From assembly GCA_008011715.2 (NCBI GenBank), contig CP136508.1:1116001-1180000 (forward strand): a stretch of DNA of 64,000 bases. Direction: 5' to 3'. This document shows, piece after piece, positions 1-64,000 of this stretch; position 1 is the stretch's first letter; each line of letters begins with the position of its first letter. The notes under the pieces are model-generated. The model saw only the letters and a list, made by a program, of their open reading frames with translations, searched no databases and was not told the DNA's origin. The stretch comes from [Empedobacter] haloabium. Lineage in GTDB: Bacteria > Pseudomonadota > Gammaproteobacteria > Burkholderiales > Burkholderiaceae_D. Made by a program: the position numbers and the translations under genes.

Positions 1-42
1 GTTCAGGAAGGTGCGTTGCATTTCATGAAGTTGGTAAAGCAT
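1..42 (-). CDS. phaZ: Polyhydroxyalkanoate depolymerase, N-terminal fragment (gene runs off the left edge)
   Basis: Only the first 14 codons are in the window, reading MLYQLHEMQRTFLN from an ATG at 42. This matches the conserved start of intracellular PHA/PHB depolymerases (PhaZ), which begin MLYQLHE and continue in the same style. An AGGA ribosome-binding site lies six bases upstream. PhaZ is a cytoplasmic alpha/beta hydrolase-type enzyme that mobilises stored polyhydroxyalkanoate; its catalytic part is outside the window. A PHA granule-region protein is encoded about 5 kb away, which fits a PHA-accumulating organism. The call rests on the N-terminal match only. Confidence 0.6.
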   Translation of the reverse strand, partial: MLYQLHEMQRTFLN

Positions 43-206
43 AGGGAATCCTGGGTCGTGAAGCGCCGCAAAAAAGGCTGCGGGCGGGAAATCATGAGCC
101 CATTATAGGCCGTTTTTTCTTGACGTAAAGCATTTTGCGATGCAAAAAAGTCGGCTTGAAACCCGCTTGTTTACGTCGTTTTTAAAACGATAAACGTGCC
201 CCGGAA

Positions 207-235
207 ACAAAAAAAGCAGCGTTTCCGCTGCTTTT
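207..235 (-). terminator. Intrinsic terminator of the ferredoxin-NADP reductase gene
   Basis: On the minus strand AAAAGCAGCG pairs with CGCTGCTTTT across a short GAAA-type loop and is followed by a run of T. It lies about 30 bases past the reductase stop codon. Confidence 0.8.
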
Positions 236-265
236 GTGTAGGACAGGTCCGAGCAAAAAGTCGGA

Positions 266-1333
266 TCAGTCGAACACCGGCGACTCGACGCCCAGCACCT
301 TGTGCAGCTTGGGCGACGTCGTGGTGTATTGCATGTGGATCTTCTTGTCCGGGAAGATGTACGGCGCAGCGCCGAACGCGGCCAGCGCGGCTTCGTGGAA
401 GCCCGACAGGATCAGCTTCTTCTTGCCCGGGTAGGTGTTGATGTCGCCCACGGCGAAGATGCCCGGCACGTTCGTCTCGAACTTCTCGGTGCTGACGACT
501 TTCAGCTGCTTGCGCTCGATGTCCAGGCCCCACTCGGCGATCGGGCCCAGCTTCGGCGACAGGCCGTAGAACACCAGCAGCATGTCCAGCGGCACGCGGC
601 GGGTCACGCCGTCGGCGCCCGTCACGCGCAGTTCGGACAGCTTGCCGTCCTTTTCCTCGATGCCCGAGACCTGGCCGATGATCAGCTGCATCTCGTATTC
701 TTCGCACAGCTGCTTCATCTTCGCCACGGAAGCCGGCGCGGCGCGGAAGTCCTCGCGGCGGTGCAGCAGCACGACCGACTCGGCCTTGCCGACGAAGTTC
801 AGCGCCCAGTCCAGCGCCGAGTCGCCGCCGCCGCAGATGACCAGGTTCTTGCCTTCGAACTGGGCCGGGTCCTTGACGCGGTAGAACAGCTGCGAGCCTT
901 CATAGGCCTCGATACCGTCGACCTTCATCGTGCGCGGCTGGAACGAACCGACGCCGGCGGCGATGAAGATGGTCTTGGTGATGAACTTGGTGCCCAGGCT
1001 GGTTTCGACGTCGAAACGGCCGTCTTCGCGCTTGTGCACGACGGTGACTTCCTGGCCCAGGTGGAAGGTGGGGCCGAACGGTTCGATCTGCTTGAGCAGG
1101 CCGTCCGTCAGTTCCTGGCCCGTGCAGGACGGGATCGCGGGAATATCGTAGATCGGCTTGTCCGGATACAGTTCCACGCACTGGCCGCCGACGGCCGCCA
1201 GGGAGTCGATGACGTGGGCCTTGATTTCCAGCAGGCCCAGTTCGAAGACCTGGAACAGGCCGACCGGGCCGGCGCCGATGATGACGGCATCGGTTTCGTA
1301 ATTGCCACCGGGAGGGGTGCTGACGATATTCAT
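266..1333 (-). CDS. Ferredoxin--NADP reductase, thioredoxin-reductase-like type
   Basis: This 355-residue flavoprotein should transfer electrons between NADPH and ferredoxin in the cytoplasm. The FAD-binding Rossmann motif GAGPVG is at residues 20-25, and the NADP-binding motif GGGDSA at about 168-173. A second FAD signature, [11 protein letters not shown], is near residue 293. The thioredoxin-reductase redox CxxC pair is absent, as expected for the TrxR-like FNR family (YumC type), and [19 protein letters not shown] is characteristic of that family. The start at 1333 has an AGGA site upstream. The gene lies 127 bases downstream of fdxA on the same strand, and the ferredoxin is a plausible redox partner. 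A terminator follows at 207-235. Confidence 0.9.
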
Positions 1334-1460
1334 AGCGATTTTCTATCCTGTGATTGCAAAGGGAACGTCGATCTCTGCCTGCCGACCGCGACATGCAAGA
1401 CGGCGTACCGGGGCCGTGCGGTGGCGCGAACCGCGTGCGCCACCTGTCACGGCAGGTGGA

Positions 1461-1784
1461 TCAGCGCACCAGCAGGTGCGTTTTTTCCTTGACGTCCTTG
1501 AACTGCTCGGCTTCCGGCAGGGCTGGCTTGGTCTTCGTGATCGAAGGCCAGTTGCGGGACAGGTCCGCGTTGATCTTGATGAATTGCTGCTGGTCCGACG
1601 GCACGTCTTCTTCGGCGAAGATGGCGTTGACCGGGCATTCGGCCACGCAGACGGCGCAGTCGATGCACTCGTCCGGGTCGATTGCCAGGAAATTCGGGCC
1701 TTCACGGAAACAATCTACCGGGCAAACATCGACGCAGTCCGTGTAACGGCAGCTGATGCAAGATTCGGTGACAACGTGGGTCAT
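1461..1784 (-). CDS. fdxA: Seven-iron ferredoxin FdxA
   Basis: The protein has 107 residues, the usual FdxA length, starting at the ATG at 1784 behind an AGGACC site. The frame stays open upstream to 1958, but that extension has no family match. Cysteines at 9, 12, 17, 21 and 25 ([17 protein letters not shown]) and at 40, 43, 46 and 50 ([12 protein letters not shown]) form the pattern of a ferredoxin carrying one [3Fe-4S] and one [4Fe-4S] cluster. It is a soluble low-potential electron carrier. The next gene on the strand encodes a ferredoxin-NADP reductase, so the pair may form a small redox module. Confidence 0.93.
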
Positions 1785-2015
1785 AGCGGTCCTATTTATG
1801 TTGGTGCGCTGGAATGCGGAGTTGACAACGTGCGGGGCGCCGCCGCGTGTCCGGGGCCGTGGATTGTGCCTGCGGCGATGGCGATCGGCGTCCCCTCCAG
1901 CAAAAGCACTGTATTTTAGGGCAATTCGCTCTTTCTCACAATTCAGGCTTAGACACAATACAAATAAGCAAATGCGCGCAGCGGCCGCACGGTCGCCGCG
2001 CGCGGGTGCACCCGC

Positions 2016-2303
2016 TCAGGCCGCCAGGATGCGCGCCAGCAGCCGCTCCCAGGGCGCACTGGCCGGGCTGCCGTCCTGGGTAAACGTGACGCTGTGGCGC
2101 CGGCCGTCCGCCTCGACCGTGATGGTCCAGCGCAGCAGGTCGGCGCCGCTCGCCTCGCTTCGCGGCGCCGGTCCGGCCTGGAAGAAGCCGCTGGACGCCA
2201 GCGCCGCCTCCAGCAGCGGTCCATCCGGGCTGACGGTCGTGTCCACTGCGTGGCGCTGGGGCAGGCCGGCGAAGCCGCCGCTGCTGGTGGCGACGATCTT
2301 CAC
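2016..2303 (-). CDS. Emfourin-like small protein, probable inhibitor of the adjacent metallopeptidase
   Basis: A 95-residue protein starting with GTG at 2303. The start overlaps the stop codon of the upstream metallopeptidase gene in a GTGA arrangement, which implies translational coupling. The N-terminus carries SSGGFAGL, followed by a beta-rich stretch (LLRWTITVEADGRRHSVTF) and the C-terminus PWERLLARIL. This layout resembles emfourin (M4in), the protealysin inhibitor encoded beside M4 metalloproteases. No signal peptide is visible, so it would meet its target in the cytoplasm. The inhibitor role is inferred from family resemblance and coupling. Confidence 0.65.
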   Translation of the reverse strand: MKIVATSSGGFAGLPQRHAVDTTVSPDGPLLEAALASSGFFQAGPAPRSEASGADLLRWTITVEADGRRHSVTFTQDGSPASAPWERLLARILAA

Positions 2304-3745
2304 GGTGCCTCCCGGCCGACGCCGTAATCCGCCGCCGCCAGCTCCTCGCTGCTGGCCGGTTCGAGCGCGCCGCGCGCCAGGTAGCCGTGGCACCAGCGCG
2401 CCAGCGCCTGGCGCTCCTGTTCCAGCAGATCGGCATGGTCGCGGTATTCCGGATGATTCATCGTGCCGCAGCAGGCGCGCCGGTCCTGCACGGCGCCCGG
2501 GGCGTCGACGACGGCCGCGGCCAGCTCGGCCGGTGCATCCTGGGCGCCGAGCACCACCTCGCGCAGCGTGAAGCGGTTGCGAATGAAGCCGGCATAGTCG
2601 GCTGGCCGGCCGTCGGCCTGCGCCAGTTTGAGCATCGCGTTCGCGACGTCGGCATACGTCGCGTTGCGCTCCGGCGCCGCGATCAGCGCGCGCAAGGTCA
2701 GGCCGCACAGGTAGGCGCCGACCCGGTGCAGCACGGCGGCATCGTCCTCCAGCCCGGGGCGGCGCTCGAATGCGAAGATGTCGGCCAGGATGTCGTAGAC
2801 CGCGCCGGTAAAGACCTGCGAGATGGCATGCACCTCGGTGCCGGTCTGCGACAAGGTCAGGTCGTTGTCGGCGTTGCGCAGGCCGTTCGGGCGGCCCAGC
2901 GCCAGGCCGAACTGCTCGGCCATGTCGGCCAGGAAGGTCTTGTCGTGCAGGTCGGCGCGGGTCTGGGCGATGATGGCTTCCACCTGGTCCATCTGCGCCA
3001 GCGCCAGGAAGATGGCCGTCAGGTCGCCGAAGGCTTCGTGCAGGCCGCCCGTCTGCGGCGGTGCGGAGGACAGGATCCAGCGCGGTTTCAGGCCGTCGAG
3101 CACCGCGTGGCCCGTCTCGTGCGCAACGATGTCGAACGAGCGGCAGGTATGGATGCGGGCGGCGGCCGCCTCGTTCGTCTGCACGAAGTCGCCGAACTTC
3201 AGGGCCCGCTCGTTGCGGCTGTAATAGGCGTTCATCACGTTCGGCAGCCCGTGCGGGTAGACCTGCAGCGGATCGGTATTGCTGCCGCTGTTCCAGGCCC
3301 ATGGCACCGGGCCGCCGTCATGCGCGGCCAGCACGCGCTGGAACATCGTCAGGGTCTGGCGCACGACGGCGAAGGTGTGTACGGCGTCGAACTGGTCGGT
3401 GTCCGGCGGCACGATGAAGTCGCCGAACGCGTTCGGCGCCACCGGTGCGATGCCGGGCTGGCCGGAGGCGATGCGGGCGTCGCGCGGGCCTTCCAGCAGC
3501 ACGCCGGGCAGGAAGGCCTTGCGCGTGCCCATTTCCGTCACGGACGGGTCCTGCTTCCACATCAGCACGCGCGCGCCGGACGGCGGGGTGGCGGCCTTCG
3601 GACGCGGCCGGCCGGGCTGCTGCGCCAGCCCGACGATCTTGCGATGCATGCGGTACGCGGCGGACGGCGTCGGGACGAACCCGACCGGCAGCGTGGGCGC
3701 CCGGGCGGGCAGCGCCGCGACGGGGACGATGACTTTTTGTTCCAT
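2300..3745 (-). CDS. M4-like zinc metallopeptidase (gluzincin)
   Basis: A 481-residue protein from the ATG at 3745, with AGGAGA ahead of it. The frame stays open to 4672 but would run antisense through the antiporter gene, so the longer form is rejected. The zinc motif HETGH is at residues 209-213. The second motif reads GGLHEAFGD at about 233-241 and would supply the third zinc ligand; thermolysin-type M4 enzymes usually have GxxNExxSD here, so this is a divergent branch. There is no obvious signal peptide, which recalls the intracellular protealysin group. The downstream gene overlaps by four bases and looks like an emfourin inhibitor. The substrate is unknown. Confidence 0.75.
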   Translation of the reverse strand: MEQKVIVPVAALPARAPTLPVGFVPTPSAAYRMHRKIVGLAQQPGRPRPKAATPPSGARVLMWKQDPSVTEMGTRKAFLPGVLLEGPRDARIASGQPGIAPVAPNAFGDFIVPPDTDQFDAVHTFAVVRQTLTMFQRVLAAHDGGPVPWAWNSGSNTDPLQVYPHGLPNVMNAYYSRNERALKFGDFVQTNEAAAARIHTCRSFDIVAHETGHAVLDGLKPRWILSSAPPQTGGLHEAFGDLTAIFLALAQMDQVEAIIAQTRADLHDKTFLADMAEQFGLALGRPNGLRNADNDLTLSQTGTEVHAISQVFTGAVYDILADIFAFERRPGLEDDAAVLHRVGAYLCGLTLRALIAAPERNATYADVANAMLKLAQADGRPADYAGFIRNRFTLREVVLGAQDAPAELAAAVVDAPGAVQDRRACCGTMNHPEYRDHADLLEQERQALARWCHGYLARGALEPASSEELAAADYGVGREAP

Positions 3746-3880
3746 GATGTTCTCCTCGGCCGGCGCAGGCGCGCCGCGGTTCATGGTCGCGCCGAGCGCA
3801 GACAGAATGTTTGATGCGGCACAAGCTTTGGCGCTTGCATTGCCGTCGTACAATGCACTCAACCAATAACGGAGACCCTC

Positions 3881-5137
3881 GTGAGCCCCAGCACCATCGA
3901 TATCGCCGGCGCCATCCTGTTCGCCATCGCCATCCTGCACACCTTCAGCGCCAAGGCGTTCGAGCGCGTGGCGCAGCGCTTTCCTGCCCACGCCGGCATC
4001 TGGCACCTGCTGGGCGAGGTGGAGGTGGTGTTCGGCTTCTGGGCGCTGGTACTGGTGATGTTCATCGGCGCGACGGCGGGGCGGGGCGACGCCATCGCCT
4101 ACCTGGACAGCCGCAATTTCACGGAGCCGCTGTTCGTGTTCGTCATCATGGTGATCGCCGCCACGCGGCCCATCCTGCAGACCACCAAGGCCGCCGTCGG
4201 CCTGGCCGCACGCGCGCTGCCGCTGCCGGGCAGCATGGCGTTCGTGCTGCTGGTGCTGACCGTGGTGCCGCTGTTGGGCTCGTTCATCACCGAGCCGGCC
4301 GCGATGACCCTGGGCGCGTTGATCCTGGCCGAGCGGCTGTACGCGGGCGGCATCTCGGAACGGCTGAAGTACGCCATCCTGGGGGTGTTGTTCGTCAACG
4401 TCTCGATCGGCGGCACCCTGACCCCGTACGCCGCGCCGCCGGTGCTGATGGTCGCGGCCAAATGGCAGTGGGACCTGCCGTTCATGCTGGCCCACATCGG
4501 CTGGAAGGCCGCGCTGGCGGTGCTCGTCAACGCGCTCGGCGTGACGCTGCTGTTCGCGCGCGAGCTGAAGGCGCACCGGCCAGCGGCGGCGGCGATACAG
4601 GAGCGCGTGCCGCTGCCGCTGGTGCTGGCGCACGTGGCCTTCCTGGCCGGCGTCGTCGTGTTCTCGCACCATCCGGCCGTGTTCCTCGGCCTGTTCCTGT
4701 TCTTCCTGGGCGTGGCACAGGCTTACGAGCGTTTCCAGGACCGCCTTATCCTGCGCGAGGGTTTATTGGTGGCGTTCTTCCTGGCCGGCCTTGTCGTGCT
4801 GGGCGGCAAGCAGCAGTGGTGGCTGCAACAGGTTTTGATGAGCATGAGCAGCGACGCCGTCTACTACGGCGCGACCGCGCTGACGGCCATCACGGACAAC
4901 GCCGCGCTGACCTATCTCGGCTCGCTGGTAGAAGGCCTGAGTGACGAATTCAAGTACGCGCTGGTGACGGGCGCGGTGACGGGCGGCGGCCTGACGGTCA
5001 TCGCCAACGCGCCCAATCCGGCCGGCATGGCCATCCTGAAAGGCCATTTCGAGCTGGAGACGGTATCGGCGCTGGGCCTGTTCCTGGCGGCGCTGGCGCC
5101 CACGGCCGTGGCGATCGCCGCGTTCCGCTTATTGTAG
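3881..5137 (+). CDS. Putative Na+/H+ antiporter, integral membrane protein
   Basis: A 418-residue, very hydrophobic protein with around ten likely transmembrane segments, starting at GTG 3881 behind GGAG. The sequence (IDIAGAILFAIAILHTFSAK near the start, GSFITEPAAMTLGALILAE in the middle) matches the putative Na+/H+ antiporter family related to PF07399. A polar loop AHRPAAAAIQERVPLP splits the protein into two membrane halves. It would act in the inner membrane, but transport activity is inferred from the family only. It is divergent from the metallopeptidase gene across 135 bases and precedes the PHA granule protein by 36 bases. Confidence 0.78.
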   Translation: MSPSTIDIAGAILFAIAILHTFSAKAFERVAQRFPAHAGIWHLLGEVEVVFGFWALVLVMFIGATAGRGDAIAYLDSRNFTEPLFVFVIMVIAATRPILQTTKAAVGLAARALPLPGSMAFVLLVLTVVPLLGSFITEPAAMTLGALILAERLYAGGISERLKYAILGVLFVNVSIGGTLTPYAAPPVLMVAAKWQWDLPFMLAHIGWKAALAVLVNALGVTLLFARELKAHRPAAAAIQERVPLPLVLAHVAFLAGVVVFSHHPAVFLGLFLFFLGVAQAYERFQDRLILREGLLVAFFLAGLVVLGGKQQWWLQQVLMSMSSDAVYYGATALTAITDNAALTYLGSLVEGLSDEFKYALVTGAVTGGGLTVIANAPNPAGMAILKGHFELETVSALGLFLAALAPTAVAIAAFRLL

Positions 5138-5173
5138 GGCTGTGGCATCATTGCGCCTTTTACCCATCACAGC

Positions 5174-5449
5174 ATGATCAATATCATTCAGGAACATAAT
5201 CTGACGCCGGACGCGGCCCGCGCCGCGGCGGAACAGGTGGCGCAGAAGCTGGCCAAGGAGTTCGACCTCGTCTGCAACTGGCACGGCGACGTGCTGCGCT
5301 TCGAGCGCAGCGGGGTGGAAGGGGCGCTGACCCTGCTGCCGCAACAGGCGCAGATGCAGATCAAGCTGGGCATGCTGTACGGCGCGTTCGCGCCGGCCAT
5401 CCAGAGCAAGGTGGCGGAAAAGATGCGGAAGGTGTTTGCGGCCGCGTGA
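5174..5449 (+). CDS. Polyhydroxyalkanoic acid system (granule region) family protein
   Basis: A 91-residue protein beginning MINIIQEHNLTPDAARAAAEQ and including FDLVCNWHGDVLRFERSGVEG. This pattern is typical of the small PHA system family (TIGR02610/PF09650) found near PHA genes. The exact biochemical role is not known; association with PHA granules is the family inference. It follows the antiporter gene with a 36-base gap and may be cotranscribed. The long palindrome at 5472-5524 begins 22 bases after its stop codon. Confidence 0.8.
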   Translation: MINIIQEHNLTPDAARAAAEQVAQKLAKEFDLVCNWHGDVLRFERSGVEGALTLLPQQAQMQIKLGMLYGAFAPAIQSKVAEKMRKVFAAA

Positions 5450-5471
5450 TGCGGCGGTGACGTAACCCAAT

Positions 5472-5524
5472 GGTGTCAGGCACCTATCTGCGGGTCTTCG
5501 ACCCGCAGATAGGTGCCTGACACC
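5472..5524. repeat. Long perfect palindrome, 24-base arms with CTTCG loop (REP-like family)
   Basis: The arms 5472-5495 and 5501-5524 are exact reverse complements around the loop CTTCG. The outer part reads GGTGTCAGGCACC. It lies in the gap between the converging PHA-granule and acyl-CoA-binding genes, 16 bases past the stop of the latter. It has no T-run, so it is not a textbook terminator. The palindrome at 16025-16077 has the same arm length and the identical loop. Confidence 0.85.
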
Positions 5525-5540
5525 GGGAGTTTGGGGTTTA

Positions 5541-5795
5541 TCAGCCCTTCAGTTCCTCGATCAAGTCGATGTACTGCTGCTGCGCATCCTCCTGCGACGT
5601 GCCCTTCAGGCCAGCCCAGGCGTCGTACTTGGCGCGGTTGACGAAGTCGGTCATGCCCGGGCGCTCGCCCGTCACGTCGCCGGCCGAACCCTGCTTGTAC
5701 AGCGCGTAGATCTTCAGCAGGGTCATGTTGTCCGGGCGTTCCGGCAGGTTCTTCGAATCGGCCATGGCCTGGTCGAATTGTGCTTGCAGACTCAT
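5541..5795 (-). CDS. Acyl-CoA-binding protein
   Basis: An 84-residue protein, the normal size for ACBP. It has the family pattern MTLLKIYALYKQGSAGDV followed by GERPGMTDFVNRAKYDAW and a final helix QQQYIDLIEEL. ACBP binds long-chain acyl-CoA esters in the cytoplasm and buffers their pool. It starts at ATG 5795 with an AGAGGACC site. It is flanked on both sides by long palindromes (5472-5524 downstream, 5892-5945 upstream). Confidence 0.92.
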   Translation of the reverse strand: MSLQAQFDQAMADSKNLPERPDNMTLLKIYALYKQGSAGDVTGERPGMTDFVNRAKYDAWAGLKGTSQEDAQQQYIDLIEELKG

Positions 5796-5891
5796 TGTGG
5801 TCCTCTTTTGGTTGGCGATGCGCCATCATACAAAATCCGCACGGGCGTGCTGTAGAGGACTTGTTCCAAAGTGGAAACCAGAAACGCAAAG

Positions 5892-5945
5892 GGGACAGGC
5901 ACCTGTCCCGAGGCGTTACCGCCTCGAGACAGGTGCCTGTCCCCG
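5892..5945. repeat. Long near-perfect palindrome with GGGGACAGG core (REP-like family)
   Basis: Arms 5892-5916 and 5921-5945 match at 24 of 25 positions around a TTAC loop. The outer end GGGGACAGGCACCTGTCCC is itself palindromic, so smaller hairpins can also form. It starts 15 bases downstream of the HU stop codon (minus strand). Confidence 0.85.
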
Positions 5946-5959
5946 GGGTCTGAAGCAGC

Positions 5960-6247
5960 TTACTTCTTCTTGGTCGGATTGACGGCCGCCTTCAGCGTGG
6001 CGCCAGCCGAGAACTTCGGCGTCTTCGATGCCGCGATCTTGATCGCTTCACCGGTTGCGGGATTGCGGCCTTTGCGAGCGGCGCGCTTGGCGACGGAGAA
6101 CGTGCCGAACCCGGTGATGCCGACCGTGTCGCCTTTTTTCAGACGTTCGGTAACGATGGCAATCAGGGTGTTCACTGCGTCGTTGGCGGCGGCACCGGAC
6201 ATTTCGGTACGTTTCGCAAATTCTGCAATCAGTTCGCCTTTTTTCAT
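5960..6247 (-). CDS. hupB: HU-family DNA-binding protein
   Basis: A 95-residue nucleoid protein beginning MKKGELIAEFAKRTEMSG. The conserved HU signature is GFGTFSVAKRAARKGRNPATG, with its flexible DNA-binding arm, and the tail NPTKKK is lysine-rich. HU dimers bend and compact DNA. A very strong Shine-Dalgarno, GAAGGAGGT, lies just upstream of the ATG at 6247, consistent with high expression. It is divergent from the anti-sigma-like gene. The gene symbol is assigned by family resemblance. Confidence 0.9.
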   Translation of the reverse strand: MKKGELIAEFAKRTEMSGAAANDAVNTLIAIVTERLKKGDTVGITGFGTFSVAKRAARKGRNPATGEAIKIAASKTPKFSAGATLKAAVNPTKKK

Positions 6248-6541
6248 TACTACCTCCTTCGTTAATAGAGGCCGCAGATTAGCATAATATTTGCCGAAAG
6301 TAATCCTTTCTCGCGGAACTAACCCATATGGCGACAGGGCTCCGTAAAAATGAGCAGGTTGGTGAGCACCTGCCGCAACAGTGCGCGCGCATGCTGCACT
6401 GCACAGCCCTGCAAGACGGGCGCGGTGCCGGCCCGGCGCGGTGCTAATATGAAGCGGCGCGCGGCAAGTTTGCCGGTGGGACTCATGGGCCCGCACCACA
6501 TGCCGCATGCGGTCGCCATACTAACTGGGCGGGGAACGATC

Positions 6542-7345
6542 ATGACCTTTTCCGATGAAACCCTGATGGCCTATGCCGATGGGGAACTGGACGCGGCTAC
6601 CCGGCACGCCGTCGAAGCGGCTTGCGCCCGGGATGCGGCGCTGGCCCGCCGCGTCGAACACTACAAGATTCGCCGCGCCAACGTCTTTGCCGGCTTCGCG
6701 CCGGGTGACGACGGCGCCGGCCGCATGCGGCCCGCGCGGCCGGAGCGCACCGCCACGGTCGTCAGCCTGGATGCCGTGCGCGCCCGGCGCGAAGCGTCGC
6801 AGCAGGCCGCGCGCAAGGCCAACCGCGAGCGCGGCTGGTCGTGGAAGGAATGGAGCGCCCTGGCCGCCGTGCTGGCGCTCGGTATCGTGGCCGGCAAGTT
6901 CGGCCTGACCTACCTGCAGGAGGACGACATCCGTGCGGACCTGGTCGCCAGCCACGATGGCATGCTGGTCGCCCAGGGCCGCCTGGCCACGGCACTGGAG
7001 CAGCAGTCCTCGGGGCAGGCGGCCTTGGCCGCAGCGGGGACGCCGGCCAGCGTGGCGGCACCGGTCCGGATCGGCATGTCGTTCGTCTCGACCGAAGGCA
7101 GCTATTGCCGCAGTTTCGCCAGCAGCAGTGGCGGCCAGCAGATCGACGGTCTGGCGTGCAAGGCGGGGCAGGAGTGGCGCATCCCCGTACTGGTGCAGAA
7201 TCCGCGCCCGGCCGGCAGCGAGCGGGCCGCACGGCCCGATGCGATGCCGTCGCAGGTGGAGTTGTCGATCGAGCAGCGCATGTCCGGCGAGGCGCTCGAC
7301 GCCAAGGCCGAGCAGGCCGCCATGCAGAAGAACTGGCAGCGCTGA
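6542..7345 (+). CDS. Anti-sigma-factor-like single-pass membrane protein
   Basis: A 267-residue protein from ATG 6542 behind GGGGAA. The frame is open further upstream, but no good site is seen there. The N-terminus (MTFSDETLMAYADGELDAAT) resembles the anti-sigma domain of zinc-free FecR/RsiW-like anti-sigma factors. It is followed by a basic stretch and one transmembrane helix (WSALAAVLALGIVAGKFGL, about residues 102-120). The remainder, residues 121-267, would be periplasmic and contains two cysteines. No ECF sigma gene is adjacent (the upstream neighbour is divergent hupB), so it would be an orphan. Function is tentative. Confidence 0.5.
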   Translation: MTFSDETLMAYADGELDAATRHAVEAACARDAALARRVEHYKIRRANVFAGFAPGDDGAGRMRPARPERTATVVSLDAVRARREASQQAARKANRERGWSWKEWSALAAVLALGIVAGKFGLTYLQEDDIRADLVASHDGMLVAQGRLATALEQQSSGQAALAAAGTPASVAAPVRIGMSFVSTEGSYCRSFASSSGGQQIDGLACKAGQEWRIPVLVQNPRPAGSERAARPDAMPSQVELSIEQRMSGEALDAKAEQAAMQKNWQR

Positions 7346-7370
7346 ATCGGCAGCGTCGACCGCCAAAGAA

Positions 7371-7392
7371 AAAGGCACCGGAAGGTGCCTTT
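7371..7392. terminator. Bidirectional intrinsic terminator between converging genes
   Basis: AAAGGCACC pairs with GGTGCCTTT across GGAA. T-rich sequence follows on both strands, so it can serve both the anti-sigma-like gene (plus) and the lipoprotein gene (minus). Confidence 0.8.
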
Positions 7393-7403
7393 CTTGCGTG
7401 CGC

Positions 7404-7604
7404 TTACTTTTTTTCGTCGTCGTCGTCGTCGGAGCCGAGGGCGGCCTTGCCGACGTAGACGACGCCTTTGCCGGCCGCCACGCCGACGTCGACCGCGGTC
7501 GAGGCGACGGTCACGCCGGTGCTGACCACGGCGCTCGTCACGGCAACCACCGCGCAACCCGACAGCAGGCTCGACGCCATCAGCATGGCAACCAGCGCGC
7601 GCAT
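7404..7604 (-). CDS. Small predicted lipoprotein with acidic tail
   Basis: A 66-residue protein with a lipoprotein signal: MRALVAMLMASSLLSGC, lipobox LLSGC, lipidated Cys17. The mature part is Val/Ala/Gly-rich and ends in five aspartates then EKK. Its ATG shares one base with the FKBP stop codon (TGATG), so the two are translationally coupled. The cellular role is unknown; membrane anchoring is the only supported inference. The terminator at 7371-7392 follows. Confidence 0.7.
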   Translation of the reverse strand: MRALVAMLMASSLLSGCAVVAVTSAVVSTGVTVASTAVDVGVAAGKGVVYVGKAALGSDDDDDEKK

Positions 7605-7960
7605 CACACGCCCAGCAGTTCGACGTCGAAGATCAGGGTCGCGTTCGGCGGGATCACGCCGCCGGCGCCGCGCGCGCCATAGCCCAGGTCGGCCGGGATG
7701 ATCAGCTGGCGGGTGCCGCCCACTTTCATGCCCTGCACGCCTTCGTCCCAGCCGCGAATGACCATGCCGGCGCCCAGCGCGAACTCGAACGGGTCGTTGC
7801 GGTCCTTGCTGGAGTCGAACTTGGCGCCCTTGCTGCCGTCGTCGTTGCGCAGCCAGCCGGTGTAGTGCACGGTGACGTTCTGGCCGGCTTTGGCCTCGGC
7901 GCCGCTGCCCACGACGACGTCGTCGTACTGCAGGCCCGATGGGGTGGTGGTGATGGACAT
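7604..7960 (-). CDS. FKBP-type peptidyl-prolyl cis-trans isomerase
   Basis: A 118-residue single-domain FKBP. Typical landmarks are VTVHYTGWL, GAGMVIRGWDEGVQGMKVGG, LIIPADLGYGARG and VIPPNATLIFDVELL. The enzyme accelerates isomerisation of Xaa-Pro peptide bonds. No signal peptide is visible, so a cytoplasmic location is expected. The start is ATG 7960 with AGGAAC upstream. It is the first gene of a two-gene unit with the small lipoprotein. Confidence 0.93.
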   Translation of the reverse strand: MSITTTPSGLQYDDVVVGSGAEAKAGQNVTVHYTGWLRNDDGSKGAKFDSSKDRNDPFEFALGAGMVIRGWDEGVQGMKVGGTRQLIIPADLGYGARGAGGVIPPNATLIFDVELLGV

Positions 7961-8204
7961 GATGTTCCTTTGTTGTGTCAGTGAGCTGCCGATTGTAGTG
8001 CAAGCAAGGTCAAAGCGCCATGCAGGCCGGCGCCGTTAGAAGTCCTGCAACAAGGTGCGGAAAGAGGCCGATGACGTTATGGAAAGGGCGTTGTTTTTCG
8101 CTTGAAACCGCGCCTTAATCGCCCCTTAAATCTTGTCCTCCGTAACTATTGCTCAGGCGTTTAACCGTAAAATGGAGTCTTCTTCCCTCACTTGCGCCCC
8201 CATC

Positions 8205-9197
8205 ATGTTCCGCAGTTTCCGTCGCGTTATGCTATCCGCCTGCCTGCTGGCCGCGTTCCCGGCCGCGCAGGCCAATGTCGCCCCGTCCAGCCAGGGCAAT
8301 GTCGTGGTCGTGCTGAACTCGCGCGATGCCACCGTACAGCTGCTGGACCAGGCGTCGTACAAGAGCCTGCAGACGTTTGCCGTCGGCAAGGAACCGCACC
8401 ACCTGATGGCGACGCCGGACAACAAGTCGCTGATCGTGGCCAGCTCCGTCGGCAACGAACTGGTGTTCCTGGACCCGAAGTCGGGCCAGGTGCAGCGCCA
8501 CATCAAGGACATTCTCGACCCCTACCAGATCGGCTTCACGCCGGACCAGAAGTGGTTCGTGGCGACGTCGCTGCGCCTGGACCGTGTCGACCTGTACAAG
8601 TACAACGGCAAGGATTTCACGCTGGCCAAGCGCCTGCCGATGGCCAAGCTGCCGAGCCATATCGCGTTCGACGCGAAGAGCTCGATGGCGTTCATCACGC
8701 AGCAGGGCAGCGACCAGGTCAGCGCCATCGACCTGGCCACGCAGACGGTCAAGTGGACCATCCCCGTCGGCAAGCTGCCGGCCGGGATCGCGATGACGCC
8801 GGACGATAAGTACCTGCTGGTCGGCATCATGGGCAGCGACTACGTCGAGGTGATCGATTGGCGCACGCGCAAGACCGTCAAGCGCATCAAGGCCGGCGCC
8901 GGCACGCACAATTTCCGCGCGCAGGGCGACAACCGTTACACCTATGTGTCGAACCGCGTGTCGAACTCGATCAACATCATCGACCAGAAGACGCTGGAAA
9001 ACGTGGGCCAGATCAACGTGCCGGGCGGCCCGGACTGCATGGAGATCACGGCCGACGGCAAGACCATGTGGGTCACGCTGCGCTGGATCAAGAAGGTCGC
9101 CGTGATCGACCTGCCGACCCGCAAGGTCGTCAAGTACATCCCGGTGGGCCGCTCGCCGCACGGCGTGTTCTTCGCCAACTCGTCCGCCCGCATGTAA
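8205..9197 (+). CDS. Exported YVTN-type beta-propeller repeat protein
   Basis: A 330-residue protein starting at MFRSFRRVMLSACLLAAFPA, a clear signal peptide ending near AQA-NV. Alternative starts at 8172 (ATG) or 8133 (TTG) would put extra residues before the signal and are less likely. The mature part has repeated beta-propeller blades with the spacing seen in VVVLNSRDATVQLLD, LIVASSVGNELVFLD and YVEVIDWRTRKTVKRI (YncE/cytochrome-cd1-like propellers). It is likely periplasmic; ligand or partner unknown. It is followed after five bases by a deacetylase gene, so they may share a transcript. Confidence 0.8.
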   Translation: MFRSFRRVMLSACLLAAFPAAQANVAPSSQGNVVVVLNSRDATVQLLDQASYKSLQTFAVGKEPHHLMATPDNKSLIVASSVGNELVFLDPKSGQVQRHIKDILDPYQIGFTPDQKWFVATSLRLDRVDLYKYNGKDFTLAKRLPMAKLPSHIAFDAKSSMAFITQQGSDQVSAIDLATQTVKWTIPVGKLPAGIAMTPDDKYLLVGIMGSDYVEVIDWRTRKTVKRIKAGAGTHNFRAQGDNRYTYVSNRVSNSINIIDQKTLENVGQINVPGGPDCMEITADGKTMWVTLRWIKKVAVIDLPTRKVVKYIPVGRSPHGVFFANSSARM

Positions 9198-9202
9198 GGT
9201 CC

Positions 9203-10003
9203 ATGACCGCGTCCGCGCGTTTCACCGCACTCTGCATCGCCACCGCCCTGGCCCTGCCTGCCGCCGCGGCCGCGCCGGCGGGGCAGTGCGGCGGCACCCT
9301 CTACCTGACGTTCGACACCGGCAGCCAGTCGCAGGCCGAACTGATCGCCGCCACCCTGAAGCGTCACGCCATTCGCGCCACCTTCTTCCTCGCCAACGAG
9401 AGGACGGTACGCGGCGACTACTCGCTCGATCCGTCCTGGGCCGCCTTCTGGAAGGCGCGCGTGGCCGAGGGCCATGCGTTCGGTTCGCATACCTTCGACC
9501 ACGTCTACTTCACCGGCGACGGCGCGCGCGGCACGCTTGGCGTCAAGCCGCAGTTCGGCGCGAATGCGGGCCGGCGTTTGCAGTGGACGCCGGCGCAGTA
9601 CTGCGCGGAGATCGAACGGGTCGACGCGCGTTTCGCCGAACTGACGGGCCACCACCTCGATCCGATCTGGCGCGCTCCCGGCGGCAAGGTGTCACAGCGT
9701 ACAATAGCGGCCGCGCACAGCTGCGGCTATGCCCACGTCGGCTGGGCCCCGGCCGGTTTTTCCGGCGACGAGCTCTCCAGCACCGCGTTCCCGAACGCGG
9801 TATTGCTGAAGAAGTCGCTGGACAAACTGAAGGATGGCGACATCTTCATGGCGCACATGGGGATCTGGTCGCGCCAGGACCCGTGGGCGCCGGCGAACCT
9901 GGAGCCGCTGATCGCCGGGCTGGAAAGGAAGGGCTTCTGCTTTGCCACCTTGCGCGAGCATCCCGGCTTCGGCAAGGGCGCTACCATCAACGTAACGAAA
10001 TAA
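9203..10003 (+). CDS. Exported polysaccharide deacetylase (NodB-like) with altered metal motif
   Basis: A 266-residue protein with signal peptide MTASARFTALCIATALALPA. The NodB fold is recognisable from LYLTFDTGS (motif 1), SHTFDH (motif 2, metal-binding His pair) and IWRAPGGK (motif 3). Motif 1 is normally TFDDG. Here the second Asp, a metal ligand in CE4 enzymes, is Thr, so metal binding or activity may differ. ATG 9203 follows the propeller gene by five bases and the next gene starts seven bases later, pointing to an operon that continues to about 12618. Confidence 0.78.
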   Translation: MTASARFTALCIATALALPAAAAAPAGQCGGTLYLTFDTGSQSQAELIAATLKRHAIRATFFLANERTVRGDYSLDPSWAAFWKARVAEGHAFGSHTFDHVYFTGDGARGTLGVKPQFGANAGRRLQWTPAQYCAEIERVDARFAELTGHHLDPIWRAPGGKVSQRTIAAAHSCGYAHVGWAPAGFSGDELSSTAFPNAVLLKKSLDKLKDGDIFMAHMGIWSRQDPWAPANLEPLIAGLERKGFCFATLREHPGFGKGATINVTK

Positions 10004-10010
10004 GAACAAT

Positions 10011-11006
10011 ATGATTCATCTGCTGACCGAATGGTTCGCGCAGGCGCAGGGCTGGCTGTTCCAGTCCGTGATCGAACCGGCCATGTTCTACGCCGGCCTG
10101 GCGGACTTCCTCGACGATGCCTTCGAAGGCACCGAATGGTTCCTGATCGGCCTGTGCGAACTGCTGCTGATCTTCCTCGTGCTGCGGCCGCTGGAAGCGC
10201 TGGTGCCGGTGCACGGTTTTGCCGACCGGCGCGCGCGCTGGAACGATTTCGTCTACACCCTGCTGCACCGGCTGGGTTTTTTCCCGCTGCTGATTTTCTT
10301 TACCGTCGATCCGCTGATGGACCACGTGGCCGGCTGGCTGCGGCTGGAGAACGTGCGCCCGTTCAACCTGGAGAACCTGGCGCCGGACATGAGCCCGCTG
10401 GCCAGCTTCGCCATCTATTTCGTCGTGCTGGACTTCTTCGATTACTGGTTCCACCGCGCCCAGCACCACTTCCGCTGGTGGTGGGGCTTGCACAGCCTGC
10501 ACCACAGCCAGCAGAACATGAACCTGTGGAGCGACGACCGCAACCACCTGCTGGACGACCTGCTGCGCGACGTCTACCTGGCCCTGATCGCGCTGGCCAT
10601 CGGCGTGCCGCCCGGCCAGTACGTGCTGCTGGTGTCGCTGTCGCGCATCCTGCAGAGCCTGCAGCACGCGAACGTGCGCATCCACTTCGGCCGCGTGGGC
10701 GAATGGCTGCTGGTATCGCCGCGCTACCACCGCATGCACCATGCGGTCGGCGCCGGCCATGAATCGAAAGGCAAGGGCAGCCTGGGCGGCTGCAATTTCG
10801 CCGTGCTGCTGCCGATCTGGGACATCGTGTTCGGCACCGCCAACTTCGCCGCCGGCTTCGCCCACACGGGTGTGCGCGACCAGCTGCCGCGCACGGCGCC
10901 GGACGGCACCATCGTGCCGGGCCGCGACTATGGCCGCGGTTTCTGGCGCCAGCAGTGGCTCGGTTTGCGCCGGATGGTGGAATTCTCGCGCCGGAGGGCC
11001 GGCTGA
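10011..11006 (+). CDS. Sterol desaturase / fatty acid hydroxylase family membrane protein
   Basis: A 331-residue integral membrane protein with the histidine clusters that hold the di-iron centre of this superfamily: HRAQHH, HSLHHS and HRMHH. Several hydrophobic segments precede and separate them. Family members hydroxylate or desaturate lipids; the substrate here is not evident. The stop codon shares its last base with the start of the EI24 gene (TGATG), so these are coupled. Confidence 0.82.
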   Translation: MIHLLTEWFAQAQGWLFQSVIEPAMFYAGLADFLDDAFEGTEWFLIGLCELLLIFLVLRPLEALVPVHGFADRRARWNDFVYTLLHRLGFFPLLIFFTVDPLMDHVAGWLRLENVRPFNLENLAPDMSPLASFAIYFVVLDFFDYWFHRAQHHFRWWWGLHSLHHSQQNMNLWSDDRNHLLDDLLRDVYLALIALAIGVPPGQYVLLVSLSRILQSLQHANVRIHFGRVGEWLLVSPRYHRMHHAVGAGHESKGKGSLGGCNFAVLLPIWDIVFGTANFAAGFAHTGVRDQLPRTAPDGTIVPGRDYGRGFWRQQWLGLRRMVEFSRRRAG

Positions 11007-11830
11007 TGCGCGCCGTCGCCAATGCGTACGGCCGCGCCGTACTGTCGCAGCTGCACCTGCGCATGCTGGTGCTGTCGGCCATGCCGCTGGTGCTGTCGCT
11101 GCTGCTGTGGGGCCTGCTGCTGTACTTCGGCCTGCAGCCGCTGCTGGACTGGCTGCACACCAATTTCGTCGACTACGAGATCTTCCGCACCACCAGCGAC
11201 TGGCTCGAGCGCCTGCACCTGGGCTTCCTGAAGTCCGTCGTGGTGCCGTTCTTCGCGCTGCTGTTGCTGCTGCCCTTGATGATCCTGTCGGCGCTGCTGT
11301 TCATGAACATCGCGGCGATGCCGTTCATCGTGCGCCACGTGGGCGGGCGCCATTACCCGAAGCTGGAACAGAAGCAGGGCGGCAGCATGCTGGGCGGCCT
11401 GCGCGCGGCCTTGTCCTCGTTCGCGGTCTTCATCGTGATCTGGCTGGCCACGCTGCCGCTGTACATCGTGCCGCCGCTGGCGATGATCTCGTCCACGTTG
11501 CTGTGGGGCTGGCTGACCAGTCGCGTGATGTCGTATGACGCGCTGGCCGACCACGCCAGCGAGGAAGAACGCCGCACCATCCAGCGCGAGCGCCGCCGCG
11601 ACCTGCTGGTGATGGGCCTGGTGTCGGGTGCCATGGGTTCCTTGCCGCCGCTGCTGATGGCGGCCGGCGCAGTGCTGTTCGTGGCGCTGCTGCCGCTGGC
11701 GCTGGCCGTCATGATGTGGCTGTATGTGCTGATCTTCATCTTCACGGCGCTGTGGTTCCAATACTATTGCCTGGAGGCGCTGGCGCAGTTGCGCGCGCGC
11801 GAGCAGGCTGTCATCGTGGAGCAGGCATGA
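11006..11830 (+). CDS. EI24-domain integral membrane protein
   Basis: A 274-residue polytopic membrane protein from ATG 11006, overlapping the previous stop by one base. It has long hydrophobic helices (LVLSAMPLVLSLLLWGLLLY; FALLLLLPLMILSALLFMNI) and ends WFQYYCLEALAQLRAREQAV. The pattern fits the EI24/CysZ-like family (PF07264); CysZ members move sulfate, but no function can be assigned here. It overlaps the following CinA-like gene by four bases (ATGA). Confidence 0.75.
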   Translation: MRAVANAYGRAVLSQLHLRMLVLSAMPLVLSLLLWGLLLYFGLQPLLDWLHTNFVDYEIFRTTSDWLERLHLGFLKSVVVPFFALLLLLPLMILSALLFMNIAAMPFIVRHVGGRHYPKLEQKQGGSMLGGLRAALSSFAVFIVIWLATLPLYIVPPLAMISSTLLWGWLTSRVMSYDALADHASEEERRTIQRERRRDLLVMGLVSGAMGSLPPLLMAAGAVLFVALLPLALAVMMWLYVLIFIFTALWFQYYCLEALAQLRAREQAVIVEQA

Positions 11831-12618
11831 CCATCGGATTGATCATCATCGGCGACGAGATCCTGTCGGGCAAGCGGGTCGACCAGCACTTCCCGAAAGT
11901 GGTACAGCTGCTGGCCGCGCGCGGCCTGCAGCTTGGCTGGGCCGAATACCTGGGCGACGACCCGGCGCGCATCACGGCGACACTGCGCCGCACGTTCGCC
12001 ACCGATGACATTGTGTTTTCCTGCGGCGGCATCGGCGCCACGCCGGACGATCACACCCGCCAGGCCGCGGCCGCCGCGCTGGGCCGGCCGCTGGTGCTGC
12101 ATGAAGAAGGACGTCGCAATATCGAGCAGCGCATCGTGCAGGTGGCGCGCGAGGCGGGCAAGCAAGCCGACCTGAACGCGCCGGAAAACCTCCAGCGCCT
12201 GAAGATGGCCGAGTTCGCCGAAGGCGCCACCCTGATCCCGAACCCCTACAACAACGTGGCCGGCTTCGCGCTCGGCACGCATTACTTCGTGCCGGGCTTT
12301 CCCGTGATGGCCTGGCCGATGATCGAATGGGTGCTCGATACGCACCATGCCGACCTGCACAACCGCGAACCCCGCACCGAACGTTCTGTGCTGGTGTGGG
12401 AAGCGGCGGAATCGGCATTGACGCCGCTGATGGAGGAGCTGGAAAGCGCCTGCGCCGGCATCAAGGTGTTCAGCCTGCCCAGCGTGGGCGACGCTCACAC
12501 GCGCCGCCATATCGAGCTGGGCGTGAAGGGCGCGCCCGACCAGGTCGAGGCCGCTTTTGCGCGCCTGTGCGCCGGCCTCGATGCCCTGCACGCGCAGTAC
12601 TCGCCGCCCCCTGCATGA
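11827..12618 (+). CDS. CinA-like molybdopterin-binding domain protein
   Basis: A 263-residue protein of the MoCF_biosynth/CinA N-terminal family. Signatures are GLIIIGDEILSGKRVDQHFP at the N-terminus and SCGGIGATPDDHTRQA at about residues 63-78. It lacks the C-terminal amidohydrolase domain of full CinA. Such short proteins are annotated competence/damage-inducible protein A-like; the biochemical role is uncertain. The ATGA overlap with the EI24 gene makes it the last member of the four-gene run starting at 9203. Confidence 0.82.
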   Translation: MTIGLIIIGDEILSGKRVDQHFPKVVQLLAARGLQLGWAEYLGDDPARITATLRRTFATDDIVFSCGGIGATPDDHTRQAAAAALGRPLVLHEEGRRNIEQRIVQVAREAGKQADLNAPENLQRLKMAEFAEGATLIPNPYNNVAGFALGTHYFVPGFPVMAWPMIEWVLDTHHADLHNREPRTERSVLVWEAAESALTPLMEELESACAGIKVFSLPSVGDAHTRRHIELGVKGAPDQVEAAFARLCAGLDALHAQYSPPPA

Positions 12619-12859
12619 CAAGCGTGTGACCGTTGCGTGACAGCTTGCCGGCGCGTCAACCGACCATGCGGATGACCCGTTGTTTTTTTGCGAAAAACTC
12701 CGGGCCGCGTCAAATATTCGCCGGGTTGGGCTGTGCGCATGGGGCCGATGTGGTGCAATGACGTTAGCGCGCTGCAACATGAGCCGCCGACGTGCCTGTC
12801 GCCGCCGCCGCAAGCAATTGAAAAATGATGAGTAGTAAAACTCGCGTAGCAATCAAACC

Positions 12860-15800
12860 ATGTCTTCCCAAACCGATCACGAGAGCCCGCGCCTGGACGA
12901 CGAACAGCCGGCGACGCCGCCCCCCTCCGAACCCCGCAAGAGCAAACGATCCCGCAACGCCTTCATCGTGCTGATGCTGGTGCTGCTGTCGCTCGCCATC
13001 TGGTGGCTGGTGCAGGAGGTGCGGACCTCGAAAATGCAGGCCAGCTATTTCAGCGGCATCGTCAAGCAATTGCACTACAAGGTCGAGCCGGGTCCCAGCA
13101 AGTCGATCCGCTTCCCCAAGGACAGCCCGTATGACGAGCGCCTGGGCTACGCCAACATGCCGGACTACCTGGCGCGCCTGAAGCAGCGCGACTACGAGGT
13201 CACGGCGCAGGCACGCTTCTCGCCGAAGATGCTGCAACTGGCCGACATGGGCGTGTTCACCACGTTCCGCGAAAAGACCCGCACCGGCCTGACGATCTAC
13301 GACTGCCGCGCGCAGCCGCTGTTTACGGCCAGCTACCCGGAACGCATCTACCCCGGCTTCGAGCAGGCGCCCACGGCGCTGATCCACAGCCTGCTGTTCA
13401 TCGAGAACCGCGAGCTGCTCGACAACAAATACCCGACCCGCAATCCGGCGGTCGAGTGGGACCGCCTGTCGAAGGCGATCCTGGAAAAGTCGGCCAGCGC
13501 CGTCGGCCTGGCCGGCAGCCGCGCCGCCGGCGGTTCCACGCTGGCCACGCAGATCGAGAAGTACCGCCATTCGCCGGAAGGGCGCACCGGTTCGATGAAG
13601 GACAAGCTGCAGCAGATGGTCTCGGCCACCCTGCGCGCCTACCAGCAGGGCCCGGATACGACCGCCGTGCGGCGCCAGATCGTCGTCGACTACCTGAATA
13701 CCGTGCCGCTGTCGGCCAAACCCGGCTACGGCGAGGTGAACGGCATCGGCGACGGCATGTGGGTCTGGTACGGCCGCGACTTCAACGAAGTCAACGAACT
13801 GCTGTCCGGGAACATGGACAAGCCGGGCAGCGCGCTGGCGTTCAAGGAAGCGCTGTCGCTGCTGATCGCGCAGCGCCGCCCCAGCTACTACCTGGGCGCC
13901 GGCGACGAGGACCTTGAGGTGCTGGCCAACAGCCACCTGCGCCTCTTGGCGCAGGCCGGCATCATCACGCCGGCGCTGCGCGACGCGGCGCTGAAGGAAA
14001 AGCTGCACCCGGCCCAGGGCAATGGCCTGCAGTCGGCGCCGCCGATGAACTACGTGACGAAGAAGGCGTCCAACGCGGTGCGCGTGCACCTGGCCAACCT
14101 GCTGGGCGACAACCGCATGTACAACCTGGACCGGCTCGACCTGTCCGTCGTCAGCACGCTGGACGCCAGCGCGCAGAAGGCCGTCACGTCGATGCTGCGC
14201 CAGCTGCGCGAGGCGGATGCGGCGCAGCAGGCCGGCCTGACGGGCAAGGGCATGCTGGGCAACGGCGATCCCGCCAACGTGGTCTACAGCTTCACCTTGC
14301 TGGAGAAGGGCGACAAGGTCAACTATCTGCGCGTGCAGACCGATAACTATGACCAGCCGCTGGACATCAACGAAGGCGCCAAGCTGGACCTGGGTTCGAC
14401 GGCCAAGCTGCGCACGCTGGTCACCTACCTGGACATCATCGCCCAGCTGCACAAGAAGTACGGCGGCATGGGCGCGGCCGAGCTGCAGAAGCAGATGGTC
14501 GATCCGAAGGACCGCCTGAGCGCGTGGGCCGTCGAGTACCTGGCCGGCACGCCGATGGACAAGCGCGACCTGACGACGATGCTGAACGCGGCGATGGAGC
14601 GCACCTATTCCGGCAATCCCGGCGAAGGCTTCTTCACCGGCGGCGGCCTGCATTACTTCGGCAACTTCTCGAAGGAAGACGACCATCGCATCCTGACGGT
14701 GCGCGAAGGCCTGCGCCGTTCGACCAACCTGCTGTTCGTGCGCCTGATGCGCGACGTGGTGCGTTATTACTCGTTCCAGATGCCGGGTTCCTCGGCCAGC
14801 CTGCTGGCGGATGCGGACGATCCGCGCCGCGCGCACTACCTGGCCCGTTTCGCCGACAAGGAAGGCAAGGAATTCCTGTACCGCTTCTACGCCAAGTACA
14901 AGGGCAAGCCGAAGTCGCAGCTGGACAAGATCCTGGTCGACAGCATCCGCCCGACGCCGCTGCGCCTGGCCAATATCCACCGCACCCTGTTCCCGGATGC
15001 CTCGCTGGGCGAGTTCGCGATGTTCGTCAACGGTAACCTGACGTCGCAGAACGAAGTACCGCAAGAGCGCCTGGAAAAGATGTACGAGCAGTACGCGATG
15101 GACAAGTGGAACCTGGCCGACCGCGGCTACCTGGCCAATGTGCACCCGCTGGAACTGTGGCTGGTGGCCTACCTGCGCCAGCACGAAGGCGCCACCTTGT
15201 CGCAGGCGGTGGCGGCTTCCGAGAAGGAGCGCCAGGAAGTCTACCAGTGGCTGTTCAAGACGCACCGCAAGCACGCCCAGGACAAGCGCATCGCCGGCCT
15301 GCTGGAGATGGAAGCCTTCATGGGCATCCACAAGCAGTGGAAGAGCATGGGCTATCCGTTCGATTCGCTGGTGCCGTCGTACGCGACGACGCTGGGCGCG
15401 TCGGCCGACCGGCCTGCCGCGCTGGCCGAGCTGATGGGCATCATCGTCAACGGCGGCGTGAGGAAGCCGACGCAGCGCATCGACACGCTGCACTTCGCCG
15501 CCGGCACGCCGTACGACACCAAGGTGGCGCGCGCCAAGCAGGTCGCGGCCGAGCAGGTGCTGGCGCCGGAGGTGGCGCGCGTGGTCGCCGACGAGATCCG
15601 CGGCGTCGTCTCCGACGGTACCGCCAAGCGTGCCAAGACCGCCTTCACGGCCGCCGACGGCAGCAACATCCCGGTGGGCGGCAAGACCGGCACGGGCGAC
15701 CAGCGCTTCGACGTCTACGCGGCCGGCGGCCGCCTGATCGAGTCGCGCTACGTGAACCGTTCGGCCACGTTCGTGTTCAACATCGGCGAACGCTTCTTCG

Positions 15801-16003
15801 GCAGCATGACCGCCTACGTGCACGGCCCGGAATCGAAGAACTACGACTTCACCAGCGCGCTGCCGGTGCAGCTGCTGACGGTGCTGGCACCCAGCCTGAT
15901 GCCGTTGATCGAACCGAACCAGCAGGCCGTGGTGCCGGCCGATTCGACGGTGGCCGCGGCCGCCGCGGCGCTGGGCGCGCCGCTGAAGGCCTGCGGCGGT
16001 TGA
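12860..16003 (+). CDS. Bifunctional penicillin-binding protein-like transglycosylase/transpeptidase, atypical
   Basis: A 1047-residue inner-membrane protein with a short basic N-terminus and one transmembrane helix at about residues 34-52. The GT51 transglycosylase part is seen from LLFIENRELLDN near residue 178 (catalytic Glu motif, usually EDxxFxxH) and GGSTLATQIEK near 224 (usually GGSTxxQQ). The penicillin-binding part has STAKL near 513 (SxxK), STN near 620 (SxN) and GGKTGTG near 940 (KTGT). It should polymerise and cross-link peptidoglycan in the periplasm. It is longer than typical class A PBPs and its GT motifs are divergent. The gene stands alone after a 241-base gap, followed by a long palindrome. 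Confidence 0.8.
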   Translation: MSSQTDHESPRLDDEQPATPPPSEPRKSKRSRNAFIVLMLVLLSLAIWWLVQEVRTSKMQASYFSGIVKQLHYKVEPGPSKSIRFPKDSPYDERLGYANMPDYLARLKQRDYEVTAQARFSPKMLQLADMGVFTTFREKTRTGLTIYDCRAQPLFTASYPERIYPGFEQAPTALIHSLLFIENRELLDNKYPTRNPAVEWDRLSKAILEKSASAVGLAGSRAAGGSTLATQIEKYRHSPEGRTGSMKDKLQQMVSATLRAYQQGPDTTAVRRQIVVDYLNTVPLSAKPGYGEVNGIGDGMWVWYGRDFNEVNELLSGNMDKPGSALAFKEALSLLIAQRRPSYYLGAGDEDLEVLANSHLRLLAQAGIITPALRDAALKEKLHPAQGNGLQSAPPMNYVTKKASNAVRVHLANLLGDNRMYNLDRLDLSVVSTLDASAQKAVTSMLRQLREADAAQQAGLTGKGMLGNGDPANVVYSFTLLEKGDKVNYLRVQTDNYDQPLDINEGAKLDLGSTAKLRTLVTYLDIIAQLHKKYGGMGAAELQKQMVDPKDRLSAWAVEYLAGTPMDKRDLTTMLNAAMERTYSGNPGEGFFTGGGLHYFGNFSKEDDHRILTVREGLRRSTNLLFVRLMRDVVRYYSFQMPGSSASLLADADDPRRAHYLARFADKEGKEFLYRFYAKYKGKPKSQLDKILVDSIRPTPLRLANIHRTLFPDASLGEFAMFVNGNLTSQNEVPQERLEKMYEQYAMDKWNLADRGYLANVHPLELWLVAYLRQHEGATLSQAVAASEKERQEVYQWLFKTHRKHAQDKRIAGLLEMEAFMGIHKQWKSMGYPFDSLVPSYATTLGASADRPAALAELMGIIVNGGVRKPTQRIDTLHFAAGTPYDTKVARAKQVAAEQVLAPEVARVVADEIRGVVSDGTAKRAKTAFTAADGSNIPVGGKTGTGDQRFDVYAAGGRLIESRYVNRSATFVFNIGERFFGSMTAYVHGPESKNYDFTSALPVQLLTVLAPSLMPLIEPNQQAVVPADSTVAAAAAALGAPLKACGG

Positions 16004-16024
16004 TGTAAGAAAAGCAGCAACACC

Positions 16025-16077
16025 GGGGACAGGTACCGACCTGGAGGTCTTCGACCTCCAGGTCGGTACCTGTCCCC
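16025..16077. repeat. Long perfect palindrome, 24-base arms with CTTCG loop (REP-like family)
   Basis: Arms 16025-16048 and 16054-16077 are exact reverse complements around CTTCG. The outer end reads GGGGACAGGTACC. Arm length and loop are identical to the palindrome at 5472-5524 although the inner arm sequence differs. It begins 21 bases after the stop of the penicillin-binding protein gene. Confidence 0.85.
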
Positions 16078-16126
16078 TTGGGTTTCCCCTTGCACAAGGA
16101 GCGAAAAGTTGGCAAGGTAGCCAGCC

Positions 16127-17524
16127 ATGAAACCCGTCCTCCGCTCCACGATGAACCGCATTCGCAAGTTCACCAGCTTTTCGCTGCGTGACCTGGTCGC
16201 CTCCGCCGCTCCCACCATCCTCGTCATCGCCGCCGTCTGCGTGCTCGCCTACGTCATCGTCGACCCCGCGCCGCCGCGCCAGGTGGTGCTGGGCACGGGG
16301 CAGGACAACAGCGCCTACGACATGTTCGGCAAGCGCTACGCGGCCGCGCTGAAAAGCGACGGCATCGCCGTCACGCTGCATGGCTCGCACGGTTCGCGCG
16401 AGAACCTGCGCCTGCTGAAGGAAGGAAAAGTCGACATCGCCTTCATGCAGAGCGGAACCACCGACGAGGCGGCCGCCGAGCGCGACGGCCTGGTGTCGCT
16501 GGGCAGCCTGTTCACGGAGCCAGTCTGGTTGTTCCTGCGCGAACGGCCCGGCCAGCCGGCCGTCACCCAGCTGACGCAGCTGCGCGGCCTGAAGATCAAT
16601 ATCGGCGCCAAGGGCAGCGGCGCGCCCCGGCTGTTTCGCCAGCTGCTGGACGTGAACGGCGTAGCGCCATCCGAGTTGCAGACCAGCCAGCTCGACAACA
16701 CCCCGGCCACCGTGGAACTGCTGGAAGGGCGCAGCGACGGCCTGGTGTTCGCGGCCGCGCCGGACGATCCGCTGATCCAGATGCTGCTGCAGACGCCTGG
16801 CGTCTACCTGTTCGACTTCACCCAGGCCGAGGCCTACACGCGGCGCTTGCCGTTCCTGACGCACGTGACGCTGCCGCGCGGGATCGTCGACCTGGGGCGT
16901 GACCTGCCGGCGCGCGACTACCACCTGATCGCACCGACCGCCACGCTGGTGGCGCGCGAGGACCTGCACCCGGCCCTGATCGAATTGTTCGTGCAGGCCG
17001 CCGCCAGGATCCATGGCGGGGCAGGGTGGTTCTCGCAGCAGGGCCAGTTCCCGTCGGCGCGCTACACGGAGATCCCGGTGGCGGGCGAGGCCGCCAAGTT
17101 CTACAAGGACGGGGCGCCGTTCCTGCAGCGCTACATGAGCTTCTGGCTGGCGAACTTCCTCGATCGCATGTGGGTGCTGGTGGTGGCGCTGGGCGCGCTG
17201 ATCCTGCCGTTGTCGAAAGTGGTGCCGCCGCTGTACGTGTGGCGCATCCGCTCGCGCATCTACCGCTGGTACGGCCAGCTGCGCACGGTGGAGCAGGCGC
17301 TGGAGGATGCCCCGCGCGACGGGCCCGAGGCGCAGCGCACGCAGGTGGCGCGCGCCCAGCTGGCGCGCCTGAACGACATCGAGGATCGCGTCAACCAGGT
17401 CTCCGTGCCGCTGTCCTTCGCCGACGACCTGTATGGCCTGCGCAGTCACATCCAGTTCGTCAGGCAGCGCATTCTTAGCCAGACGCCCGGTTTGGCACAA
17501 GAAAATACGGTCATTCCGGAATAG
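16127..17524 (+). CDS. TAXI-family TRAP-type solute-binding protein, membrane anchored
   Basis: A 465-residue protein. A transmembrane anchor at about residues 26-45 (AAPTILVIAAVCVLAYVIVD) is followed by the TAXI substrate-binding domain: VVLGTGQDNSAYDMFGKRYA, GSRENLRLLKEGKVDIAFMQ, LKINIGAKGSG. A second hydrophobic segment (MWVLVVALGALILPLSKVV, about 345-363) and a basic, helical cytoplasmic tail follow. Ordinary TAXI proteins are about 320 residues and are exported, with permease genes beside them. Here there is no DctQ/DctM-type gene, so this is an orphan, possibly a sensor or a partner of a distant transporter. Confidence 0.78.
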   Translation: MKPVLRSTMNRIRKFTSFSLRDLVASAAPTILVIAAVCVLAYVIVDPAPPRQVVLGTGQDNSAYDMFGKRYAAALKSDGIAVTLHGSHGSRENLRLLKEGKVDIAFMQSGTTDEAAAERDGLVSLGSLFTEPVWLFLRERPGQPAVTQLTQLRGLKINIGAKGSGAPRLFRQLLDVNGVAPSELQTSQLDNTPATVELLEGRSDGLVFAAAPDDPLIQMLLQTPGVYLFDFTQAEAYTRRLPFLTHVTLPRGIVDLGRDLPARDYHLIAPTATLVAREDLHPALIELFVQAAARIHGGAGWFSQQGQFPSARYTEIPVAGEAAKFYKDGAPFLQRYMSFWLANFLDRMWVLVVALGALILPLSKVVPPLYVWRIRSRIYRWYGQLRTVEQALEDAPRDGPEAQRTQVARAQLARLNDIEDRVNQVSVPLSFADDLYGLRSHIQFVRQRILSQTPGLAQENTVIPE

Positions 17525-17633
17525 ACCGTTTGTTTATCACCACAACTTGCCCTTTTTGCCACTGATAGATTTGACATCGAGGCCGCATCGCCGGGAAGAT
17601 GAAGCGGACCGACATCAACAGGAAGGGATCGAG

Positions 17634-20129
17634 ATGCACCGTAATCGCGTACCTCAGAAGCTGCTCCTCGCCGCCGCCGTCGCCTCGCTGTTCGGCCAGG
17701 CCGGCGCCCAGACCCAGGCCGCCGACAGTCCCGCCGTGGACAGCGGCGCCACCGCCACCGTCATCGTGACCGGCACCCGCGTGTCGAACCGCACGGTGCT
17801 CGACACCTCGTCGCCGGTGGACATCATCTCGGCCGACACCATCAAGAACACCGGCGTGCCGGAGATCACGCAGGCGCTGTCGGTGGCGCTGCCGTCGCTG
17901 AACTTCCCGCGCCCCGGCCTGGCCGACGGTACCGATACCATCCGCCCGGCCACCTTGCGCGGCCTGGCGCCGGACCAGACGCTGGTGCTGGTCAATTCCA
18001 AGCGCCGCCACACCTCGTCGCTGGTGAACCTGAACGGCACCATCGGGCGCGGCTCGGCCGCCGTGGACATGAACACGATCCCGACCGGCATCGTCAAGAA
18101 CATCGAGGTGCTGCGCGACGGCGCCTCGGCGCAGTACGGCTCGGATGCCATCGCCGGCGTCGTCAACATCCGCCTGCGCAACGACCGCAGCGGCGGCGAG
18201 GCCGTCGTCAGCTACGGCAAGCGCATCACCGACTACAGCTTTGCCCCCGTGGCCGGACCGGCCGGTTCGACGTGGACCAGCGAGACGGAGCGCTCGCGCC
18301 ATGACGGCAGCGTCGCCACCGTCAGCCTGTGGAAAGGCCTGGCCTTCGGCGAGACCGGTTTCGTCACCATCGCGGCCGAATACAAGGACCAGGAGCACAC
18401 GGAGCGCGGCGGTTACGACACGCGCCAGCAGTACCCGCTCGTCAATGGCCAGTTCGACCCGCGCGAGAACACCATCAACCGCTTCAACGCCTGGTACGGC
18501 GAGCCGGAACTGAAGCAGTCCACCTTGTTCGTCAACGCCGGCACGGACCTCGGCCGGGTCAAGCTGTACGGCTGGAGCAGCTACCAGAAGCGCGAGGCCC
18601 GCTCGGCCGGCTTCTTCCGCCGCGCCCTGGACGACCGCAACGTCATCGCAATCTACCCGAACGGCTTCCTGCCGATCATCGCACCGGACGTGGACGACTT
18701 CAGCATCGCCGGCGGCGTCACCTGGAACCTGAACGGCTGGGACATGGACAGCTCGCTCAGCTACGGCAAGAACAAGATGGACTACACCATCGAGAACACG
18801 CTGAACCGCTCGCTGGGCGCGGCCAGTCCTACCTCGTTCGACGCGGGCGGCTATTCGTATGACCAGCTGACCTACAACCTGTCGGCCGTGCGCGAATTCG
18901 ACGTGGGACTGAAGTCGCCGCTGAACGTGGCGCTGGGCGCCGAGGCGCGCCGCGAGGGCTACGAGCTGACGGCCGGCGAACCGGATTCCTACCGCAATGG
19001 CGGCGCGCTGCTGCCGTCTGGGCTGCCGACGGCGTCCGGCGCGCAGGTGTTCCCGGGCTTCCGGCCGACCGACGAAACGGACAGCCACCGCAACGCATTC
19101 AGCGTGTTCGGCGACATCGAGGCCAACCTGACGCCGGAGCTGCTGGCATCGTTCGCCGTACGCGGCGAGCATTACTCGGACTTCGGCAACAACTGGTCCG
19201 GCAAGCTGGCGGGCCGTTACAACTTCACCCCGGCGTTCGCGCTGCGCGGCTCGGTGCAGAACGGCTTCCGCGCGCCGTCGATGCAGCAGCAGTTCTTCAC
19301 GTCGACGTCGACCAACTTCATCAACGGCATCCCGTTCGACATCACGACGTTCAAGCCGACCGACCCGGCCGCCGTGGCGCTGGGCGCCAAGCCGCTGGAC
19401 GCCGAGAAGTCGACCAACTTCTCGCTGGGCGCGGTGGCAAAGCTCGGCCGCGGCAGCGTGACGGTGGACGGCTACAAGATCAACATCCGCAACCGCATCG
19501 TGCTGTCGGAGAACCTGACGCAGGCGAACGTGCGCAACTACCTGACCGCCAACGGCTTCCCCGGCGTGGGCGGCGGGCGTTTCTTCATCAATGGTGTCGA
19601 CACGACGACCAAGGGTGTCGACGTGGTGGTGAACTATCCGTTCGCGCTGGGCGACGCCGGCCGGCTGGACGTGACCGTGGCGGGCAACTACACGGACACG
19701 GAAGTGACGAAGGTGCCGCAGACGGCGGAGCTGGCGGCATTGTCGCCGGCACCGGTGCTGTTCGACCGCGTCAACGTGCTGACGTTCGAGCAGGGCACGC
19801 CGAAAACGAAGCTGACCGCCAGCGGCACCTGGACGCGCGGCGCGCTGGGCGCCACGTTGCGCGCGACGCGCTACGGCAAGGTGTTGACGCCCAGCTCGGC
19901 GCCGTTCCCCGATCACATGATGTCGGCGCGCACGCTGGTGGACCTGGAAGGGCGCTACACGATCTCGAAGGCGATGACGTTCGCAGTCGGCGCCGAGAAC
20001 CTGTTCGACCAGTACCCGGACCCATACCCGGCGGTGCTGAACGCGACGGGCAACGCGCCGTTCACCAACTACTCGCCGTTCGGGCGGTCGGGGCGGTATG
20101 TGTATGCGCGGCTGAGCTATTCGCTGTGA
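17634..20129 (+). CDS. TonB-dependent receptor 1
   Basis: An 831-residue outer-membrane receptor from ATG 17634, with GGAAGGG upstream. Signal peptide: HRNRVPQKLLLAAAVASLFG. The plug domain is shown by ATVIVTGTRVSNR, LRGLAPDQTLVLVNSKRRH and DGASAQYGSDAIAGVVNI. The remainder is a beta-barrel with alternating aromatic strands, ending ARLSYSL. Such receptors import siderophores, cobalamin, sugars or other ligands using TonB energy; the substrate is unknown. It is unlike the other receptors here in its signal peptide, has few cysteines and lies on the plus strand. A palindrome starts eight bases after its stop. Confidence 0.88.
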   Translation: MHRNRVPQKLLLAAAVASLFGQAGAQTQAADSPAVDSGATATVIVTGTRVSNRTVLDTSSPVDIISADTIKNTGVPEITQALSVALPSLNFPRPGLADGTDTIRPATLRGLAPDQTLVLVNSKRRHTSSLVNLNGTIGRGSAAVDMNTIPTGIVKNIEVLRDGASAQYGSDAIAGVVNIRLRNDRSGGEAVVSYGKRITDYSFAPVAGPAGSTWTSETERSRHDGSVATVSLWKGLAFGETGFVTIAAEYKDQEHTERGGYDTRQQYPLVNGQFDPRENTINRFNAWYGEPELKQSTLFVNAGTDLGRVKLYGWSSYQKREARSAGFFRRALDDRNVIAIYPNGFLPIIAPDVDDFSIAGGVTWNLNGWDMDSSLSYGKNKMDYTIENTLNRSLGAASPTSFDAGGYSYDQLTYNLSAVREFDVGLKSPLNVALGAEARREGYELTAGEPDSYRNGGALLPSGLPTASGAQVFPGFRPTDETDSHRNAFSVFGDIEANLTPELLASFAVRGEHYSDFGNNWSGKLAGRYNFTPAFALRGSVQNGFRAPSMQQQFFTSTSTNFINGIPFDITTFKPTDPAAVALGAKPLDAEKSTNFSLGAVAKLGRGSVTVDGYKINIRNRIVLSENLTQANVRNYLTANGFPGVGGGRFFINGVDTTTKGVDVVVNYPFALGDAGRLDVTVAGNYTDTEVTKVPQTAELAALSPAPVLFDRVNVLTFEQGTPKTKLTASGTWTRGALGATLRATRYGKVLTPSSAPFPDHMMSARTLVDLEGRYTISKAMTFAVGAENLFDQYPDPYPAVLNATGNAPFTNYSPFGRSGRYVYARLSYSL

Positions 20130-20137
20130 TGTCGTTG

Positions 20138-20229
20138 GGGTCGGTCCCCGCAGGGGACTGACTCCGAAGTTCGTGCGTGGTCAGCGGATCTGCTGAACTC
20201 CAGGGTCAGTCCCTTGCAGGGACAGACCC
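20138..20229. repeat. Imperfect palindrome, 35-base arms (REP-like family), touching a stop codon
   Basis: Arms 20138-20172 and 20195-20229 match at about 28 of 35 positions around a 22-base loop. Each arm contains GGGTC(G/T)GTCCC and GGGACTGA units. The right arm reaches the last base of the rhodanese stop codon (minus strand), so the element fills the whole gap between two converging genes. Confidence 0.75.
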
Positions 20230-20687
20230 TAAGCCCCCACCCAAGGCAAGCCCGCCTTGCACCAACCCCCCACCGTCTTGCGATGCCCCTCGGCATCCTT
20301 ATCCCCCTCGAAGCCTTCCAGGATATCGAAGCTGTTGGCAAAGCCGTTCTCGGTGGCCAGCTTGGCGGCATGGCGCGAGCGCACCCCGGAGCGGCACAGG
20401 AACAGCAGCACGTGGTCCGGCGAAGCCTGTGCCGACAACTGCGCCACGAACTCGGGATTAGGCACGCCGCCCGGATAGGTGCTCCACTGCACCGCGCCAT
20501 GTTGCGTCTCGGGAATGGCGACGCGGCCGACCCAGTCGCGCTCGGCGTTGGTGCGCACGTCGATCAGCCGCACGTTCGGATTTCCCAGCAGCAGCTGATG
20601 CGCTTCCTGGGGCGTGACCGCGCCAGCATAGGGCAGGCCGGCGCCGCGCTCGCGGGCGCGCTGGAGGATGTCGTTGTCGGTGCTCAT
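20229..20687 (-). CDS. Rhodanese-like domain protein
   Basis: A 152-residue cytoplasmic protein from ATG 20687. The frame is open upstream to 20924 but the extension crosses the glnA control region. The rhodanese fold is indicated by RLIDVRTNAERDWVG and the active-site loop LFLCRSGVRSRHAA, with the persulfide-forming Cys in CRSGVRS. The short length means a single domain. It may be a sulfurtransferase; acceptor unknown. It is divergent from glnA across 349 bases. Confidence 0.85.
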   Translation of the reverse strand: MSTDNDILQRARERGAGLPYAGAVTPQEAHQLLLGNPNVRLIDVRTNAERDWVGRVAIPETQHGAVQWSTYPGGVPNPEFVAQLSAQASPDHVLLFLCRSGVRSRHAAKLATENGFANSFDILEGFEGDKDAEGHRKTVGGWCKAGLPWVGA

Positions 20688-20782
20688 TTGGCGGTAATTC
20701 CTCTGGATCTTCGTTGAACGTGGCGCACACTCCGGCGGCCCACAACGCTGTGGCCTGGGCGCGATGCACCAATTTCTACACA

Positions 20783-20804
20783 TTTTGGGCCGCTGCGCCC
20801 AAAA
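20783..20804. promoter_or_regulatory. Inverted repeat in the rhodanese-glnA intergenic region
   Basis: TTTTGGGC and GCCCAAAA are exact 8-base arms around CGCTGC. It lies upstream of the NtrC-type sites, among TGCACC (20765) and GGTGCA (20807) half-sites. It could be an operator or part of the rhodanese leader; nothing more can be said. Confidence 0.35.
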
Positions 20805-20824
20805 CAGGTGCAAAATGCGCTTTT

Positions 20825-20841
20825 CGCACCAAAGCAGTGCG
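20825..20841 (+). promoter_or_regulatory. Candidate NtrC binding site (weaker, distal)
   Basis: GCACCAAAGCAGTGC has the GCAC-N7-GTGC spacing of NtrC sites (consensus TGCACC-N5-GGTGCA) with mismatches in the outer and inner bases. It lies 27 bases upstream of the stronger site, giving the paired arrangement usual at glnA. Confidence 0.5.
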
Positions 20842-20851
20842 CTCAGCCGGT

Positions 20852-20868
20852 TGCGCCAGCGTGGTGCA
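20852..20868 (+). promoter_or_regulatory. Candidate NtrC binding site (strong) upstream of glnA
   Basis: TGCGCC-AGCGT-GGTGCA differs from the NtrC consensus TGCACC-N5-GGTGCA at one base. It is centred about 100 bases upstream of the sigma-54 promoter, a normal enhancer distance. NtrC is encoded at 24224-25693. Confidence 0.72.
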
Positions 20869-20958
20869 AAACAGCGCGCGAGCGGGGCTCGAACGATTTT
20901 AGTTTCCGTAGGCAGCAAGATCAATGAAGCAATTCGTTATTGCTTAGTCGATTCCTGC

Positions 20959-20974
20959 TGGCACGCTTTCTGCT
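20959..20974 (+). promoter_or_regulatory. Sigma-54 promoter of glnA
   Basis: TGGCACGCTTTCTGCT matches the -24/-12 consensus TGGCAC-N5-TTGC with GG and GC exactly ten bases apart; only one T of TTGC differs. It lies about 65 bases before the glnA start codon and below two NtrC-type sites. Confidence 0.82.
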
Positions 20975-21036
20975 TTACATAGCTGGAGTTTCCGCCGCAC
21001 CATGGTGCTGGCAGCCCTTTCACTTAGGAGATACGC

Positions 21037-22452
21037 ATGGCAATGACCGCCGAAGAAGTTTTGCAGATGGTAAAAGACAACGAAGTCAAATTCGTTGATT
21101 TCCGTTTTGCCGATACCCGTGGCAAGGAACAGCACGTGACCGTGCCGGTTTCGCACTTCGATATCGACAAGTTCGAAAGCGGCCATGCCTTCGACGGATC
21201 GTCCATCGCCGGCTGGAAAGGTATTGAAGCATCCGACATGATCCTGCTGCCGGATCCAAGCACCGCGAACATCGACCCGTTCATGGAAGAGACGACGCTG
21301 TTCATGCAGTGCGACGTCATCGAACCATCGGACGGCAAGGGCTACGACCGCGACCCGCGCTCGATCGCCAAGCGCGCCGAAGCCTACCTGAAGTCCTCCG
21401 GCCTGGGCGACACCGCCTACTTCGGTCCGGAACCGGAATTCTTCATCTTCGACTCCGTCAAGTGGAAGATCGACATGTCCGGCGCGATGGTCAAGATCGA
21501 CTCCGACGAAGCCTCGTGGTCGACCGACAAGGACATCGAAGGCGGCAACAGCGGCCACCGTCCGACCGTCAAGGGCGGCTACTTCCCAGTGCCACCAGTG
21601 GACTCGTTCCAGGACATGCGCTCGGAAATGTGCCTGATCCTGGAATCGATGGGCATCCCGGTCGAAGTGCACCACCACGAAGTCGCTGGCGCCGGCCAGA
21701 ACGAAATCGGCACCAAGTTCTCGACGCTGGTGCAGCGCGCCGACTGGACGCAGAACATGAAGTACGTGATCTGGAACGTGGCGCACAGCTACGGCAAGAC
21801 CGCCACCTTCATGCCGAAGCCGGTCGTGGGCGACAACGGCTCGGGCATGCACGTGCACCAGTCGATCTGGAAAGACGGCAAGAACCTGTTCGCCGGCGAC
21901 GGCTATGCCGGCCTGTCCGACTTCGCGCTGTACTACATCGGCGGCATCATCAAGCACGCCAAGGCGCTGAACGCGATCACCAACCCGGGCACCAACTCGT
22001 ACAAGCGCCTGGTGCCAGGCTACGAAGCCCCGGTCAAGCTGGCTTACTCGGCCCGCAACCGTTCCGCGTCGATCCGCATTCCGCACGTGGCGAACCCGAA
22101 AGGCCGCCGTATCGAGACGCGCTTCCCGGACCCGCTGGCGAATCCGTACCTGTGCTTCGCCGCGCTGATGATGGCCGGCCTGGACGGCGTGCAGAACAAG
22201 ATCCACCCGGGCGAAGCGGCGTCGAAAGACCTGTATCACCTGCCGCCGGAAGAAGACGCGCTGATCCCGACCGTCTGCGCCTCGCTGGAAGAAGCGCTGG
22301 ATCACCTGAACAAGGACCGCGAGTTCCTGACCCGCGGCGGCGTGTTCACCGATTCGATGATCGATGCCTACATCGAACTGAAGATGACGGAAGTGACCCG
22401 CATGCGCCAGACGACGCACCCGGTCGAGTTCGACATGTACTACTCGCTGTAA
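21037..22452 (+). CDS. glnA: Glutamine synthetase type I
   Basis: A 471-residue type I (GS-I-beta) glutamine synthetase that makes glutamine from glutamate, ammonia and ATP. Recognisable parts are [19 protein letters not shown] (metal ligands), [17 protein letters not shown] and the adenylylation loop around [10 protein letters not shown], whose Tyr is the target of GlnE (encoded at 42643-45384). AGGAG precedes the ATG at 21037. The upstream region has a sigma-54 promoter and NtrC-type sites, so nitrogen-limitation control is expected. A strong terminator follows at 22489-22526, before DUF4124 and ntrBC. Confidence 0.98.
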
Positions 22453-22488
22453 CAGCGGCATGCCGGTCTTGAAACACCGGTAACCAGG

Positions 22489-22526
22489 ACGCGAGGATGG
22501 CGGCAAGCCCTCCTCGCGTTTTTTTT
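22489..22526 (+). terminator. Intrinsic terminator after glnA
   Basis: ACGCGAGGA pairs with TCCTCGCGT across a 13-base loop and is followed by eight T. It separates glnA from the DUF4124-ntrB-ntrC genes, which therefore need read-through or their own promoter. Confidence 0.85.
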
Positions 22527-22547
22527 CGGATGTTGTATAGTCGGGGC

Positions 22548-23054
22548 ATGAAGATCTGCCGCATTTGCCCAGCCGTTGTCCTGTTGTCCATGTCTTGTGC
22601 TGCCGCCCAGGCGCAGATCTACCGCTGCGTGGACGCCAGCGGCCACAAGGAATACACGGACCGCAAGAAGGGCAATCACTGCGTGGCGCTGGACCTGCCG
22701 GATCCCGTGATCGCGGCGCCGCAGAAGCGGGAAGGGCAGCCACGGCCGCGGCCCGCCACCACGGCGGCAGCGGCCACGCCGGCACCGCTACCTGCGGCCT
22801 TCCCGCGCGTGGACAGCGCGGAGCAGAAGGCGCGCGACGCGGACCGACGCCAGATCCTCACCGACGAACTCAACGCCGAAATGCAGAAGCTTGGCGAGCT
22901 GCGCCGTGAATTCAACAACGGCGAGCCGGAGCGTCGAGGCGACGAGCGCAACTACGCCAAGTACCAGGAACGGGTGGCGAACCTGAAGACCTCGATCGCC
23001 CGTTCGGAACAGAACGTCGAAGCGCTGAAGCGGGAAATCGCCAACATACGATGA
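22548..23054 (+). CDS. DUF4124-domain exported protein
   Basis: A 168-residue protein with signal peptide MKICRICPAVVLLSMSCAAAQA, then the DUF4124 core QIYRCVDASGHKEYTDRKKG. A Pro/Ala-rich linker leads to a C-terminal predicted coiled coil (DADRRQILTDELNAEMQKLG onward to the end). It is likely periplasmic; function unknown. Its stop overlaps the ntrB start by four bases (ATGA), so it is translationally coupled to the nitrogen sensor kinase. The start at 22548 lies only 22 bases after the glnA terminator. Confidence 0.82.
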   Translation: MKICRICPAVVLLSMSCAAAQAQIYRCVDASGHKEYTDRKKGNHCVALDLPDPVIAAPQKREGQPRPRPATTAAAATPAPLPAAFPRVDSAEQKARDADRRQILTDELNAEMQKLGELRREFNNGEPERRGDERNYAKYQERVANLKTSIARSEQNVEALKREIANIR

Positions 23055-24172
23055 AAATTGTGACCAATATCGCGCGCGCGGCGGCTGCCGCGGCGGCGGT
23101 CTTTCCACGCCCGTCCGCGCTGGCGGGCCTCGACCTGCTGGCCTCGGCCGTCGTGATCGTCGACGGGGAGGGGCACATCACCTACGCCAACGCGGCGGCG
23201 GAAAATCTGCTGGAAAGCTCGCTCAAGGCCTTGTCGCGGCAGAAGCTGTGCAGCCTGTTCACCAATCCCGCCGAGCTGGAAAACGTGATCGCGCAGGCGC
23301 GCGCGCACAAGTTCTCCGACCTGCGCCAGGAGCTGGCCTTGGAGCGGGCCGGGCGCGAGCCGCTGCACGTGCACACGATCGCCAGCGCGCTGGACGAGCC
23401 GTCCGACCATGTGCTGCTGGAGCTGCGCGAGACGGTGCAGCAGATGAAGCTGGACCGCGAGGAGCGCCTGCTGGACCAGAGCCAGGTCAACAAGGAGCTG
23501 ATCCGCAACCTGGCGCACGAAATCAAGAATCCGCTGGGCGGCATCCGCGGCGCCGCGCAACTGCTGGAGATGGAGCTGCCGCCGCTGCACCTGCAGCAAC
23601 TGCGCGAGTACACGCAGGTGATCATCAAGGAAGCGGACCGGCTGCAGACGCTGGTCGACCGCCTGCTGGCGCCGCACCGCCGGCCACACATCGTCGGCGA
23701 CGTCAATATCCACGAGGTGCTGGAACGTGTGCGCAGCCTGATGATGGCGGAGTTCCCGGCGGGGCTGGCGATCGTGCGCGATTACGACGCGTCGCTGCCG
23801 GAGTTCCGCGGCGACAAGGAACAACTGATCCAGACGGTGCTCAACATCGCCCACAACGCGGCGCAGGCACTGGCCGAGCGCATCGAGGCGGGCGATGGGC
23901 AGATCGTTTTCAAGACCCGTGTGGCACGCCAGGTCACCCTGGCGAAGGTCCGTTACAACCTGGCATTAGATTTGCATATCATCGACAATGGACCGGGCAT
24001 CCCGCCGCAGATCCGCGACCGCATCTTCTATCCGCTCGTCTCGGGCCGCGATGGTGGCAGCGGCCTCGGGCTGACGTTGGCGCAGACCTTCGTGCACCAG
24101 CACATGGGCGTCATCGAGTGCGAGAGCCGGCCCGGATATACGGACTTCAGGATCCTGATCCCGCTGCCTTGA
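23051..24172 (+). CDS. glnL: Nitrogen regulation sensor histidine kinase NtrB (GlnL)
   Basis: A 373-residue soluble kinase. The N-terminal PAS-like sensor segment spans about residues 27-130 (ASAVVIVDGEGHITYANAAA). The H-box NLAHEIKNPLGGIRGAAQLL carries the phospho-accepting His near 156. The ATP-binding part shows NIAHNAAQAL (N box), IIDNGPGIPP (G1) and SGLGLTLAQ (G2). It has no transmembrane helices, as expected for NtrB, which responds to PII. It phosphorylates NtrC, encoded 51 bases downstream. Confidence 0.93.
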   Translation: MKIVTNIARAAAAAAAVFPRPSALAGLDLLASAVVIVDGEGHITYANAAAENLLESSLKALSRQKLCSLFTNPAELENVIAQARAHKFSDLRQELALERAGREPLHVHTIASALDEPSDHVLLELRETVQQMKLDREERLLDQSQVNKELIRNLAHEIKNPLGGIRGAAQLLEMELPPLHLQQLREYTQVIIKEADRLQTLVDRLLAPHRRPHIVGDVNIHEVLERVRSLMMAEFPAGLAIVRDYDASLPEFRGDKEQLIQTVLNIAHNAAQALAERIEAGDGQIVFKTRVARQVTLAKVRYNLALDLHIIDNGPGIPPQIRDRIFYPLVSGRDGGSGLGLTLAQTFVHQHMGVIECESRPGYTDFRILIPLP

Positions 24173-24223
24173 GCCGGGACGCCTGGAGCAGTCTCGATCC
24201 ACATTGCGGGAAGCACAACACAC

Positions 24224-25693
24224 ATGAAGCCAATCTGGATAGTCGACGACGACGAATCGATCCGCTGGGTATTAGAGAAAGCATTGGCGAGGGAAAATCT
24301 CGCAACGAAGAGTTTTGCCAACGCGCGCGACGCCATTGCCGCGCTGGAATATGAGACGCCGCAGGTGCTGGTGTCGGACATCCGCATGCCGGGCGACTCC
24401 GGCCTCGACCTGCTGCAGGTCGTCAAGACGCGCCACCCGGGCCTGCCCGTCATCATCATCACCGCGTTCTCCGACCTGGATTCGGCCGTCGCCGCGTTCC
24501 AGGGCGGCGCGTTCGAATACCTGGCCAAGCCGTTCGACATCGACAAGGCCGTCGAGCTGATCCGCCGCGCGCTGGACGAGAGCCTGCGCGAGGCCAATGT
24601 CGAATCGGGTCCGGCGGAAACGCCGGAAATCCTCGGCCAGGCCCCCGCCATGCAGGAGGTGTTCCGTGCCATCGGCCGGCTGTCGCAGTCTAACGTCACG
24701 GTCCTCATCACGGGCGAGTCCGGCACCGGTAAGGAGCTGGTCGCACGGGCGCTGCACAAGCACAGCCCGCGCGCGGCGCAGCCGTTCATTGCGCTGAACA
24801 CGGCCGCCATTCCGAAGGACCTGCTGGAATCCGAACTGTTCGGCCACGAGCGTGGCGCGTTCACCGGCGCGCAGGCGACGCGGCGCGGCCGCTTCGAGCA
24901 GGCCGAGGGCGGCACCCTGTTCCTGGATGAGATCGGCGACATGCCGTTCGACCTGCAGACGCGCCTGCTGCGCGTGCTGTCGGACGGCCACTTCTACCGC
25001 GTCGGCGGCCACCAGCCGCTGAAGGCCAACGTGCGCGTCATCACGGCCACGCACCAGAACCTGGAGCAACGTGTGCGCGACGGCCTGTTCCGCGAGGACT
25101 TGTATCACCGCCTGAACGTCATCCGCCTGCGCCTGCCCAGCCTGCGCGAGCGGCGCGAGGACATTCCCATCCTGGTACGCCACTTCCTGCTGCAAAGCGC
25201 CAAGCAGCTGGGCGTGGAAGCCAAGCGCATGAGCGACGCCACGCTGACGTTCCTGCAAAGCCTGGACCTGCCGGGCAATGTGCGCCAGTTGGAAAACCTG
25301 TGCAACTGGATTACCGTGATGGCGCCGGGCCAGACGGTGGAGGTGAAGGACCTGCCGCTGGAACTGTCGGAAGGGCAAAGCGCGCTGCAGGCGGCGCCCG
25401 AGCTGCCGGCGGCCACGCCACACGCGCCGATCGCGGCAGCCGCCGCGCCGGCCGCGCCACGCCCGGACGGCTGGCTGGCGCTGCTGGAACTGCAGGCGGC
25501 GACGATGCTGTCGGACGGCCAGCAGGACGTGATGGACGTGCTGGGCCGCCAGTTCGAATCGGCGCTGATCCGCACGGCGCTGAAGTACACGCACGGCCGC
25601 AAGAACGACGCCGCCGTCCGCCTGGGCATCGGGCGCAACACGATCACGCGCAAGATTGCCGAGCTGGGCATCGACGGCGCGAAGGAGGATTGA
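24224..25693 (+). CDS. glnG: Nitrogen regulation response regulator NtrC (GlnG)
   Basis: A 489-residue sigma-54 activator. The receiver domain has the phosphorylation site Asp52 (LVSDIRMPG) and the conserved Lys in YLAKPFD. The AAA+ domain has Walker A GESGTGKE near 164-171, the sigma-54-contacting loop GAFTGA near 212, and Walker B FLDEIGDMP. The Fis-type HTH at the C-terminus reads AAVRLGIGRNTITRKIAELG. It should activate the glnA sigma-54 promoter at 20959 from the sites at 20825-20868. Confidence 0.95.
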   Translation: MKPIWIVDDDESIRWVLEKALARENLATKSFANARDAIAALEYETPQVLVSDIRMPGDSGLDLLQVVKTRHPGLPVIIITAFSDLDSAVAAFQGGAFEYLAKPFDIDKAVELIRRALDESLREANVESGPAETPEILGQAPAMQEVFRAIGRLSQSNVTVLITGESGTGKELVARALHKHSPRAAQPFIALNTAAIPKDLLESELFGHERGAFTGAQATRRGRFEQAEGGTLFLDEIGDMPFDLQTRLLRVLSDGHFYRVGGHQPLKANVRVITATHQNLEQRVRDGLFREDLYHRLNVIRLRLPSLRERREDIPILVRHFLLQSAKQLGVEAKRMSDATLTFLQSLDLPGNVRQLENLCNWITVMAPGQTVEVKDLPLELSEGQSALQAAPELPAATPHAPIAAAAAPAAPRPDGWLALLELQAATMLSDGQQDVMDVLGRQFESALIRTALKYTHGRKNDAAVRLGIGRNTITRKIAELGIDGAKED

Positions 25694-25724
25694 CGCCCAG
25701 TGGGCGTCCATCCAAAGCCGAGCC

Positions 25725-25899
25725 CGTGTCCCACCGCGGGGTCAGTCACCAAGTGGGACACGACCACAGCCATGACTAGCCGGGCGAGTCCATGTCTATC
25801 ATCAAGGCAGACACTAAAGCACACACCAGCCCGGCAGCGCTCAGGCTGTACGCATGTGCTCGTGTCCCGTTTTGGTGACTGACCCCGCGGTGGGACACG
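25725..25899. repeat. Paired inverted repeats (38/39 bases) bounding a ~98-base spacer
   Basis: The left end 25725-25762 and right end 25861-25899 are inverted copies, differing only around GTGGG/ACGGG. Each end is itself a hairpin, CGTGTCCCA...TGGGACACG on the left. Each contains CCGCGGGGTCAGTCACC, linking it to the REP-like family. The whole unit sits between ntrC and corA. It contains no gene. It resembles a BIME- or MITE-like unit. Confidence 0.75.
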
Positions 25900-25966
25900 A
25901 ACTCATCAGTAGACGGATTTCGGGTAAGCTCTCGGCTTCATGCCTGAGCTTTTATCTGGAAACTGT

Positions 25967-26932
25967 ATGCTGATCAATTGCGTCGCCTACCAACATGGCC
26001 ACAAGCTGGCCGACATCCCCGTGGCCGACATCAGCGACCATATCGCCGTCAAGGACACCTTCGTCTGGGTGGCCCTGAAGGACGCGCAGGCCGACGAGCT
26101 GGCCGTGATGCAGGAGGAGTTCGGCCTGCACGAGCTGGCCGTCGAGGATGCGCTGCGCGGCCACCAGCGCCCCAAGATCGAGGAGTACGGCGACTCGCTG
26201 TTCGTCGTCGTCAAGACGGTCGAGATGGTGAAAGACGAACTGGTCGTCGGCGAGATCGACATTTTCGTCGGTGACAACTATGTGCTGTCCTCGCGCCAGA
26301 ACAGCGCGCAAAGCTTCATGGGCGTGCGCGCCCGCACCGAGCGCGAGCCGCACCTCTTGAAACACGGCTCCGGCTTCGTGCTGTACGCGCTGATGGACGC
26401 GGCCGTCGACCGCTACTTTCCCATCGTCGATGCTTTCGAGGAGGAACTGGAGGAGATCGAGGAACAGATCTTCCTGCAGGAGGCGCAACGCGCCAACATC
26501 CAGCGGCTGTACGAGTTGAAACGCAAGGTGATGACGTTGCGCCACGCCGTGGCACCCCTGCTGGACGCCATCGGCAAGCTGCATGGCGGCCGGGTGCCGT
26601 CGATGTGCGTCAGCAGCCAGGAATACTTCCGCGACGTGCACGACCACCTGGCCCGCATCAACGGCACGCTCGACACGATCCGCGACACGATCGGCACGGC
26701 GATCCAGGTCAATCTGTCGATGGTGGCGCTGGACGAGGGCGAGGTCAACAAGCGACTGGCGGCCTGGGCTGCCATCTTTGCCGTGCTGACGGCCTTTGCC
26801 GGCATCTGGGGCATGAATTTCGAATTCATGCCGGAGCTGAAGTGGCGCTACGGCTATCCCGTCGCGCTGACGGCGATGGCCACCACATGCCTGCTGCTGT
26901 ACCGGCGCTTCAAGCGCGCCGGCTGGTTGTAG
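25967..26932 (+). CDS. corA: Magnesium/cobalt transporter CorA family protein
   Basis: A 321-residue protein from ATG 25967. An ATG at 25940 in the same frame would add nine residues; the MLINCVAYQ start matches relatives better. The long N-terminal cytoplasmic domain is acidic and helical (DAFEEELEEIEEQIFLQEAQ). Two C-terminal transmembrane helices follow, the first ending in the signature GMN (IWGMNFEFMPEL). CorA forms a homopentameric Mg2+ channel in the inner membrane. It converges on the next gene with only three bases between stops. Confidence 0.92.
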   Translation: MLINCVAYQHGHKLADIPVADISDHIAVKDTFVWVALKDAQADELAVMQEEFGLHELAVEDALRGHQRPKIEEYGDSLFVVVKTVEMVKDELVVGEIDIFVGDNYVLSSRQNSAQSFMGVRARTEREPHLLKHGSGFVLYALMDAAVDRYFPIVDAFEEELEEIEEQIFLQEAQRANIQRLYELKRKVMTLRHAVAPLLDAIGKLHGGRVPSMCVSSQEYFRDVHDHLARINGTLDTIRDTIGTAIQVNLSMVALDEGEVNKRLAAWAAIFAVLTAFAGIWGMNFEFMPELKWRYGYPVALTAMATTCLLLYRRFKRAGWL

Positions 26933-26935
26933 ACC

Positions 26936-28561
26936 TTACTTCTTCGCCGCCATCGACAGCGCGACGGCCTCGGCCACCTTGATGCCGTCCACGCCGGCCG
27001 ACAGGATGCCGCCCGCATAGCCGGCGCCTTCGCCGGCCGGGAACAGGCCGCGCGTGTTCAGGCTTTGCAGGTCGTCGTCGCGGCGCTTGATGCGGATCGG
27101 CGAGGAGGTGCGCGTTTCCAGCCCCGTCAGCACGGCGTCGTGCTTGAAGTAGCCGCGTACCTGCTTGTCGAAGGCGGGGAAGGCCTCGCGCAGCGCTTCC
27201 ACCGCGTAGTCCGGCAGGATCGTGGCCAGGTCGGTCAGGTGCACGGCCGGCTTGTACGACGGGATCACGGCGCCGAATTCGGTGGACGGCTTGCCGGCGA
27301 CGAAGTCGCCCATCAGCTGGCCCGGCGCGCTGTAGTTGCCGCCGCCCAGCTCGAACGCTTTTTCTTCCAGCCGGCGCTGGAACTCGATGCCGGCCAGCGG
27401 ATGGCCCGGATAGTCTTCCGGACTGATCGACACGACGATGGCGCTGTTGGCGTTGCGCTCCGCGCGCGAGTACTGGCTCATGCCGTTGGTGACCACGCGG
27501 CCCGGCTCGGACGCCGCCGCCACTACCGTGCCGCCCGGGCACATGCAGAAGCTGTACACGGCGCGGCCGTTCTTGGCGTGGTGCACCAGCTTGTAGTCGG
27601 CCGCGCCCAGGATCGGGTGGCCCGCGTTCGGGCCGAAGCGGCAGGTGTCAATCAGCGACTGCGGGTGTTCGACGCGGAAGCCGATCGAGAACGGCTTGGC
27701 TTCGATGTACACGCCGCGGTCGTACAGCACCTGGAACGTGTCGCGCGAGCTGTGGCCGATGGCCAGCACCACGTGGTCGGTGACGATGCGCTCGCCCGAG
27801 GCCAGCAGCAGGCCGCGCAGCTGGCGCACGCCGTCTTTCTCCTCGATCTCGAAATCGGTGACGCGCTGCTCGAAGCGGATTTCGCCGCCCAGCGCGACGA
27901 TCTCCTCGCGCATCGCCTCCACCATCTTGACCAGGCGGAAGGTACCGATGTGGGGCTTGCTGACGTACATGATTTCCTCGGGCGCGCCGGCCTTGACGAA
28001 CTCGGTCAGCACCTTGCGGCCCAGGTAGCGCGGGTCCTTGATCTGGCTGTACAGCTTGCCGTCCGAGAACGTGCCTGCGCCGCCTTCGCCGAACTGCACG
28101 TTCGATTCGGGATTGAGCACGCGCTTGCGCCAGAAGCCGAAGGTGTCCTTGGTGCGCTCGCGTACCGTCTTGCCGCGCTCCAGCACGATCGGCTTCAGTC
28201 CCATCTGCGCCAGGATCAGCGCGGCAAACAGGCCGCACGGGCCCATGCCGATCACGACCGGACGCGGCTGGCTGCCGTCCGTGTTGACGCCGTGGGCGAC
28301 GAACTTGTACTCCATGTCCGGCGACGGCATCAGGTGCACGTCGTGCTTGCGCCGTTGCAGGACGCCGGCATCGTCCGTCGTCGCCACGTCGAGCGAGTAG
28401 ATCAGGATGATGTTGGCCTTCTTGCGCGCATCGTAGCTGCGCTTGTGGACGGTGAAGCTGAGCAGCATCTCGGGCGCGATGTCGAGGCGGGCCAGGATGG
28501 CCTCCGTCAGCTCGGGCTCGGTATGGTTGAGGGGAAGTTTCAGTTCGTTCAGTCGCAGCAT
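26936..28561 (-). CDS. NAD(P)/FAD-dependent oxidoreductase (FAD-dependent protein, YtfP/HI0933-like architecture)
   Basis: A 541-residue flavoprotein from ATG 28561. The N-terminal domain of about 95 residues (LRLNELKLPLNHTEPELTEA) precedes the FAD Rossmann motif VVIGMGPCGLFAAL near residue 102. Further family segments are FGEGGAGTFSDGKLYSQIKD, HIGTFRLV, AIGHSSRDTF and the C-terminal FAD motif FPAGEGAGYAGGI. The family is conserved in bacteria but its substrate is not established. The frame is open upstream to 28750 without a plausible start. It stands opposite corA. Confidence 0.82.
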   Translation of the reverse strand: MLRLNELKLPLNHTEPELTEAILARLDIAPEMLLSFTVHKRSYDARKKANIILIYSLDVATTDDAGVLQRRKHDVHLMPSPDMEYKFVAHGVNTDGSQPRPVVIGMGPCGLFAALILAQMGLKPIVLERGKTVRERTKDTFGFWRKRVLNPESNVQFGEGGAGTFSDGKLYSQIKDPRYLGRKVLTEFVKAGAPEEIMYVSKPHIGTFRLVKMVEAMREEIVALGGEIRFEQRVTDFEIEEKDGVRQLRGLLLASGERIVTDHVVLAIGHSSRDTFQVLYDRGVYIEAKPFSIGFRVEHPQSLIDTCRFGPNAGHPILGAADYKLVHHAKNGRAVYSFCMCPGGTVVAAASEPGRVVTNGMSQYSRAERNANSAIVVSISPEDYPGHPLAGIEFQRRLEEKAFELGGGNYSAPGQLMGDFVAGKPSTEFGAVIPSYKPAVHLTDLATILPDYAVEALREAFPAFDKQVRGYFKHDAVLTGLETRTSSPIRIKRRDDDLQSLNTRGLFPAGEGAGYAGGILSAGVDGIKVAEAVALSMAAKK

Positions 28562-29328
28562 CTTCGTGTCCAGAAAAAAACGGTGGGGCGCGCAACGGGC
28601 CCAATCCGCCATTCTACCTGTTTCCGCCCGTGCCCTAGGCGCAACGGCCGCGTTCCCGATACCCTGCCTGAGCAGGGAAGTGAGGCGTTTACGCCACGAA
28701 ATCAAAAGTTCAACGATGCATTGCTGTACATTTCGTCGGCGGGACTGCATTATCTAGGACGATATTTGAAGTTCATTTCTTCAACGCAACTCCATATGTC
28801 GGCGGCCCTGCGCACTCCGGCACGCGCCGATTTGCGCGGTCAAATTGAATAGCTGATTAATAGTCGCTGTTTAAATGGCGCCTGGTTTTATTCGCGCTCC
28901 GGCATGATTAACAGCGTCGCCCATCCCCATGGCCCCTTTCTGGTCGCCTGATTATCTCTTCCTCTCCACTCGTATTACCAGGACGATCCCGCAAGGTCTC
29001 GTTAGCGCTCCCTCGATCGCAGCAGTATCGGGATTTTGCACCCATTTGCCGAGCGAAGCGGTCTATTGGTGCATGCTTGCACCATAATAGTGCCGATTAA
29101 CAATATTGTTGTTTTTTGCTCATAGTAAATGTCGCGTGCGTTGACACTTGCGTATGCGCTATGGTCTTATCTTACGCTGTACTCGATTGTTGCAATCGGG
29201 TTCTATGGTCGCCCAAAAAGCGATTGAAGGGTTTTTTGGTTTAGTTGGGACGAAATTATTAATGCAGTAGAGGCGCGAGTAACTTTACCCAAGCTTACTA
29301 CCAACGCATGCTTACTTTAGGAACCAAA
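28562..29328. other. Gene-free 767-base region upstream of TonB receptor 2
   Basis: No convincing gene is seen on either strand. The right half (about 29095-29300) is clearly richer in A and T than the surrounding genes and probably holds the receptor promoter. TTGACA occurs at about 29141, but no well-spaced -10 is obvious. An NtrC-like motif lies at 29068-29094. The mRNA leader of the receptor may be long. Confidence 0.5.
29068..29094 (+). promoter_or_regulatory. NtrC-like dyads upstream of TonB receptor 2
   Basis: GGTGCA-TGCT-TGCACC forms an inverted repeat. Its right half continues as TGCACC-ATAAT-AGTGCC, which has the TGCACC-N5-GGTGCA spacing of NtrC sites with two mismatches. It is centred about 250 bases upstream of the start codon. 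No properly spaced sigma-54 promoter was found below it. Confidence 0.4.
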
Positions 29329-32157
29329 ATGTTGAGAAAAACTATTCTTGTTCGTTCGCTGACCGTGGCGTTCGGTGCCGCGGCCGCGCTGCCAGCGATG
29401 GCACAGCAGGCCGAGCCGATCCAGAAGGTCGTCGTGACGGGCTCCCTGATCAGCCGCGCCGACAAAGAAACGCCGAGCCCGGTCCAAGTGCTGACGGCCG
29501 ACGATATCGCCAAAACCGGCTACACGTCCGTGGCCGAAGTGCTGAGCAACCTGTCCGCCAACGGCCAAGGTGCCCTGGGTACCGGCTTCTCCGGTGCGTT
29601 CGCCGCCGGCGCCGCGGGCGTATCGCTGCGCGGTCTGTCCGTTGGCCTGACGCTGGTCCTGATCGACGGTCACCGCATGGCGCCGTATCCGCTGTCGGAC
29701 GACGCCCAGCGCCAGTTCGTCGACGTTTCCTCGATCCCGTTCGACGCAGTCGAGCGCATCGAAGTGCTGAAGGACGGCGCTTCGGCGATGTACGGCTCCG
29801 ACGCCGTTGCCGGCGTGGTCAACATCATCCTGAAGAAGAAATTCAACGGTTTCAACCTCAACGCCGATGCCGGCAATTCCCAGCACGGCGGTGGCAAGAA
29901 CTACAAGATCGCCGCGACCGGTGGCTATGGCGACCTGGAAAACGACGGCTATAACGCCTTTATCAGTGCCGAGTACCGTCATGCCGACGCCATCAAGCTG
30001 TCGCAGCGCGACAGCGAGGACTGGGCCAGCGGCGACTGGACCCGGCGTGGTGGCCTGAACCTGACGCGCGGCGTACCGAACGCCGGCAACAGCTTCCTGA
30101 CCGCGGCCAGCAGCCCGTTCCTGTACAACCCGGCTGGCGGCGTCAACAACGCGTCCAGCTATCAATTCCTCGACCCAAGCTGCAACTTTGTCAAGTACCG
30201 TGCCGGTCAGTGCACGATCCGCGACGAAGTGTCGAACCTGCAGCCCGAGTCCGATAAATTCAATGTGATCGCCGGCTTCACGAAAAAGCTGAACGAAGAC
30301 TGGACGCTGGCGCTGAAGGCGTCGATGTTCAAGCGCCAGAGCACCAACAGCCGCGGCCTGACCGCCGGTAACGCCTTCTCGCCGATCACCTTTGCCGGCT
30401 ATACGGCGCTGGTGCCGGGCCAGACGCCTGCGATCGTCAACCGCGTGCCGAGCACCCTGCTGGCTGCGAACAATCCGCTGAACCAGCTGGGCGTGCCGGT
30501 GCGCCTGTACGGCTACATCCCGGGCGTGCCGACCGCCAACCAGCAGGACAACAGCTCGACGGCGACGCGCTTTGCCGCCGACCTGAACGGCTCCTGGATG
30601 GGCTGGGACATCGCTGCCGCCGCCGGCTTCGCCAAGGTGAAGACGGAAACGGAATACAACGGCTACATCAACCGTACGGCACTGTACAGCGCATTGAACC
30701 GTGCGACGCCGTTCAATCCACTGGGTGGCAACTCGGCCGCCGACATGGCTGCGATCGCGCCAACGTTCAGCAACGAAGCCGAGTCCAAGCTGACCTACGC
30801 GGACATCCACGGCTCGCGCGAACTGATGCAACTGGCGGGCGGCCCACTGGCCCTGGCAGCCGGCGTCAGCTGGTACAAGAAAGAACTGAACGCGCCGCCA
30901 CCTGACCTGCTGGCCCAGGGTGTCGCAGGCAACGGTTCGGCTTATGTGTTCGGTGAGGAAACCAATACCGCGGCATTCGCCGAATTGAGCGCAATGCCGA
31001 TCCGCGACCTGGAGCTGAGCGCTTCGGCCCGTTACGACCACTACGACACCTACGGCAATTCGTTCACGCCAGGCGCCAAGTTCAAGTGGAAGGCACATCC
31101 GATGGCAACGCTGCGCGGCACGTTCGCCAAGGGCTTCCGTGCGCCGAACGCTGCCGAGGTGGGCAATGCGTCGTCGACGTTCTCGTTCCACGCGATCAAC
31201 GATCCGATCCTGTGCGCGAACGGCGATCGCACGACCCCGGGTAACGTACCTGCCGGTTGCGGTTTCACGCCAGCGTTCGTGCAGATCACCAATCCCGATC
31301 TGGAGCCGGAAAAGTCGAAGTCGTTCACGCTGGGCCTGATCGTCGAGCCGCTCAAGAACCTGACGGCAACCATCGACTACTACAACATCAAGGTGAAGAA
31401 CCAGATCAACACCGAATCGGGCTTGCCTGACTACGTACCGAGCTATGTGCGTAATCCGGCTGTCCCGACCGACGTCGCTGGTCCGAACGGCACCCTGATC
31501 ACCGCGACGCCATCGGTCGGTTCGATCGCCTACGCCACCTCGTCGTACGTCAACTCGGGTTCGACGCAGAGCCGCGGCGTGGAACTGGACCTGGCATACC
31601 GCTTCCGCGCGGGTGACATCGGCAATTTCCGCGCTCAGCTGACCTTCAACCACATGATCAGCTACAAGCTGGAACAGCTTGGCGACGAGTATGAACTGGC
31701 CGGCACCCACGGTCCTTCGGTAGTGTCCGGCAATACGGGCAACCCGAAAAACCGTGCTCAGCTGACCCTGGGTTACGAGAAGGGCCCACTGAACTTCACC
31801 ACGACCCTGAACTGGGTCAGCTCGTTCAGTGCCCTGGATCCGTCGATCGGCGTGAACGATTGCGCAGACGTGGCCATTGGCGTGGGCGGCCGTACGTACT
31901 TTGCCAACAACAACAACATCACGCCGCCGGAGTACTGCAAGATCCGTTCGTTCATGTCCACCGACCTGAACGCGACGTACAAGCTGAGCAAGAACCTGAC
32001 GCTGCGTGCGTCGATCCTGAACGCGTTTGACCGCGCGCCACCGATCGACGTTGCGACGTACGGCAACGCGGGTAACCTGACCAGCTACAACGCCACCCTG
32101 CACCAGGCTGGCGCTGTGGGACGCTTCTTCTCGATTGGCGCGTCCTACGCGTTCTAA
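29329..32157 (+). CDS. TonB-dependent receptor 2
   Basis: A 942-residue outer-membrane receptor from ATG 29329 behind AGGAACC. An in-frame ATG at 29308 would add seven residues before the signal peptide MLRKTILVRSLTVAFGAAAA. The plug is marked by IQKVVVTGSLISR, LIDGHRMAPYPL and DGASAMYGSDAVAGVVNI. The barrel includes FAKGFRAPNAAEVGN and NPDLEPEKSKSFTLG, and the C-terminus is SIGASYAF with the final Phe used for outer-membrane assembly. Ligand unknown. Codons ending in T (GGT, CGT) look more frequent than in neighbours, which may mean high expression. A strong terminator follows. Confidence 0.9.
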   Translation: MLRKTILVRSLTVAFGAAAALPAMAQQAEPIQKVVVTGSLISRADKETPSPVQVLTADDIAKTGYTSVAEVLSNLSANGQGALGTGFSGAFAAGAAGVSLRGLSVGLTLVLIDGHRMAPYPLSDDAQRQFVDVSSIPFDAVERIEVLKDGASAMYGSDAVAGVVNIILKKKFNGFNLNADAGNSQHGGGKNYKIAATGGYGDLENDGYNAFISAEYRHADAIKLSQRDSEDWASGDWTRRGGLNLTRGVPNAGNSFLTAASSPFLYNPAGGVNNASSYQFLDPSCNFVKYRAGQCTIRDEVSNLQPESDKFNVIAGFTKKLNEDWTLALKASMFKRQSTNSRGLTAGNAFSPITFAGYTALVPGQTPAIVNRVPSTLLAANNPLNQLGVPVRLYGYIPGVPTANQQDNSSTATRFAADLNGSWMGWDIAAAAGFAKVKTETEYNGYINRTALYSALNRATPFNPLGGNSAADMAAIAPTFSNEAESKLTYADIHGSRELMQLAGGPLALAAGVSWYKKELNAPPPDLLAQGVAGNGSAYVFGEETNTAAFAELSAMPIRDLELSASARYDHYDTYGNSFTPGAKFKWKAHPMATLRGTFAKGFRAPNAAEVGNASSTFSFHAINDPILCANGDRTTPGNVPAGCGFTPAFVQITNPDLEPEKSKSFTLGLIVEPLKNLTATIDYYNIKVKNQINTESGLPDYVPSYVRNPAVPTDVAGPNGTLITATPSVGSIAYATSSYVNSGSTQSRGVELDLAYRFRAGDIGNFRAQLTFNHMISYKLEQLGDEYELAGTHGPSVVSGNTGNPKNRAQLTLGYEKGPLNFTTTLNWVSSFSALDPSIGVNDCADVAIGVGGRTYFANNNNITPPEYCKIRSFMSTDLNATYKLSKNLTLRASILNAFDRAPPIDVATYGNAGNLTSYNATLHQAGAVGRFFSIGASYAF

Positions 32158-32170
32158 CAGATGGAGCATG

Positions 32171-32202
32171 AAAACGGGCAGCCTCGGCTGCCCGTTTTTT
32201 TT
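32171..32202 (+). terminator. Intrinsic terminator of TonB receptor 2
   Basis: AAAACGGGCAGCC and GGCTGCCCGTTTT form a long stem with a short TC loop followed by T8. Confidence 0.88.
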
Positions 32203-32246
32203 ACCGGCGCATGAAGATGGCTGCCTGACGCCAAGGGTCTGTTCTG

Positions 32247-32972
32247 CTACATCCCGCCCCAGGCCGCTGCCAAGACCGCCAGTACCGCCAGCGCCGCCGT
32301 TTCCGTGCGCAGCACGCGCGGCCCGGCCGACAGCGCGAGCGCCCCGTGCTGCATGGCCAGCGCTTCTTCCTCATCCGTGAAACCGCCTTCCGGCCCCACC
32401 AGCAAGGTGACGGGCTGCGCCGGCTGCGCCCGCGTCCATTGGGCCAGCGACGTGCTTGCGCGCGGGCTCAACAGGATGCGCTGGCCATCGGCCGGTTGCG
32501 CCAGCCAGTCGCGCAATTCCAGCGGCGGCGCCAGCCGTGGCAGGCGGTTGCGTCCACTCTGCTCGGCGGCCGCCTCGATCACGCCTTGCCAGTGCTCCAG
32601 CTTTTTTTCGGCCCGTTCGGCCGACAGGCGCACCACGCAGCGCCGCGCCGCCAGTGGCTGCACGGCCGTCACGCCCAGTTCGACAGCCTTTTCGATGATC
32701 CAGTCCATCTTGCTGCCTTCCGGCAGCGCCTGTGCCAACGTCACGGGGAAGGGCAGTTCCGCTTCGCGCGGGTCGAACGCCTGCAGCTCGGCCGTCGCGC
32801 GCTTCTTGCCCACGTCGCGCAACACAGCCGGATATTGCCCGCCTTCACCATTGAACAGGGTAATGGCCGCGCCCGGCTCCAGGCGCACGACATTGATATG
32901 GTGGGCCACGGCGGGCGGCAGGTCGACCAGCTGGCCGGCGGCCAGCGGCTGGGCGATATAAAAACGGGGCAT
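32247..32972 (-). CDS. rsmE: 16S rRNA (uracil-1498-N3)-methyltransferase RsmE
   Basis: A 241-residue SPOUT-class methyltransferase that methylates U1498 of 16S rRNA. Landmarks are MPRFYIAQPL and an N-terminal PUA-like domain (HHINVVRLEPGAAITLFNG). The catalytic part has KMDWIIEKAVELGVTAVQPL, EAAAEQSGRN and the SAM-binding knot LLVGPEGGFTDEE, ending in GPRVLRTETAALAVLA. Length and order are normal for RsmE. It is convergent with receptor 2 and divergent from tkt. Confidence 0.94.
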   Translation of the reverse strand: MPRFYIAQPLAAGQLVDLPPAVAHHINVVRLEPGAAITLFNGEGGQYPAVLRDVGKKRATAELQAFDPREAELPFPVTLAQALPEGSKMDWIIEKAVELGVTAVQPLAARRCVVRLSAERAEKKLEHWQGVIEAAAEQSGRNRLPRLAPPLELRDWLAQPADGQRILLSPRASTSLAQWTRAQPAQPVTLLVGPEGGFTDEEEALAMQHGALALSAGPRVLRTETAALAVLAVLAAAWGGM

Positions 32973-33055
32973 GACGGTCCTGGAAGGTGAAATGCACTAA
33001 TTTTAAGCTGCCACCTCATGCTCTGGTAAAATAACGGGCTACGCAGTCTGGAGTC

Positions 33056-33102
33056 GTTTCAAAATGACCATGCACCCCCGCGCTCCCTGGTCATTCTGAA
33101 AC
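33056..33102 (+). promoter_or_regulatory. Inverted repeat in the transketolase leader
   Basis: GTTTCAAAATGACCA and TGGTCATTCTGAAAC are 15-base arms with one mismatch, separated by 17 bases. The element ends 60 bases before the tkt start. An A/T-rich TAAAAT (about 33027) just upstream could be a -10 box, which would put the dyad in the transcribed leader. It could be an operator or an RNA hairpin. Confidence 0.5.
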
Positions 33103-33161
33103 CGCTTCGCCAGCAGTTCCGTGTCGCGGCTCAGTCTCCAAACCTCCCTCGATAGACCACG

Positions 33162-35159
33162 ATGAAATCTACGCTTCCCCACACCCAGATGGCCAACGCA
33201 ATCCGTGCGCTGGCGATGGACGCTGTCCAGAAGGCCAACTCCGGCCACCCCGGCATGCCGATGGGCATGGCCGAGATCGCCGTCGCCCTCTGGAGCGGCC
33301 ATCACCGCCACAATCCGGCCAATCCGAAGTGGGTCAACCGCGACCGTTTCCTGCTCTCCAACGGCCACGGTTCGATGCTGCACTATGCGCTGCTGCACCT
33401 GTCCGGCTACGACGTGTCGATGGACGACCTGCGCAACTTCCGCCAGCTGCACTCGAAAACGCCAGGCCACCCGGAAGTGGACATCACGCCGGGCATCGAG
33501 ACGACCACCGGCCCGCTGGGCCAGGGCATCGCCAACGCCGTCGGCATGGCGCTGGCCGAGTACCTGCTGGCATCCGAGTTCAACAAGCCGGGCCATGACG
33601 TCATCGACCACTACACCTACGCCTTCGTCGGCGACGGCTGCCTGATGGAAGGCATCTCGCACGAGGTCTGCTCGCTGGCCGGCACGCTGGGCCTGAACAA
33701 GCTGATCGCCCTGTACGACGACAACGGCATCTCGATCGACGGCAAGGTGGAGGGCTGGTTCACGGACGACACGCCGAAGCGCTTCGAATCCTACGGCTGG
33801 AACGTGATCGCCAACGTGGACGGCCATGACGTGGCCGCGGTGCACGCCGCCATCGAGGCCGCCAAGAAGGCCGACAAGCCGACCCTGATCTGCTGCAAGA
33901 CCATCATCGGCAAGGGCTCGCCCAACCTGCAAGGTGGCGACAAGGTGCACGGCGCCGCGCTGGGCGACAAGGAAATCGCCGCCGTGCGCGAGTACATCAG
34001 CTGGGGCCACGAGCCGTTCCTGATCCCGGACGAAGTGTCGACCGCCTGGAACTTCAAGGACCAGGGCGCCGCCTTCGAGACCGAATGGAACAGCAAGTTC
34101 GACGCCTACGCCGCCGCCTATCCGAAGGAAGCCGCGGAGCTGAAGCGCCGCATGAACGGCGAACTGCCGGGCAACTTCGAGCAAACCCTGCAGGCCGCCA
34201 TCGCCGCCTGCGTGGAGAAGAAGGAAACCATCGCCACCCGCAAGGCGTCGCAGAACGCGATCCAGGCGCTGGCCCCGATCCTGCCGGAATTCCTGGGCGG
34301 CTCGGCCGACCTGACCAGCTCGAACCTGACCAACTGGAAAGAGTCGGTCGCCGTGCGTTCGGGTAAGCCAGGCAACCACATCAACTATGGCGTGCGCGAG
34401 TTCGGCATGAGCGCCATCATGAACGGCGTCGCCCTGCACGGCGGCTACATCCCGTTCGGCGCCACGTTCCTGACGTTCTCCGACTACTCGCGCAACGCGC
34501 TGCGCATGGCCGCGCTGATGAAGCAGCGCTCGATCTTCGTGTTCACGCACGACTCGATCGGCCTGGGCGAAGACGGCCCGACCCACCAGTCCGTCGAGCA
34601 CGTCTCGTCGCTGCGCCTGATCCCGAACCTGGACAACTGGCGTCCGGCCGACACCGTCGAGTCGATGGTGGCGTGGGGCGAGGCGGTCAAGCGCAAGAAC
34701 GGTCCGTCCACGCTGATCTTCTCGCGCCAGAACCTGCCGTACCAGGAGCGCACCGAGCAGGCCATCGCCGACATCGCCAAGGGCGGCTACATCCTGGCGG
34801 ACGCGGCCGATGCGAAAGCCGTCATCATCGCCACCGGTTCCGAAGTGGAGCTGGCCATGAACGCCGCCGCGACCTTGAAGAACGAAGGCATCGCGGTGCG
34901 CGTCGTGTCGATGCCGTCCACCGACGTGTTCGACCGCCAGGACGCCGCCTACAAGGCCAGCGTGCTGGGCAAGGGCCTGCCGCGCGTGGCGGTGGAAGCC
35001 GGCGTGTCCGACTTCTGGTACAAGTACGTCGGCCTGGAAGGCGCCGTGGTCGGTATCGACACCTTCGGCGAATCCGCCCCGGCCAGCGTGCTGTTCAAGC
35101 ACTTCGGCTTCACGGTGGAGAACGTGGTCGCCAAGGTGAAATCTGTCATTGCTGCATAA
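33162..35159 (+). CDS. tktA: Transketolase
   Basis: A 665-residue thiamine-diphosphate enzyme of the pentose phosphate pathway. It transfers two-carbon ketol units between sugar phosphates. Seen: [36 protein letters not shown], the ThDP motif [13 protein letters not shown] ending in DDN, and the transketolase motif [20 protein letters not shown]. The C-terminal domain begins near [20 protein letters not shown]. Length is typical. It precedes gap by 78 bases, a common carbon-metabolism pairing. No strong Shine-Dalgarno is visible before the ATG. Confidence 0.96.
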
Positions 35160-35174
35160 GTTTGCATTTCCTGG

Positions 35175-35192
35175 AGCGGGCCCCGGCCCGCT
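35175..35192 (+). other. GC-rich hairpin between tkt and gap
   Basis: AGCGGGCC-CC-GGCCCGCT gives 8-base arms with a two-base loop. No T-run follows, so it is more likely an RNA processing or stability hairpin within a tkt-gap transcript than a full terminator. Confidence 0.4.
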
Positions 35193-35237
35193 TCGCTGTC
35201 GGCTGAAAAAAGATTCTTAATCAAAGGAGCACATAGT

Positions 35238-36248
35238 ATGACGATCAAGGTAGCAATCAACGGTTATGGCCGTATCGGCCGCAATGTCCTGCGCGCTTTC
35301 TACGAAGGCGGCAAGAAGCAGGACATCCAGATCGTGGCCATCAACGACCTGGGCAACGCGCAATCGAACGCGCACCTGACCCGCTACGACACGGCGCACG
35401 GCAAGTTCCCGGGCACCGTCGAAGTCGAAGGCGACAACATGATCGTGAACGGCGACAAGATCCGCGTGTTCGCGCAGCGTAACCCGGCCGAAATCCCATG
35501 GGGCGAGCTGGGCGTGGACGTGGTGCTGGAGTGCACCGGCTTCTTCACCACGAAGGAAAAGGCCTCCGCGCACCTGAAGGGCGGCGCCAAGAAAGTCATC
35601 ATCTCCGCGCCGGGCGGCAAGGACGTCGACGCGACGATCGTCTACGGCGTCAACCACGACGTGCTGAAAGCTTCCGACACCGTCATCTCGAACGCCTCCT
35701 GCACCACCAACTGCCTGGCCCCGCTGGTCAAGCCGCTGAACGACGCCATCGGCCTGGAAACCGGCCTGATGACGACCGTGCACGCTTACACCAACGACCA
35801 GGTGCTGACCGACGTGATGCACGAAGACCTGCGCCGCGCCCGTTCGGCCACGCAGTCGATGATCCCGACCAAGACCGGCGCCGCCGCCGCCGTTGGCCTG
35901 GTGCTGCCGGAACTGAACGGCAAGCTGGACGGCTACGCCATCCGCGTGCCGACCATCAACGTGTCGATCGTCGACCTGTCGTTCATCGCCAAGCGCGACA
36001 CGACTGTCGATGAAGTGAACCAGCTGATGAAGCAGGCTTCGGAAGGCGCGCTGAAAGGCATCCTGACGTACAACACCGAGCCGCTGGTATCGGTCGACTT
36101 CAACCACAACCCGGCCTCGTCGAACTTCGACGCGACCCTGACGAAAGTCTCGGGCCGCCTGGTCAAGGTGTCGTCGTGGTACGACAACGAGTGGGGCTTC
36201 AGCAACCGCATGCTGGACACCACCGTGGCGCTGATGAACGCCAAGTAA
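35238..36248 (+). CDS. gap: Glyceraldehyde-3-phosphate dehydrogenase, type I
   Basis: A 336-residue glycolytic enzyme oxidising glyceraldehyde-3-phosphate with NAD+ and phosphate. The NAD-binding start [19 protein letters not shown], the catalytic [13 protein letters not shown] (nucleophile is the first Cys) and [14 protein letters not shown] at the C-terminus are all canonical. AAAGGAG lies ahead of the ATG. It follows tkt and ends at a good terminator, so tkt-gap is a likely two-gene unit. The pgk/pyk genes often found next in relatives are not present here. Confidence 0.97.
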
Positions 36249-36270
36249 TCTGCCGCTGCTGCGGTAAGTG

Positions 36271-36296
36271 AAAAGGCGCCTGCGGGCGCCTTTTTT
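36271..36296 (+). terminator. Intrinsic terminator of gap
   Basis: AAAAGGCGCC-TGCG-GGCGCCTTTTTT, a perfect stem with T-run, 22 bases after the stop codon. Confidence 0.9.
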
Positions 36297-36308
36297 GTTT
36301 CCGGGGCT

Positions 36309-36465
36309 GGGGTCTGTCCCCGGTAAGTGGATACTGCCGAGGCACCCGTTAGCGCATCGAGGGGACTGACCCCGGTTTTCATCCGCGACCGATAAAAGCC
36401 GGGGTCAGTCCCCTAATACCGCTAACGCGTGCCTCGGTTGTTCACACTTACCGGGGACAGACCCC
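36309..36465. repeat. Very long imperfect palindrome, ~71-base arms (REP-like family)
   Basis: Arms 36309-36379 and 36394-36465 match at roughly 80% around a 14-base loop. Each arm carries two family cores, GGGGTCTGTCCCCGG at the outside and GGGGACTGACCCCGG at the inside. Between them are matching GGTAAGTG, GAGGCAC and CGTTAGCG blocks. It fills the gap between the gap terminator and the receptor 3 terminator and contains no gene. Confidence 0.85.
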
Positions 36466-36495
36466 AAGCCTGATGCGCTAATGCTTCGCGCAAAT

Positions 36496-36532
36496 AAAAA
36501 GCCCCGCCGGCGCGAGCCGGCGGGGCTTTTTA
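36496..36532 (-). terminator. Intrinsic terminator of TonB receptor 3 (bidirectional in sequence)
   Basis: AAAAAGCCCCGCCGGC-GCGA-GCCGGCGGGGCTTTTT, a perfect 16-base stem 15 bases past the receptor 3 stop codon. Confidence 0.9.
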
Positions 36533-36546
36533 CGAAACGCGACAGC

Positions 36547-39252
36547 TTAGAAGCTGTACGAAGCGCGCACGTAGAAGGTGCGGCCCGTCACGTCCGTGAA
36601 GCGCGGGTCGAAGCCGGCCTGGAACGTGGTTTCCTGGTACGACAGCGGAGGCGTGCGGTCGAACATGTTGCGGATGCCGAACGTCAGGGCGACGCCCTTC
36701 GGCTGCGTGTACGACACGTAGCTGTCGAACGTCGTGTACGAGGCGACGCGATGGTTCTCGACATAGTCGTTTTCCTGGTCCAGGTAGCCCGACTTGAAGT
36801 GACCCGTCACGCCGGCGCTCAGCTCCTTCATGTTCCAGCGCAGGCTGGCGGTGTTCTGCCAACGGAACACCGGTGCCGAGCCGGAGTAGATGCCCACGTT
36901 CTGGTGCCACTCGCCGCCTTCGGTGTTCTGGTACTTGTACTGATGTACCCAGGTGCTGTTCAGCGAGAAGTTGTACGTGCCGTAGGCCGTCGTGCGCAGG
37001 CGGTATTGCGCGCCCAGGTCGATACCGTTGGTCTTGATGCCGCCCAGGTTCTGGGTGCGCAGGTCGACGTAGCCGCAGTTTACGCCAGGGCACTGGGAAC
37101 CGTCGATCGACAGGTTGCCGGCCGCATTGCGGTGGAACAGCGATGCGTACTTGACCGGATCGCCGAACGCGTCGGGTTCGGCCATGTTCGCGATCTGGTG
37201 CTCCAGCTCGATCGCCCACACGTCCGCCGTCAGGGTCAGGTCCTTCACGCCTTCGTAGACGATGCCCAGCGTGGCGTTCTTCGACTCTTCCGGATTCAGG
37301 CTGCGGTTACCGCCCTGCAGCTTCTGGAACTGCATGTCGCAGTTCGTTGCCCGGCTCTTGCCCGGTGCCGGCTCGCCGTTCGGGCAGTTGACCGGATCGT
37401 TCAGCGTCGACGTGTTGGTGTACGTGTTGGCGGCGTTGATCTCGTACAGCGACGGCGCGCGGAAGCCCGTCGAGTAGGAACCGCGCACCATCGTCGTGGT
37501 GCTCGGCTGCCAGCGGAAGCTGACTTTCGGGTTGGTCGAATTGCCGAAGTCGCTGTACTTGTCGTAACGCACGGCGGCGGTCACGTCCAGCGTCTTCACG
37601 ATCGGCACGTTCAACTCGGCATACGCGGCGTACACGGTGCGCGAGCCTTCGTTGTGCGTGTTCGGGTCGATACCGGTGCTGGCCACGACCTTCTCGGCGT
37701 ATGGGGTGTTGGCGGCCGACAGGAATTCCTCACGGCTTGCCTGGCCACCGATGGCCAGTGCCGCGTTGCGGCCTGCGCCCAGCCAGTCGCTCAGCTCGCG
37801 GCTGGCGTTCAGGTCGAAGGTCTTGGTGGTGCCCTTGGCGTTCTGGATGTTGCCGTCCAGTGCCGCGCCCATCAGCAGCGCCATGCTGGCCGCGCTTTGT
37901 TCGCCGAACGGATTGATGATGCCGTCCAGGACGCCCTGGGTGATCTTGTCGCCGTCGCTGTAGCCGCGCAGGTTGACCTTGACCTTGTTTTCGCCCCACG
38001 ACAGGCCGGTACGGTAGTCCCAGCCGGCGATGTTGCCGGACAGTTCAGCCACGAAACGCTGCTGGCGGTTGATGTTCTCGTCCGCGCGCACGCCGTTCGG
38101 CAGGTCGCGCCACATGACGTTGATGTAGCCCGGTTGCGCGCCTGGAGGCAGGTCGCCGGCGCCGAAGTTCGGATCCAGCGGGATGTTCGGCGTGAAGTTG
38201 CCGTTGCCCGGGTAGTACGGGTTCAGGGCGCCATTCGCCAGGCGCGGGTTCATGATCAGGCCGCCGTATGGCACCGGTGCGATCTGGCTTTCCACCTTGC
38301 TGCGGCTGTGCAGGTATTCCAGGCTCAGCTCATGGTTGTTCGGCAGCTTGATCGTGCCCTTGAACAGGCCGGTGGCACGCTCGGAGCGCGGCACGTAGTC
38401 GACGAAGCTCGACGTGGTCATCTTGCAGCCGGTGCCGTTCGACACCAGGTTCGGCGAGCTCGTGCAGTTCGGCGCTGCCGGGTTGCCGACGTCGCCGTCC
38501 TGGTAGTAGTTGGCCGGGAACGTGCTGCTGGACAGGCCGCCGGCAAAGCGGCGGTTGAAGTCGCGCTCGGTACCGCCGATGGCGCGCTGCTTCTGGAAGT
38601 CGCCCATCGCGTAGAAGTTCCAGCCGTCCTTGTCGACGTCGCCGTAGCCATAGGCGATGCTGCTGTTCAGGCCGGTGCCGCCTTTATGTTCGGGCGAATC
38701 GCCACCGACGCTGACGACGCCGCCGGTGAAGTCACGCTTGGTGATGAAGTTGATGACGCCGCCGACGGCGTCCGAGCCGTACAGCGCGGAAGCGCCGTCA
38801 CGCAGCACCTCGACGCGCTCGATGGCTGCGAACGGGATCATGTTCAGGTCGGGCGCGGAGCTGTCGAACGCGTTGTTCGCCAGGCGGCGGCCGTTCAGCA
38901 GGACCAGCGTCTTGTTGGCGCCCAGGCCGCGCATGTTGGCGAACGATGCGCCGCCGGTGGACAGGCCCACCACCTGGCTCGTGCCCTGGGTCGCCTGCAT
39001 GGCGGCCACGGTCGACAGTACCTGCTCGACCGTGCTGATGCCTTCGGCCTTCAGGTCCGACATCTTCATCACGGTCACGGGTACGGCGGTTTCGGCATCG
39101 ATCCGCTTGATCGCGGAACCGGTGATCTCGACGCGCTGCATCGGCGCATCGGCCTGTTGTGCGAAGGCGGGGACCGCCATCAGCGAGGCGCCCAGGGCGC
39201 CGGCCGAGCAGATCAACCTGACGGATTGCGCCAGGGTGGTTTCTTTCATCAT
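36547..39252 (-). CDS. TonB-dependent receptor 3
   Basis: A 901-residue outer-membrane receptor from ATG 39252, with GGAG upstream. Signal peptide: KETTLAQSVRLICSAGALGA, cut near AFAQQ. Plug landmarks are MQRVEITGSAIKRID, MRGLGANKTLVLLNGRRLA and DGASALYGSDAVGGVINF. The barrel has cysteine-bearing loops (NCTSSPNLVSNGTGC; CPNGEPAPGKSRATNC) and the motif GGNRSLNPEESKNATLG, ending YVRASYSF. It shares the signal-peptide style and ITGS-IKR region with receptor 5 (52181-54850), so the two look like close paralogues. Ligand unknown. Confidence 0.9.
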   Translation of the reverse strand: MMKETTLAQSVRLICSAGALGASLMAVPAFAQQADAPMQRVEITGSAIKRIDAETAVPVTVMKMSDLKAEGISTVEQVLSTVAAMQATQGTSQVVGLSTGGASFANMRGLGANKTLVLLNGRRLANNAFDSSAPDLNMIPFAAIERVEVLRDGASALYGSDAVGGVINFITKRDFTGGVVSVGGDSPEHKGGTGLNSSIAYGYGDVDKDGWNFYAMGDFQKQRAIGGTERDFNRRFAGGLSSSTFPANYYQDGDVGNPAAPNCTSSPNLVSNGTGCKMTTSSFVDYVPRSERATGLFKGTIKLPNNHELSLEYLHSRSKVESQIAPVPYGGLIMNPRLANGALNPYYPGNGNFTPNIPLDPNFGAGDLPPGAQPGYINVMWRDLPNGVRADENINRQQRFVAELSGNIAGWDYRTGLSWGENKVKVNLRGYSDGDKITQGVLDGIINPFGEQSAASMALLMGAALDGNIQNAKGTTKTFDLNASRELSDWLGAGRNAALAIGGQASREEFLSAANTPYAEKVVASTGIDPNTHNEGSRTVYAAYAELNVPIVKTLDVTAAVRYDKYSDFGNSTNPKVSFRWQPSTTTMVRGSYSTGFRAPSLYEINAANTYTNTSTLNDPVNCPNGEPAPGKSRATNCDMQFQKLQGGNRSLNPEESKNATLGIVYEGVKDLTLTADVWAIELEHQIANMAEPDAFGDPVKYASLFHRNAAGNLSIDGSQCPGVNCGYVDLRTQNLGGIKTNGIDLGAQYRLRTTAYGTYNFSLNSTWVHQYKYQNTEGGEWHQNVGIYSGSAPVFRWQNTASLRWNMKELSAGVTGHFKSGYLDQENDYVENHRVASYTTFDSYVSYTQPKGVALTFGIRNMFDRTPPLSYQETTFQAGFDPRFTDVTGRTFYVRASYSF

Positions 39253-39454
39253 GTTTGCTCCAGTGTTGTCGTCACAAGGGCGTTCTGTGCGAGGCGGGGA
39301 CCTCAGGCAAAGAACGACCCGACATAAGACACCGGAACTTGCATCGTGGTCAACCGTATAAATATTTCATAATGTTATTTGTAGGTTATGCGCAACAATA
39401 TTGCAAGAAAACTGTGGTATAGACAGGTTGAGGCAAGAAAGTTCTAAAAGTTAA

Positions 39455-39490
39455 CAAAAAAACCTGCCGATCTTGCAACCGGCAGGTTTT
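39455..39490 (-). terminator. Intrinsic terminator of TonB receptor 4
   Basis: On the minus strand AAAACCTGCCGG pairs with CGGCAGGTTTT, followed by T-rich sequence, 14 bases past the stop codon. Confidence 0.85.
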
Positions 39491-39503
39491 GGCGCGGTGC
39501 GGA

Positions 39504-42428
39504 TTACAACGTGGCGCGCAGCCCCAGGTAGTAGCGCCGGCCGATCGGATCGTAGGCGCCGGCTTCCGTCTCGGCGCCGGTGGTATTGCCCGGCAGGCCC
39601 GTTACGATCGGTGGCGCCTTCGTATTGAAGGCGTTGTCCATGCCGAAATACACTTCCCATTTCTTGCGCAGTTCGTACGTGAGCTGGAAGTCCTGGTAGG
39701 TGCGCGAGCCGACGCCGACCGCATTGCGCGGCAGGTCCAGCTGGGCCAGGAACTGATCGTCCAGGTAGGACTTGCCGATATAGGTGGTGGCGGTGGCGAT
39801 GCTGAACGGGCCCCATTTGTAAGCGAGGTTGATCGAGGCCTTGTTTTTCGGGCTCTGTGCGATTTCGCCAGCCCAGTAGTCGCGCGCGGCGCCCGGGGTC
39901 GGGGTGTCGTAGCCTTCGCGCAGCCAGGTCCATGCCAGGCGGGCACTGAGCCGACCTGGGCCGACCGCGCCAGCCCACGATGCCGTCACGTCGACGCCCT
40001 CGGTCGCCTTGCTGCCGGTATTGCTGACCAGGGAGTCGATGTATTCCAGCGAACCGGCGCTGTTCGGTCCCATCGCGGCCGGCCGGCGGGTGATCACATT
40101 GCACAGCGAACCGTCGCCGCCGTAGCAGTTTTCCAGCGCGTACTGGCGTGGCATGAACACGATCGCGTCGTCGATCTTGATGTCGAAGTAGTCCAGCGTG
40201 AAGGTGATGTTCTTCAGCGCTGCGATCGAGCGCGGCGTCCACACGACGCCAATGGTCGTCGACCAGCCTTTTTCCTCGCGCAGGTTCGGGTTGCCGCGGT
40301 CGTAGCCACTGATGCCCTGGAGATCGGACTGCGACAGCGTGAACGCGCCGTTCTCGGCGATATTGGCGGCCACGCCAGGCGCGGCGCGGCACGCGTCGCC
40401 GCGGGCGCCACCGCCGGTGGCCGTGATGCCCTCGCATGGGTCCACGATATCGGACGGGAAAGTCTGCTGGGCGGGCTGGAACAGTTCGTTGATGTTCGGC
40501 GCGCGCGTGGACAGGGCGCGCGTCGCGCGGAAGCGCACGTCGGCAATCGGCGACCACTCGGCGGCCGCGTTCCAGCTCGTCGCGTAGCCCACAGTCGAAT
40601 ACTTACCGCGACGGAAAGCGCTGGACAGGTTGAGTTCCTTGACGAACGGCTTGTCCTTCAGGACCGGAATCCGCACCTCGCCGAACAGCTCCTTCACGTT
40701 GAACTTGCCATACGTCGGCGGCAGCGCGTTGCCGGCGTTCAGGCCGGCCTGCGTCAGCGCATCGGCTTCGCTGGACGATTCCTCGCCGCGCCATTCGAAG
40801 CCCACCGCGACACCGACCGCACCCGCCGGCAGGTCATAGACCTCGCCGCTGATGGAGCCGCCCGCCAGTTTCTGCGTAACCTTGGTTTCCAGGCTGCCAG
40901 GCGCATTCACATACTTCAGCGCTTCCGGGGTGATGCTGCCATAGCCGAACACATTGATCGGCACGCAGCCGAGCGCGCGCGCGGTCGCGTCGGCGCAGAT
41001 CGTTTCCGTGCGGTTGTTGTTCTGGTTCAGGTCGTCGATGTCGGTGATGGCTTCCAGGGCGTGGCGGAAGTTCAGCACGTTGACCTGGCCGTTCGAGCTT
41101 TGCGATTCCTTGGTCTGGCCGTAGGCGATATAGGTCTCATAGTTCCACTCGCGCAGCAGATTGAAGTTGCCCTTCAGGCCGGTGGCGAGGCGGAACGTAT
41201 CGCGGTTGGCCTTGCTGCCGCGGTTGCCGACCTCGGCCAGGCGACGCGTGAAGAAATAGTCGCGCAGCCCATCGCCGTTGGTATCGCTGATGTTGTCGAA
41301 CAGGCGATCCGGTACCAGCGGATTGCGCCGCAATACGCCGTTGATCAGCAGTTCGGCCGGAACCTGGCCACCGGTGTCGCCCTTGTAGATGTCGTCCGAG
41401 CCGAGGGCGAACGGTTCCAGCATCGTCGTCACGCGGGTCGATGCGTAATTGCCTTCGAAGAACACCGAGTGGTTGTCGTTCAGGTTCATCGTGCCCGTGG
41501 TGGCCAGCAGGTAGCGGTCGGTCGGCACGGCGATCGAGCGGAATTCGGAGCGGTTGAAGCCCGTCGCGGCCTGGCCGTTGGTGCCGTTGGTGTTCCACGG
41601 GATGACCGTGCCGTTGCGATCGTAGGTGAAGCTGCCGTTGTCGTCGAAGAAGCGGCCCTGCGGCGCATAGCTCGAGTAGAAGGGGCGGGTCACGCGGAAC
41701 AGATCTTCCGGGTCGCCTGCCGAGGTCTGGTCGATGGCCGAGGCTGCGCGGTCTTTCGAATACACGGCTCCCTGTTTGGAGTAGCCGAAGTGCACCATGA
41801 TGTTGCTGGTGGCGTCCGCGTTGCTGGTGCCCCAGGTGGCGGAAAATTTCTTCTTGGTGTCGTCGTGCTTCGTGCTCTGGCCGCCTTGCACGTCCAGGAC
41901 CAGGCCGGAGAAATTGCGCTTGGTGATGATGTTGACGACACCGGCCACGGCGTCCGAGCCGTACGTGGCGGAAGCGCCGCCGGTCAGCAGTTCGACCCGC
42001 TCGATGAAGTCGGTCGGGATCACGTTCAGGTCGACGGCCGAGTCACCCGGAATGCCGGAGACGAAGCGGCGGCCGTTCAGCAGCACCAGGGTGCGCGAGG
42101 TGTCCAGGTTGCGCAGGTTGACGGTCGAAACACCTGCGCTGGACGTGGAAAAGTTCGAGTTCGTGCGGCTGACGGTGGGCGTGCCCAGCGTCGGGTTCTT
42201 CGACAGCAGTTCCTGCAGATTCGTCGCGCCGGAGGCGGCGATGTCGGCCGACGACAGCACTTGCAGCGGAGACGGCGACTCGGCGCCGGGCGACGCGATG
42301 CGCGAACCCGTGACCTGCACCGTCTGCATCGGTGCCTCGGTGGCGGTCTGCGCCCCTACCTGCATGCTGAACACTGCACTGCCGAGCCCGATCAGTCGCA
42401 CGGCGCGCGAAATGACTTTTTCTCTCAT
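39504..42428 (-). CDS. TonB-dependent receptor 4
   Basis: A 974-residue outer-membrane receptor from ATG 42428 behind AGGGAGC. The frame is open to 42488, but those 20 residues precede the signal peptide MREKVISRAVRLIGLGSAVF and are rejected. Plug: MQTVQVTGSRIASPG, NLRNLDTSRTLVLLNGRRFV and GGASATYGSDAVAGVVNI. The barrel includes NPNLREEKGWSTTIGV and cysteine-bearing loops near CEGITATGGGARGDAC. It ends YYLGLRATL, with Leu instead of the usual terminal Phe. A strong hairpin lies in the leader at 42460-42482. Ligand unknown. Confidence 0.9.
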   Translation of the reverse strand: MREKVISRAVRLIGLGSAVFSMQVGAQTATEAPMQTVQVTGSRIASPGAESPSPLQVLSSADIAASGATNLQELLSKNPTLGTPTVSRTNSNFSTSSAGVSTVNLRNLDTSRTLVLLNGRRFVSGIPGDSAVDLNVIPTDFIERVELLTGGASATYGSDAVAGVVNIITKRNFSGLVLDVQGGQSTKHDDTKKKFSATWGTSNADATSNIMVHFGYSKQGAVYSKDRAASAIDQTSAGDPEDLFRVTRPFYSSYAPQGRFFDDNGSFTYDRNGTVIPWNTNGTNGQAATGFNRSEFRSIAVPTDRYLLATTGTMNLNDNHSVFFEGNYASTRVTTMLEPFALGSDDIYKGDTGGQVPAELLINGVLRRNPLVPDRLFDNISDTNGDGLRDYFFTRRLAEVGNRGSKANRDTFRLATGLKGNFNLLREWNYETYIAYGQTKESQSSNGQVNVLNFRHALEAITDIDDLNQNNNRTETICADATARALGCVPINVFGYGSITPEALKYVNAPGSLETKVTQKLAGGSISGEVYDLPAGAVGVAVGFEWRGEESSSEADALTQAGLNAGNALPPTYGKFNVKELFGEVRIPVLKDKPFVKELNLSSAFRRGKYSTVGYATSWNAAAEWSPIADVRFRATRALSTRAPNINELFQPAQQTFPSDIVDPCEGITATGGGARGDACRAAPGVAANIAENGAFTLSQSDLQGISGYDRGNPNLREEKGWSTTIGVVWTPRSIAALKNITFTLDYFDIKIDDAIVFMPRQYALENCYGGDGSLCNVITRRPAAMGPNSAGSLEYIDSLVSNTGSKATEGVDVTASWAGAVGPGRLSARLAWTWLREGYDTPTPGAARDYWAGEIAQSPKNKASINLAYKWGPFSIATATTYIGKSYLDDQFLAQLDLPRNAVGVGSRTYQDFQLTYELRKKWEVYFGMDNAFNTKAPPIVTGLPGNTTGAETEAGAYDPIGRRYYLGLRATL

Positions 42429-42459
42429 GGTTGCTCCCTGTGGTGTTGAAAGCCGCGAG

Positions 42460-42482
42460 TGGCGCCCCGCGGCGGGGCGCCA
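42460..42482 (-). promoter_or_regulatory. Strong hairpin upstream of TonB receptor 4
   Basis: TGGCGCCCCG-CGG-CGGGGCGCCA is a perfect 10-base stem about 32 bases before the start codon. No T-run follows, so it is not a terminator. It could influence translation or mRNA stability if transcribed. Confidence 0.5.
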
Positions 42483-42642
42483 AACCATGAATGTTAGACA
42501 TGCCAGACCGGCGCACGAACCGGATTCGTCACGAAAACGGAACGTTGTCTTTTATTTACCACGCTTTTCTTTATTGGAAATCCTTTTTATCTTCGTGTAA
42601 TTTTTCCCTAATTAACGCTAAGTTGCATAACTGAATTTTCAT

Positions 42643-45384
42643 CTATGCCGCACCGAATATGGCCCGCCACAACGTGACCACCGAGGATGCGTGCTGGGCG
42701 ACGCGACGCGGTTCGACGCGCGACGGCTCGCCCTGCAAGCGCAGCTGGTGCTGCAGCTTGCGCATGGCGCGGTAGGCGTCGCCGACCTTGCCGGCCAGTT
42801 CGGCGTCGATCAGCCCCAGCTCGCCGCTGATGCGCAGCAGCGCGATGTTGCCGACATTGCCGGTCAATTGCGGGTAACGCCCGGCATATTCCAGCACGAG
42901 GTACTGGACGATGAACTCGATGTCGATCATGCCGCCTTCGTCCTGTTTCAGGTCGAACGTTTCGGCCCGGCTGGGATAGGCGTCGTGCATCTTGCCGCGC
43001 ATCGCCAGCACTTCGCGCTTGAGCTCGTCACCCCGGACTCTCGGGGCGCGCAGCACTTCGCAGCGGATGCGCTCGAATTGCGCGCCGATCGCGGCATCGC
43101 CGGCGCAGAATCGGGCGCGCGTCAGCGCCTGGTGCTCCCATACCCAGGCCGAGTTGTGCTGATAGCGTTCGAACGCCTGCACCGACGAGACCAGCATGCC
43201 GCTGGCGCCGTCCGGGCGCAGCGCCGTGTCGATGTCGAACAGGATGCCGGCCGACGTGTGCGAGGTCATCCACGTGATGAAGCGCTGCGCCAGCTTGGCA
43301 TACAGGCCGGGCGCATCCTGGTCGTCGTCGTCGAACAGGAAGATCACGTCGAGATCCGACACGTAGCCCAGTTCCTTGCCGCCCAGCTTGCCATAGGCGA
43401 TCACGGCAAAGCGCGGTATCTCGCGGTGCCGCTTGGCCACGGTGGACCAGGCCGTGCGCACGACGGCCGCGACGATGACGTCCGCCAGTGCCGACAGGTG
43501 GTCGGCCAGTTTCTCCACCGTCAGGTCGCCGGCCAGGTCCTGCGCCAGCAGGTGGAACAGCTGGGCGTGGTGCACCTCGCGCAGGATGTCCAGCTGGCGC
43601 TCGGTATCGTCCGCCGCCACGGCCAATTGGGCGTCGAGGTCCTGCGCCAGCGCGACCGGGTCGAACATGGCGTTGCGGATGCGCTCGTCCAGCAGCTCGT
43701 CCAGCAGGATCGGGTGCTGCGTCAGGAACGTGGCGGCCCATGCGCTGGCATGCATCATGGCGATCACGCGTTCCAGCGTGTGCGGGTATTCGGTCAGCAG
43801 CGACAGGTAGGCCGAGCGGCGCGCCACCGCCTCCAGGAAGTCCAGCAGCCGGCCCAGCGTGCCCAGCTGGCTGCCGACACCGTTCTGTTCGGCAGTGCGG
43901 GCGATCAGCGGCAGCGCCGCGTTGATCAGCGTGACGAGACGCTGCCGGCTCGCTTCCGGCATCGACTGCAGGCGCGGCGCCTGCCAGGTCGCGGCGAGGC
44001 GGCGCGCCGCGGCCTGCGGGTCGTCGTAGCCCAGCGCGGTAAAGCGGGCCTCGATGGCTTCCAGGTTGTCCGGGTCGGCGCAATCGGTATCGTCCGCGTC
44101 GTCGCCGCCGCCCTTGTCGGCGAACATCGCGTCGAACTGCTCGGCCACGAAGCGGCGGTGCGTGTCGAGCCGGGCCAGCAGCGTATCGCTGTCGGGCAGG
44201 CCCATCATGCGCGCGATGGTGGCGCGGTCGGCCTCGTTGGGAGGCAGCGTGTGGGTCTGGGCGTCCTCCAGGTATTGCAGGCGGTGCTCCAGGTTGCGCA
44301 GGAAGGCATAGGAATCGAGCAGGCGCTCGACCAGGTCGGGCGCCATCAGGCCCTTGTCCGGCAGCTGGCGCAAGGTGGCGCGGGTGGAGCGGTCGCGCAG
44401 GCTGGGGTCGCGCCCGCCGCGGATCAGCTGGAACACCTGGGCCAGGAATTCGATCTCGCGGATGCCGCCGCGGCCCAGCTTGACGTTGTGGCTGCGCTCC
44501 GGGTGCAGCCGCTCCTGCCGGTTGACCTCGGCGCGGATCTGCGCATGCATGTTGCGGATGGCGTCGATCACGCCGAAGTCCAGGTAGCGGCGGAAGCAGA
44601 ACGGCCGCACGATGGCGTCCAGTGCGGCGATGTCGTCCGGACGGCCCGTCACGGCACGCGCCTTGACCCAGGCATAGCGTTCCCACTCGCGGCCCTGCAC
44701 CATCAGGTACTGCTCGACCATGCCGAGGCTGGCGGCCAGCGGCCCGGAGCCGCCGTTCGGCCGCAGCGCCATATCGACGCGGAACGTGAAGCCATCTTCC
44801 GTGATCTCCGCGATGGCGGCGATCAGTTTCTTGCCCAGGCGGATGAAGTACTCGTGGTTCGATAGCACCCGCTGGGCCGCCGCCGTCGGCACCGTGTCGC
44901 CGTCCTCGGGATAGACGAAGATCAGGTCGATGTCGGACGACACGTTCAGCTCGAAACCGCCTTGCTTGCCCATCGCCAGCACGATCAGCTGCTGCTCATG
45001 GCCGGACTCGTGACCGGTCGGCACGCCGTGCGCCGCGCGCATTTCCGCGTCGAGCTCGGCCAGGTGGCGGACGATGGCGAAATCGGCCAGCCGGGTGACG
45101 GCCGTGACCACCTCGTCCAGGTCGGCCCGGCCTTCCAGGTCGCGCCGGATCAGGCCGGCAATCAGCAGGTTGCGCAGCCGGCGCATGCCGCGCGCCAGCG
45201 GCAGCGGGGCGCCGTCGCCACCGACCTTGCCTGTACTGCGTTCGCGTTCCAGCAGTGCCTCCAGGTCGGCTTGTGCCAGCGACGATTGCACCAGGGCATC
45301 GATGCGCTCCTGTCGGCCGGGCTCCGCGGCCAGCCAGCGTTGATAAAAGCGGGAATCCTGGGCGGTGGCGGTCGGCACGGGCAT
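42643..45384 (-). CDS. glnE: Glutamine synthetase adenylyltransferase / adenylyl-removing enzyme
   Basis: A 913-residue two-domain enzyme that adds AMP to, and removes it from, glutamine synthetase in response to PII state. The N-terminal nucleotidyltransferase motif is GGFELNVSSDIDLIFVYPED and the C-terminal copy is KELGYVSDLDVIFLFDDDD. Central helical PII-response segments lie between and after them. GlnA, its substrate, is encoded at 21037-22452 in the same window. It is divergent from yhdP, an arrangement common in betaproteobacteria. Confidence 0.95.
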   Translation of the reverse strand: MPVPTATAQDSRFYQRWLAAEPGRQERIDALVQSSLAQADLEALLERERSTGKVGGDGAPLPLARGMRRLRNLLIAGLIRRDLEGRADLDEVVTAVTRLADFAIVRHLAELDAEMRAAHGVPTGHESGHEQQLIVLAMGKQGGFELNVSSDIDLIFVYPEDGDTVPTAAAQRVLSNHEYFIRLGKKLIAAIAEITEDGFTFRVDMALRPNGGSGPLAASLGMVEQYLMVQGREWERYAWVKARAVTGRPDDIAALDAIVRPFCFRRYLDFGVIDAIRNMHAQIRAEVNRQERLHPERSHNVKLGRGGIREIEFLAQVFQLIRGGRDPSLRDRSTRATLRQLPDKGLMAPDLVERLLDSYAFLRNLEHRLQYLEDAQTHTLPPNEADRATIARMMGLPDSDTLLARLDTHRRFVAEQFDAMFADKGGGDDADDTDCADPDNLEAIEARFTALGYDDPQAAARRLAATWQAPRLQSMPEASRQRLVTLINAALPLIARTAEQNGVGSQLGTLGRLLDFLEAVARRSAYLSLLTEYPHTLERVIAMMHASAWAATFLTQHPILLDELLDERIRNAMFDPVALAQDLDAQLAVAADDTERQLDILREVHHAQLFHLLAQDLAGDLTVEKLADHLSALADVIVAAVVRTAWSTVAKRHREIPRFAVIAYGKLGGKELGYVSDLDVIFLFDDDDQDAPGLYAKLAQRFITWMTSHTSAGILFDIDTALRPDGASGMLVSSVQAFERYQHNSAWVWEHQALTRARFCAGDAAIGAQFERIRCEVLRAPRVRGDELKREVLAMRGKMHDAYPSRAETFDLKQDEGGMIDIEFIVQYLVLEYAGRYPQLTGNVGNIALLRISGELGLIDAELAGKVGDAYRAMRKLQHQLRLQGEPSRVEPRRVAQHASSVVTLWRAIFGAA

Positions 45385-45420
45385 GGGCGGTTTCGTCGAA
45401 AATGAATGTCGTAAATATAT

Positions 45421-45449
45421 CGTAACGTTCTGTAAGAGAATGCGTTACG
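45421..45449. promoter_or_regulatory. Dyad in the glnE-yhdP divergent promoter region
   Basis: CGTAACG and CGTTACG are exact 7-base inverted halves separated by 15 bases, lying between the divergent glnE and yhdP starts. It may be an operator; no factor is recognised. Confidence 0.35.
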
Positions 45450-45558
45450 GAACTTAGTGTAACCGGCCGTTGCGGTAGAATGTGGCCGCTGCCCGCAGGG
45501 CGGCTGCGGAAGTCGAGTTATTTTACGCCGGGCATCCGGCCAGGCCCGGGGTAATGAA

Positions 45559-48500
45559 GTGTTGACGGAAAAATCGGCAGAAGACAAGTTGGCGCCCGGG
45601 CCATCGCCGCGGGAGGCGCAGGAGGCCGAGCCGCCGCTGGTGGCGCGCTGGCACCGGCTGCAGGCCGCCTACCGCCTGTGCAACCGCGCCAGCCACCATC
45701 TGCTGGGCTTCACCTTGAAGCTGGCGCTGGGCCTGTACTTCCTGTTCGCCATCGTGTTCCTCGTGCTGCGCTGGGCCGTGCTGCCGCAGATCGACACCTA
45801 CAAGGGCGATATCGAGCGCCTGGCCAGCCGCGCCGTCGGCAATCCCGTCACGATCGACCGCATCTACGCTTCCTGGTCCGGACTGCGTCCGAACCTGTTC
45901 CTGGGCGACGTGGTGCTGCGCGATCGCGACGGCCGCCAGGCCCTGCGCCTGCCCAGCGTGTCCGCCACCCTGTCATGGTGGAGCCTGGCCGCGCTCGATG
46001 CGCGCTTCGAGTCCATCGAGCTGATCCGCCCCGACCTGCAGGTCTCGCGCACCGCCGACGGCCGCCTGTTCGTGGCCGGCATCCTCATCGACCTGAACAA
46101 GAAAGACGACGGCCGCGGCTCGGAATGGGTGCTGGGCCAGCGCGAGATCATCATCCGCGAGGGCCGGCTGGAATGGCTGGACGCCCGGCGCGGCACGCCG
46201 CCGCTGGTGCTGCAGAACATGAACCTGATGCTGCGTAACCAGTGGCGCCGCCACCAGTTCGCCGTCCACGCGACCGCCACGGCGGGCGCGCACGACACGC
46301 TGGACCTGCGCGCCGACTTCAGCCATCCCGCCTTCACCCGGCGCGTGTCGGACGTGCGCCAGTGGCAGGGCACGATCTACGCCGCCGTCGGCGGCAACGA
46401 CCTGGCCGCCTGGCAACCCTACAACCCGTTCGGCGACGGCGCACCGGCCCGCCTGCAATCGGGCCGCGGCAGCCTGCGCGCGTGGCTCGACATCGACCAC
46501 AGCCGCCTGTACGGCGTCACGGCGGACGTCAACCTGGAGGACGTGCGCGCCACGCTGGGCCGCGACCTGCCGGCGCTGGACGTGGCGGCCCTGCGCGGCC
46601 GCATCGCCTTTGCCGAGGACAAGCCGCCGCGCAACCGCCGCCGCGACCTGGCCGCGGTGCCGTTCGGCGCGCTGGGCCACCGCGCCAGCGTCACCGGTTT
46701 CACCTTGCGCACGCGCGACGGCATCGTGCTGGCACCGACCACGCTGGCCGAGCGCTACGTGCCCGCATCCGGCAAGGAGCCGGCCCGCACCGAGGTGACG
46801 GCCCGCTCGCTGGACCTGGGCATGGTGGCCGCGCTGGCGACCCGGCTGCCGCTGGCGCCGGCCCAGCGCGGCTTGCTGGGCGAGCTGGCGCCGCGCGGCC
46901 GCGTGCTGGACCTGGACGCACGCTGGCAGGGGCCCGCCAGCGCGCCGCGGGCCTGGCGCGTCAAGGCCGACCTGGCCGACCTGGGCATGAATCCGCTGGC
47001 CGCACGCGCCGCCACGGCCGGCATGGGCAAGCTGCCGGCGCTGCCCGGTTTCGATCACCTGTCCGGCAGCATCGATGCCGGCGCAGAGGGCGGCAGCGTA
47101 CGGCTGGACGCGCCCAACCTGGTGCTGCGCATGCCGGCCTGGCTGGCCGAGCCGGCCATGGCCTTCCAGCAGCTCAAGCTGAAGGCCAGCTGGATCCATG
47201 AGGACACGACCACCCGCATCGACGTGGCCGATTTCACGTTCGACCAGGACGGCCTGACGGGCTGGCTCAAGGGCCGCCACGTGCTGGATGGCAGCGGCCC
47301 CGGCAGCGCCGACTTCGAAGGCAAGCTGGACGGCTTCGTCGTCAACCGCATCGGCCGCTACCTGCCGCTGGCCACGCCGCAGCACCTGCACCACTGGCTG
47401 ACGGGCGCACTGGAAGCCGGCACCGCCACCGACGCCACCCTGCGCCTGCGCGGCGACCTGGCCCATTTCCCGTTCGCCGCCGGCACGCCGGACGAGGCCA
47501 AGGGCGAGTTCCGTGTCGCCGGCCGGCTCGTCGATGCCAAGCTCAATTATGAACCGGGCGTATACGGCAAGGATGGCAAGGCGCCGCTGTGGCCGCAGGC
47601 CGAGCAGATTCGCGGCAGCTTCGTGTTCGACCGTGCCAGCATGGAAATCAAGGCGGACACGGCCAAGACGGGCAACGTCAATCTGCACAATGTGAAAGCC
47701 GTCATCGCCGACCTGATCCACCACGACAGCGTCCTGGAAATCGACGGCAGTGCGTTTGGGGCCATGCAGGACTACCTGCGCTACGTGGCCAACAGCCCCG
47801 TATTGGAATGGATCGGCCATTTCACCGACCAGACCACCGCCACCGGCAACGCCAAACTGGGCCTGAAGCTGAGCCTGCCGCTGGCGCGCCTGCGCGAAAG
47901 CAAGGTTCAAGGCACCCTGGCCCTGCAGGGCAATGACGTGGTGCTGTGGCACGACATGCCGCCCGTGCTGCTGGCCACGGGCAAGATCGAATTCAACGAG
48001 CACGGCGTCAACCTGAACGGCCTGAACGGCACCCTGCTGGGCGGCCAGCTGACGGTGGCCGGCGGCACCCAGCGCGACGGCACGATCCAGGTACGCATCG
48101 GCGGCAACGTCACGGCCGACGGCGTGCGCCGCACCTGGCCGACGCCGGTGATGCAGAAACTGGCCGAGCGCTTCAGCGGCGGCACCCGCTACCACGGCGT
48201 CATCACGGCCGCCAACCACCAATACCAGGTCTTTGTCGAGTCCGCGCTGACCGGTGTGGCGCTGGACTTCCCGGCGCCGCTGGCCAAGCCCGCGGCGGAC
48301 GCGCTGCCGCTGCATTTCGTGCTGAACGGCGGCGCCGCCAACGAGGCCGGCCAGGCGCATGACGAGATCAGGATTACCCTCGGCAGCGCGATCGAGGCGC
48401 GCTACCAGCGCCAGCGCCAGGACAAGGGGCCGTGGCAATTAGTGCGCGGCGGCATCGGCCTGAACGTGCCGGCGCCGCAGCCGGACAGCGGCATGGCGCT

Positions 48501-49734
48501 GCACGCCAGCGTCAAATCGCTCAACGTGGACGACTGGATCGGCCTGGTGAGCACGGTGACGGAAGCGGCCGGGCCGAAGAGTGCCGACAGCGTGGAGGAA
48601 GGGCCGGGCCTGGCCCAGTACGTCGCGGCCGACCTGCTGGCCGCGCGCGCGGACGAGCTGACGATCGCCGGGCGCAAGGTCAACGACGTCGTCGTCGGCC
48701 TGACCCACCGCAATGGCGCCTGGCAGGCCAACGTCGATTCGCGCCAGGCCAATGGCTATGTCACGTGGAACGAGTCGCCCACCGGGCGCGGCCTGGGCAA
48801 GGTGACGGCGCGGCTGTCCAGCCTCCTGATTCCGGAATCGGCAGCCGGCGACGTCAAGGACCTGCTGGAGAAATCCGCCTCGGCCAGCGCGCCGGCCATT
48901 CCCGCGCTGGACATCGTGGCCGAGCGCTTCGAGCTGTTCAACCGCCAGCTGGGCCGGATGGAACTGCAGGCCTACAACGCGCTGATCACGTCCTCGCGCG
49001 AATGGCGCGTCTCCAAGCTGACGCTGGAGAACCCGGACGGCGCCCTGCACGGCACGGGCCGCTGGGTCAGCCGCAACGGCAATCACGATTCGTCCCTGAA
49101 CTTCAGCCTCGACATCGTCGACGCCGGCAAGCTGCTGGACCGTTTCGGCTTCGTCGACACGCTGAAAAACGGCAAGGGCAAGCTGTCCGGCGACATCTCG
49201 TGGAAGGGCTTGCCGTATGCGCTGGACATCCCCACGTTGTCAGGCAAGCTCGTCATGAGCGTCGAGAAGGGCCAGTTCCTGAAGCAGGACCCGGGCGCGG
49301 CCAAGCTCCTGGGTGTGCTCAGCCTGCAGACCTTGCCGCGCCTGCTGAAATTCGACTTCCACGACGTGTTTGCCGAAGGGCTGGCGTTCGACGGCATCAG
49401 CGCCACGGCCCAGATCGAGCGCGGCATCGCGAAAACGGATAACCTGAAGATGCATGGGGTGCAGGCGACCGTGCTGATGTCCGGCAGCGCCGACATCGCC
49501 AACGAATCGACCAACCTGCATGTCGTCGTGATCCCGCAGGTGAACCTGGGCACGGCGCCGCTGGTGTATGCGCTGGCCGTCAACCCGGTGATCGGGCTGG
49601 GCAGCTACCTGGCCCAGCTGTTCCTGTCGGCGCCCGTGATGAAGGCGCTGACGTACCAGATGCAGGTGACGGGGCCGTGGAAGGCGCCCGTCATTACCAA
49701 GCTCGACGCCGAGCCGTCCGTTCGACAACAATAA
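45559..49734 (+). CDS. yhdP: YhdP/AsmA-like envelope protein (TIGR02099 family)
   Basis: A 1391-residue protein, apparently starting at GTG 45559. One N-terminal transmembrane helix (about residues 52-72, LKLALGLYFLFAIVFLVLRW) is followed by a very long periplasmic region of repeated beta-rich segments, including DUF3971-like and AsmA-like parts near the C-terminus (GKLSGDISWKGLPYALDIPT; FDGISATAQIERGIAKTDNL). YhdP homologues form bridge-like proteins that carry phospholipid between inner and outer membranes; this role is a family inference. It is followed after nine bases by the nitrilase gene. Confidence 0.88.
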   Translation: MLTEKSAEDKLAPGPSPREAQEAEPPLVARWHRLQAAYRLCNRASHHLLGFTLKLALGLYFLFAIVFLVLRWAVLPQIDTYKGDIERLASRAVGNPVTIDRIYASWSGLRPNLFLGDVVLRDRDGRQALRLPSVSATLSWWSLAALDARFESIELIRPDLQVSRTADGRLFVAGILIDLNKKDDGRGSEWVLGQREIIIREGRLEWLDARRGTPPLVLQNMNLMLRNQWRRHQFAVHATATAGAHDTLDLRADFSHPAFTRRVSDVRQWQGTIYAAVGGNDLAAWQPYNPFGDGAPARLQSGRGSLRAWLDIDHSRLYGVTADVNLEDVRATLGRDLPALDVAALRGRIAFAEDKPPRNRRRDLAAVPFGALGHRASVTGFTLRTRDGIVLAPTTLAERYVPASGKEPARTEVTARSLDLGMVAALATRLPLAPAQRGLLGELAPRGRVLDLDARWQGPASAPRAWRVKADLADLGMNPLAARAATAGMGKLPALPGFDHLSGSIDAGAEGGSVRLDAPNLVLRMPAWLAEPAMAFQQLKLKASWIHEDTTTRIDVADFTFDQDGLTGWLKGRHVLDGSGPGSADFEGKLDGFVVNRIGRYLPLATPQHLHHWLTGALEAGTATDATLRLRGDLAHFPFAAGTPDEAKGEFRVAGRLVDAKLNYEPGVYGKDGKAPLWPQAEQIRGSFVFDRASMEIKADTAKTGNVNLHNVKAVIADLIHHDSVLEIDGSAFGAMQDYLRYVANSPVLEWIGHFTDQTTATGNAKLGLKLSLPLARLRESKVQGTLALQGNDVVLWHDMPPVLLATGKIEFNEHGVNLNGLNGTLLGGQLTVAGGTQRDGTIQVRIGGNVTADGVRRTWPTPVMQKLAERFSGGTRYHGVITAANHQYQVFVESALTGVALDFPAPLAKPAADALPLHFVLNGGAANEAGQAHDEIRITLGSAIEARYQRQRQDKGPWQLVRGGIGLNVPAPQPDSGMALHASVKSLNVDDWIGLVSTVTEAAGPKSADSVEEGPGLAQYVAADLLAARADELTIAGRKVNDVVVGLTHRNGAWQANVDSRQANGYVTWNESPTGRGLGKVTARLSSLLIPESAAGDVKDLLEKSASASAPAIPALDIVAERFELFNRQLGRMELQAYNALITSSREWRVSKLTLENPDGALHGTGRWVSRNGNHDSSLNFSLDIVDAGKLLDRFGFVDTLKNGKGKLSGDISWKGLPYALDIPTLSGKLVMSVEKGQFLKQDPGAAKLLGVLSLQTLPRLLKFDFHDVFAEGLAFDGISATAQIERGIAKTDNLKMHGVQATVLMSGSADIANESTNLHVVVIPQVNLGTAPLVYALAVNPVIGLGSYLAQLFLSAPVMKALTYQMQVTGPWKAPVITKLDAEPSVRQQ

Positions 49735-49743
49735 GGAGCAGAG

Positions 49744-50541
<798 letters not shown>

Positions 50542-50592
50542 AACGGCGCAATCCACTACAATGACGTCAAAAGCAACCGTAGAAAGAGCACC

Positions 50593-52053
50593 ATGAAACC
50601 ATTCGAACCGAACCTGTCTTCGCTGGCGCTGGCCCGCGACGTGCTGCTGACCCCGTTCGGGCTGGACGAGGGCAAGCTGATCAAGACGCTGGGCACGATG
50701 TTCACCCACAAGGTCGATTATGCCGACCTGTATTTCCAGTTCACCAAGAACGAGGGCTGGAGCCTGGAAGAGGGCATCGTCAAGACGGGCAGCTTCTCGA
50801 TCGACCAAGGCGTCGGCGTGCGCGCCGTGTCCGGCGAGAAGACGGCGTTCTCGTACTCGGACGAGATTTCGGAAGCGGCGCTGCTGGATGCGGCGGCGGC
50901 CACGCGCACCATTGCGCGCGCCGGCGCCGGCAAGATCAAGGTGGCCGGCAGCATGACGCCGGTCGGCGGCCGTTCGCTGTACCTGCCGCATGACCCGCTC
51001 AATTCGCTGGACGCGGCGGCCAAGGTCAAGCTGCTCGAGCGCGTGGAAAAGATCGCCCGCGCCAAGGACCCGCGCGTGGTGCAGGTGATGGCGGGCCTGG
51101 CCGGCGAATACGACGTGGTGCTGGTGGTGCGCAGCGACGGCGTGCTGGCGGCGGACATCCGCCCGCTGGTGCGCGTGTCGGTGACCGTCATCGTCGAGCA
51201 GAACGGCCGGCGCGAGATGGGCTCCTCCGGCGGCGGCGGGCGCTACGACTACAACTACTTTACCGACGAGCTGCTGCAGCAGTACGCCGAAGACGCCGTC
51301 AAGGGCGCGCTGGTCAACCTGGATTCGCGTCCGGCCCCGGCCGGCCCGATGACGGTCGTGCTGGGCCCGGGCTGGCCCGGCATCCTGCTGCACGAGGCGA
51401 TCGGCCACGGCCTGGAAGGCGACTTCAACCGCAAGGGCTCGTCCACGTTCTCCGGCCGCATCGGCGAGCGCGTGGCCGCCAAGGGTGTCACGGTGGTCGA
51501 CGACGGCACGCTGGCGGACCGCCGCGGCTCGCTCAACATCGACGACGAAGGCAACCCGACCCAGTGCACGACCTTGATCGAGGACGGCATCCTGCGCGGT
51601 TACATCCAGGACACGATGAACGCGCGCCTGATGAAGATGCCGGTGACGGGCAACGCCCGCCGCGAATCGTTCGCGCACCTGCCGATGCCGCGCATGACGA
51701 ACACCTACATGCTGGCCGGCGACAAGGACCCGGAAGAAATCCTCAAGTCCGTCAAGAACGGCCTGTACGCGGTCAACTTCGGCGGCGGCCAGGTCGACAT
51801 CACGAACGGCAAGTTCGTGTTCTCGGCCAGCGAGGCCTACATGATCGAAGACGGCAAGGTGACGTACCCGGTCAAGGGGGCGACCCTGATCGGCAACGGC
51901 CCGGACGTGCTGAACCGCGTCTCGATGATCGGCAACGACATGAAGCTGGACCCGGGCGTGGGCGTGTGCGGCAAGGAAGGCCAGAGCGTGCCGGTCGGCG
52001 TGGGCCAGCCGACCCTGCGCATCGACGGCGTGACCGTCGGCGGCACCGCGTAA
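50593..52053 (+). CDS. tldD: Metalloprotease TldD
   Basis: A 486-residue TldD subunit. The zinc motif [11 protein letters not shown] (HExxxH, His267/His271) and the following [18 protein letters not shown] are diagnostic. TldD with TldE forms a heterodimeric protease that degrades unfolded peptides and matures some peptide products. The partner TldE/PmbA is not in the window. It lies 51 bases after the nitrilase gene and ends at a good terminator. Confidence 0.95.
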
Positions 52054-52070
52054 GCGCCGCCAGCCAAAAC

Positions 52071-52096
52071 AAAAGGCGCCCGCGGGCGCCTTTTTT
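52071..52096 (+). terminator. Intrinsic terminator of tldD
   Basis: AAAAGGCGCC-CGCG-GGCGCCTTTTTT, a near copy of the gap terminator at 36271-36296. Confidence 0.9.
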
Positions 52097-52105
52097 CTTG
52101 CCTAG

Positions 52106-52170
52106 AAAATGGGGTCTGTCCCCATTTTCCAGGCAATGTTTCCCGAAAAATGGGGACAGACCCCATTTTT
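52106..52170. repeat. Tandem pair of complementary hairpins (REP-like family)
   Basis: Hairpin 1 (52106-52128) is AAAATGGGG-TCTGT-CCCCATTTT. Hairpin 2 (52146-52170) is AAAAATGGGG-ACAGA-CCCCATTTTT. The two are also reverse complements of each other, so they can form either two small stems or one large one. The element lies between converging tldD and receptor 5. The T-rich ends mean it may also terminate receptor 5 transcription. Confidence 0.82.
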
Positions 52171-52180
52171 CGGGCAACAT

Positions 52181-54850
52181 TTAGAACGAGTACGAACCCC
52201 GCAGGTACAGCGCGCGGCCGATCGGATCGGTGTAGCGCGGATCGTAGCCCTTCTGGAACACCGTGCCCTGGTTGCTGAACGGCGGTTCCTTGTCGAACAG
52301 GTTCTTCACGCCCGCCGTCAGGCTGACGTTCTTGAAGCCCGTGTAGGTGCCCGACAGGTTGACCAGGCTGTACGACGGCACGCGGTTGCGGTACTGCTCG
52401 TCGACCAGGTTCTGGTCGTCGTAGCCCGTCTTGAAGTTGTGCGCCAGGGTCGCGCTCCACACTCCGGAACGCCACGTCAGGGCGGCGTTGTGACGCCAGC
52501 GGAACACCACGTAGTTGTCGGCGTAACGGCCCACGTTCTGGACGAATTCGCCGTCACGCTCGTTCTGGTACTCGTAGTTGTGGATGTAGGTGCCGTCCAG
52601 CGTGAACGTGAAGCTGCCGTAGTCGCTGCGCGGCGCGCGCAGGGTCAGGCTGACGTCCACGCCATCGGTGCGCACCTTGCCCAGGTTCTCGTTCAAGTCC
52701 AGGATCGCGTTGGGCGAGCCGTCCGGGAAGCGCAGGAAGCGGTCGGCGTACTTGGTGTAGTTGCCGTAGATGGCCTGCTCCGGCAGGGCACCGATCTTTT
52801 CGCGCAGGCGGATGTTGAAGTAGTCCAGCGCCAGCGTGACGGCCGGCGTCGGCTCGAACACGGCGCCCAGTGCGAACGTGCGCGATTTCTCCGGCTGCAG
52901 GTTCGGATTGCCGCCTTGCAGCTTGAACTGCTGCAGGTCGCAATCGCGCAGCGGGTTCGATCCCGGTTGCGGCACGCCGTTCGGACACAGGATCGGGTCG
53001 TTGTACGAGTTGCTGGTGTCGTTGCGCGACAGCGGCGCGTTCTTCTCGAACAGGGTCGGCGCGCGGAAGCCGGTGCTGGCCGAACCGCGCAGCACGAAGG
53101 TCTTGTGCGGCTGCCAGCGGAAGGAGGCTTTCGGATTGGTGGTGCTGCCGACGTCGCTGTAGTGGTCCCAGCGGGCCGCCAGCGAGGCTTCCAGGTTCTG
53201 CATGAACGGCAGGCTGATCTCGCCGAACACGGCCTGGATGGTGCGGCTGCCCGACTTCGGCAGCGAGCCGGACAGACCCGAGCTGGCGGCCTGGCCGGCG
53301 ATGTCGCGGTTGACGTTGAACTCGGCCTTCTCATGGCGCAGTTCGGTGCCCAGCGCGACGGCCAGCTTGCCGCCCGCCATGTCCATCAGCTCGCGGCTGG
53401 CCTTCAGGTCGAACGCGGTCTGGGCGTTCTTCGCATCCTGTACGCGGCCGCGCAGCGCGGTCGTGGCCAGGTAGGCGCGGCCCGCTTCGTTCTGCAGGCC
53501 GAACGGGTTCAGGATGCCGTTGGCGACACCCGCCGCGAACGAGGCATCCTGCACGTAGCCACCGGTGAACTCTTCCGACGAGCGGCTGACGGAATGCGAC
53601 AGGCCACCGGCGTAGTCCCAGCCGGCCACGATGCCTTCCAGCGAGCCCAGGAATCGGTCGCCCGAACCGCGCGACAGGATCTGGCGCTGGCCCGCCTCGG
53701 TCGGACGCCAGTTGACGGACAGCGGGCTGCCCGACAGCCCGGCCTGGGCCGGCACGCCGCCCGAGTTGCCCGGGTAGTAGGGGCTGGTGGCCGGCAGGAT
53801 CAGGCCCGTCTGCGGCGGCGGCGCCGTGCGCGAGTTGACGCGGTTTTCCGAGTGCAGCACTTCGAAGGTCGCGGTGTGGTCGGCGCCCAGCTTGAAGCTG
53901 GCGCGGCCGAACGCGGTGGCGCGTTCCTGTTCCGGCAGGCTGTCGATCTGGCGCGTATAGTCCTGGCGGCAGGTGCCGTCGCTGGCGCGCGGGATGGACA
54001 GCGGTGCCAGGCAGCCGGTGGCGAAGCCAGGGTTGCCGGCCTTGTCGGCGACGGCATCGTAATAGTTACCAGGGAACGTGGTGCCGGACGTTTCGGACAG
54101 CCCGCGCGACGGAATCACGCCGGTCTGCGAGAACGGCCGCTGCTGCGACGTCAGCACGTCCTGCTTGTGGTAGTCCAGCACGCCCAGCACGGCCCAGCCG
54201 TCGCGCGCCAGGTCGCCGCTGCCGGTGGTCAGGTTGCCGCGGCGCTCACGGCCGCCGGTATGCTGCGGCAGCACCGTCTCGATGGCGACCGTGGTCTGCT
54301 GCACCGAGCGGCGCGTGATGAAGTTGATGACGCCGCCGATGGCATCGGTACCGTAGATCGCGGAGGCGCCGTCGCGCAGCACCTCGACGCGCTCGAGCGC
54401 GGCGACGGGGATCAGGTTCAGGTCGACGCTGGCGCCATCGTACGGATGGCTGGCCAGGCGGCGGCCGTTCAGCAGCACCAGGGTCTTGTCCCCGCCCAGG
54501 CCGCGCAGGTCGGCCGTGGCCTGGCCGCCGGTCGGCAGGCCGCTGGCGTTGCCGCCCACGGCGTTGGCCGAACCGAAGCTGGTCTGGTTGGCGGGAATGC
54601 GGTCCAGCACTTCCTGGGCCGTGGTCAGACCCTGCTTGACGAATTCCTCGGCCTTGAAGACCGTCAGGGGCGTGGCGGTCTCGTTGACGAGCCGCTTGAT
54701 CGACGAGCCGGTGATTTCCACGCGCAGCATCTGGCCTTCGCCAGCCTGGTTGGCATCCTGCGCGAAGGCCGGCGCGATGGCGGACAGGGCGGCGATGCCG
54801 AGGCAAATCGGCCGCAGGCGGCCGAAGCGTGCGTTACTTTTGTTAGCCAA
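52181..54850 (-). CDS. TonB-dependent receptor 5 (TTG start)
   Basis: An 889-residue outer-membrane receptor. No ATG stands before the signal peptide. The best start is TTG at 54850, preceded by GGGAGAGAG, giving a signal peptide ANKSNARFGRLRPICLGIAA cut near AFAQD. The frame is open to an ATG at 55033, but that extension is not signal-like. Plug: MLRVEITGSSIKRLV, LRGLGGDKTLVLLNGRRLAS and DGASAIYGTDAIGGVINF. Barrel: CPNGVPQPGSNPLRDC and GGNPNLQPEKSRTFALG; C-terminus LYLRGSYSF. It is closest in style to receptor 3. Ligand unknown. Confidence 0.87.
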   Translation of the reverse strand: MANKSNARFGRLRPICLGIAALSAIAPAFAQDANQAGEGQMLRVEITGSSIKRLVNETATPLTVFKAEEFVKQGLTTAQEVLDRIPANQTSFGSANAVGGNASGLPTGGQATADLRGLGGDKTLVLLNGRRLASHPYDGASVDLNLIPVAALERVEVLRDGASAIYGTDAIGGVINFITRRSVQQTTVAIETVLPQHTGGRERRGNLTTGSGDLARDGWAVLGVLDYHKQDVLTSQQRPFSQTGVIPSRGLSETSGTTFPGNYYDAVADKAGNPGFATGCLAPLSIPRASDGTCRQDYTRQIDSLPEQERATAFGRASFKLGADHTATFEVLHSENRVNSRTAPPPQTGLILPATSPYYPGNSGGVPAQAGLSGSPLSVNWRPTEAGQRQILSRGSGDRFLGSLEGIVAGWDYAGGLSHSVSRSSEEFTGGYVQDASFAAGVANGILNPFGLQNEAGRAYLATTALRGRVQDAKNAQTAFDLKASRELMDMAGGKLAVALGTELRHEKAEFNVNRDIAGQAASSGLSGSLPKSGSRTIQAVFGEISLPFMQNLEASLAARWDHYSDVGSTTNPKASFRWQPHKTFVLRGSASTGFRAPTLFEKNAPLSRNDTSNSYNDPILCPNGVPQPGSNPLRDCDLQQFKLQGGNPNLQPEKSRTFALGAVFEPTPAVTLALDYFNIRLREKIGALPEQAIYGNYTKYADRFLRFPDGSPNAILDLNENLGKVRTDGVDVSLTLRAPRSDYGSFTFTLDGTYIHNYEYQNERDGEFVQNVGRYADNYVVFRWRHNAALTWRSGVWSATLAHNFKTGYDDQNLVDEQYRNRVPSYSLVNLSGTYTGFKNVSLTAGVKNLFDKEPPFSNQGTVFQKGYDPRYTDPIGRALYLRGSYSF

Positions 54851-55079
54851 AACTCTCTCCCGATGTTGAGAAAAAATGGTGCAGCTGAGACAAGCCAAGG
54901 TGAACGTTCGGTCACGCCGGCTGCACGCACACTTTGACACGGCATTGACTATTTGCAAACTGAGCGGCGAAGAAAATGCGGCGAATGGCCGCTTTGTGTT
55001 GTATCTACCGCAACTGGACTGGTCAAAACGCATGTTCGCTTGCGTTTTGCACGCGTCGCCATTCCTGCCGACAATGTGC

Positions 55080-55109
55080 TTGCCAAACCTTGCACCTTGT
55101 TGTTATAGT
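55080..55109 (+). promoter_or_regulatory. Sigma-70-type promoter of the aroG leader
   Basis: TTGCCA (55080-55085) and TATAGT (55104-55109) each match five of six consensus bases and are 18 bases apart. Transcription would start near 55116, about 18 bases before the leader peptide ATG. Confidence 0.65.
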
Positions 55110-55122
55110 GATTCTCAATCAC
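55108..55122. promoter_or_regulatory. 15-base perfect dyad overlapping the aroG promoter
   Basis: GTGATT-CTC-AATCAC is a perfect inverted repeat covering the end of the -10 box and the likely start point. This is a position suited to a repressor. The wider sequence has partial likeness to Fur boxes (GATTCTCA core), but the match is incomplete. Confidence 0.45.
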
Positions 55123-55133
55123 CAGGACATCTC

Positions 55134-55199
55134 ATGCACCGTTTCGTTTTCTTTACCGGCTTTTATTTTTGGCTCCCTGCCCACAAGGCGGTTGAGTAG
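55134..55199 (+). CDS. Phe-rich leader peptide of aroG (attenuator peptide)
   Basis: A 21-codon reading frame with AGGA seven bases ahead of the ATG. Residues 4-13 read FVFFTGFYFW: five Phe, one Tyr and one Trp in ten codons. It is followed by a perfect intrinsic terminator (55250-55275) and then the DAHP synthase gene for the first step of aromatic amino acid synthesis. Composition, position and downstream structure fit a classical attenuation leader in which ribosome stalling at Phe codons allows read-through. It is too short to be expected to work as a protein. A chance ORF is possible but unlikely given all three features. Confidence 0.75.
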   Translation: MHRFVFFTGFYFWLPAHKAVE

Positions 55200-55275
55200 A
55201 GGCCGGTTCACGTAGCGACAAACACGAGACTCCAGCAAATGCCCAGAAGACCGCCAGAGATGGCGGTTTTTTTTT
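55155..55275 (+). promoter_or_regulatory. Transcription attenuator of aroG (alternative RNA pairings)
   Basis: ACCGGC (55155-55160, in the leader codons) can pair with GCCGGT (55202-55207). GGCGGT (55187-55192, last leader codons) can pair with ACCGCC (55250-55255), which is the left arm of the terminator. A ribosome stalled on Phe codons leaves GGCGGT free to form the antiterminator. A ribosome reaching the stop codon at 55197 covers it and lets the terminator form. The pairings are short (six bases) and should be checked by folding. Confidence 0.6.
55250..55275 (+). terminator. Intrinsic terminator within the aroG leader
   Basis: ACCGCCA-GAGA-TGGCGGT followed by nine T. It lies 51 bases after the leader peptide stop and 45 bases before the aroG start, so it must be bypassed for aroG expression. 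Confidence 0.85.
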
Positions 55276-55319
55276 ACGCGAAATTTTTGAACGAATTTTT
55301 GAAGATTGAGGAGAGCACC

Positions 55320-56378
55320 ATGCAACGCACCGACGACCTGCGCATCCGCGAAATGAAGGAACTGACGCCGCCATCGCACCTGATCCGCGAGTTCCCCTGC
55401 ACCGAGGCGGCTTCGCAGACGGCGTCCGCCGCCCGCATCGCGCTGCACCGCATCCTGCACGGCCAGGACGACCGCCTGATGGTCGTCGTCGGCCCCTGCT
55501 CGATCCACGATCCGAAGGCGGCGATGGAGTATGCCCGCAAGCTGACCGAGGTGCGTGCGCGCCTGCAGGGCGACCTGGAAATCGTCATGCGCGTGTATTT
55601 CGAGAAGCCGCGCACGACCGTGGGCTGGAAGGGCATGATCAACGACCCGTACATGGACAACAGCTTCCGCATCAACGACGGCCTGCGCATGGCGCGCGAG
55701 CTGCTGCGCGACATTAACGAGCTGGGCCTGCCGGCCGGCACCGAGTTCCTCGACGTGATCAGCCCGCAATACATCGCCGACCTGATCGCCTGGGGCGCGA
55801 TCGGCGCGCGCACCACGGAATCGCAGGTGCACCGCGAGCTGGCCTCCGGCCTGTCGTGCCCGGTCGGCTTCAAGAACGGCACCGACGGCAATACCAAGAT
55901 CGCCGTCGAGGCCATCAAGGCCGCGTCGCAGCCGCACCACTTCCTGTCCGTCACCAAGGGCGGCCACTCGGCCATCGTCTCGACCAACGGCAACGAGGAC
56001 TGCCACATCATCCTGCGCGGCGGCAAGACGCCGAACTACGACGCCGCCAGCGTGGAAGAGGCCTGCAAGGCCATCGCCAGCCACGGCCTGGCCTCGCGCC
56101 TGATGATCGACGCGTCGCACGCCAACAGCTCGAAGAAGCCGGAAAACCAGGTGCCCGTGTGCGCCGACATCGCCGCCCAGGTGGCCGGCGGCGACGACCG
56201 CATCGTCGGCGTCATGATCGAGTCGCACCTGATCGCCGGCCGCCAGGACCTGGTGCCGGGCAAGGAACTGACCTACGGCCAGTCCGTCACCGACGGCTGC
56301 ATCGACTGGGACACCACCGTGCAGGTGCTGAACAACCTGGCGGACGCCGTGCGCCAGCGCCGCCTGCGCGGCGAATAA
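55320..56378 (+). CDS. aroG: 3-deoxy-7-phosphoheptulonate (DAHP) synthase, class I, AroG-like
   Basis: A 352-residue enzyme condensing phosphoenolpyruvate and erythrose-4-phosphate, the entry to the shikimate pathway. Landmarks: RLMVVVGPCSIHDPKAAMEY, MRVYFEKPRTTVGWKG, GFKNGTDGNTKIA and MIDASHANSSKKPENQ. The start at 55320 follows GAGGAG; the frame is open to 55239 but that would include the attenuator stem. Length and motifs fit the enteric AroF/G/H type. The Phe-rich leader suggests control by phenylalanine, matching the Phe-sensitive isozyme, though feedback specificity cannot be read from sequence alone. The Asp/Asn hydroxylase gene follows after 54 bases. Confidence 0.95.
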   Translation: MQRTDDLRIREMKELTPPSHLIREFPCTEAASQTASAARIALHRILHGQDDRLMVVVGPCSIHDPKAAMEYARKLTEVRARLQGDLEIVMRVYFEKPRTTVGWKGMINDPYMDNSFRINDGLRMARELLRDINELGLPAGTEFLDVISPQYIADLIAWGAIGARTTESQVHRELASGLSCPVGFKNGTDGNTKIAVEAIKAASQPHHFLSVTKGGHSAIVSTNGNEDCHIILRGGKTPNYDAASVEEACKAIASHGLASRLMIDASHANSSKKPENQVPVCADIAAQVAGGDDRIVGVMIESHLIAGRQDLVPGKELTYGQSVTDGCIDWDTTVQVLNNLADAVRQRRLRGE

Positions 56379-56432
56379 CCCCCAGGCCGGCCGGCGCGTG
56401 CCGGCCGCGCCGTCAACACATGAGGCTGCATC

Positions 56433-57722
56433 ATGGGACTAGCGATACAAGAAGACGTCGCGGCGCTGCAGCGCCAGATCGCCGCGGCGATCCAGGCCGG
56501 CCGCGATAACGAGGCGGGGCAGTTGTGGCAGCGGCTGCTGGACGTCGATCCGGACAGCACCAAGGCCCTGTTCGCATTGAGCCAGCGGGCGTTCCGGGCC
56601 GGCGATCTGCAGCGGGCGCGCGAGCTGCTGCGCCGGCTGGTGGCGCTCGACGGCCAGGACCTGCAACAATGGATCAACCTGGCCGTGGTGTGCCGCGGCC
56701 TGCACGACGACGAAGGCGAGGCCGCGGCCCTGACGGGCGCGCTCACCGTCGATCCCACCGACATGCTGGCGCAGCTGCTGAGGGGCGAATTGTTCGAGCG
56801 TCAGGGGCGCCGCCACGAGGCGGTGCGGGCCTATGGCGCCGGCGCCATGGCTGCACCGCCAGTGGAGCGGCTGGAACCGTCGCTGCGCCCTCTGCTGCAA
56901 CGCGCGCTGGCGTTCCAGGACGCCTACCAGCGCGACTACGGCGACTGGATGGACGCGCACCTGGCGCCGCTGCTGCGCGACCTGCAGGGCGAACCGCTGG
57001 GACGCTTCCGCGACGCCGTCGACATCATGTTCGGCCGCAAGCGCCGCTACGATCCGCAGCCGGCGCTGTTCTATTATCCGGGCCTGGCGCCGGTCACCTT
57101 TTTCGACCGTGCGCTGTTCCCGTGGATGCCGGCGCTGGAAGCACAGACCGACGCGATCCGCGCCGAGTTCCTCGCCGTGCTGGAGCGGCAGGACGGCTTC
57201 GTGCCTTACCTCAGTTATCCGCCCGACCAGCCGCACTTCCAGTTCGCCCAATTGAACAATTCGCCCGACTGGAGCGCGTATCACCTGATCGAGCAGGGTC
57301 GTGTCGTGACCGGGCACGCGGCGCAATGCCCCGTGACGATGGCCGCGCTGGCCAATGTGCCGCAGCCGCACCAGCTCAATCGCACCCCCAGCGCGATGTT
57401 CTCGCTGCTGCGTCCGCGCACGCGCATCCCCGCGCACACGGGCGTCAGCAACGTGCGGCTGGTGGCGCACCTGCCGCTGATCCTGCCGGGGCAGTGCGGC
57501 CTGCGCGTCGGCAACGACGTGCGCGAGTGGGAGATGGGCAAGGGCTGGGTGTTCGACGACACGATCGAACACGAGGCGTGGAACGACAGCGACGCGCTGC
57601 GCGTCGTGCTGATCTTCGACGTATGGCATCCGCACCTGTCGGAAGCCGAGCGCACGATGGTCAGCGCGCTGGCCGAAGGGATCGTGCGGTTCGGCGCGGG
57701 CAGCGGCGGGTTCGAGCTGTAG
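56433..57722 (+). CDS. TPR-containing aspartyl/asparaginyl beta-hydroxylase family protein
   Basis: A 429-residue protein. Residues 1 to about 150 are TPR-like helical repeats (LWQRLLDVDPDSTKALFALS; ARELLRRLVALDGQDLQQWI). The C-terminal part is an aspartyl/asparaginyl beta-hydroxylase domain: MFSLLRPRTRIPAHTGVSNV, VAHLPLILPGQCGLRVGND and WVFDDTIEHEAWND, with His residues placed to bind Fe(II). It would hydroxylate a peptide or protein using 2-oxoglutarate and oxygen; the target is unknown. No signal peptide. It follows aroG by 54 bases and may be cotranscribed with it. Confidence 0.85.
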   Translation: MGLAIQEDVAALQRQIAAAIQAGRDNEAGQLWQRLLDVDPDSTKALFALSQRAFRAGDLQRARELLRRLVALDGQDLQQWINLAVVCRGLHDDEGEAAALTGALTVDPTDMLAQLLRGELFERQGRRHEAVRAYGAGAMAAPPVERLEPSLRPLLQRALAFQDAYQRDYGDWMDAHLAPLLRDLQGEPLGRFRDAVDIMFGRKRRYDPQPALFYYPGLAPVTFFDRALFPWMPALEAQTDAIRAEFLAVLERQDGFVPYLSYPPDQPHFQFAQLNNSPDWSAYHLIEQGRVVTGHAAQCPVTMAALANVPQPHQLNRTPSAMFSLLRPRTRIPAHTGVSNVRLVAHLPLILPGQCGLRVGNDVREWEMGKGWVFDDTIEHEAWNDSDALRVVLIFDVWHPHLSEAERTMVSALAEGIVRFGAGSGGFEL

Positions 57723-57737
57723 CGGAGGGCTCCGCGG

Positions 57738-57757
57738 GGGGACAGGCAGCTGTCCCC
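57738..57757. repeat. Short palindrome with GGGGACAG core (REP-like family)
   Basis: GGGGACAG-GCAG-CTGTCCCC, 8-base exact arms, 15 bases after the hydroxylase stop in a convergent gap. It is the smallest member of the family in this window. Confidence 0.6.
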
Positions 57758-57782
57758 GGGCTCATACCTTGGCCGGGTTATC

Positions 57783-58706
57783 TCAGCGGCACAACGCGTC
57801 CAGGTCGATGCCCCGTTCACGATTGGCGGGCAGGTGGATGCGCTGGCGCACGGCGGCCCGTTCGATGACGTAGCCGCCACCCGGCTGTGCATAGGCAGGA
57901 TCGGACTGGGCCTGGGCCAGCGTGACGTAACGCGCGCCCGCTTGCTCCAGCCGGTCCAGCACTTCGGGCAGCATCACGGCGCTGAAGGCGGCGACGTGCG
58001 TCAGCAGCACCTGCGGCACCACGCGGCCGAACACCTGGCGCGACGAGGCCTTGGCGTAGGCGATCACGGCATCGACGTGGCGCAGGTAGTCCGCCTTCAG
58101 GGCCTGCAGGCCCTCCTGATCGTTCCTGGCCATGCAACGGCCGTACGGTTCCGCATAGGCCCAGTCGGTAAACGACATCGTCACTTCGGCGATGCGGTAG
58201 CCGCGCTGCGTCAGCCAGGCGCGCGCGGCGGCCTGCTGGGTTGCGTCCTTGCCCGCGGCCACGTTGGGGAAGCGCAGCCAGCGCCAGTCGGCGCCCTGCA
58301 TGCGGCTGGCGACGGCCGGCTCGCCCGCGATCACGTCCGCCTGCCAGGCTTCCAGCGACGCCGCCTGGTTCAGGTTCATGTGGCTGTACGTATGGTTCCC
58401 CAGCGGGAAGCCGCCCTTGCGCCAGACGTCCAGCGCGGCCGCGTTCTCGGCCGAGCGGTCCACCAGTTTGCCGTTGACGAAGCCATAGGTTTCCGGCACG
58501 CCATGGGCCTTCATGATGCGCACGTGATCGGCGATGATGGACGCACGGGTCGTGCCGGCCGGCACCGGGCCGTGGGCGGGCAGGTCGTCCACGGTGATGG
58601 CGATATTGAAGGGCGTGGCGTCCGGCAGGCCGCGTGCGGCGGCCGGCCGTGCCAGCACGGCGCTGGCGCACAGCAGCCCGGTCAGGGCGATCGTGAGATG
58701 TTTCAT
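57783..58706 (-). CDS. Exported polysaccharide deacetylase family protein
   Basis: A 307-residue protein with signal peptide MKHLTIALTGLLCASAVLA. The NodB motifs are NIAITVDDLPAHG (motif 1 with both Asp present), NHTYSHMNL (motif 2) and RWLRFPNVAAG (motif 3). It is likely periplasmic and may deacetylate a polysaccharide; the substrate is unknown. In contrast to the deacetylase at 9203-10003, its metal-binding Asp pair is intact. It appears monocistronic. Confidence 0.83.
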   Translation of the reverse strand: MKHLTIALTGLLCASAVLARPAAARGLPDATPFNIAITVDDLPAHGPVPAGTTRASIIADHVRIMKAHGVPETYGFVNGKLVDRSAENAAALDVWRKGGFPLGNHTYSHMNLNQAASLEAWQADVIAGEPAVASRMQGADWRWLRFPNVAAGKDATQQAAARAWLTQRGYRIAEVTMSFTDWAYAEPYGRCMARNDQEGLQALKADYLRHVDAVIAYAKASSRQVFGRVVPQVLLTHVAAFSAVMLPEVLDRLEQAGARYVTLAQAQSDPAYAQPGGGYVIERAAVRQRIHLPANRERGIDLDALCR

Positions 58707-58810
58707 ATGAGTTCCTTGTAGGGTGCGCCACGATGACGTCGTGCTGGCAATTATCCGGGTTGCTCGTGTGTTGTCCAGCTTGACACGATACCGCGATGAA
58801 ACCCGCGCCC

Positions 58811-58840
58811 CAAAAAAAACCGCCCGGCGAACCGGGCGGC
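58811..58840 (-). terminator. Intrinsic terminator of TonB receptor 6
   Basis: On the minus strand GCCGCCCGG-TTCG-CCGGGCGGT followed by T8; a stable UUCG tetraloop stem 25 bases past the stop codon. Confidence 0.9.
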
Positions 58841-58864
58841 AAAGTTACAACACAACAATCGTTA

Positions 58865-61792
58865 TCAGAAGCGTGCGGTCGCGCTCAGGAAGATGCGGCG
58901 GCCCAGCGCGTCGTAGGTGGACGGATAGGTATTGCCGTTACCCAGGCCGGTGGCCAGCTGCGACGTCAGCGGCGGATCGCGGTCGAACACGTTGTTAATG
59001 CCCAGCATGAGCGTGTAGTTGCGCTTGTACGTATAGGTCGCGGCGAAGTCCAGGTAATCGCGCTTGCCCAGTTCGCGGTCGACCGGGTTGGTGCCGTGGC
59101 CTTCGGACAGGTCGCCGTCGTTCAGCAGCGGGTTATCCGACAGGTTCTGCAGCTTGACCGCGTTGATGTGGCGCCAGGTCAGGGCCACGTCCACGTTCCA
59201 AGGGGTGGACCAGGTGCCGCGCAGCTTGTGGCGCCATTTCGGGTTCGGCGATTCGCACTTGTTGGCGCCGTAGTAGCCTACGCAGTCGTAGCTGCCTTCG
59301 CCCTTGATTTCCTCGGTGGTCAGCTTGTCCAGGTAGGTGCCGTTGAAGGCAATGCCGAAGCGGCCCCACTCGCCGGCGCGCAGCGCGTAGTTCGCGCCGA
59401 TGTCCACGCCGCGGGTGTGCTGGCTGCCGATGTTCTGCTGGGTGCCGATGATGCGGCCGTTATCGAACAGCCACAGCGAACCGGTGCGGTCACGCGTGAT
59501 CAGCGAGCAGAAGCGGGCTTCGCCGGTGGCCAGGCACTTCGACAGCGTCGTGGCCGGGTCGATCTTGTCGATCTTGTCGTCCACCTTGATATCGAAGTAG
59601 TCCACCGTCAGGGACAGGTCGCGCATCGGGGTCAGCACCACGCCGAACGTCTTCGACTTGGACTTTTCCGGCGCCAGCGCCGTGCTGCCGCCTTGCAGGT
59701 AGTTGTACTGGCCGGCCGGGCTGTCGGAAATCGAGCCATACTGCGCGGCCGTGACGCCCGTCTTCTGGCATGCGGCGAGCGATGCGCTCGGCGTTTCGCC
59801 CGCGCAGGGATCGGCGTCCATGTCGAACAGGTTGTTGCCTTGCGGCGTGTACAGTTCGATCAGGTTCGGTGCCCGCACGGCTTTCTGGTAGGTGCCGCGG
59901 AAGCGTACTTCGTCCAGTGGCGACCACACCAGGCCGAGGCCGAAGGTGTTGGTCTTGTTGCCAGTGCTGTAGTTGGAGTGGCGGTAGGAGCCTTCCAGCT
60001 GCAACTGCTTGGCGAACGGCATGTCTTCGATCAGCGGAATCTTGGTTTCGCCAAAGTAGTCGCGGACGGAGTACTGGCCCGATACGCCGCCGGTCGGACC
60101 GCCCGAGCCGGACAGGTCGCCCGCTTGCGTGGCGGCGTCCGTCATCAGCTCCAGCTTCTCGCGGCGGTGCTCGAAGCCGAACGACACGCCGATGCCGCTC
60201 TTGGCCGTCGGCAGCTTCCAGCCGTATTCGGACAGGTCGGCGCCGATCGTCGCGCCCTGGAACTGCTGTTCCGTCGAGCCCTTGCGCATGCCCGGGATCT
60301 GCAGGTAGGCCAGCATTTCCGGCGTCACGGCACCGGTCTGGTAGACGTTGTACGGTACGCAGCCGGCATCGCCGGACGCGCACGCGGCCTTGCCGTTGAC
60401 ATTGATGACGTCCAGAGCCTTGTCGATGCGCTGCGACGAGAAGTAGTTCTGTTCGCTCTGCGAGTAGATCACCTTGGCCGACTGCGCGTACACGTCGTAG
60501 GACCAGATGCCCAGCTCGCCCTGGATGCCGAACAGTTCGCGGAACGACGTGTTGCGGTATTCGGACTGGCGCCCGCCGCCTTCGACGTTGCGGCGGTTGA
60601 CGACCACTTCGACCGGGTTGGTCGGCGTGATGCCCAGCGTGTCCTTCAACTGCTGCGACAGGAACGGGTTGTCGTAGCGCAGCGTGGCGGAGTTGCCGAA
60701 GATGCCGCCCGGCGCGATCTGGCCCGTGGTGCGGTCGTCATGGAACGAGAAGTCGGAGTACAACCGCATCTTGTCGTTGATGTCGTAGTGGATGTTGGCA
60801 TTGAAGCCATAGCGCTCGGACGGGCGCTGGTAATGGTTCAGCGGGCCGAAGTTGTACTGGTCCAGCGCGTTGTTGAAGACGCGCGCGTTGCCGCTGCCGT
60901 CCACCGTGTAGACCTTGCCCTTCTGCGGGCCGTCGAGGGCCTGGATGCGGCCGGTCGCATTGGTGCCGGAGCCGCCGCAGGCGAAGCCGGTGGCGGTGGA
61001 GCTGACGGTACAGGCGGAGAAGTCGCGGTCGGCCTGCAGCAGCTCGTCTTCCTTCTTGTAGCTGAAGAAGAGGGTGGCGTTACCCTTGTTGTCGGCGAAG
61101 TTCGAGCCCATCAGGATACTGGCATCGCGCGACTTGCCGTCCCAGCCCTTGTCGCCAGGCACGGCGAACTGCGAGGGGTTCGATGCGCCGCGCTTGGCCA
61201 CCAGCTCCGCGACCTCGCCGCCGTTCTGCTGGTGGTTGAAGCCGCTGACGTTGGCCTCGACCTGGATGCCCTGGAAGTCCCTCTGCATGATGAAGTTGAC
61301 GACGCCGGCCACGGCATCCGAACCGTACACGGCGCCGGCGCCGCCGGTCAGCACTTCGACGCGCTTGATCAGCGGGGCGGGGATCTGGTTCAGGTCGGCT
61401 GCGGTATTGGTCGGGCTGCCCATCGGCAGGCGCTTGCCGTTGACCAGCACCAGGGTGCGCTCGGCGCCGAGGCCGCGCAGGTTGACGGTGGCGGTGCCGG
61501 TGGCGCCGTTGACGACATTGCCGCCCTGGTCGGCGAACACCTGCGGCATGTTGTTCAGCAGGCTTTCGACGTTGCGCACGCCGTCCGTCTTGATGTCCTT
61601 CGCGGTGATCGTCGTCACCGGGCTGGTGCCTTCCAGGTTCGCGGTCGGGATGCGCGAACCCGTCACCTCCACCTTGACCATCGGGGCTTCGCCAGCCCCG
61701 GGCGCCTGTTGCGCATGGGCCTGCATGCCCAGTACCGCGCCCGATGCGCAGATCATGCGGATCGAGCGGGACAAGATCTTTTCCATCGCCAT
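58865..61792 (-). CDS. TonB-dependent receptor 6
   Basis: A 975-residue outer-membrane receptor from ATG 61792 (or two codons later), with GGAAA upstream. Signal peptide: MEKILSRSIRMICASGAVLG, cut near AHAQQ. Plug: MVKVEVTGSRIPTAN, LRGLGAERTLVLVNGKRLPM and GGAGAVYGSDAVAGVVNF. Barrel loops carry Cys pairs (CTVSSTATGFAC; CASGDAGC). The repeat-like YLQGGSTALAPEKSKSKTFG is the usual late-barrel motif; C-terminus IFLSATARF. The signal peptide resembles those of receptors 3 and 4. Ligand unknown. Confidence 0.9.
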   Translation of the reverse strand: MAMEKILSRSIRMICASGAVLGMQAHAQQAPGAGEAPMVKVEVTGSRIPTANLEGTSPVTTITAKDIKTDGVRNVESLLNNMPQVFADQGGNVVNGATGTATVNLRGLGAERTLVLVNGKRLPMGSPTNTAADLNQIPAPLIKRVEVLTGGAGAVYGSDAVAGVVNFIMQRDFQGIQVEANVSGFNHQQNGGEVAELVAKRGASNPSQFAVPGDKGWDGKSRDASILMGSNFADNKGNATLFFSYKKEDELLQADRDFSACTVSSTATGFACGGSGTNATGRIQALDGPQKGKVYTVDGSGNARVFNNALDQYNFGPLNHYQRPSERYGFNANIHYDINDKMRLYSDFSFHDDRTTGQIAPGGIFGNSATLRYDNPFLSQQLKDTLGITPTNPVEVVVNRRNVEGGGRQSEYRNTSFRELFGIQGELGIWSYDVYAQSAKVIYSQSEQNYFSSQRIDKALDVINVNGKAACASGDAGCVPYNVYQTGAVTPEMLAYLQIPGMRKGSTEQQFQGATIGADLSEYGWKLPTAKSGIGVSFGFEHRREKLELMTDAATQAGDLSGSGGPTGGVSGQYSVRDYFGETKIPLIEDMPFAKQLQLEGSYRHSNYSTGNKTNTFGLGLVWSPLDEVRFRGTYQKAVRAPNLIELYTPQGNNLFDMDADPCAGETPSASLAACQKTGVTAAQYGSISDSPAGQYNYLQGGSTALAPEKSKSKTFGVVLTPMRDLSLTVDYFDIKVDDKIDKIDPATTLSKCLATGEARFCSLITRDRTGSLWLFDNGRIIGTQQNIGSQHTRGVDIGANYALRAGEWGRFGIAFNGTYLDKLTTEEIKGEGSYDCVGYYGANKCESPNPKWRHKLRGTWSTPWNVDVALTWRHINAVKLQNLSDNPLLNDGDLSEGHGTNPVDRELGKRDYLDFAATYTYKRNYTLMLGINNVFDRDPPLTSQLATGLGNGNTYPSTYDALGRRIFLSATARF

Positions 61793-61849
61793 ATCGTTTG
61801 TTTCCTATCGCCGAGTGATTAAACGGATGCTCGCCGGTGCTGCCATTGC

Positions 61850-61869
61850 GAACACGCCAATGCGTGTTC
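61850..61869 (-). promoter_or_regulatory. Perfect 8-base dyad in the receptor 6 leader or promoter
   Basis: GAACACGC-CAAT-GCGTGTTC lies 58-77 bases before the receptor 6 start codon. It could be an operator or an RNA hairpin. Confidence 0.45.
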
Positions 61870-61936
61870 TTGCCTATTCATCAAACCATTCGGTGGAATT
61901 TCCTGTCAATCAACAATGTTGCTCGATGCTGGAGCA

Positions 61937-61950
61937 TGATTGCGCAATCA
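61937..61950. promoter_or_regulatory. 14-base perfect palindrome upstream of receptor 6
   Basis: TGATTGCGCAATCA, a continuous palindrome about 145 bases before the receptor start. It has the size of a dimeric regulator site; no regulator is recognised. Confidence 0.35.
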
Positions 61951-62238
61951 GGGTGCGCCGGAGGTGCATGTAAGGATGTGCTCACTCAGCAATATGACGT
62001 CACGTTCGATACGGATGAGTGTTAATTGCAGCTCGATAGTGACGTTGGTGCGCGCACCGAAACGGTGCGGGACGGCGCGAAGGCGCCAATAAAAAATCTC
62101 TGGCGTCAAGCTGTCAGATTTCGCATTCGTGTCATTATTGAGACAGTTGTGACACAAATGAAGTAATAATGTGCGATGTTGAGGCGGCAGTCGCGCCGCA
62201 TGCGCCTGCCTGCCGCCACCTCGTCAAACTTGCAGACG

Positions 62239-62269
62239 AAAAAAAAGGCGGCGCAAGCGCGCCGCCTTT
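62239..62269 (-). terminator. Intrinsic terminator of TonB receptor 7
   Basis: On the minus strand AAAGGCGGCGCGCTTGCGCC pairs within itself (GGCGGCGC / GCGCCGCC) and is followed by T8; 24 bases past the stop. Confidence 0.85.
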
Positions 62270-62293
62270 CAACCTTGATCCGAAGCCTGCGGC

Positions 62294-64000
62294 TTAGAAG
62301 CGGTAGGCGCCGGACAGATAGAACTGGCGGCCCAGCGCGCTCGAGTACGACGGGTTGTAGCCCACCTGGTGCGGCCCCGCGGTACGCAGCGAAAACGGCG
62401 GATTGCGGTCGAACAGGTTGATCACGCCGACCGTGATCTCGGTCTTCGCCATCGGGCGGTACGCCAGCTGGTAGTCGAACGTCGTGTAGCTCGGCACGCG
62501 CAGGGTCACGGCGTGGCATTCGTTCGGCGAGCCGGCCACGATCACAGCGCAGTCATCGACAGTCTGCTCCTTGTCGATGTAGCCGTTGCGGTAGGCCGCC
62601 GTCAGCGTGTGCGTGAACTGCTTCGTCTCGAACGACGACGACGCCTTGACGATGTGGCGGAAGCTGACCTTGTCGTCGATGCCGTAACGGTTCAGGCTGG
62701 TGGTCCACTCGTCGCTGGTGCCCGGCACGGTGTAGCGCGAACGGATCAGGTAGGTGCCGGCCAGGCGGCTGGTCAGCTTGCCGCCGTAGACGTTGAGCTT
62801 GTGCGTGAAGTCATAGTCGATGCCACGGTTCTCGCGCTGGCCGATATTGATCGGCAGCAGCTTGACCGCCAGCACGTCCTGGCCCGTCGCGTTCAGGTGC
62901 TTGGTCGTGTACAGGTCGGCGTACTTGCCCGGATTGTCGAAGATGTCGGCCTCGTTCACTTCGGTGACCTGGTCGCTGATCTTCACGTTCCACAGGTCGA
63001 TGGCCATCGAGATGCTGTTGGTCGGCTCCCACACGGTGCCGATCGACCACTGCTTCGACTTTTCGGGCTTCAGGTTCGGGTTACCGCCGCGGAACGCCTC
63101 GAACTGCTGGCGGCCGACATTGTTGCAGTACGATGCCAGCGGGTGCGTCGTGCCCGTCAGCGGGCACTGGTAATTGCCGCCGGTGACGCCCCAGTCTTCC
63201 TGCACGCCGGCGATTTCCTGCATCGACGCGGCGCGGAAGCCCGTGCCAGCGGCCGCGCGGAACATCAGGCTCTTGGTCGCCGAGTACTTGCCGGACAACT
63301 TCCAGGTGGTGGCGTTTTCCTTGTTGCCGATCTTCTGGCCCGACAGCCTGTCCTTGACGGCGCCGATCTGGTCGTAACGCACGGAACCGGTCAGTTCCAG
63401 CTGCTTCGACACCGGCATCATCAGTTCGGCGTAGGCGCCGGCGTTGTCGCGCTCGTAGCCGCTGTCGACGGCACCGCCGTCACCCAGCAGCGCGGCGTTC
63501 AGCGCCACGTCTTCCTGCGCCATCGTGTAGGCCGTGTTGCGGTAGTCGACGCCGACGCCCAGCATCGCCGTGCCGCCCGGCAGTGCGAAGGCGGAGCGCG
63601 AGCCGCGCGCATCCCAGCCCTTCATCGTCACCGTCTGCGTGTTGTACAGGCCGGAGAAGTCGCTGGCGCGCAGCGCCGCGCGGGTGGCGTCCGAAACGGT
63701 GCCGGCGAACGGATCGATGGTGCCCGCTTCGATGGCGGCCTGGAACTTGTCCGCCCATGGCGTGCCGCTGACGTAGTCCGTCTTCTGCTTGTTGCGCGAC
63801 CAGGTCAGTGCCGAGTTGACGTCCCAGCCGAACGCGCTGCCGTCGACGCCGACGACCAGGTGCGTGGCCTTGGTGCCGTAGTCGTAGACGCGGTTGCCAA
63901 GGCCGGTGGCGCGGTAGTTGGCGACGACGTCGGCGACGTTGGCGGCTTGGTCCGCCGTCAGGTTCGGCAGGATGTACTGGTTGTACAGCGAGGAACCGGG
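62294..64000 (-). CDS. TonB-dependent receptor 7, C-terminal part (gene runs off the right edge)
   Basis: The last 568 residues of a TonB-dependent receptor; the frame is open to the window edge (first residues PGSSLYNQYILPNLTADQAA), and an internal Met at 63631 is not the start. Barrel features: GTGFRAASMQEIAGV, FRGGNPNLKPEKSKQWSIG, cysteine-bearing loop CPLTGTTHPLASYC, and a C-terminus FYLSGAYRF with terminal Phe. The signal peptide, TonB box and plug lie beyond the window. It is in line with receptor 6 on the same strand but separately terminated. Ligand unknown. Confidence 0.88.
   Translation of the reverse strand, partial: PGSSLYNQYILPNLTADQAANVADVVANYRATGLGNRVYDYGTKATHLVVGVDGSAFGWDVNSALTWSRNKQKTDYVSGTPWADKFQAAIEAGTIDPFAGTVSDATRAALRASDFSGLYNTQTVTMKGWDARGSRSAFALPGGTAMLGVGVDYRNTAYTMAQEDVALNAALLGDGGAVDSGYERDNAGAYAELMMPVSKQLELTGSVRYDQIGAVKDRLSGQKIGNKENATTWKLSGKYSATKSLMFRAAAGTGFRAASMQEIAGVQEDWGVTGGNYQCPLTGTTHPLASYCNNVGRQQFEAFRGGNPNLKPEKSKQWSIGTVWEPTNSISMAIDLWNVKISDQVTEVNEADIFDNPGKYADLYTTKHLNATGQDVLAVKLLPINIGQRENRGIDYDFTHKLNVYGGKLTSRLAGTYLIRSRYTVPGTSDEWTTSLNRYGIDDKVSFRHIVKASSSFETKQFTHTLTAAYRNGYIDKEQTVDDCAVIVAGSPNECHAVTLRVPSYTTFDYQLAYRPMAKTEITVGVINLFDRNPPFSLRTAGPHQVGYNPSYSSALGRQFYLSGAYRF

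Follow-up and report, generated by a model that had tools for sequence, protein, structure and literature searches.

A candidate phenylalanine-sensing transcription attenuator upstream of aroG in [Empedobacter] haloabium and related Burkholderiales

Very probably, the aroG gene of [Empedobacter] haloabium is controlled by ribosome-mediated transcription attenuation of the classical type, in which charged tRNA-Phe is sensed and entry to aromatic amino acid synthesis is thereby governed. The gene lies within the 64,000-nt stretch of DNA analysed here (hereafter the window; contig CP136508.1, positions 1,116,001 to 1,180,000). The elements of the putative attenuator and the evidence by which each was assigned are as follows, in coordinates of the window.

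55080-55109, forward strand: putative promoter with -35 TTGCCA (55080-55085) and -10 TATAGT (55104-55109) separated by an 18-nt spacer (consensus scan)
55124-55127, forward strand: ribosome-binding site AGGA of the leader peptide, 6 nt 5' of the ATG (sequence)
55134-55199, forward strand: leader peptide ORF MHRFVFFTGFYFWLPAHKAVE, 21 codons, stop codon TAG at 55197-55199 (sequence)
55155-55168, forward strand: segment 1, the 5' arm of the pause (1:2) hairpin, core ACCGGC at 55155-55160 (fold, one covarying pair)
55161-55169, forward strand: control codons TTT TAT TTT (Phe-Tyr-Phe), 17 nt 5' of the antiterminator element (F-x-F and its spacing in relatives)
55187-55193, forward strand: antiterminator element GGCGGTT in the last leader codons, pairing with 55249-55255 (invariance, edge-base covariation)
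55194-55207, forward strand: segment 2, the 3' arm of the pause (1:2) hairpin, core GCCGGT at 55202-55207 (fold, one covarying pair)
55247-55275, forward strand: intrinsic terminator, stem 55247-55256/55261-55270, loop GAGA, T-run 55267-55275 (fold, pair counts)
55310-55313, forward strand: ribosome-binding site GGAG of aroG, outside the terminator (sequence)
55320-56378, forward strand: aroG, DAHP (3-deoxy-7-phosphoheptulonate) synthase, the regulated gene (NCBIfam NF006723)

The 21-codon ORF with its own ribosome-binding site, on which the original prediction was built, can be read directly in the sequence, and residues 4-13 of its product form the block FVFFTGFYFW (F4 F6 F7 F10 Y11 F12 W13), which contains five Phe, one Tyr, and one Trp. 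Equally plain is the perfect terminator stem with its T-run that had been noted before the DAHP synthase gene (AAGACCGCCA-GAGA-TGGCGGTTTT, 55247-55270), which ends 44 nt from the aroG start codon. The claimed complementarity between the last leader codons and the left arm of this terminator holds as well, with GGCGGTT (55187-55193) pairing with GACCGCC (55249-55255) and a U-G as the last pair. Because the ribosome-binding site of aroG lies outside the terminator, the layout speaks for transcriptional rather than translational control. The product of the regulated gene was identified as AroG (NCBIfam NF006723, 590.9 bits against a cut-off of 568), and its divergent neighbour resembles TonB-dependent receptors, with best matches below their cut-offs, so that no same-strand upstream gene is in sight to own the terminator. 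A consensus terminator scan returned two other weak sites and not the terminator described here, probably because most of the T-run is absorbed into its longest stem. The gene 3' of aroG (56433-57719, forward strand) has a TPR-like front and matches the OlsC/LpxO hydroxylase families far below their cut-offs.

In the proposed mechanism, transcription would start near 55116, judging from the position of the promoter, and a ribosome would translate the leader behind RNA polymerase. With ample Phe, the ribosome would reach the stop codon and cover GGCGGTT, the terminator would form, and transcription would end at the T-run. When Phe-tRNA is short, the ribosome would stall at the Phe codons, covering segment 1 and leaving GGCGGTT free to pair with the left arm of the terminator before the right arm exists, and polymerase would read through into aroG. 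On a transcript without a ribosome, the 1:2 hairpin would hide GGCGGTT and the terminator would form.

Taken as a whole, the 240-nt leader region has a better fold than its shuffles (z -2.91, 1 of 200 as good), as does the terminator stretch at 55240-55280 (-17.3 kcal/mol, z -4.72, 0 of 200 as good). The leader stretch alone is only slightly better than shuffles (z -1.51, 15 of 200 as good), and the antiterminator stretch is not better folded than shuffles (z about -0.7, with 56 and 44 of 200 as good). For the window without a ribosome, the predicted fold consists of the 1:2 hairpin and the terminator. With a ribosome on codons 10-13 and the right arm not yet made, the antiterminator is predicted at 0.93, only the RNA beyond the ribosome being allowed to pair, and once the region is fully transcribed the terminator has an equilibrium probability of 0.99 even behind the stalled ribosome. 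As the terminator wins at equilibrium in spite of the stalled ribosome, the switch must be kinetic. Among the leaders of 98 relatives, the antiterminator was predicted above 0.5 in 90 with a ribosome stalled on F-x-F and in seven with no ribosome, so the folding model sides with the earlier proposal that stalling at the Phe codons would favour an antiterminator; eight leaders lacked it in the stalled state. With a ribosome at the stop codon, the antiterminator is zero by construction, as GGCGG is masked, and this state was not counted as evidence. When the leader segment was shuffled, the antiterminator exceeded 0.5 without a ribosome in 351 of 980 cases, compared with the seven of 98 native leaders, which indicates that GGCGG is hidden more than expected by chance.

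We examined this arrangement at 115 Oxalobacteraceae-type aroG loci taken from two overlapping collections. At 112 of them (99 distinct regions), an aromatic-rich leader ORF precedes a CCGCC...GGCGG terminator; this count, like the other conservation and covariation counts given here, is inflated by the common descent of related rows. A stricter rule, which required leader, terminator, and matching 6-mer, was satisfied at 106 of the 115 loci and at 30 of 144 other loci (duplicates and paralogues counted). When 60 positive upstream regions were shuffled with dinucleotides preserved, none of 900 shuffles satisfied it, so the combination is above chance. The three Oxalobacteraceae loci that lack the layout fall into two kinds. 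At L075 and L132 the upstream sequence is identical, and aroG is preceded by the end of a gene resembling the ORF at 50593-52053 of the window, while at L005 the leader front has been swapped for the 3' end of another coding sequence (..KKAVE, ending exactly at GGCGGTGGAGTAG) and the terminator is retained, a replacement that reflects either recombination or misassembly. Upstream of the leader, TATAGT occurs in 73 of the 99 distinct relatives, and an SD-like match was found in 61 of 96 and not in the other 35. In seven leaders (L012, L013, L021, L023, L028, L029, and L042, the last from Duganella radicis), the ATG stands 6-7 nt after TATAGT with no SD-like match, suggesting a leaderless leader peptide in this lineage.

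Covariation differs among the three helices. The core of the 1:2 hairpin (ACCGGC/GCCGGT) is paired in 92.7% of cells, against a shuffled mean of 84.9%. One of its pairs (n = 50) is GC in 29 rows, UA in 13, CG in three, and other in five; the first side of the hairpin is coding (Gly, Cys/Phe/Trp, and Arg codons), and the complementary base, which stands 3' of the stop codon in the window, changes to match. The signal comes from this one pair, because neither the pairs altered on both sides (1, shuffled 1.3) nor the further pair types (5, shuffled 5.9) are above shuffles. On alignments A1 (50 sequences) and A2 (24 sequences), RNAalifold returned the terminator but not the type of 1:2 stem that was expected, and this stem was therefore assessed from the single-sequence fold. 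The terminator is paired in 97.8%, with two pairs altered on both sides (a number reached by 31 of 500 shuffles); its covariation lies at its ends, and seven of the ten pairs are invariant. The antiterminator pairing GGCGGU:ACCGCC is invariant in all 50 Oxalobacteraceae rows, with the seventh pair formed in four of the 50, and there is consequently no antiterminator covariation within the family.

Across families, one edge of the antiterminator does vary. In 28 of 39 loci, the leader base preceding GGCGG matches the terminator base that follows CCGCC, a fit reached in 1 of 10,000 shuffles, although this set contains one locus (L120) misread by its pattern. In a wider set, in which L120 was re-parsed, the leader edge base is complementary to the terminator base in 46 of 70 loci (shuffled mean 32.0, 0 of 20,000 shuffles), with T.A.T (30) and C.G.C (13) among the combinations; here the better-paired terminator reading was used where several were possible, L335 and L338 were read at the first rather than the last GGCGG, and L321, L325, and L333 fell outside the pattern. 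Both sets leave out L124 and L158, which carry GGCGA in place of GGCGG, and the near-copy L178 was left out of alignment A3. On the other side, the leader base matches the terminator in seven of 70 loci (shuffled mean 7.9), and the common antiterminator thus comprises about six pairs. Of the compensatory changes that had been proposed as a check, those in one pause pair, in the terminator, and at the antiterminator edge were found, while the antiterminator core never varies.

The layout appears to be specific to this gene copy. At the aroG paralogue, a second aroG-type gene about 53% identical to the first, it was found at none of 21 loci, three of which have an aromatic-rich ORF and no terminator. 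No leader with a terminator was found in the stretches inspected at pheA, pheS, and trpE of the same genome, where the trpE locus has an aromatic ORF without a terminator. Every tested anatomical feature of a ribosome-mediated transcription attenuator of the trp/phe/his kind is present at aroG, two of them on weaker evidence. There is a short leader ORF in which codons for the regulating amino acid are abundant, an intrinsic terminator between this ORF and the structural gene, and a structural gene, the DAHP synthase gene aroG, whose product acts in the synthesis of the amino acid that the control codons encode. An antiterminator that excludes the terminator and would be freed by stalling is indicated by folding and edge-base covariation, its core being invariant, and a pause or anti-antiterminator (1:2) hairpin is likewise present, though absent from the RNAalifold result.

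The control codons are conserved in both position and frame. F-x-F occurs in 96 of the 99 distinct leaders (FYF in 84, FWF in eight, FHF in three, and FSF in one) and lies 17 nt before GGCGG in 81, 16 nt in eight, 15 nt in four, and farther in three, so that 93 of 96 fall within 15-17 nt. This pattern forced F at both ends, and an unforced profile was run separately on 98 leaders, excluding L014, which has a hand-set region in A1, is one of the three F-x-F misses, and was also left out of the folding of relatives. In the unforced profile, Phe reaches 92% at two positions, roughly 17 and 23 nt 5' of GGCGG, and 91% at 35 nt, which bears out the expectation that the Phe codons of the peptide would be conserved in relatives; Tyr is found at 20 nt in 81%. 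In the leaders of other families (n = 41) the aromatic block is less fixed, with Phe at 66% or less at any position. The Phe codons of the leaders are mostly TTT (344 TTT, 136 TTC), and those of aroG and the receptor gene of the window taken together show the opposite bias (3 TTT, 48 TTC). In all 74 leaders of A1 and A2, the distance from the ATG to F-x-F is divisible by three, while that from the ATG to GGCGG is spread over all three frames (64, seven, and three leaders). The selection of leaders as aromatic-rich ORFs favours the frame result, yet only three of the 115 loci failed that selection. In frame-slipped leaders the tail peptide is altered (QGGGVSGRCT, RRWNSSGYAQ) and GGCGG is retained. 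As the frame is conserved to F-Y-F, the tail peptide free, and GGCGG fixed, the codons as far as F-Y-F, and the RNA beyond them, appear to be under selection, and the conserved frame suggests that the leader ORF is translated. The antiterminator element itself lies inside the leader ORF, 10 nt 5' of the stop codon in 57 of the 99 leaders.

These observations bear on other ways in which such a leader could work. A nascent peptide might, together with free Phe, arrest the ribosome near the end of the leader, with no need for slow decoding of Phe codons. TnaC is a peptide arrest of this type with Trp. The strong conservation of the block F-Y-F-S-N/H/Y-S in many Oxalobacteraceae leaders would be in keeping with it, but we consider it very improbable, given that frame slips replace the C-terminal peptide while the DNA keeps GGCGG, that the tails of other families differ (LAE, HRR, GGR) and still retain GGCGG, and that, reasoning from the layout, an arrest near the end would mask GGCGG and leave the antiterminator unfreed. 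We give as little credence to a terminator that is constitutive or controlled by other means, such as Rho, a protein, or a leader-derived sRNA, with the Phe-rich ORF as a by-product. Short 5'UTR transcripts are common in another member of the order, Burkholderia cenocepacia, for which 82 are reported (PMC5688073), but a by-product would not account for a frame kept only up to the Phe codons, a fixed spacing of 15-17 nt, conserved and mutually exclusive helices, or the absence of the layout at the aroG paralogue.

The identity of the signal leaves somewhat more room. The original prediction favoured mainly Phe sensing with possible Tyr or Trp input, and the conserved Phe codons agree with Phe as the probable signal. 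It is unlikely, though by no means negligible as a prospect, that Tyr and perhaps Trp codons also act as control codons: Tyr stands between the two Phe in 81% of the 98 leaders, aroG supplies all three aromatic amino acids, and control of aroF by phenylalanine and tyrosine is described for Corynebacterium glutamicum in PMC7356990. However, the middle codon of the 96 triples varies (Y 84, W 8, H 3, S 1), and the review PMC11802643 describes Tyr as without effect on the aroR-controlled operon. Trp input is not supported, as the residue after F-x-F in the 50 rows of A1 is Ser in 42, Trp in only four, Pro in three, and Cys in one.

Attenuators of this kind are known, but this widespread aroG-linked Phe attenuator is apparently undescribed. 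The original prediction knew of no described case at aroG in this bacterial group, and none was found for the Burkholderiales among the literature matches listed (titles and abstract starts); Phe leaders at DAHP synthase genes are, however, on record outside the group. One of them belongs to C. glutamicum, a member of another phylum. There, the aroR leader peptide, with Phe-Tyr-Phe, precedes the aroF operon, and transcription rises under Phe limitation (PMC11802643; the leader is also reported in PMC4046766), although PMC7356990 calls the control of aroF translational where the review PMC11802643 calls it transcriptional. The arrangement thus resembles ours in having a Phe-Tyr-Phe leader before a DAHP synthase gene; the gene name differs, and aroR-aroF was compared by its published description. 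The uORFC-13-1 motif of a 2021 survey likewise combines a uORF with Phe codon(s) and a terminator before the DAHP synthase gene aroF in Acholeplasma; it was proposed computationally from 24 sequences of Acholeplasma and environmental origin only, and it too was compared by description (PMC8632094). Phe leader attenuation is shared with the E. coli pheA and pheST attenuators (PMC11802643), which act at pheA or pheST and not, as here, at aroG, where Rfam gives no match. With the E. coli trp attenuator the element would share the 1:2, 2:3, and 3:4 logic and super-attenuation without translation (PMC1183508); it differs in the amino acid and in the antiterminator element lying inside the leader ORF. 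Attenuation in gammaproteobacteria is described for trp and pheA in PMC5343134, the main text of a genome-wide attenuator screen (PMC2965389) contains no aroG, aroF, or DAHP, and the 'Burkholderiales-1' motif has no Rfam number in the table of PMC2864571. Rfam gave no match at E<=1 on 54500-55800 and none at gathering score in 12 loci, and Pfam and NCBIfam gave no family at E<=1 for the leader peptide of the window and seven others (L092 included).

The layout extends beyond the Oxalobacteraceae. In a sample of 200 genomes of the order, aroG was found at E<=1e-130 in 130, of which 124 belong to other families than that of the window. Leader and terminator are present in 41 of these 124 genomes, at one locus each and in 13 families; L124 and L158 are the two loci with the GGCGA variant. 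The layout was not seen in the other 83. A covariance model, R1, was built from 48 sequences, 40 from other families and eight from Oxalobacteraceae. In the genome of the window, R1 has one high full-length match, the element described here (72.7 bits), and a second full-length alignment of 14.6 bits. It matches 110 of 399 genomes of the order at E<=1e-6, a count that holds partly by construction since the model was built from Burkholderiales sequences. At E<=1e-7 it also matches genomes from another order of the same class (24 of 121), and across the phylum 26 genomes out of 249 match at E<=1e-6, including 13 that lie outside the class. All of the matches inspected by eye (18 of the 24 from the other order and eight of the 13 from outside the class) lie directly 5' of an ORF with an AroG start; the eight come from families f254 and f257, with f261 left out. 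Of 12 loci inspected from the searches of the own genome and the class, two (L290 and L292) are aroG leaders, and the L290 ORF scores 529 bits against TIGR00034, above the cut-off, and 551.4 against NF006723, just below its cut-off of 568.

From this distribution we entertain a wider reading, tentative and on balance doubtful, in which a single aroG-Phe attenuator, inherited or jointly transferred, serves as the regular control of shikimate entry in much of the Burkholderiales, in another order of the class, and in two or more families of a different class. In this reading, one Duganella-like lineage makes the leader peptide from a leaderless transcript (no ribosome-binding site, with the ATG 6-7 nt 3' of the -10 box), and the switch would there also report leaderless initiation. 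The attenuator as such would mean that, in a large group of bacteria, a main control of aromatic amino acid synthesis at the level of transcription acts at the pathway entry and not at pheA or pheST. More than 100 natural variants, among them leaders with a shifted tail frame and perhaps leaderless ones, are at hand for probing the rules of attenuation, and removal of the leader is predicted to raise aroG expression in bacteria that carry the attenuator.

R1 is not exclusive to aroG. A plasmid search gave no match, and matches covering the terminator end only, in the own genome and in the class, were taken as ordinary terminators. Fifteen weaker matches within the order were inspected, of which nine lie before an aroG-like ORF (one, L361, without an aromatic-rich leader) and six before other ORFs. 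In five genomes of family f27 (L354-L358), the match comprises an aromatic leader (..YFYWYR..) and a GCCGCC terminator before an ORF of 204-206 aa that is not aroG; two of these ORFs have no NCBIfam match and no Pfam match above the cut-off, and at L369 an ORF of this type follows a long flavoprotein-like ORF, as judged by eye. At L359, a short Leu-rich ORF (MELFIAALLSLLLLSRLKD..) and a terminator precede acetyltransferase-like and leuA-like ORFs, also by eye, and this element is probably a Leu attenuator.
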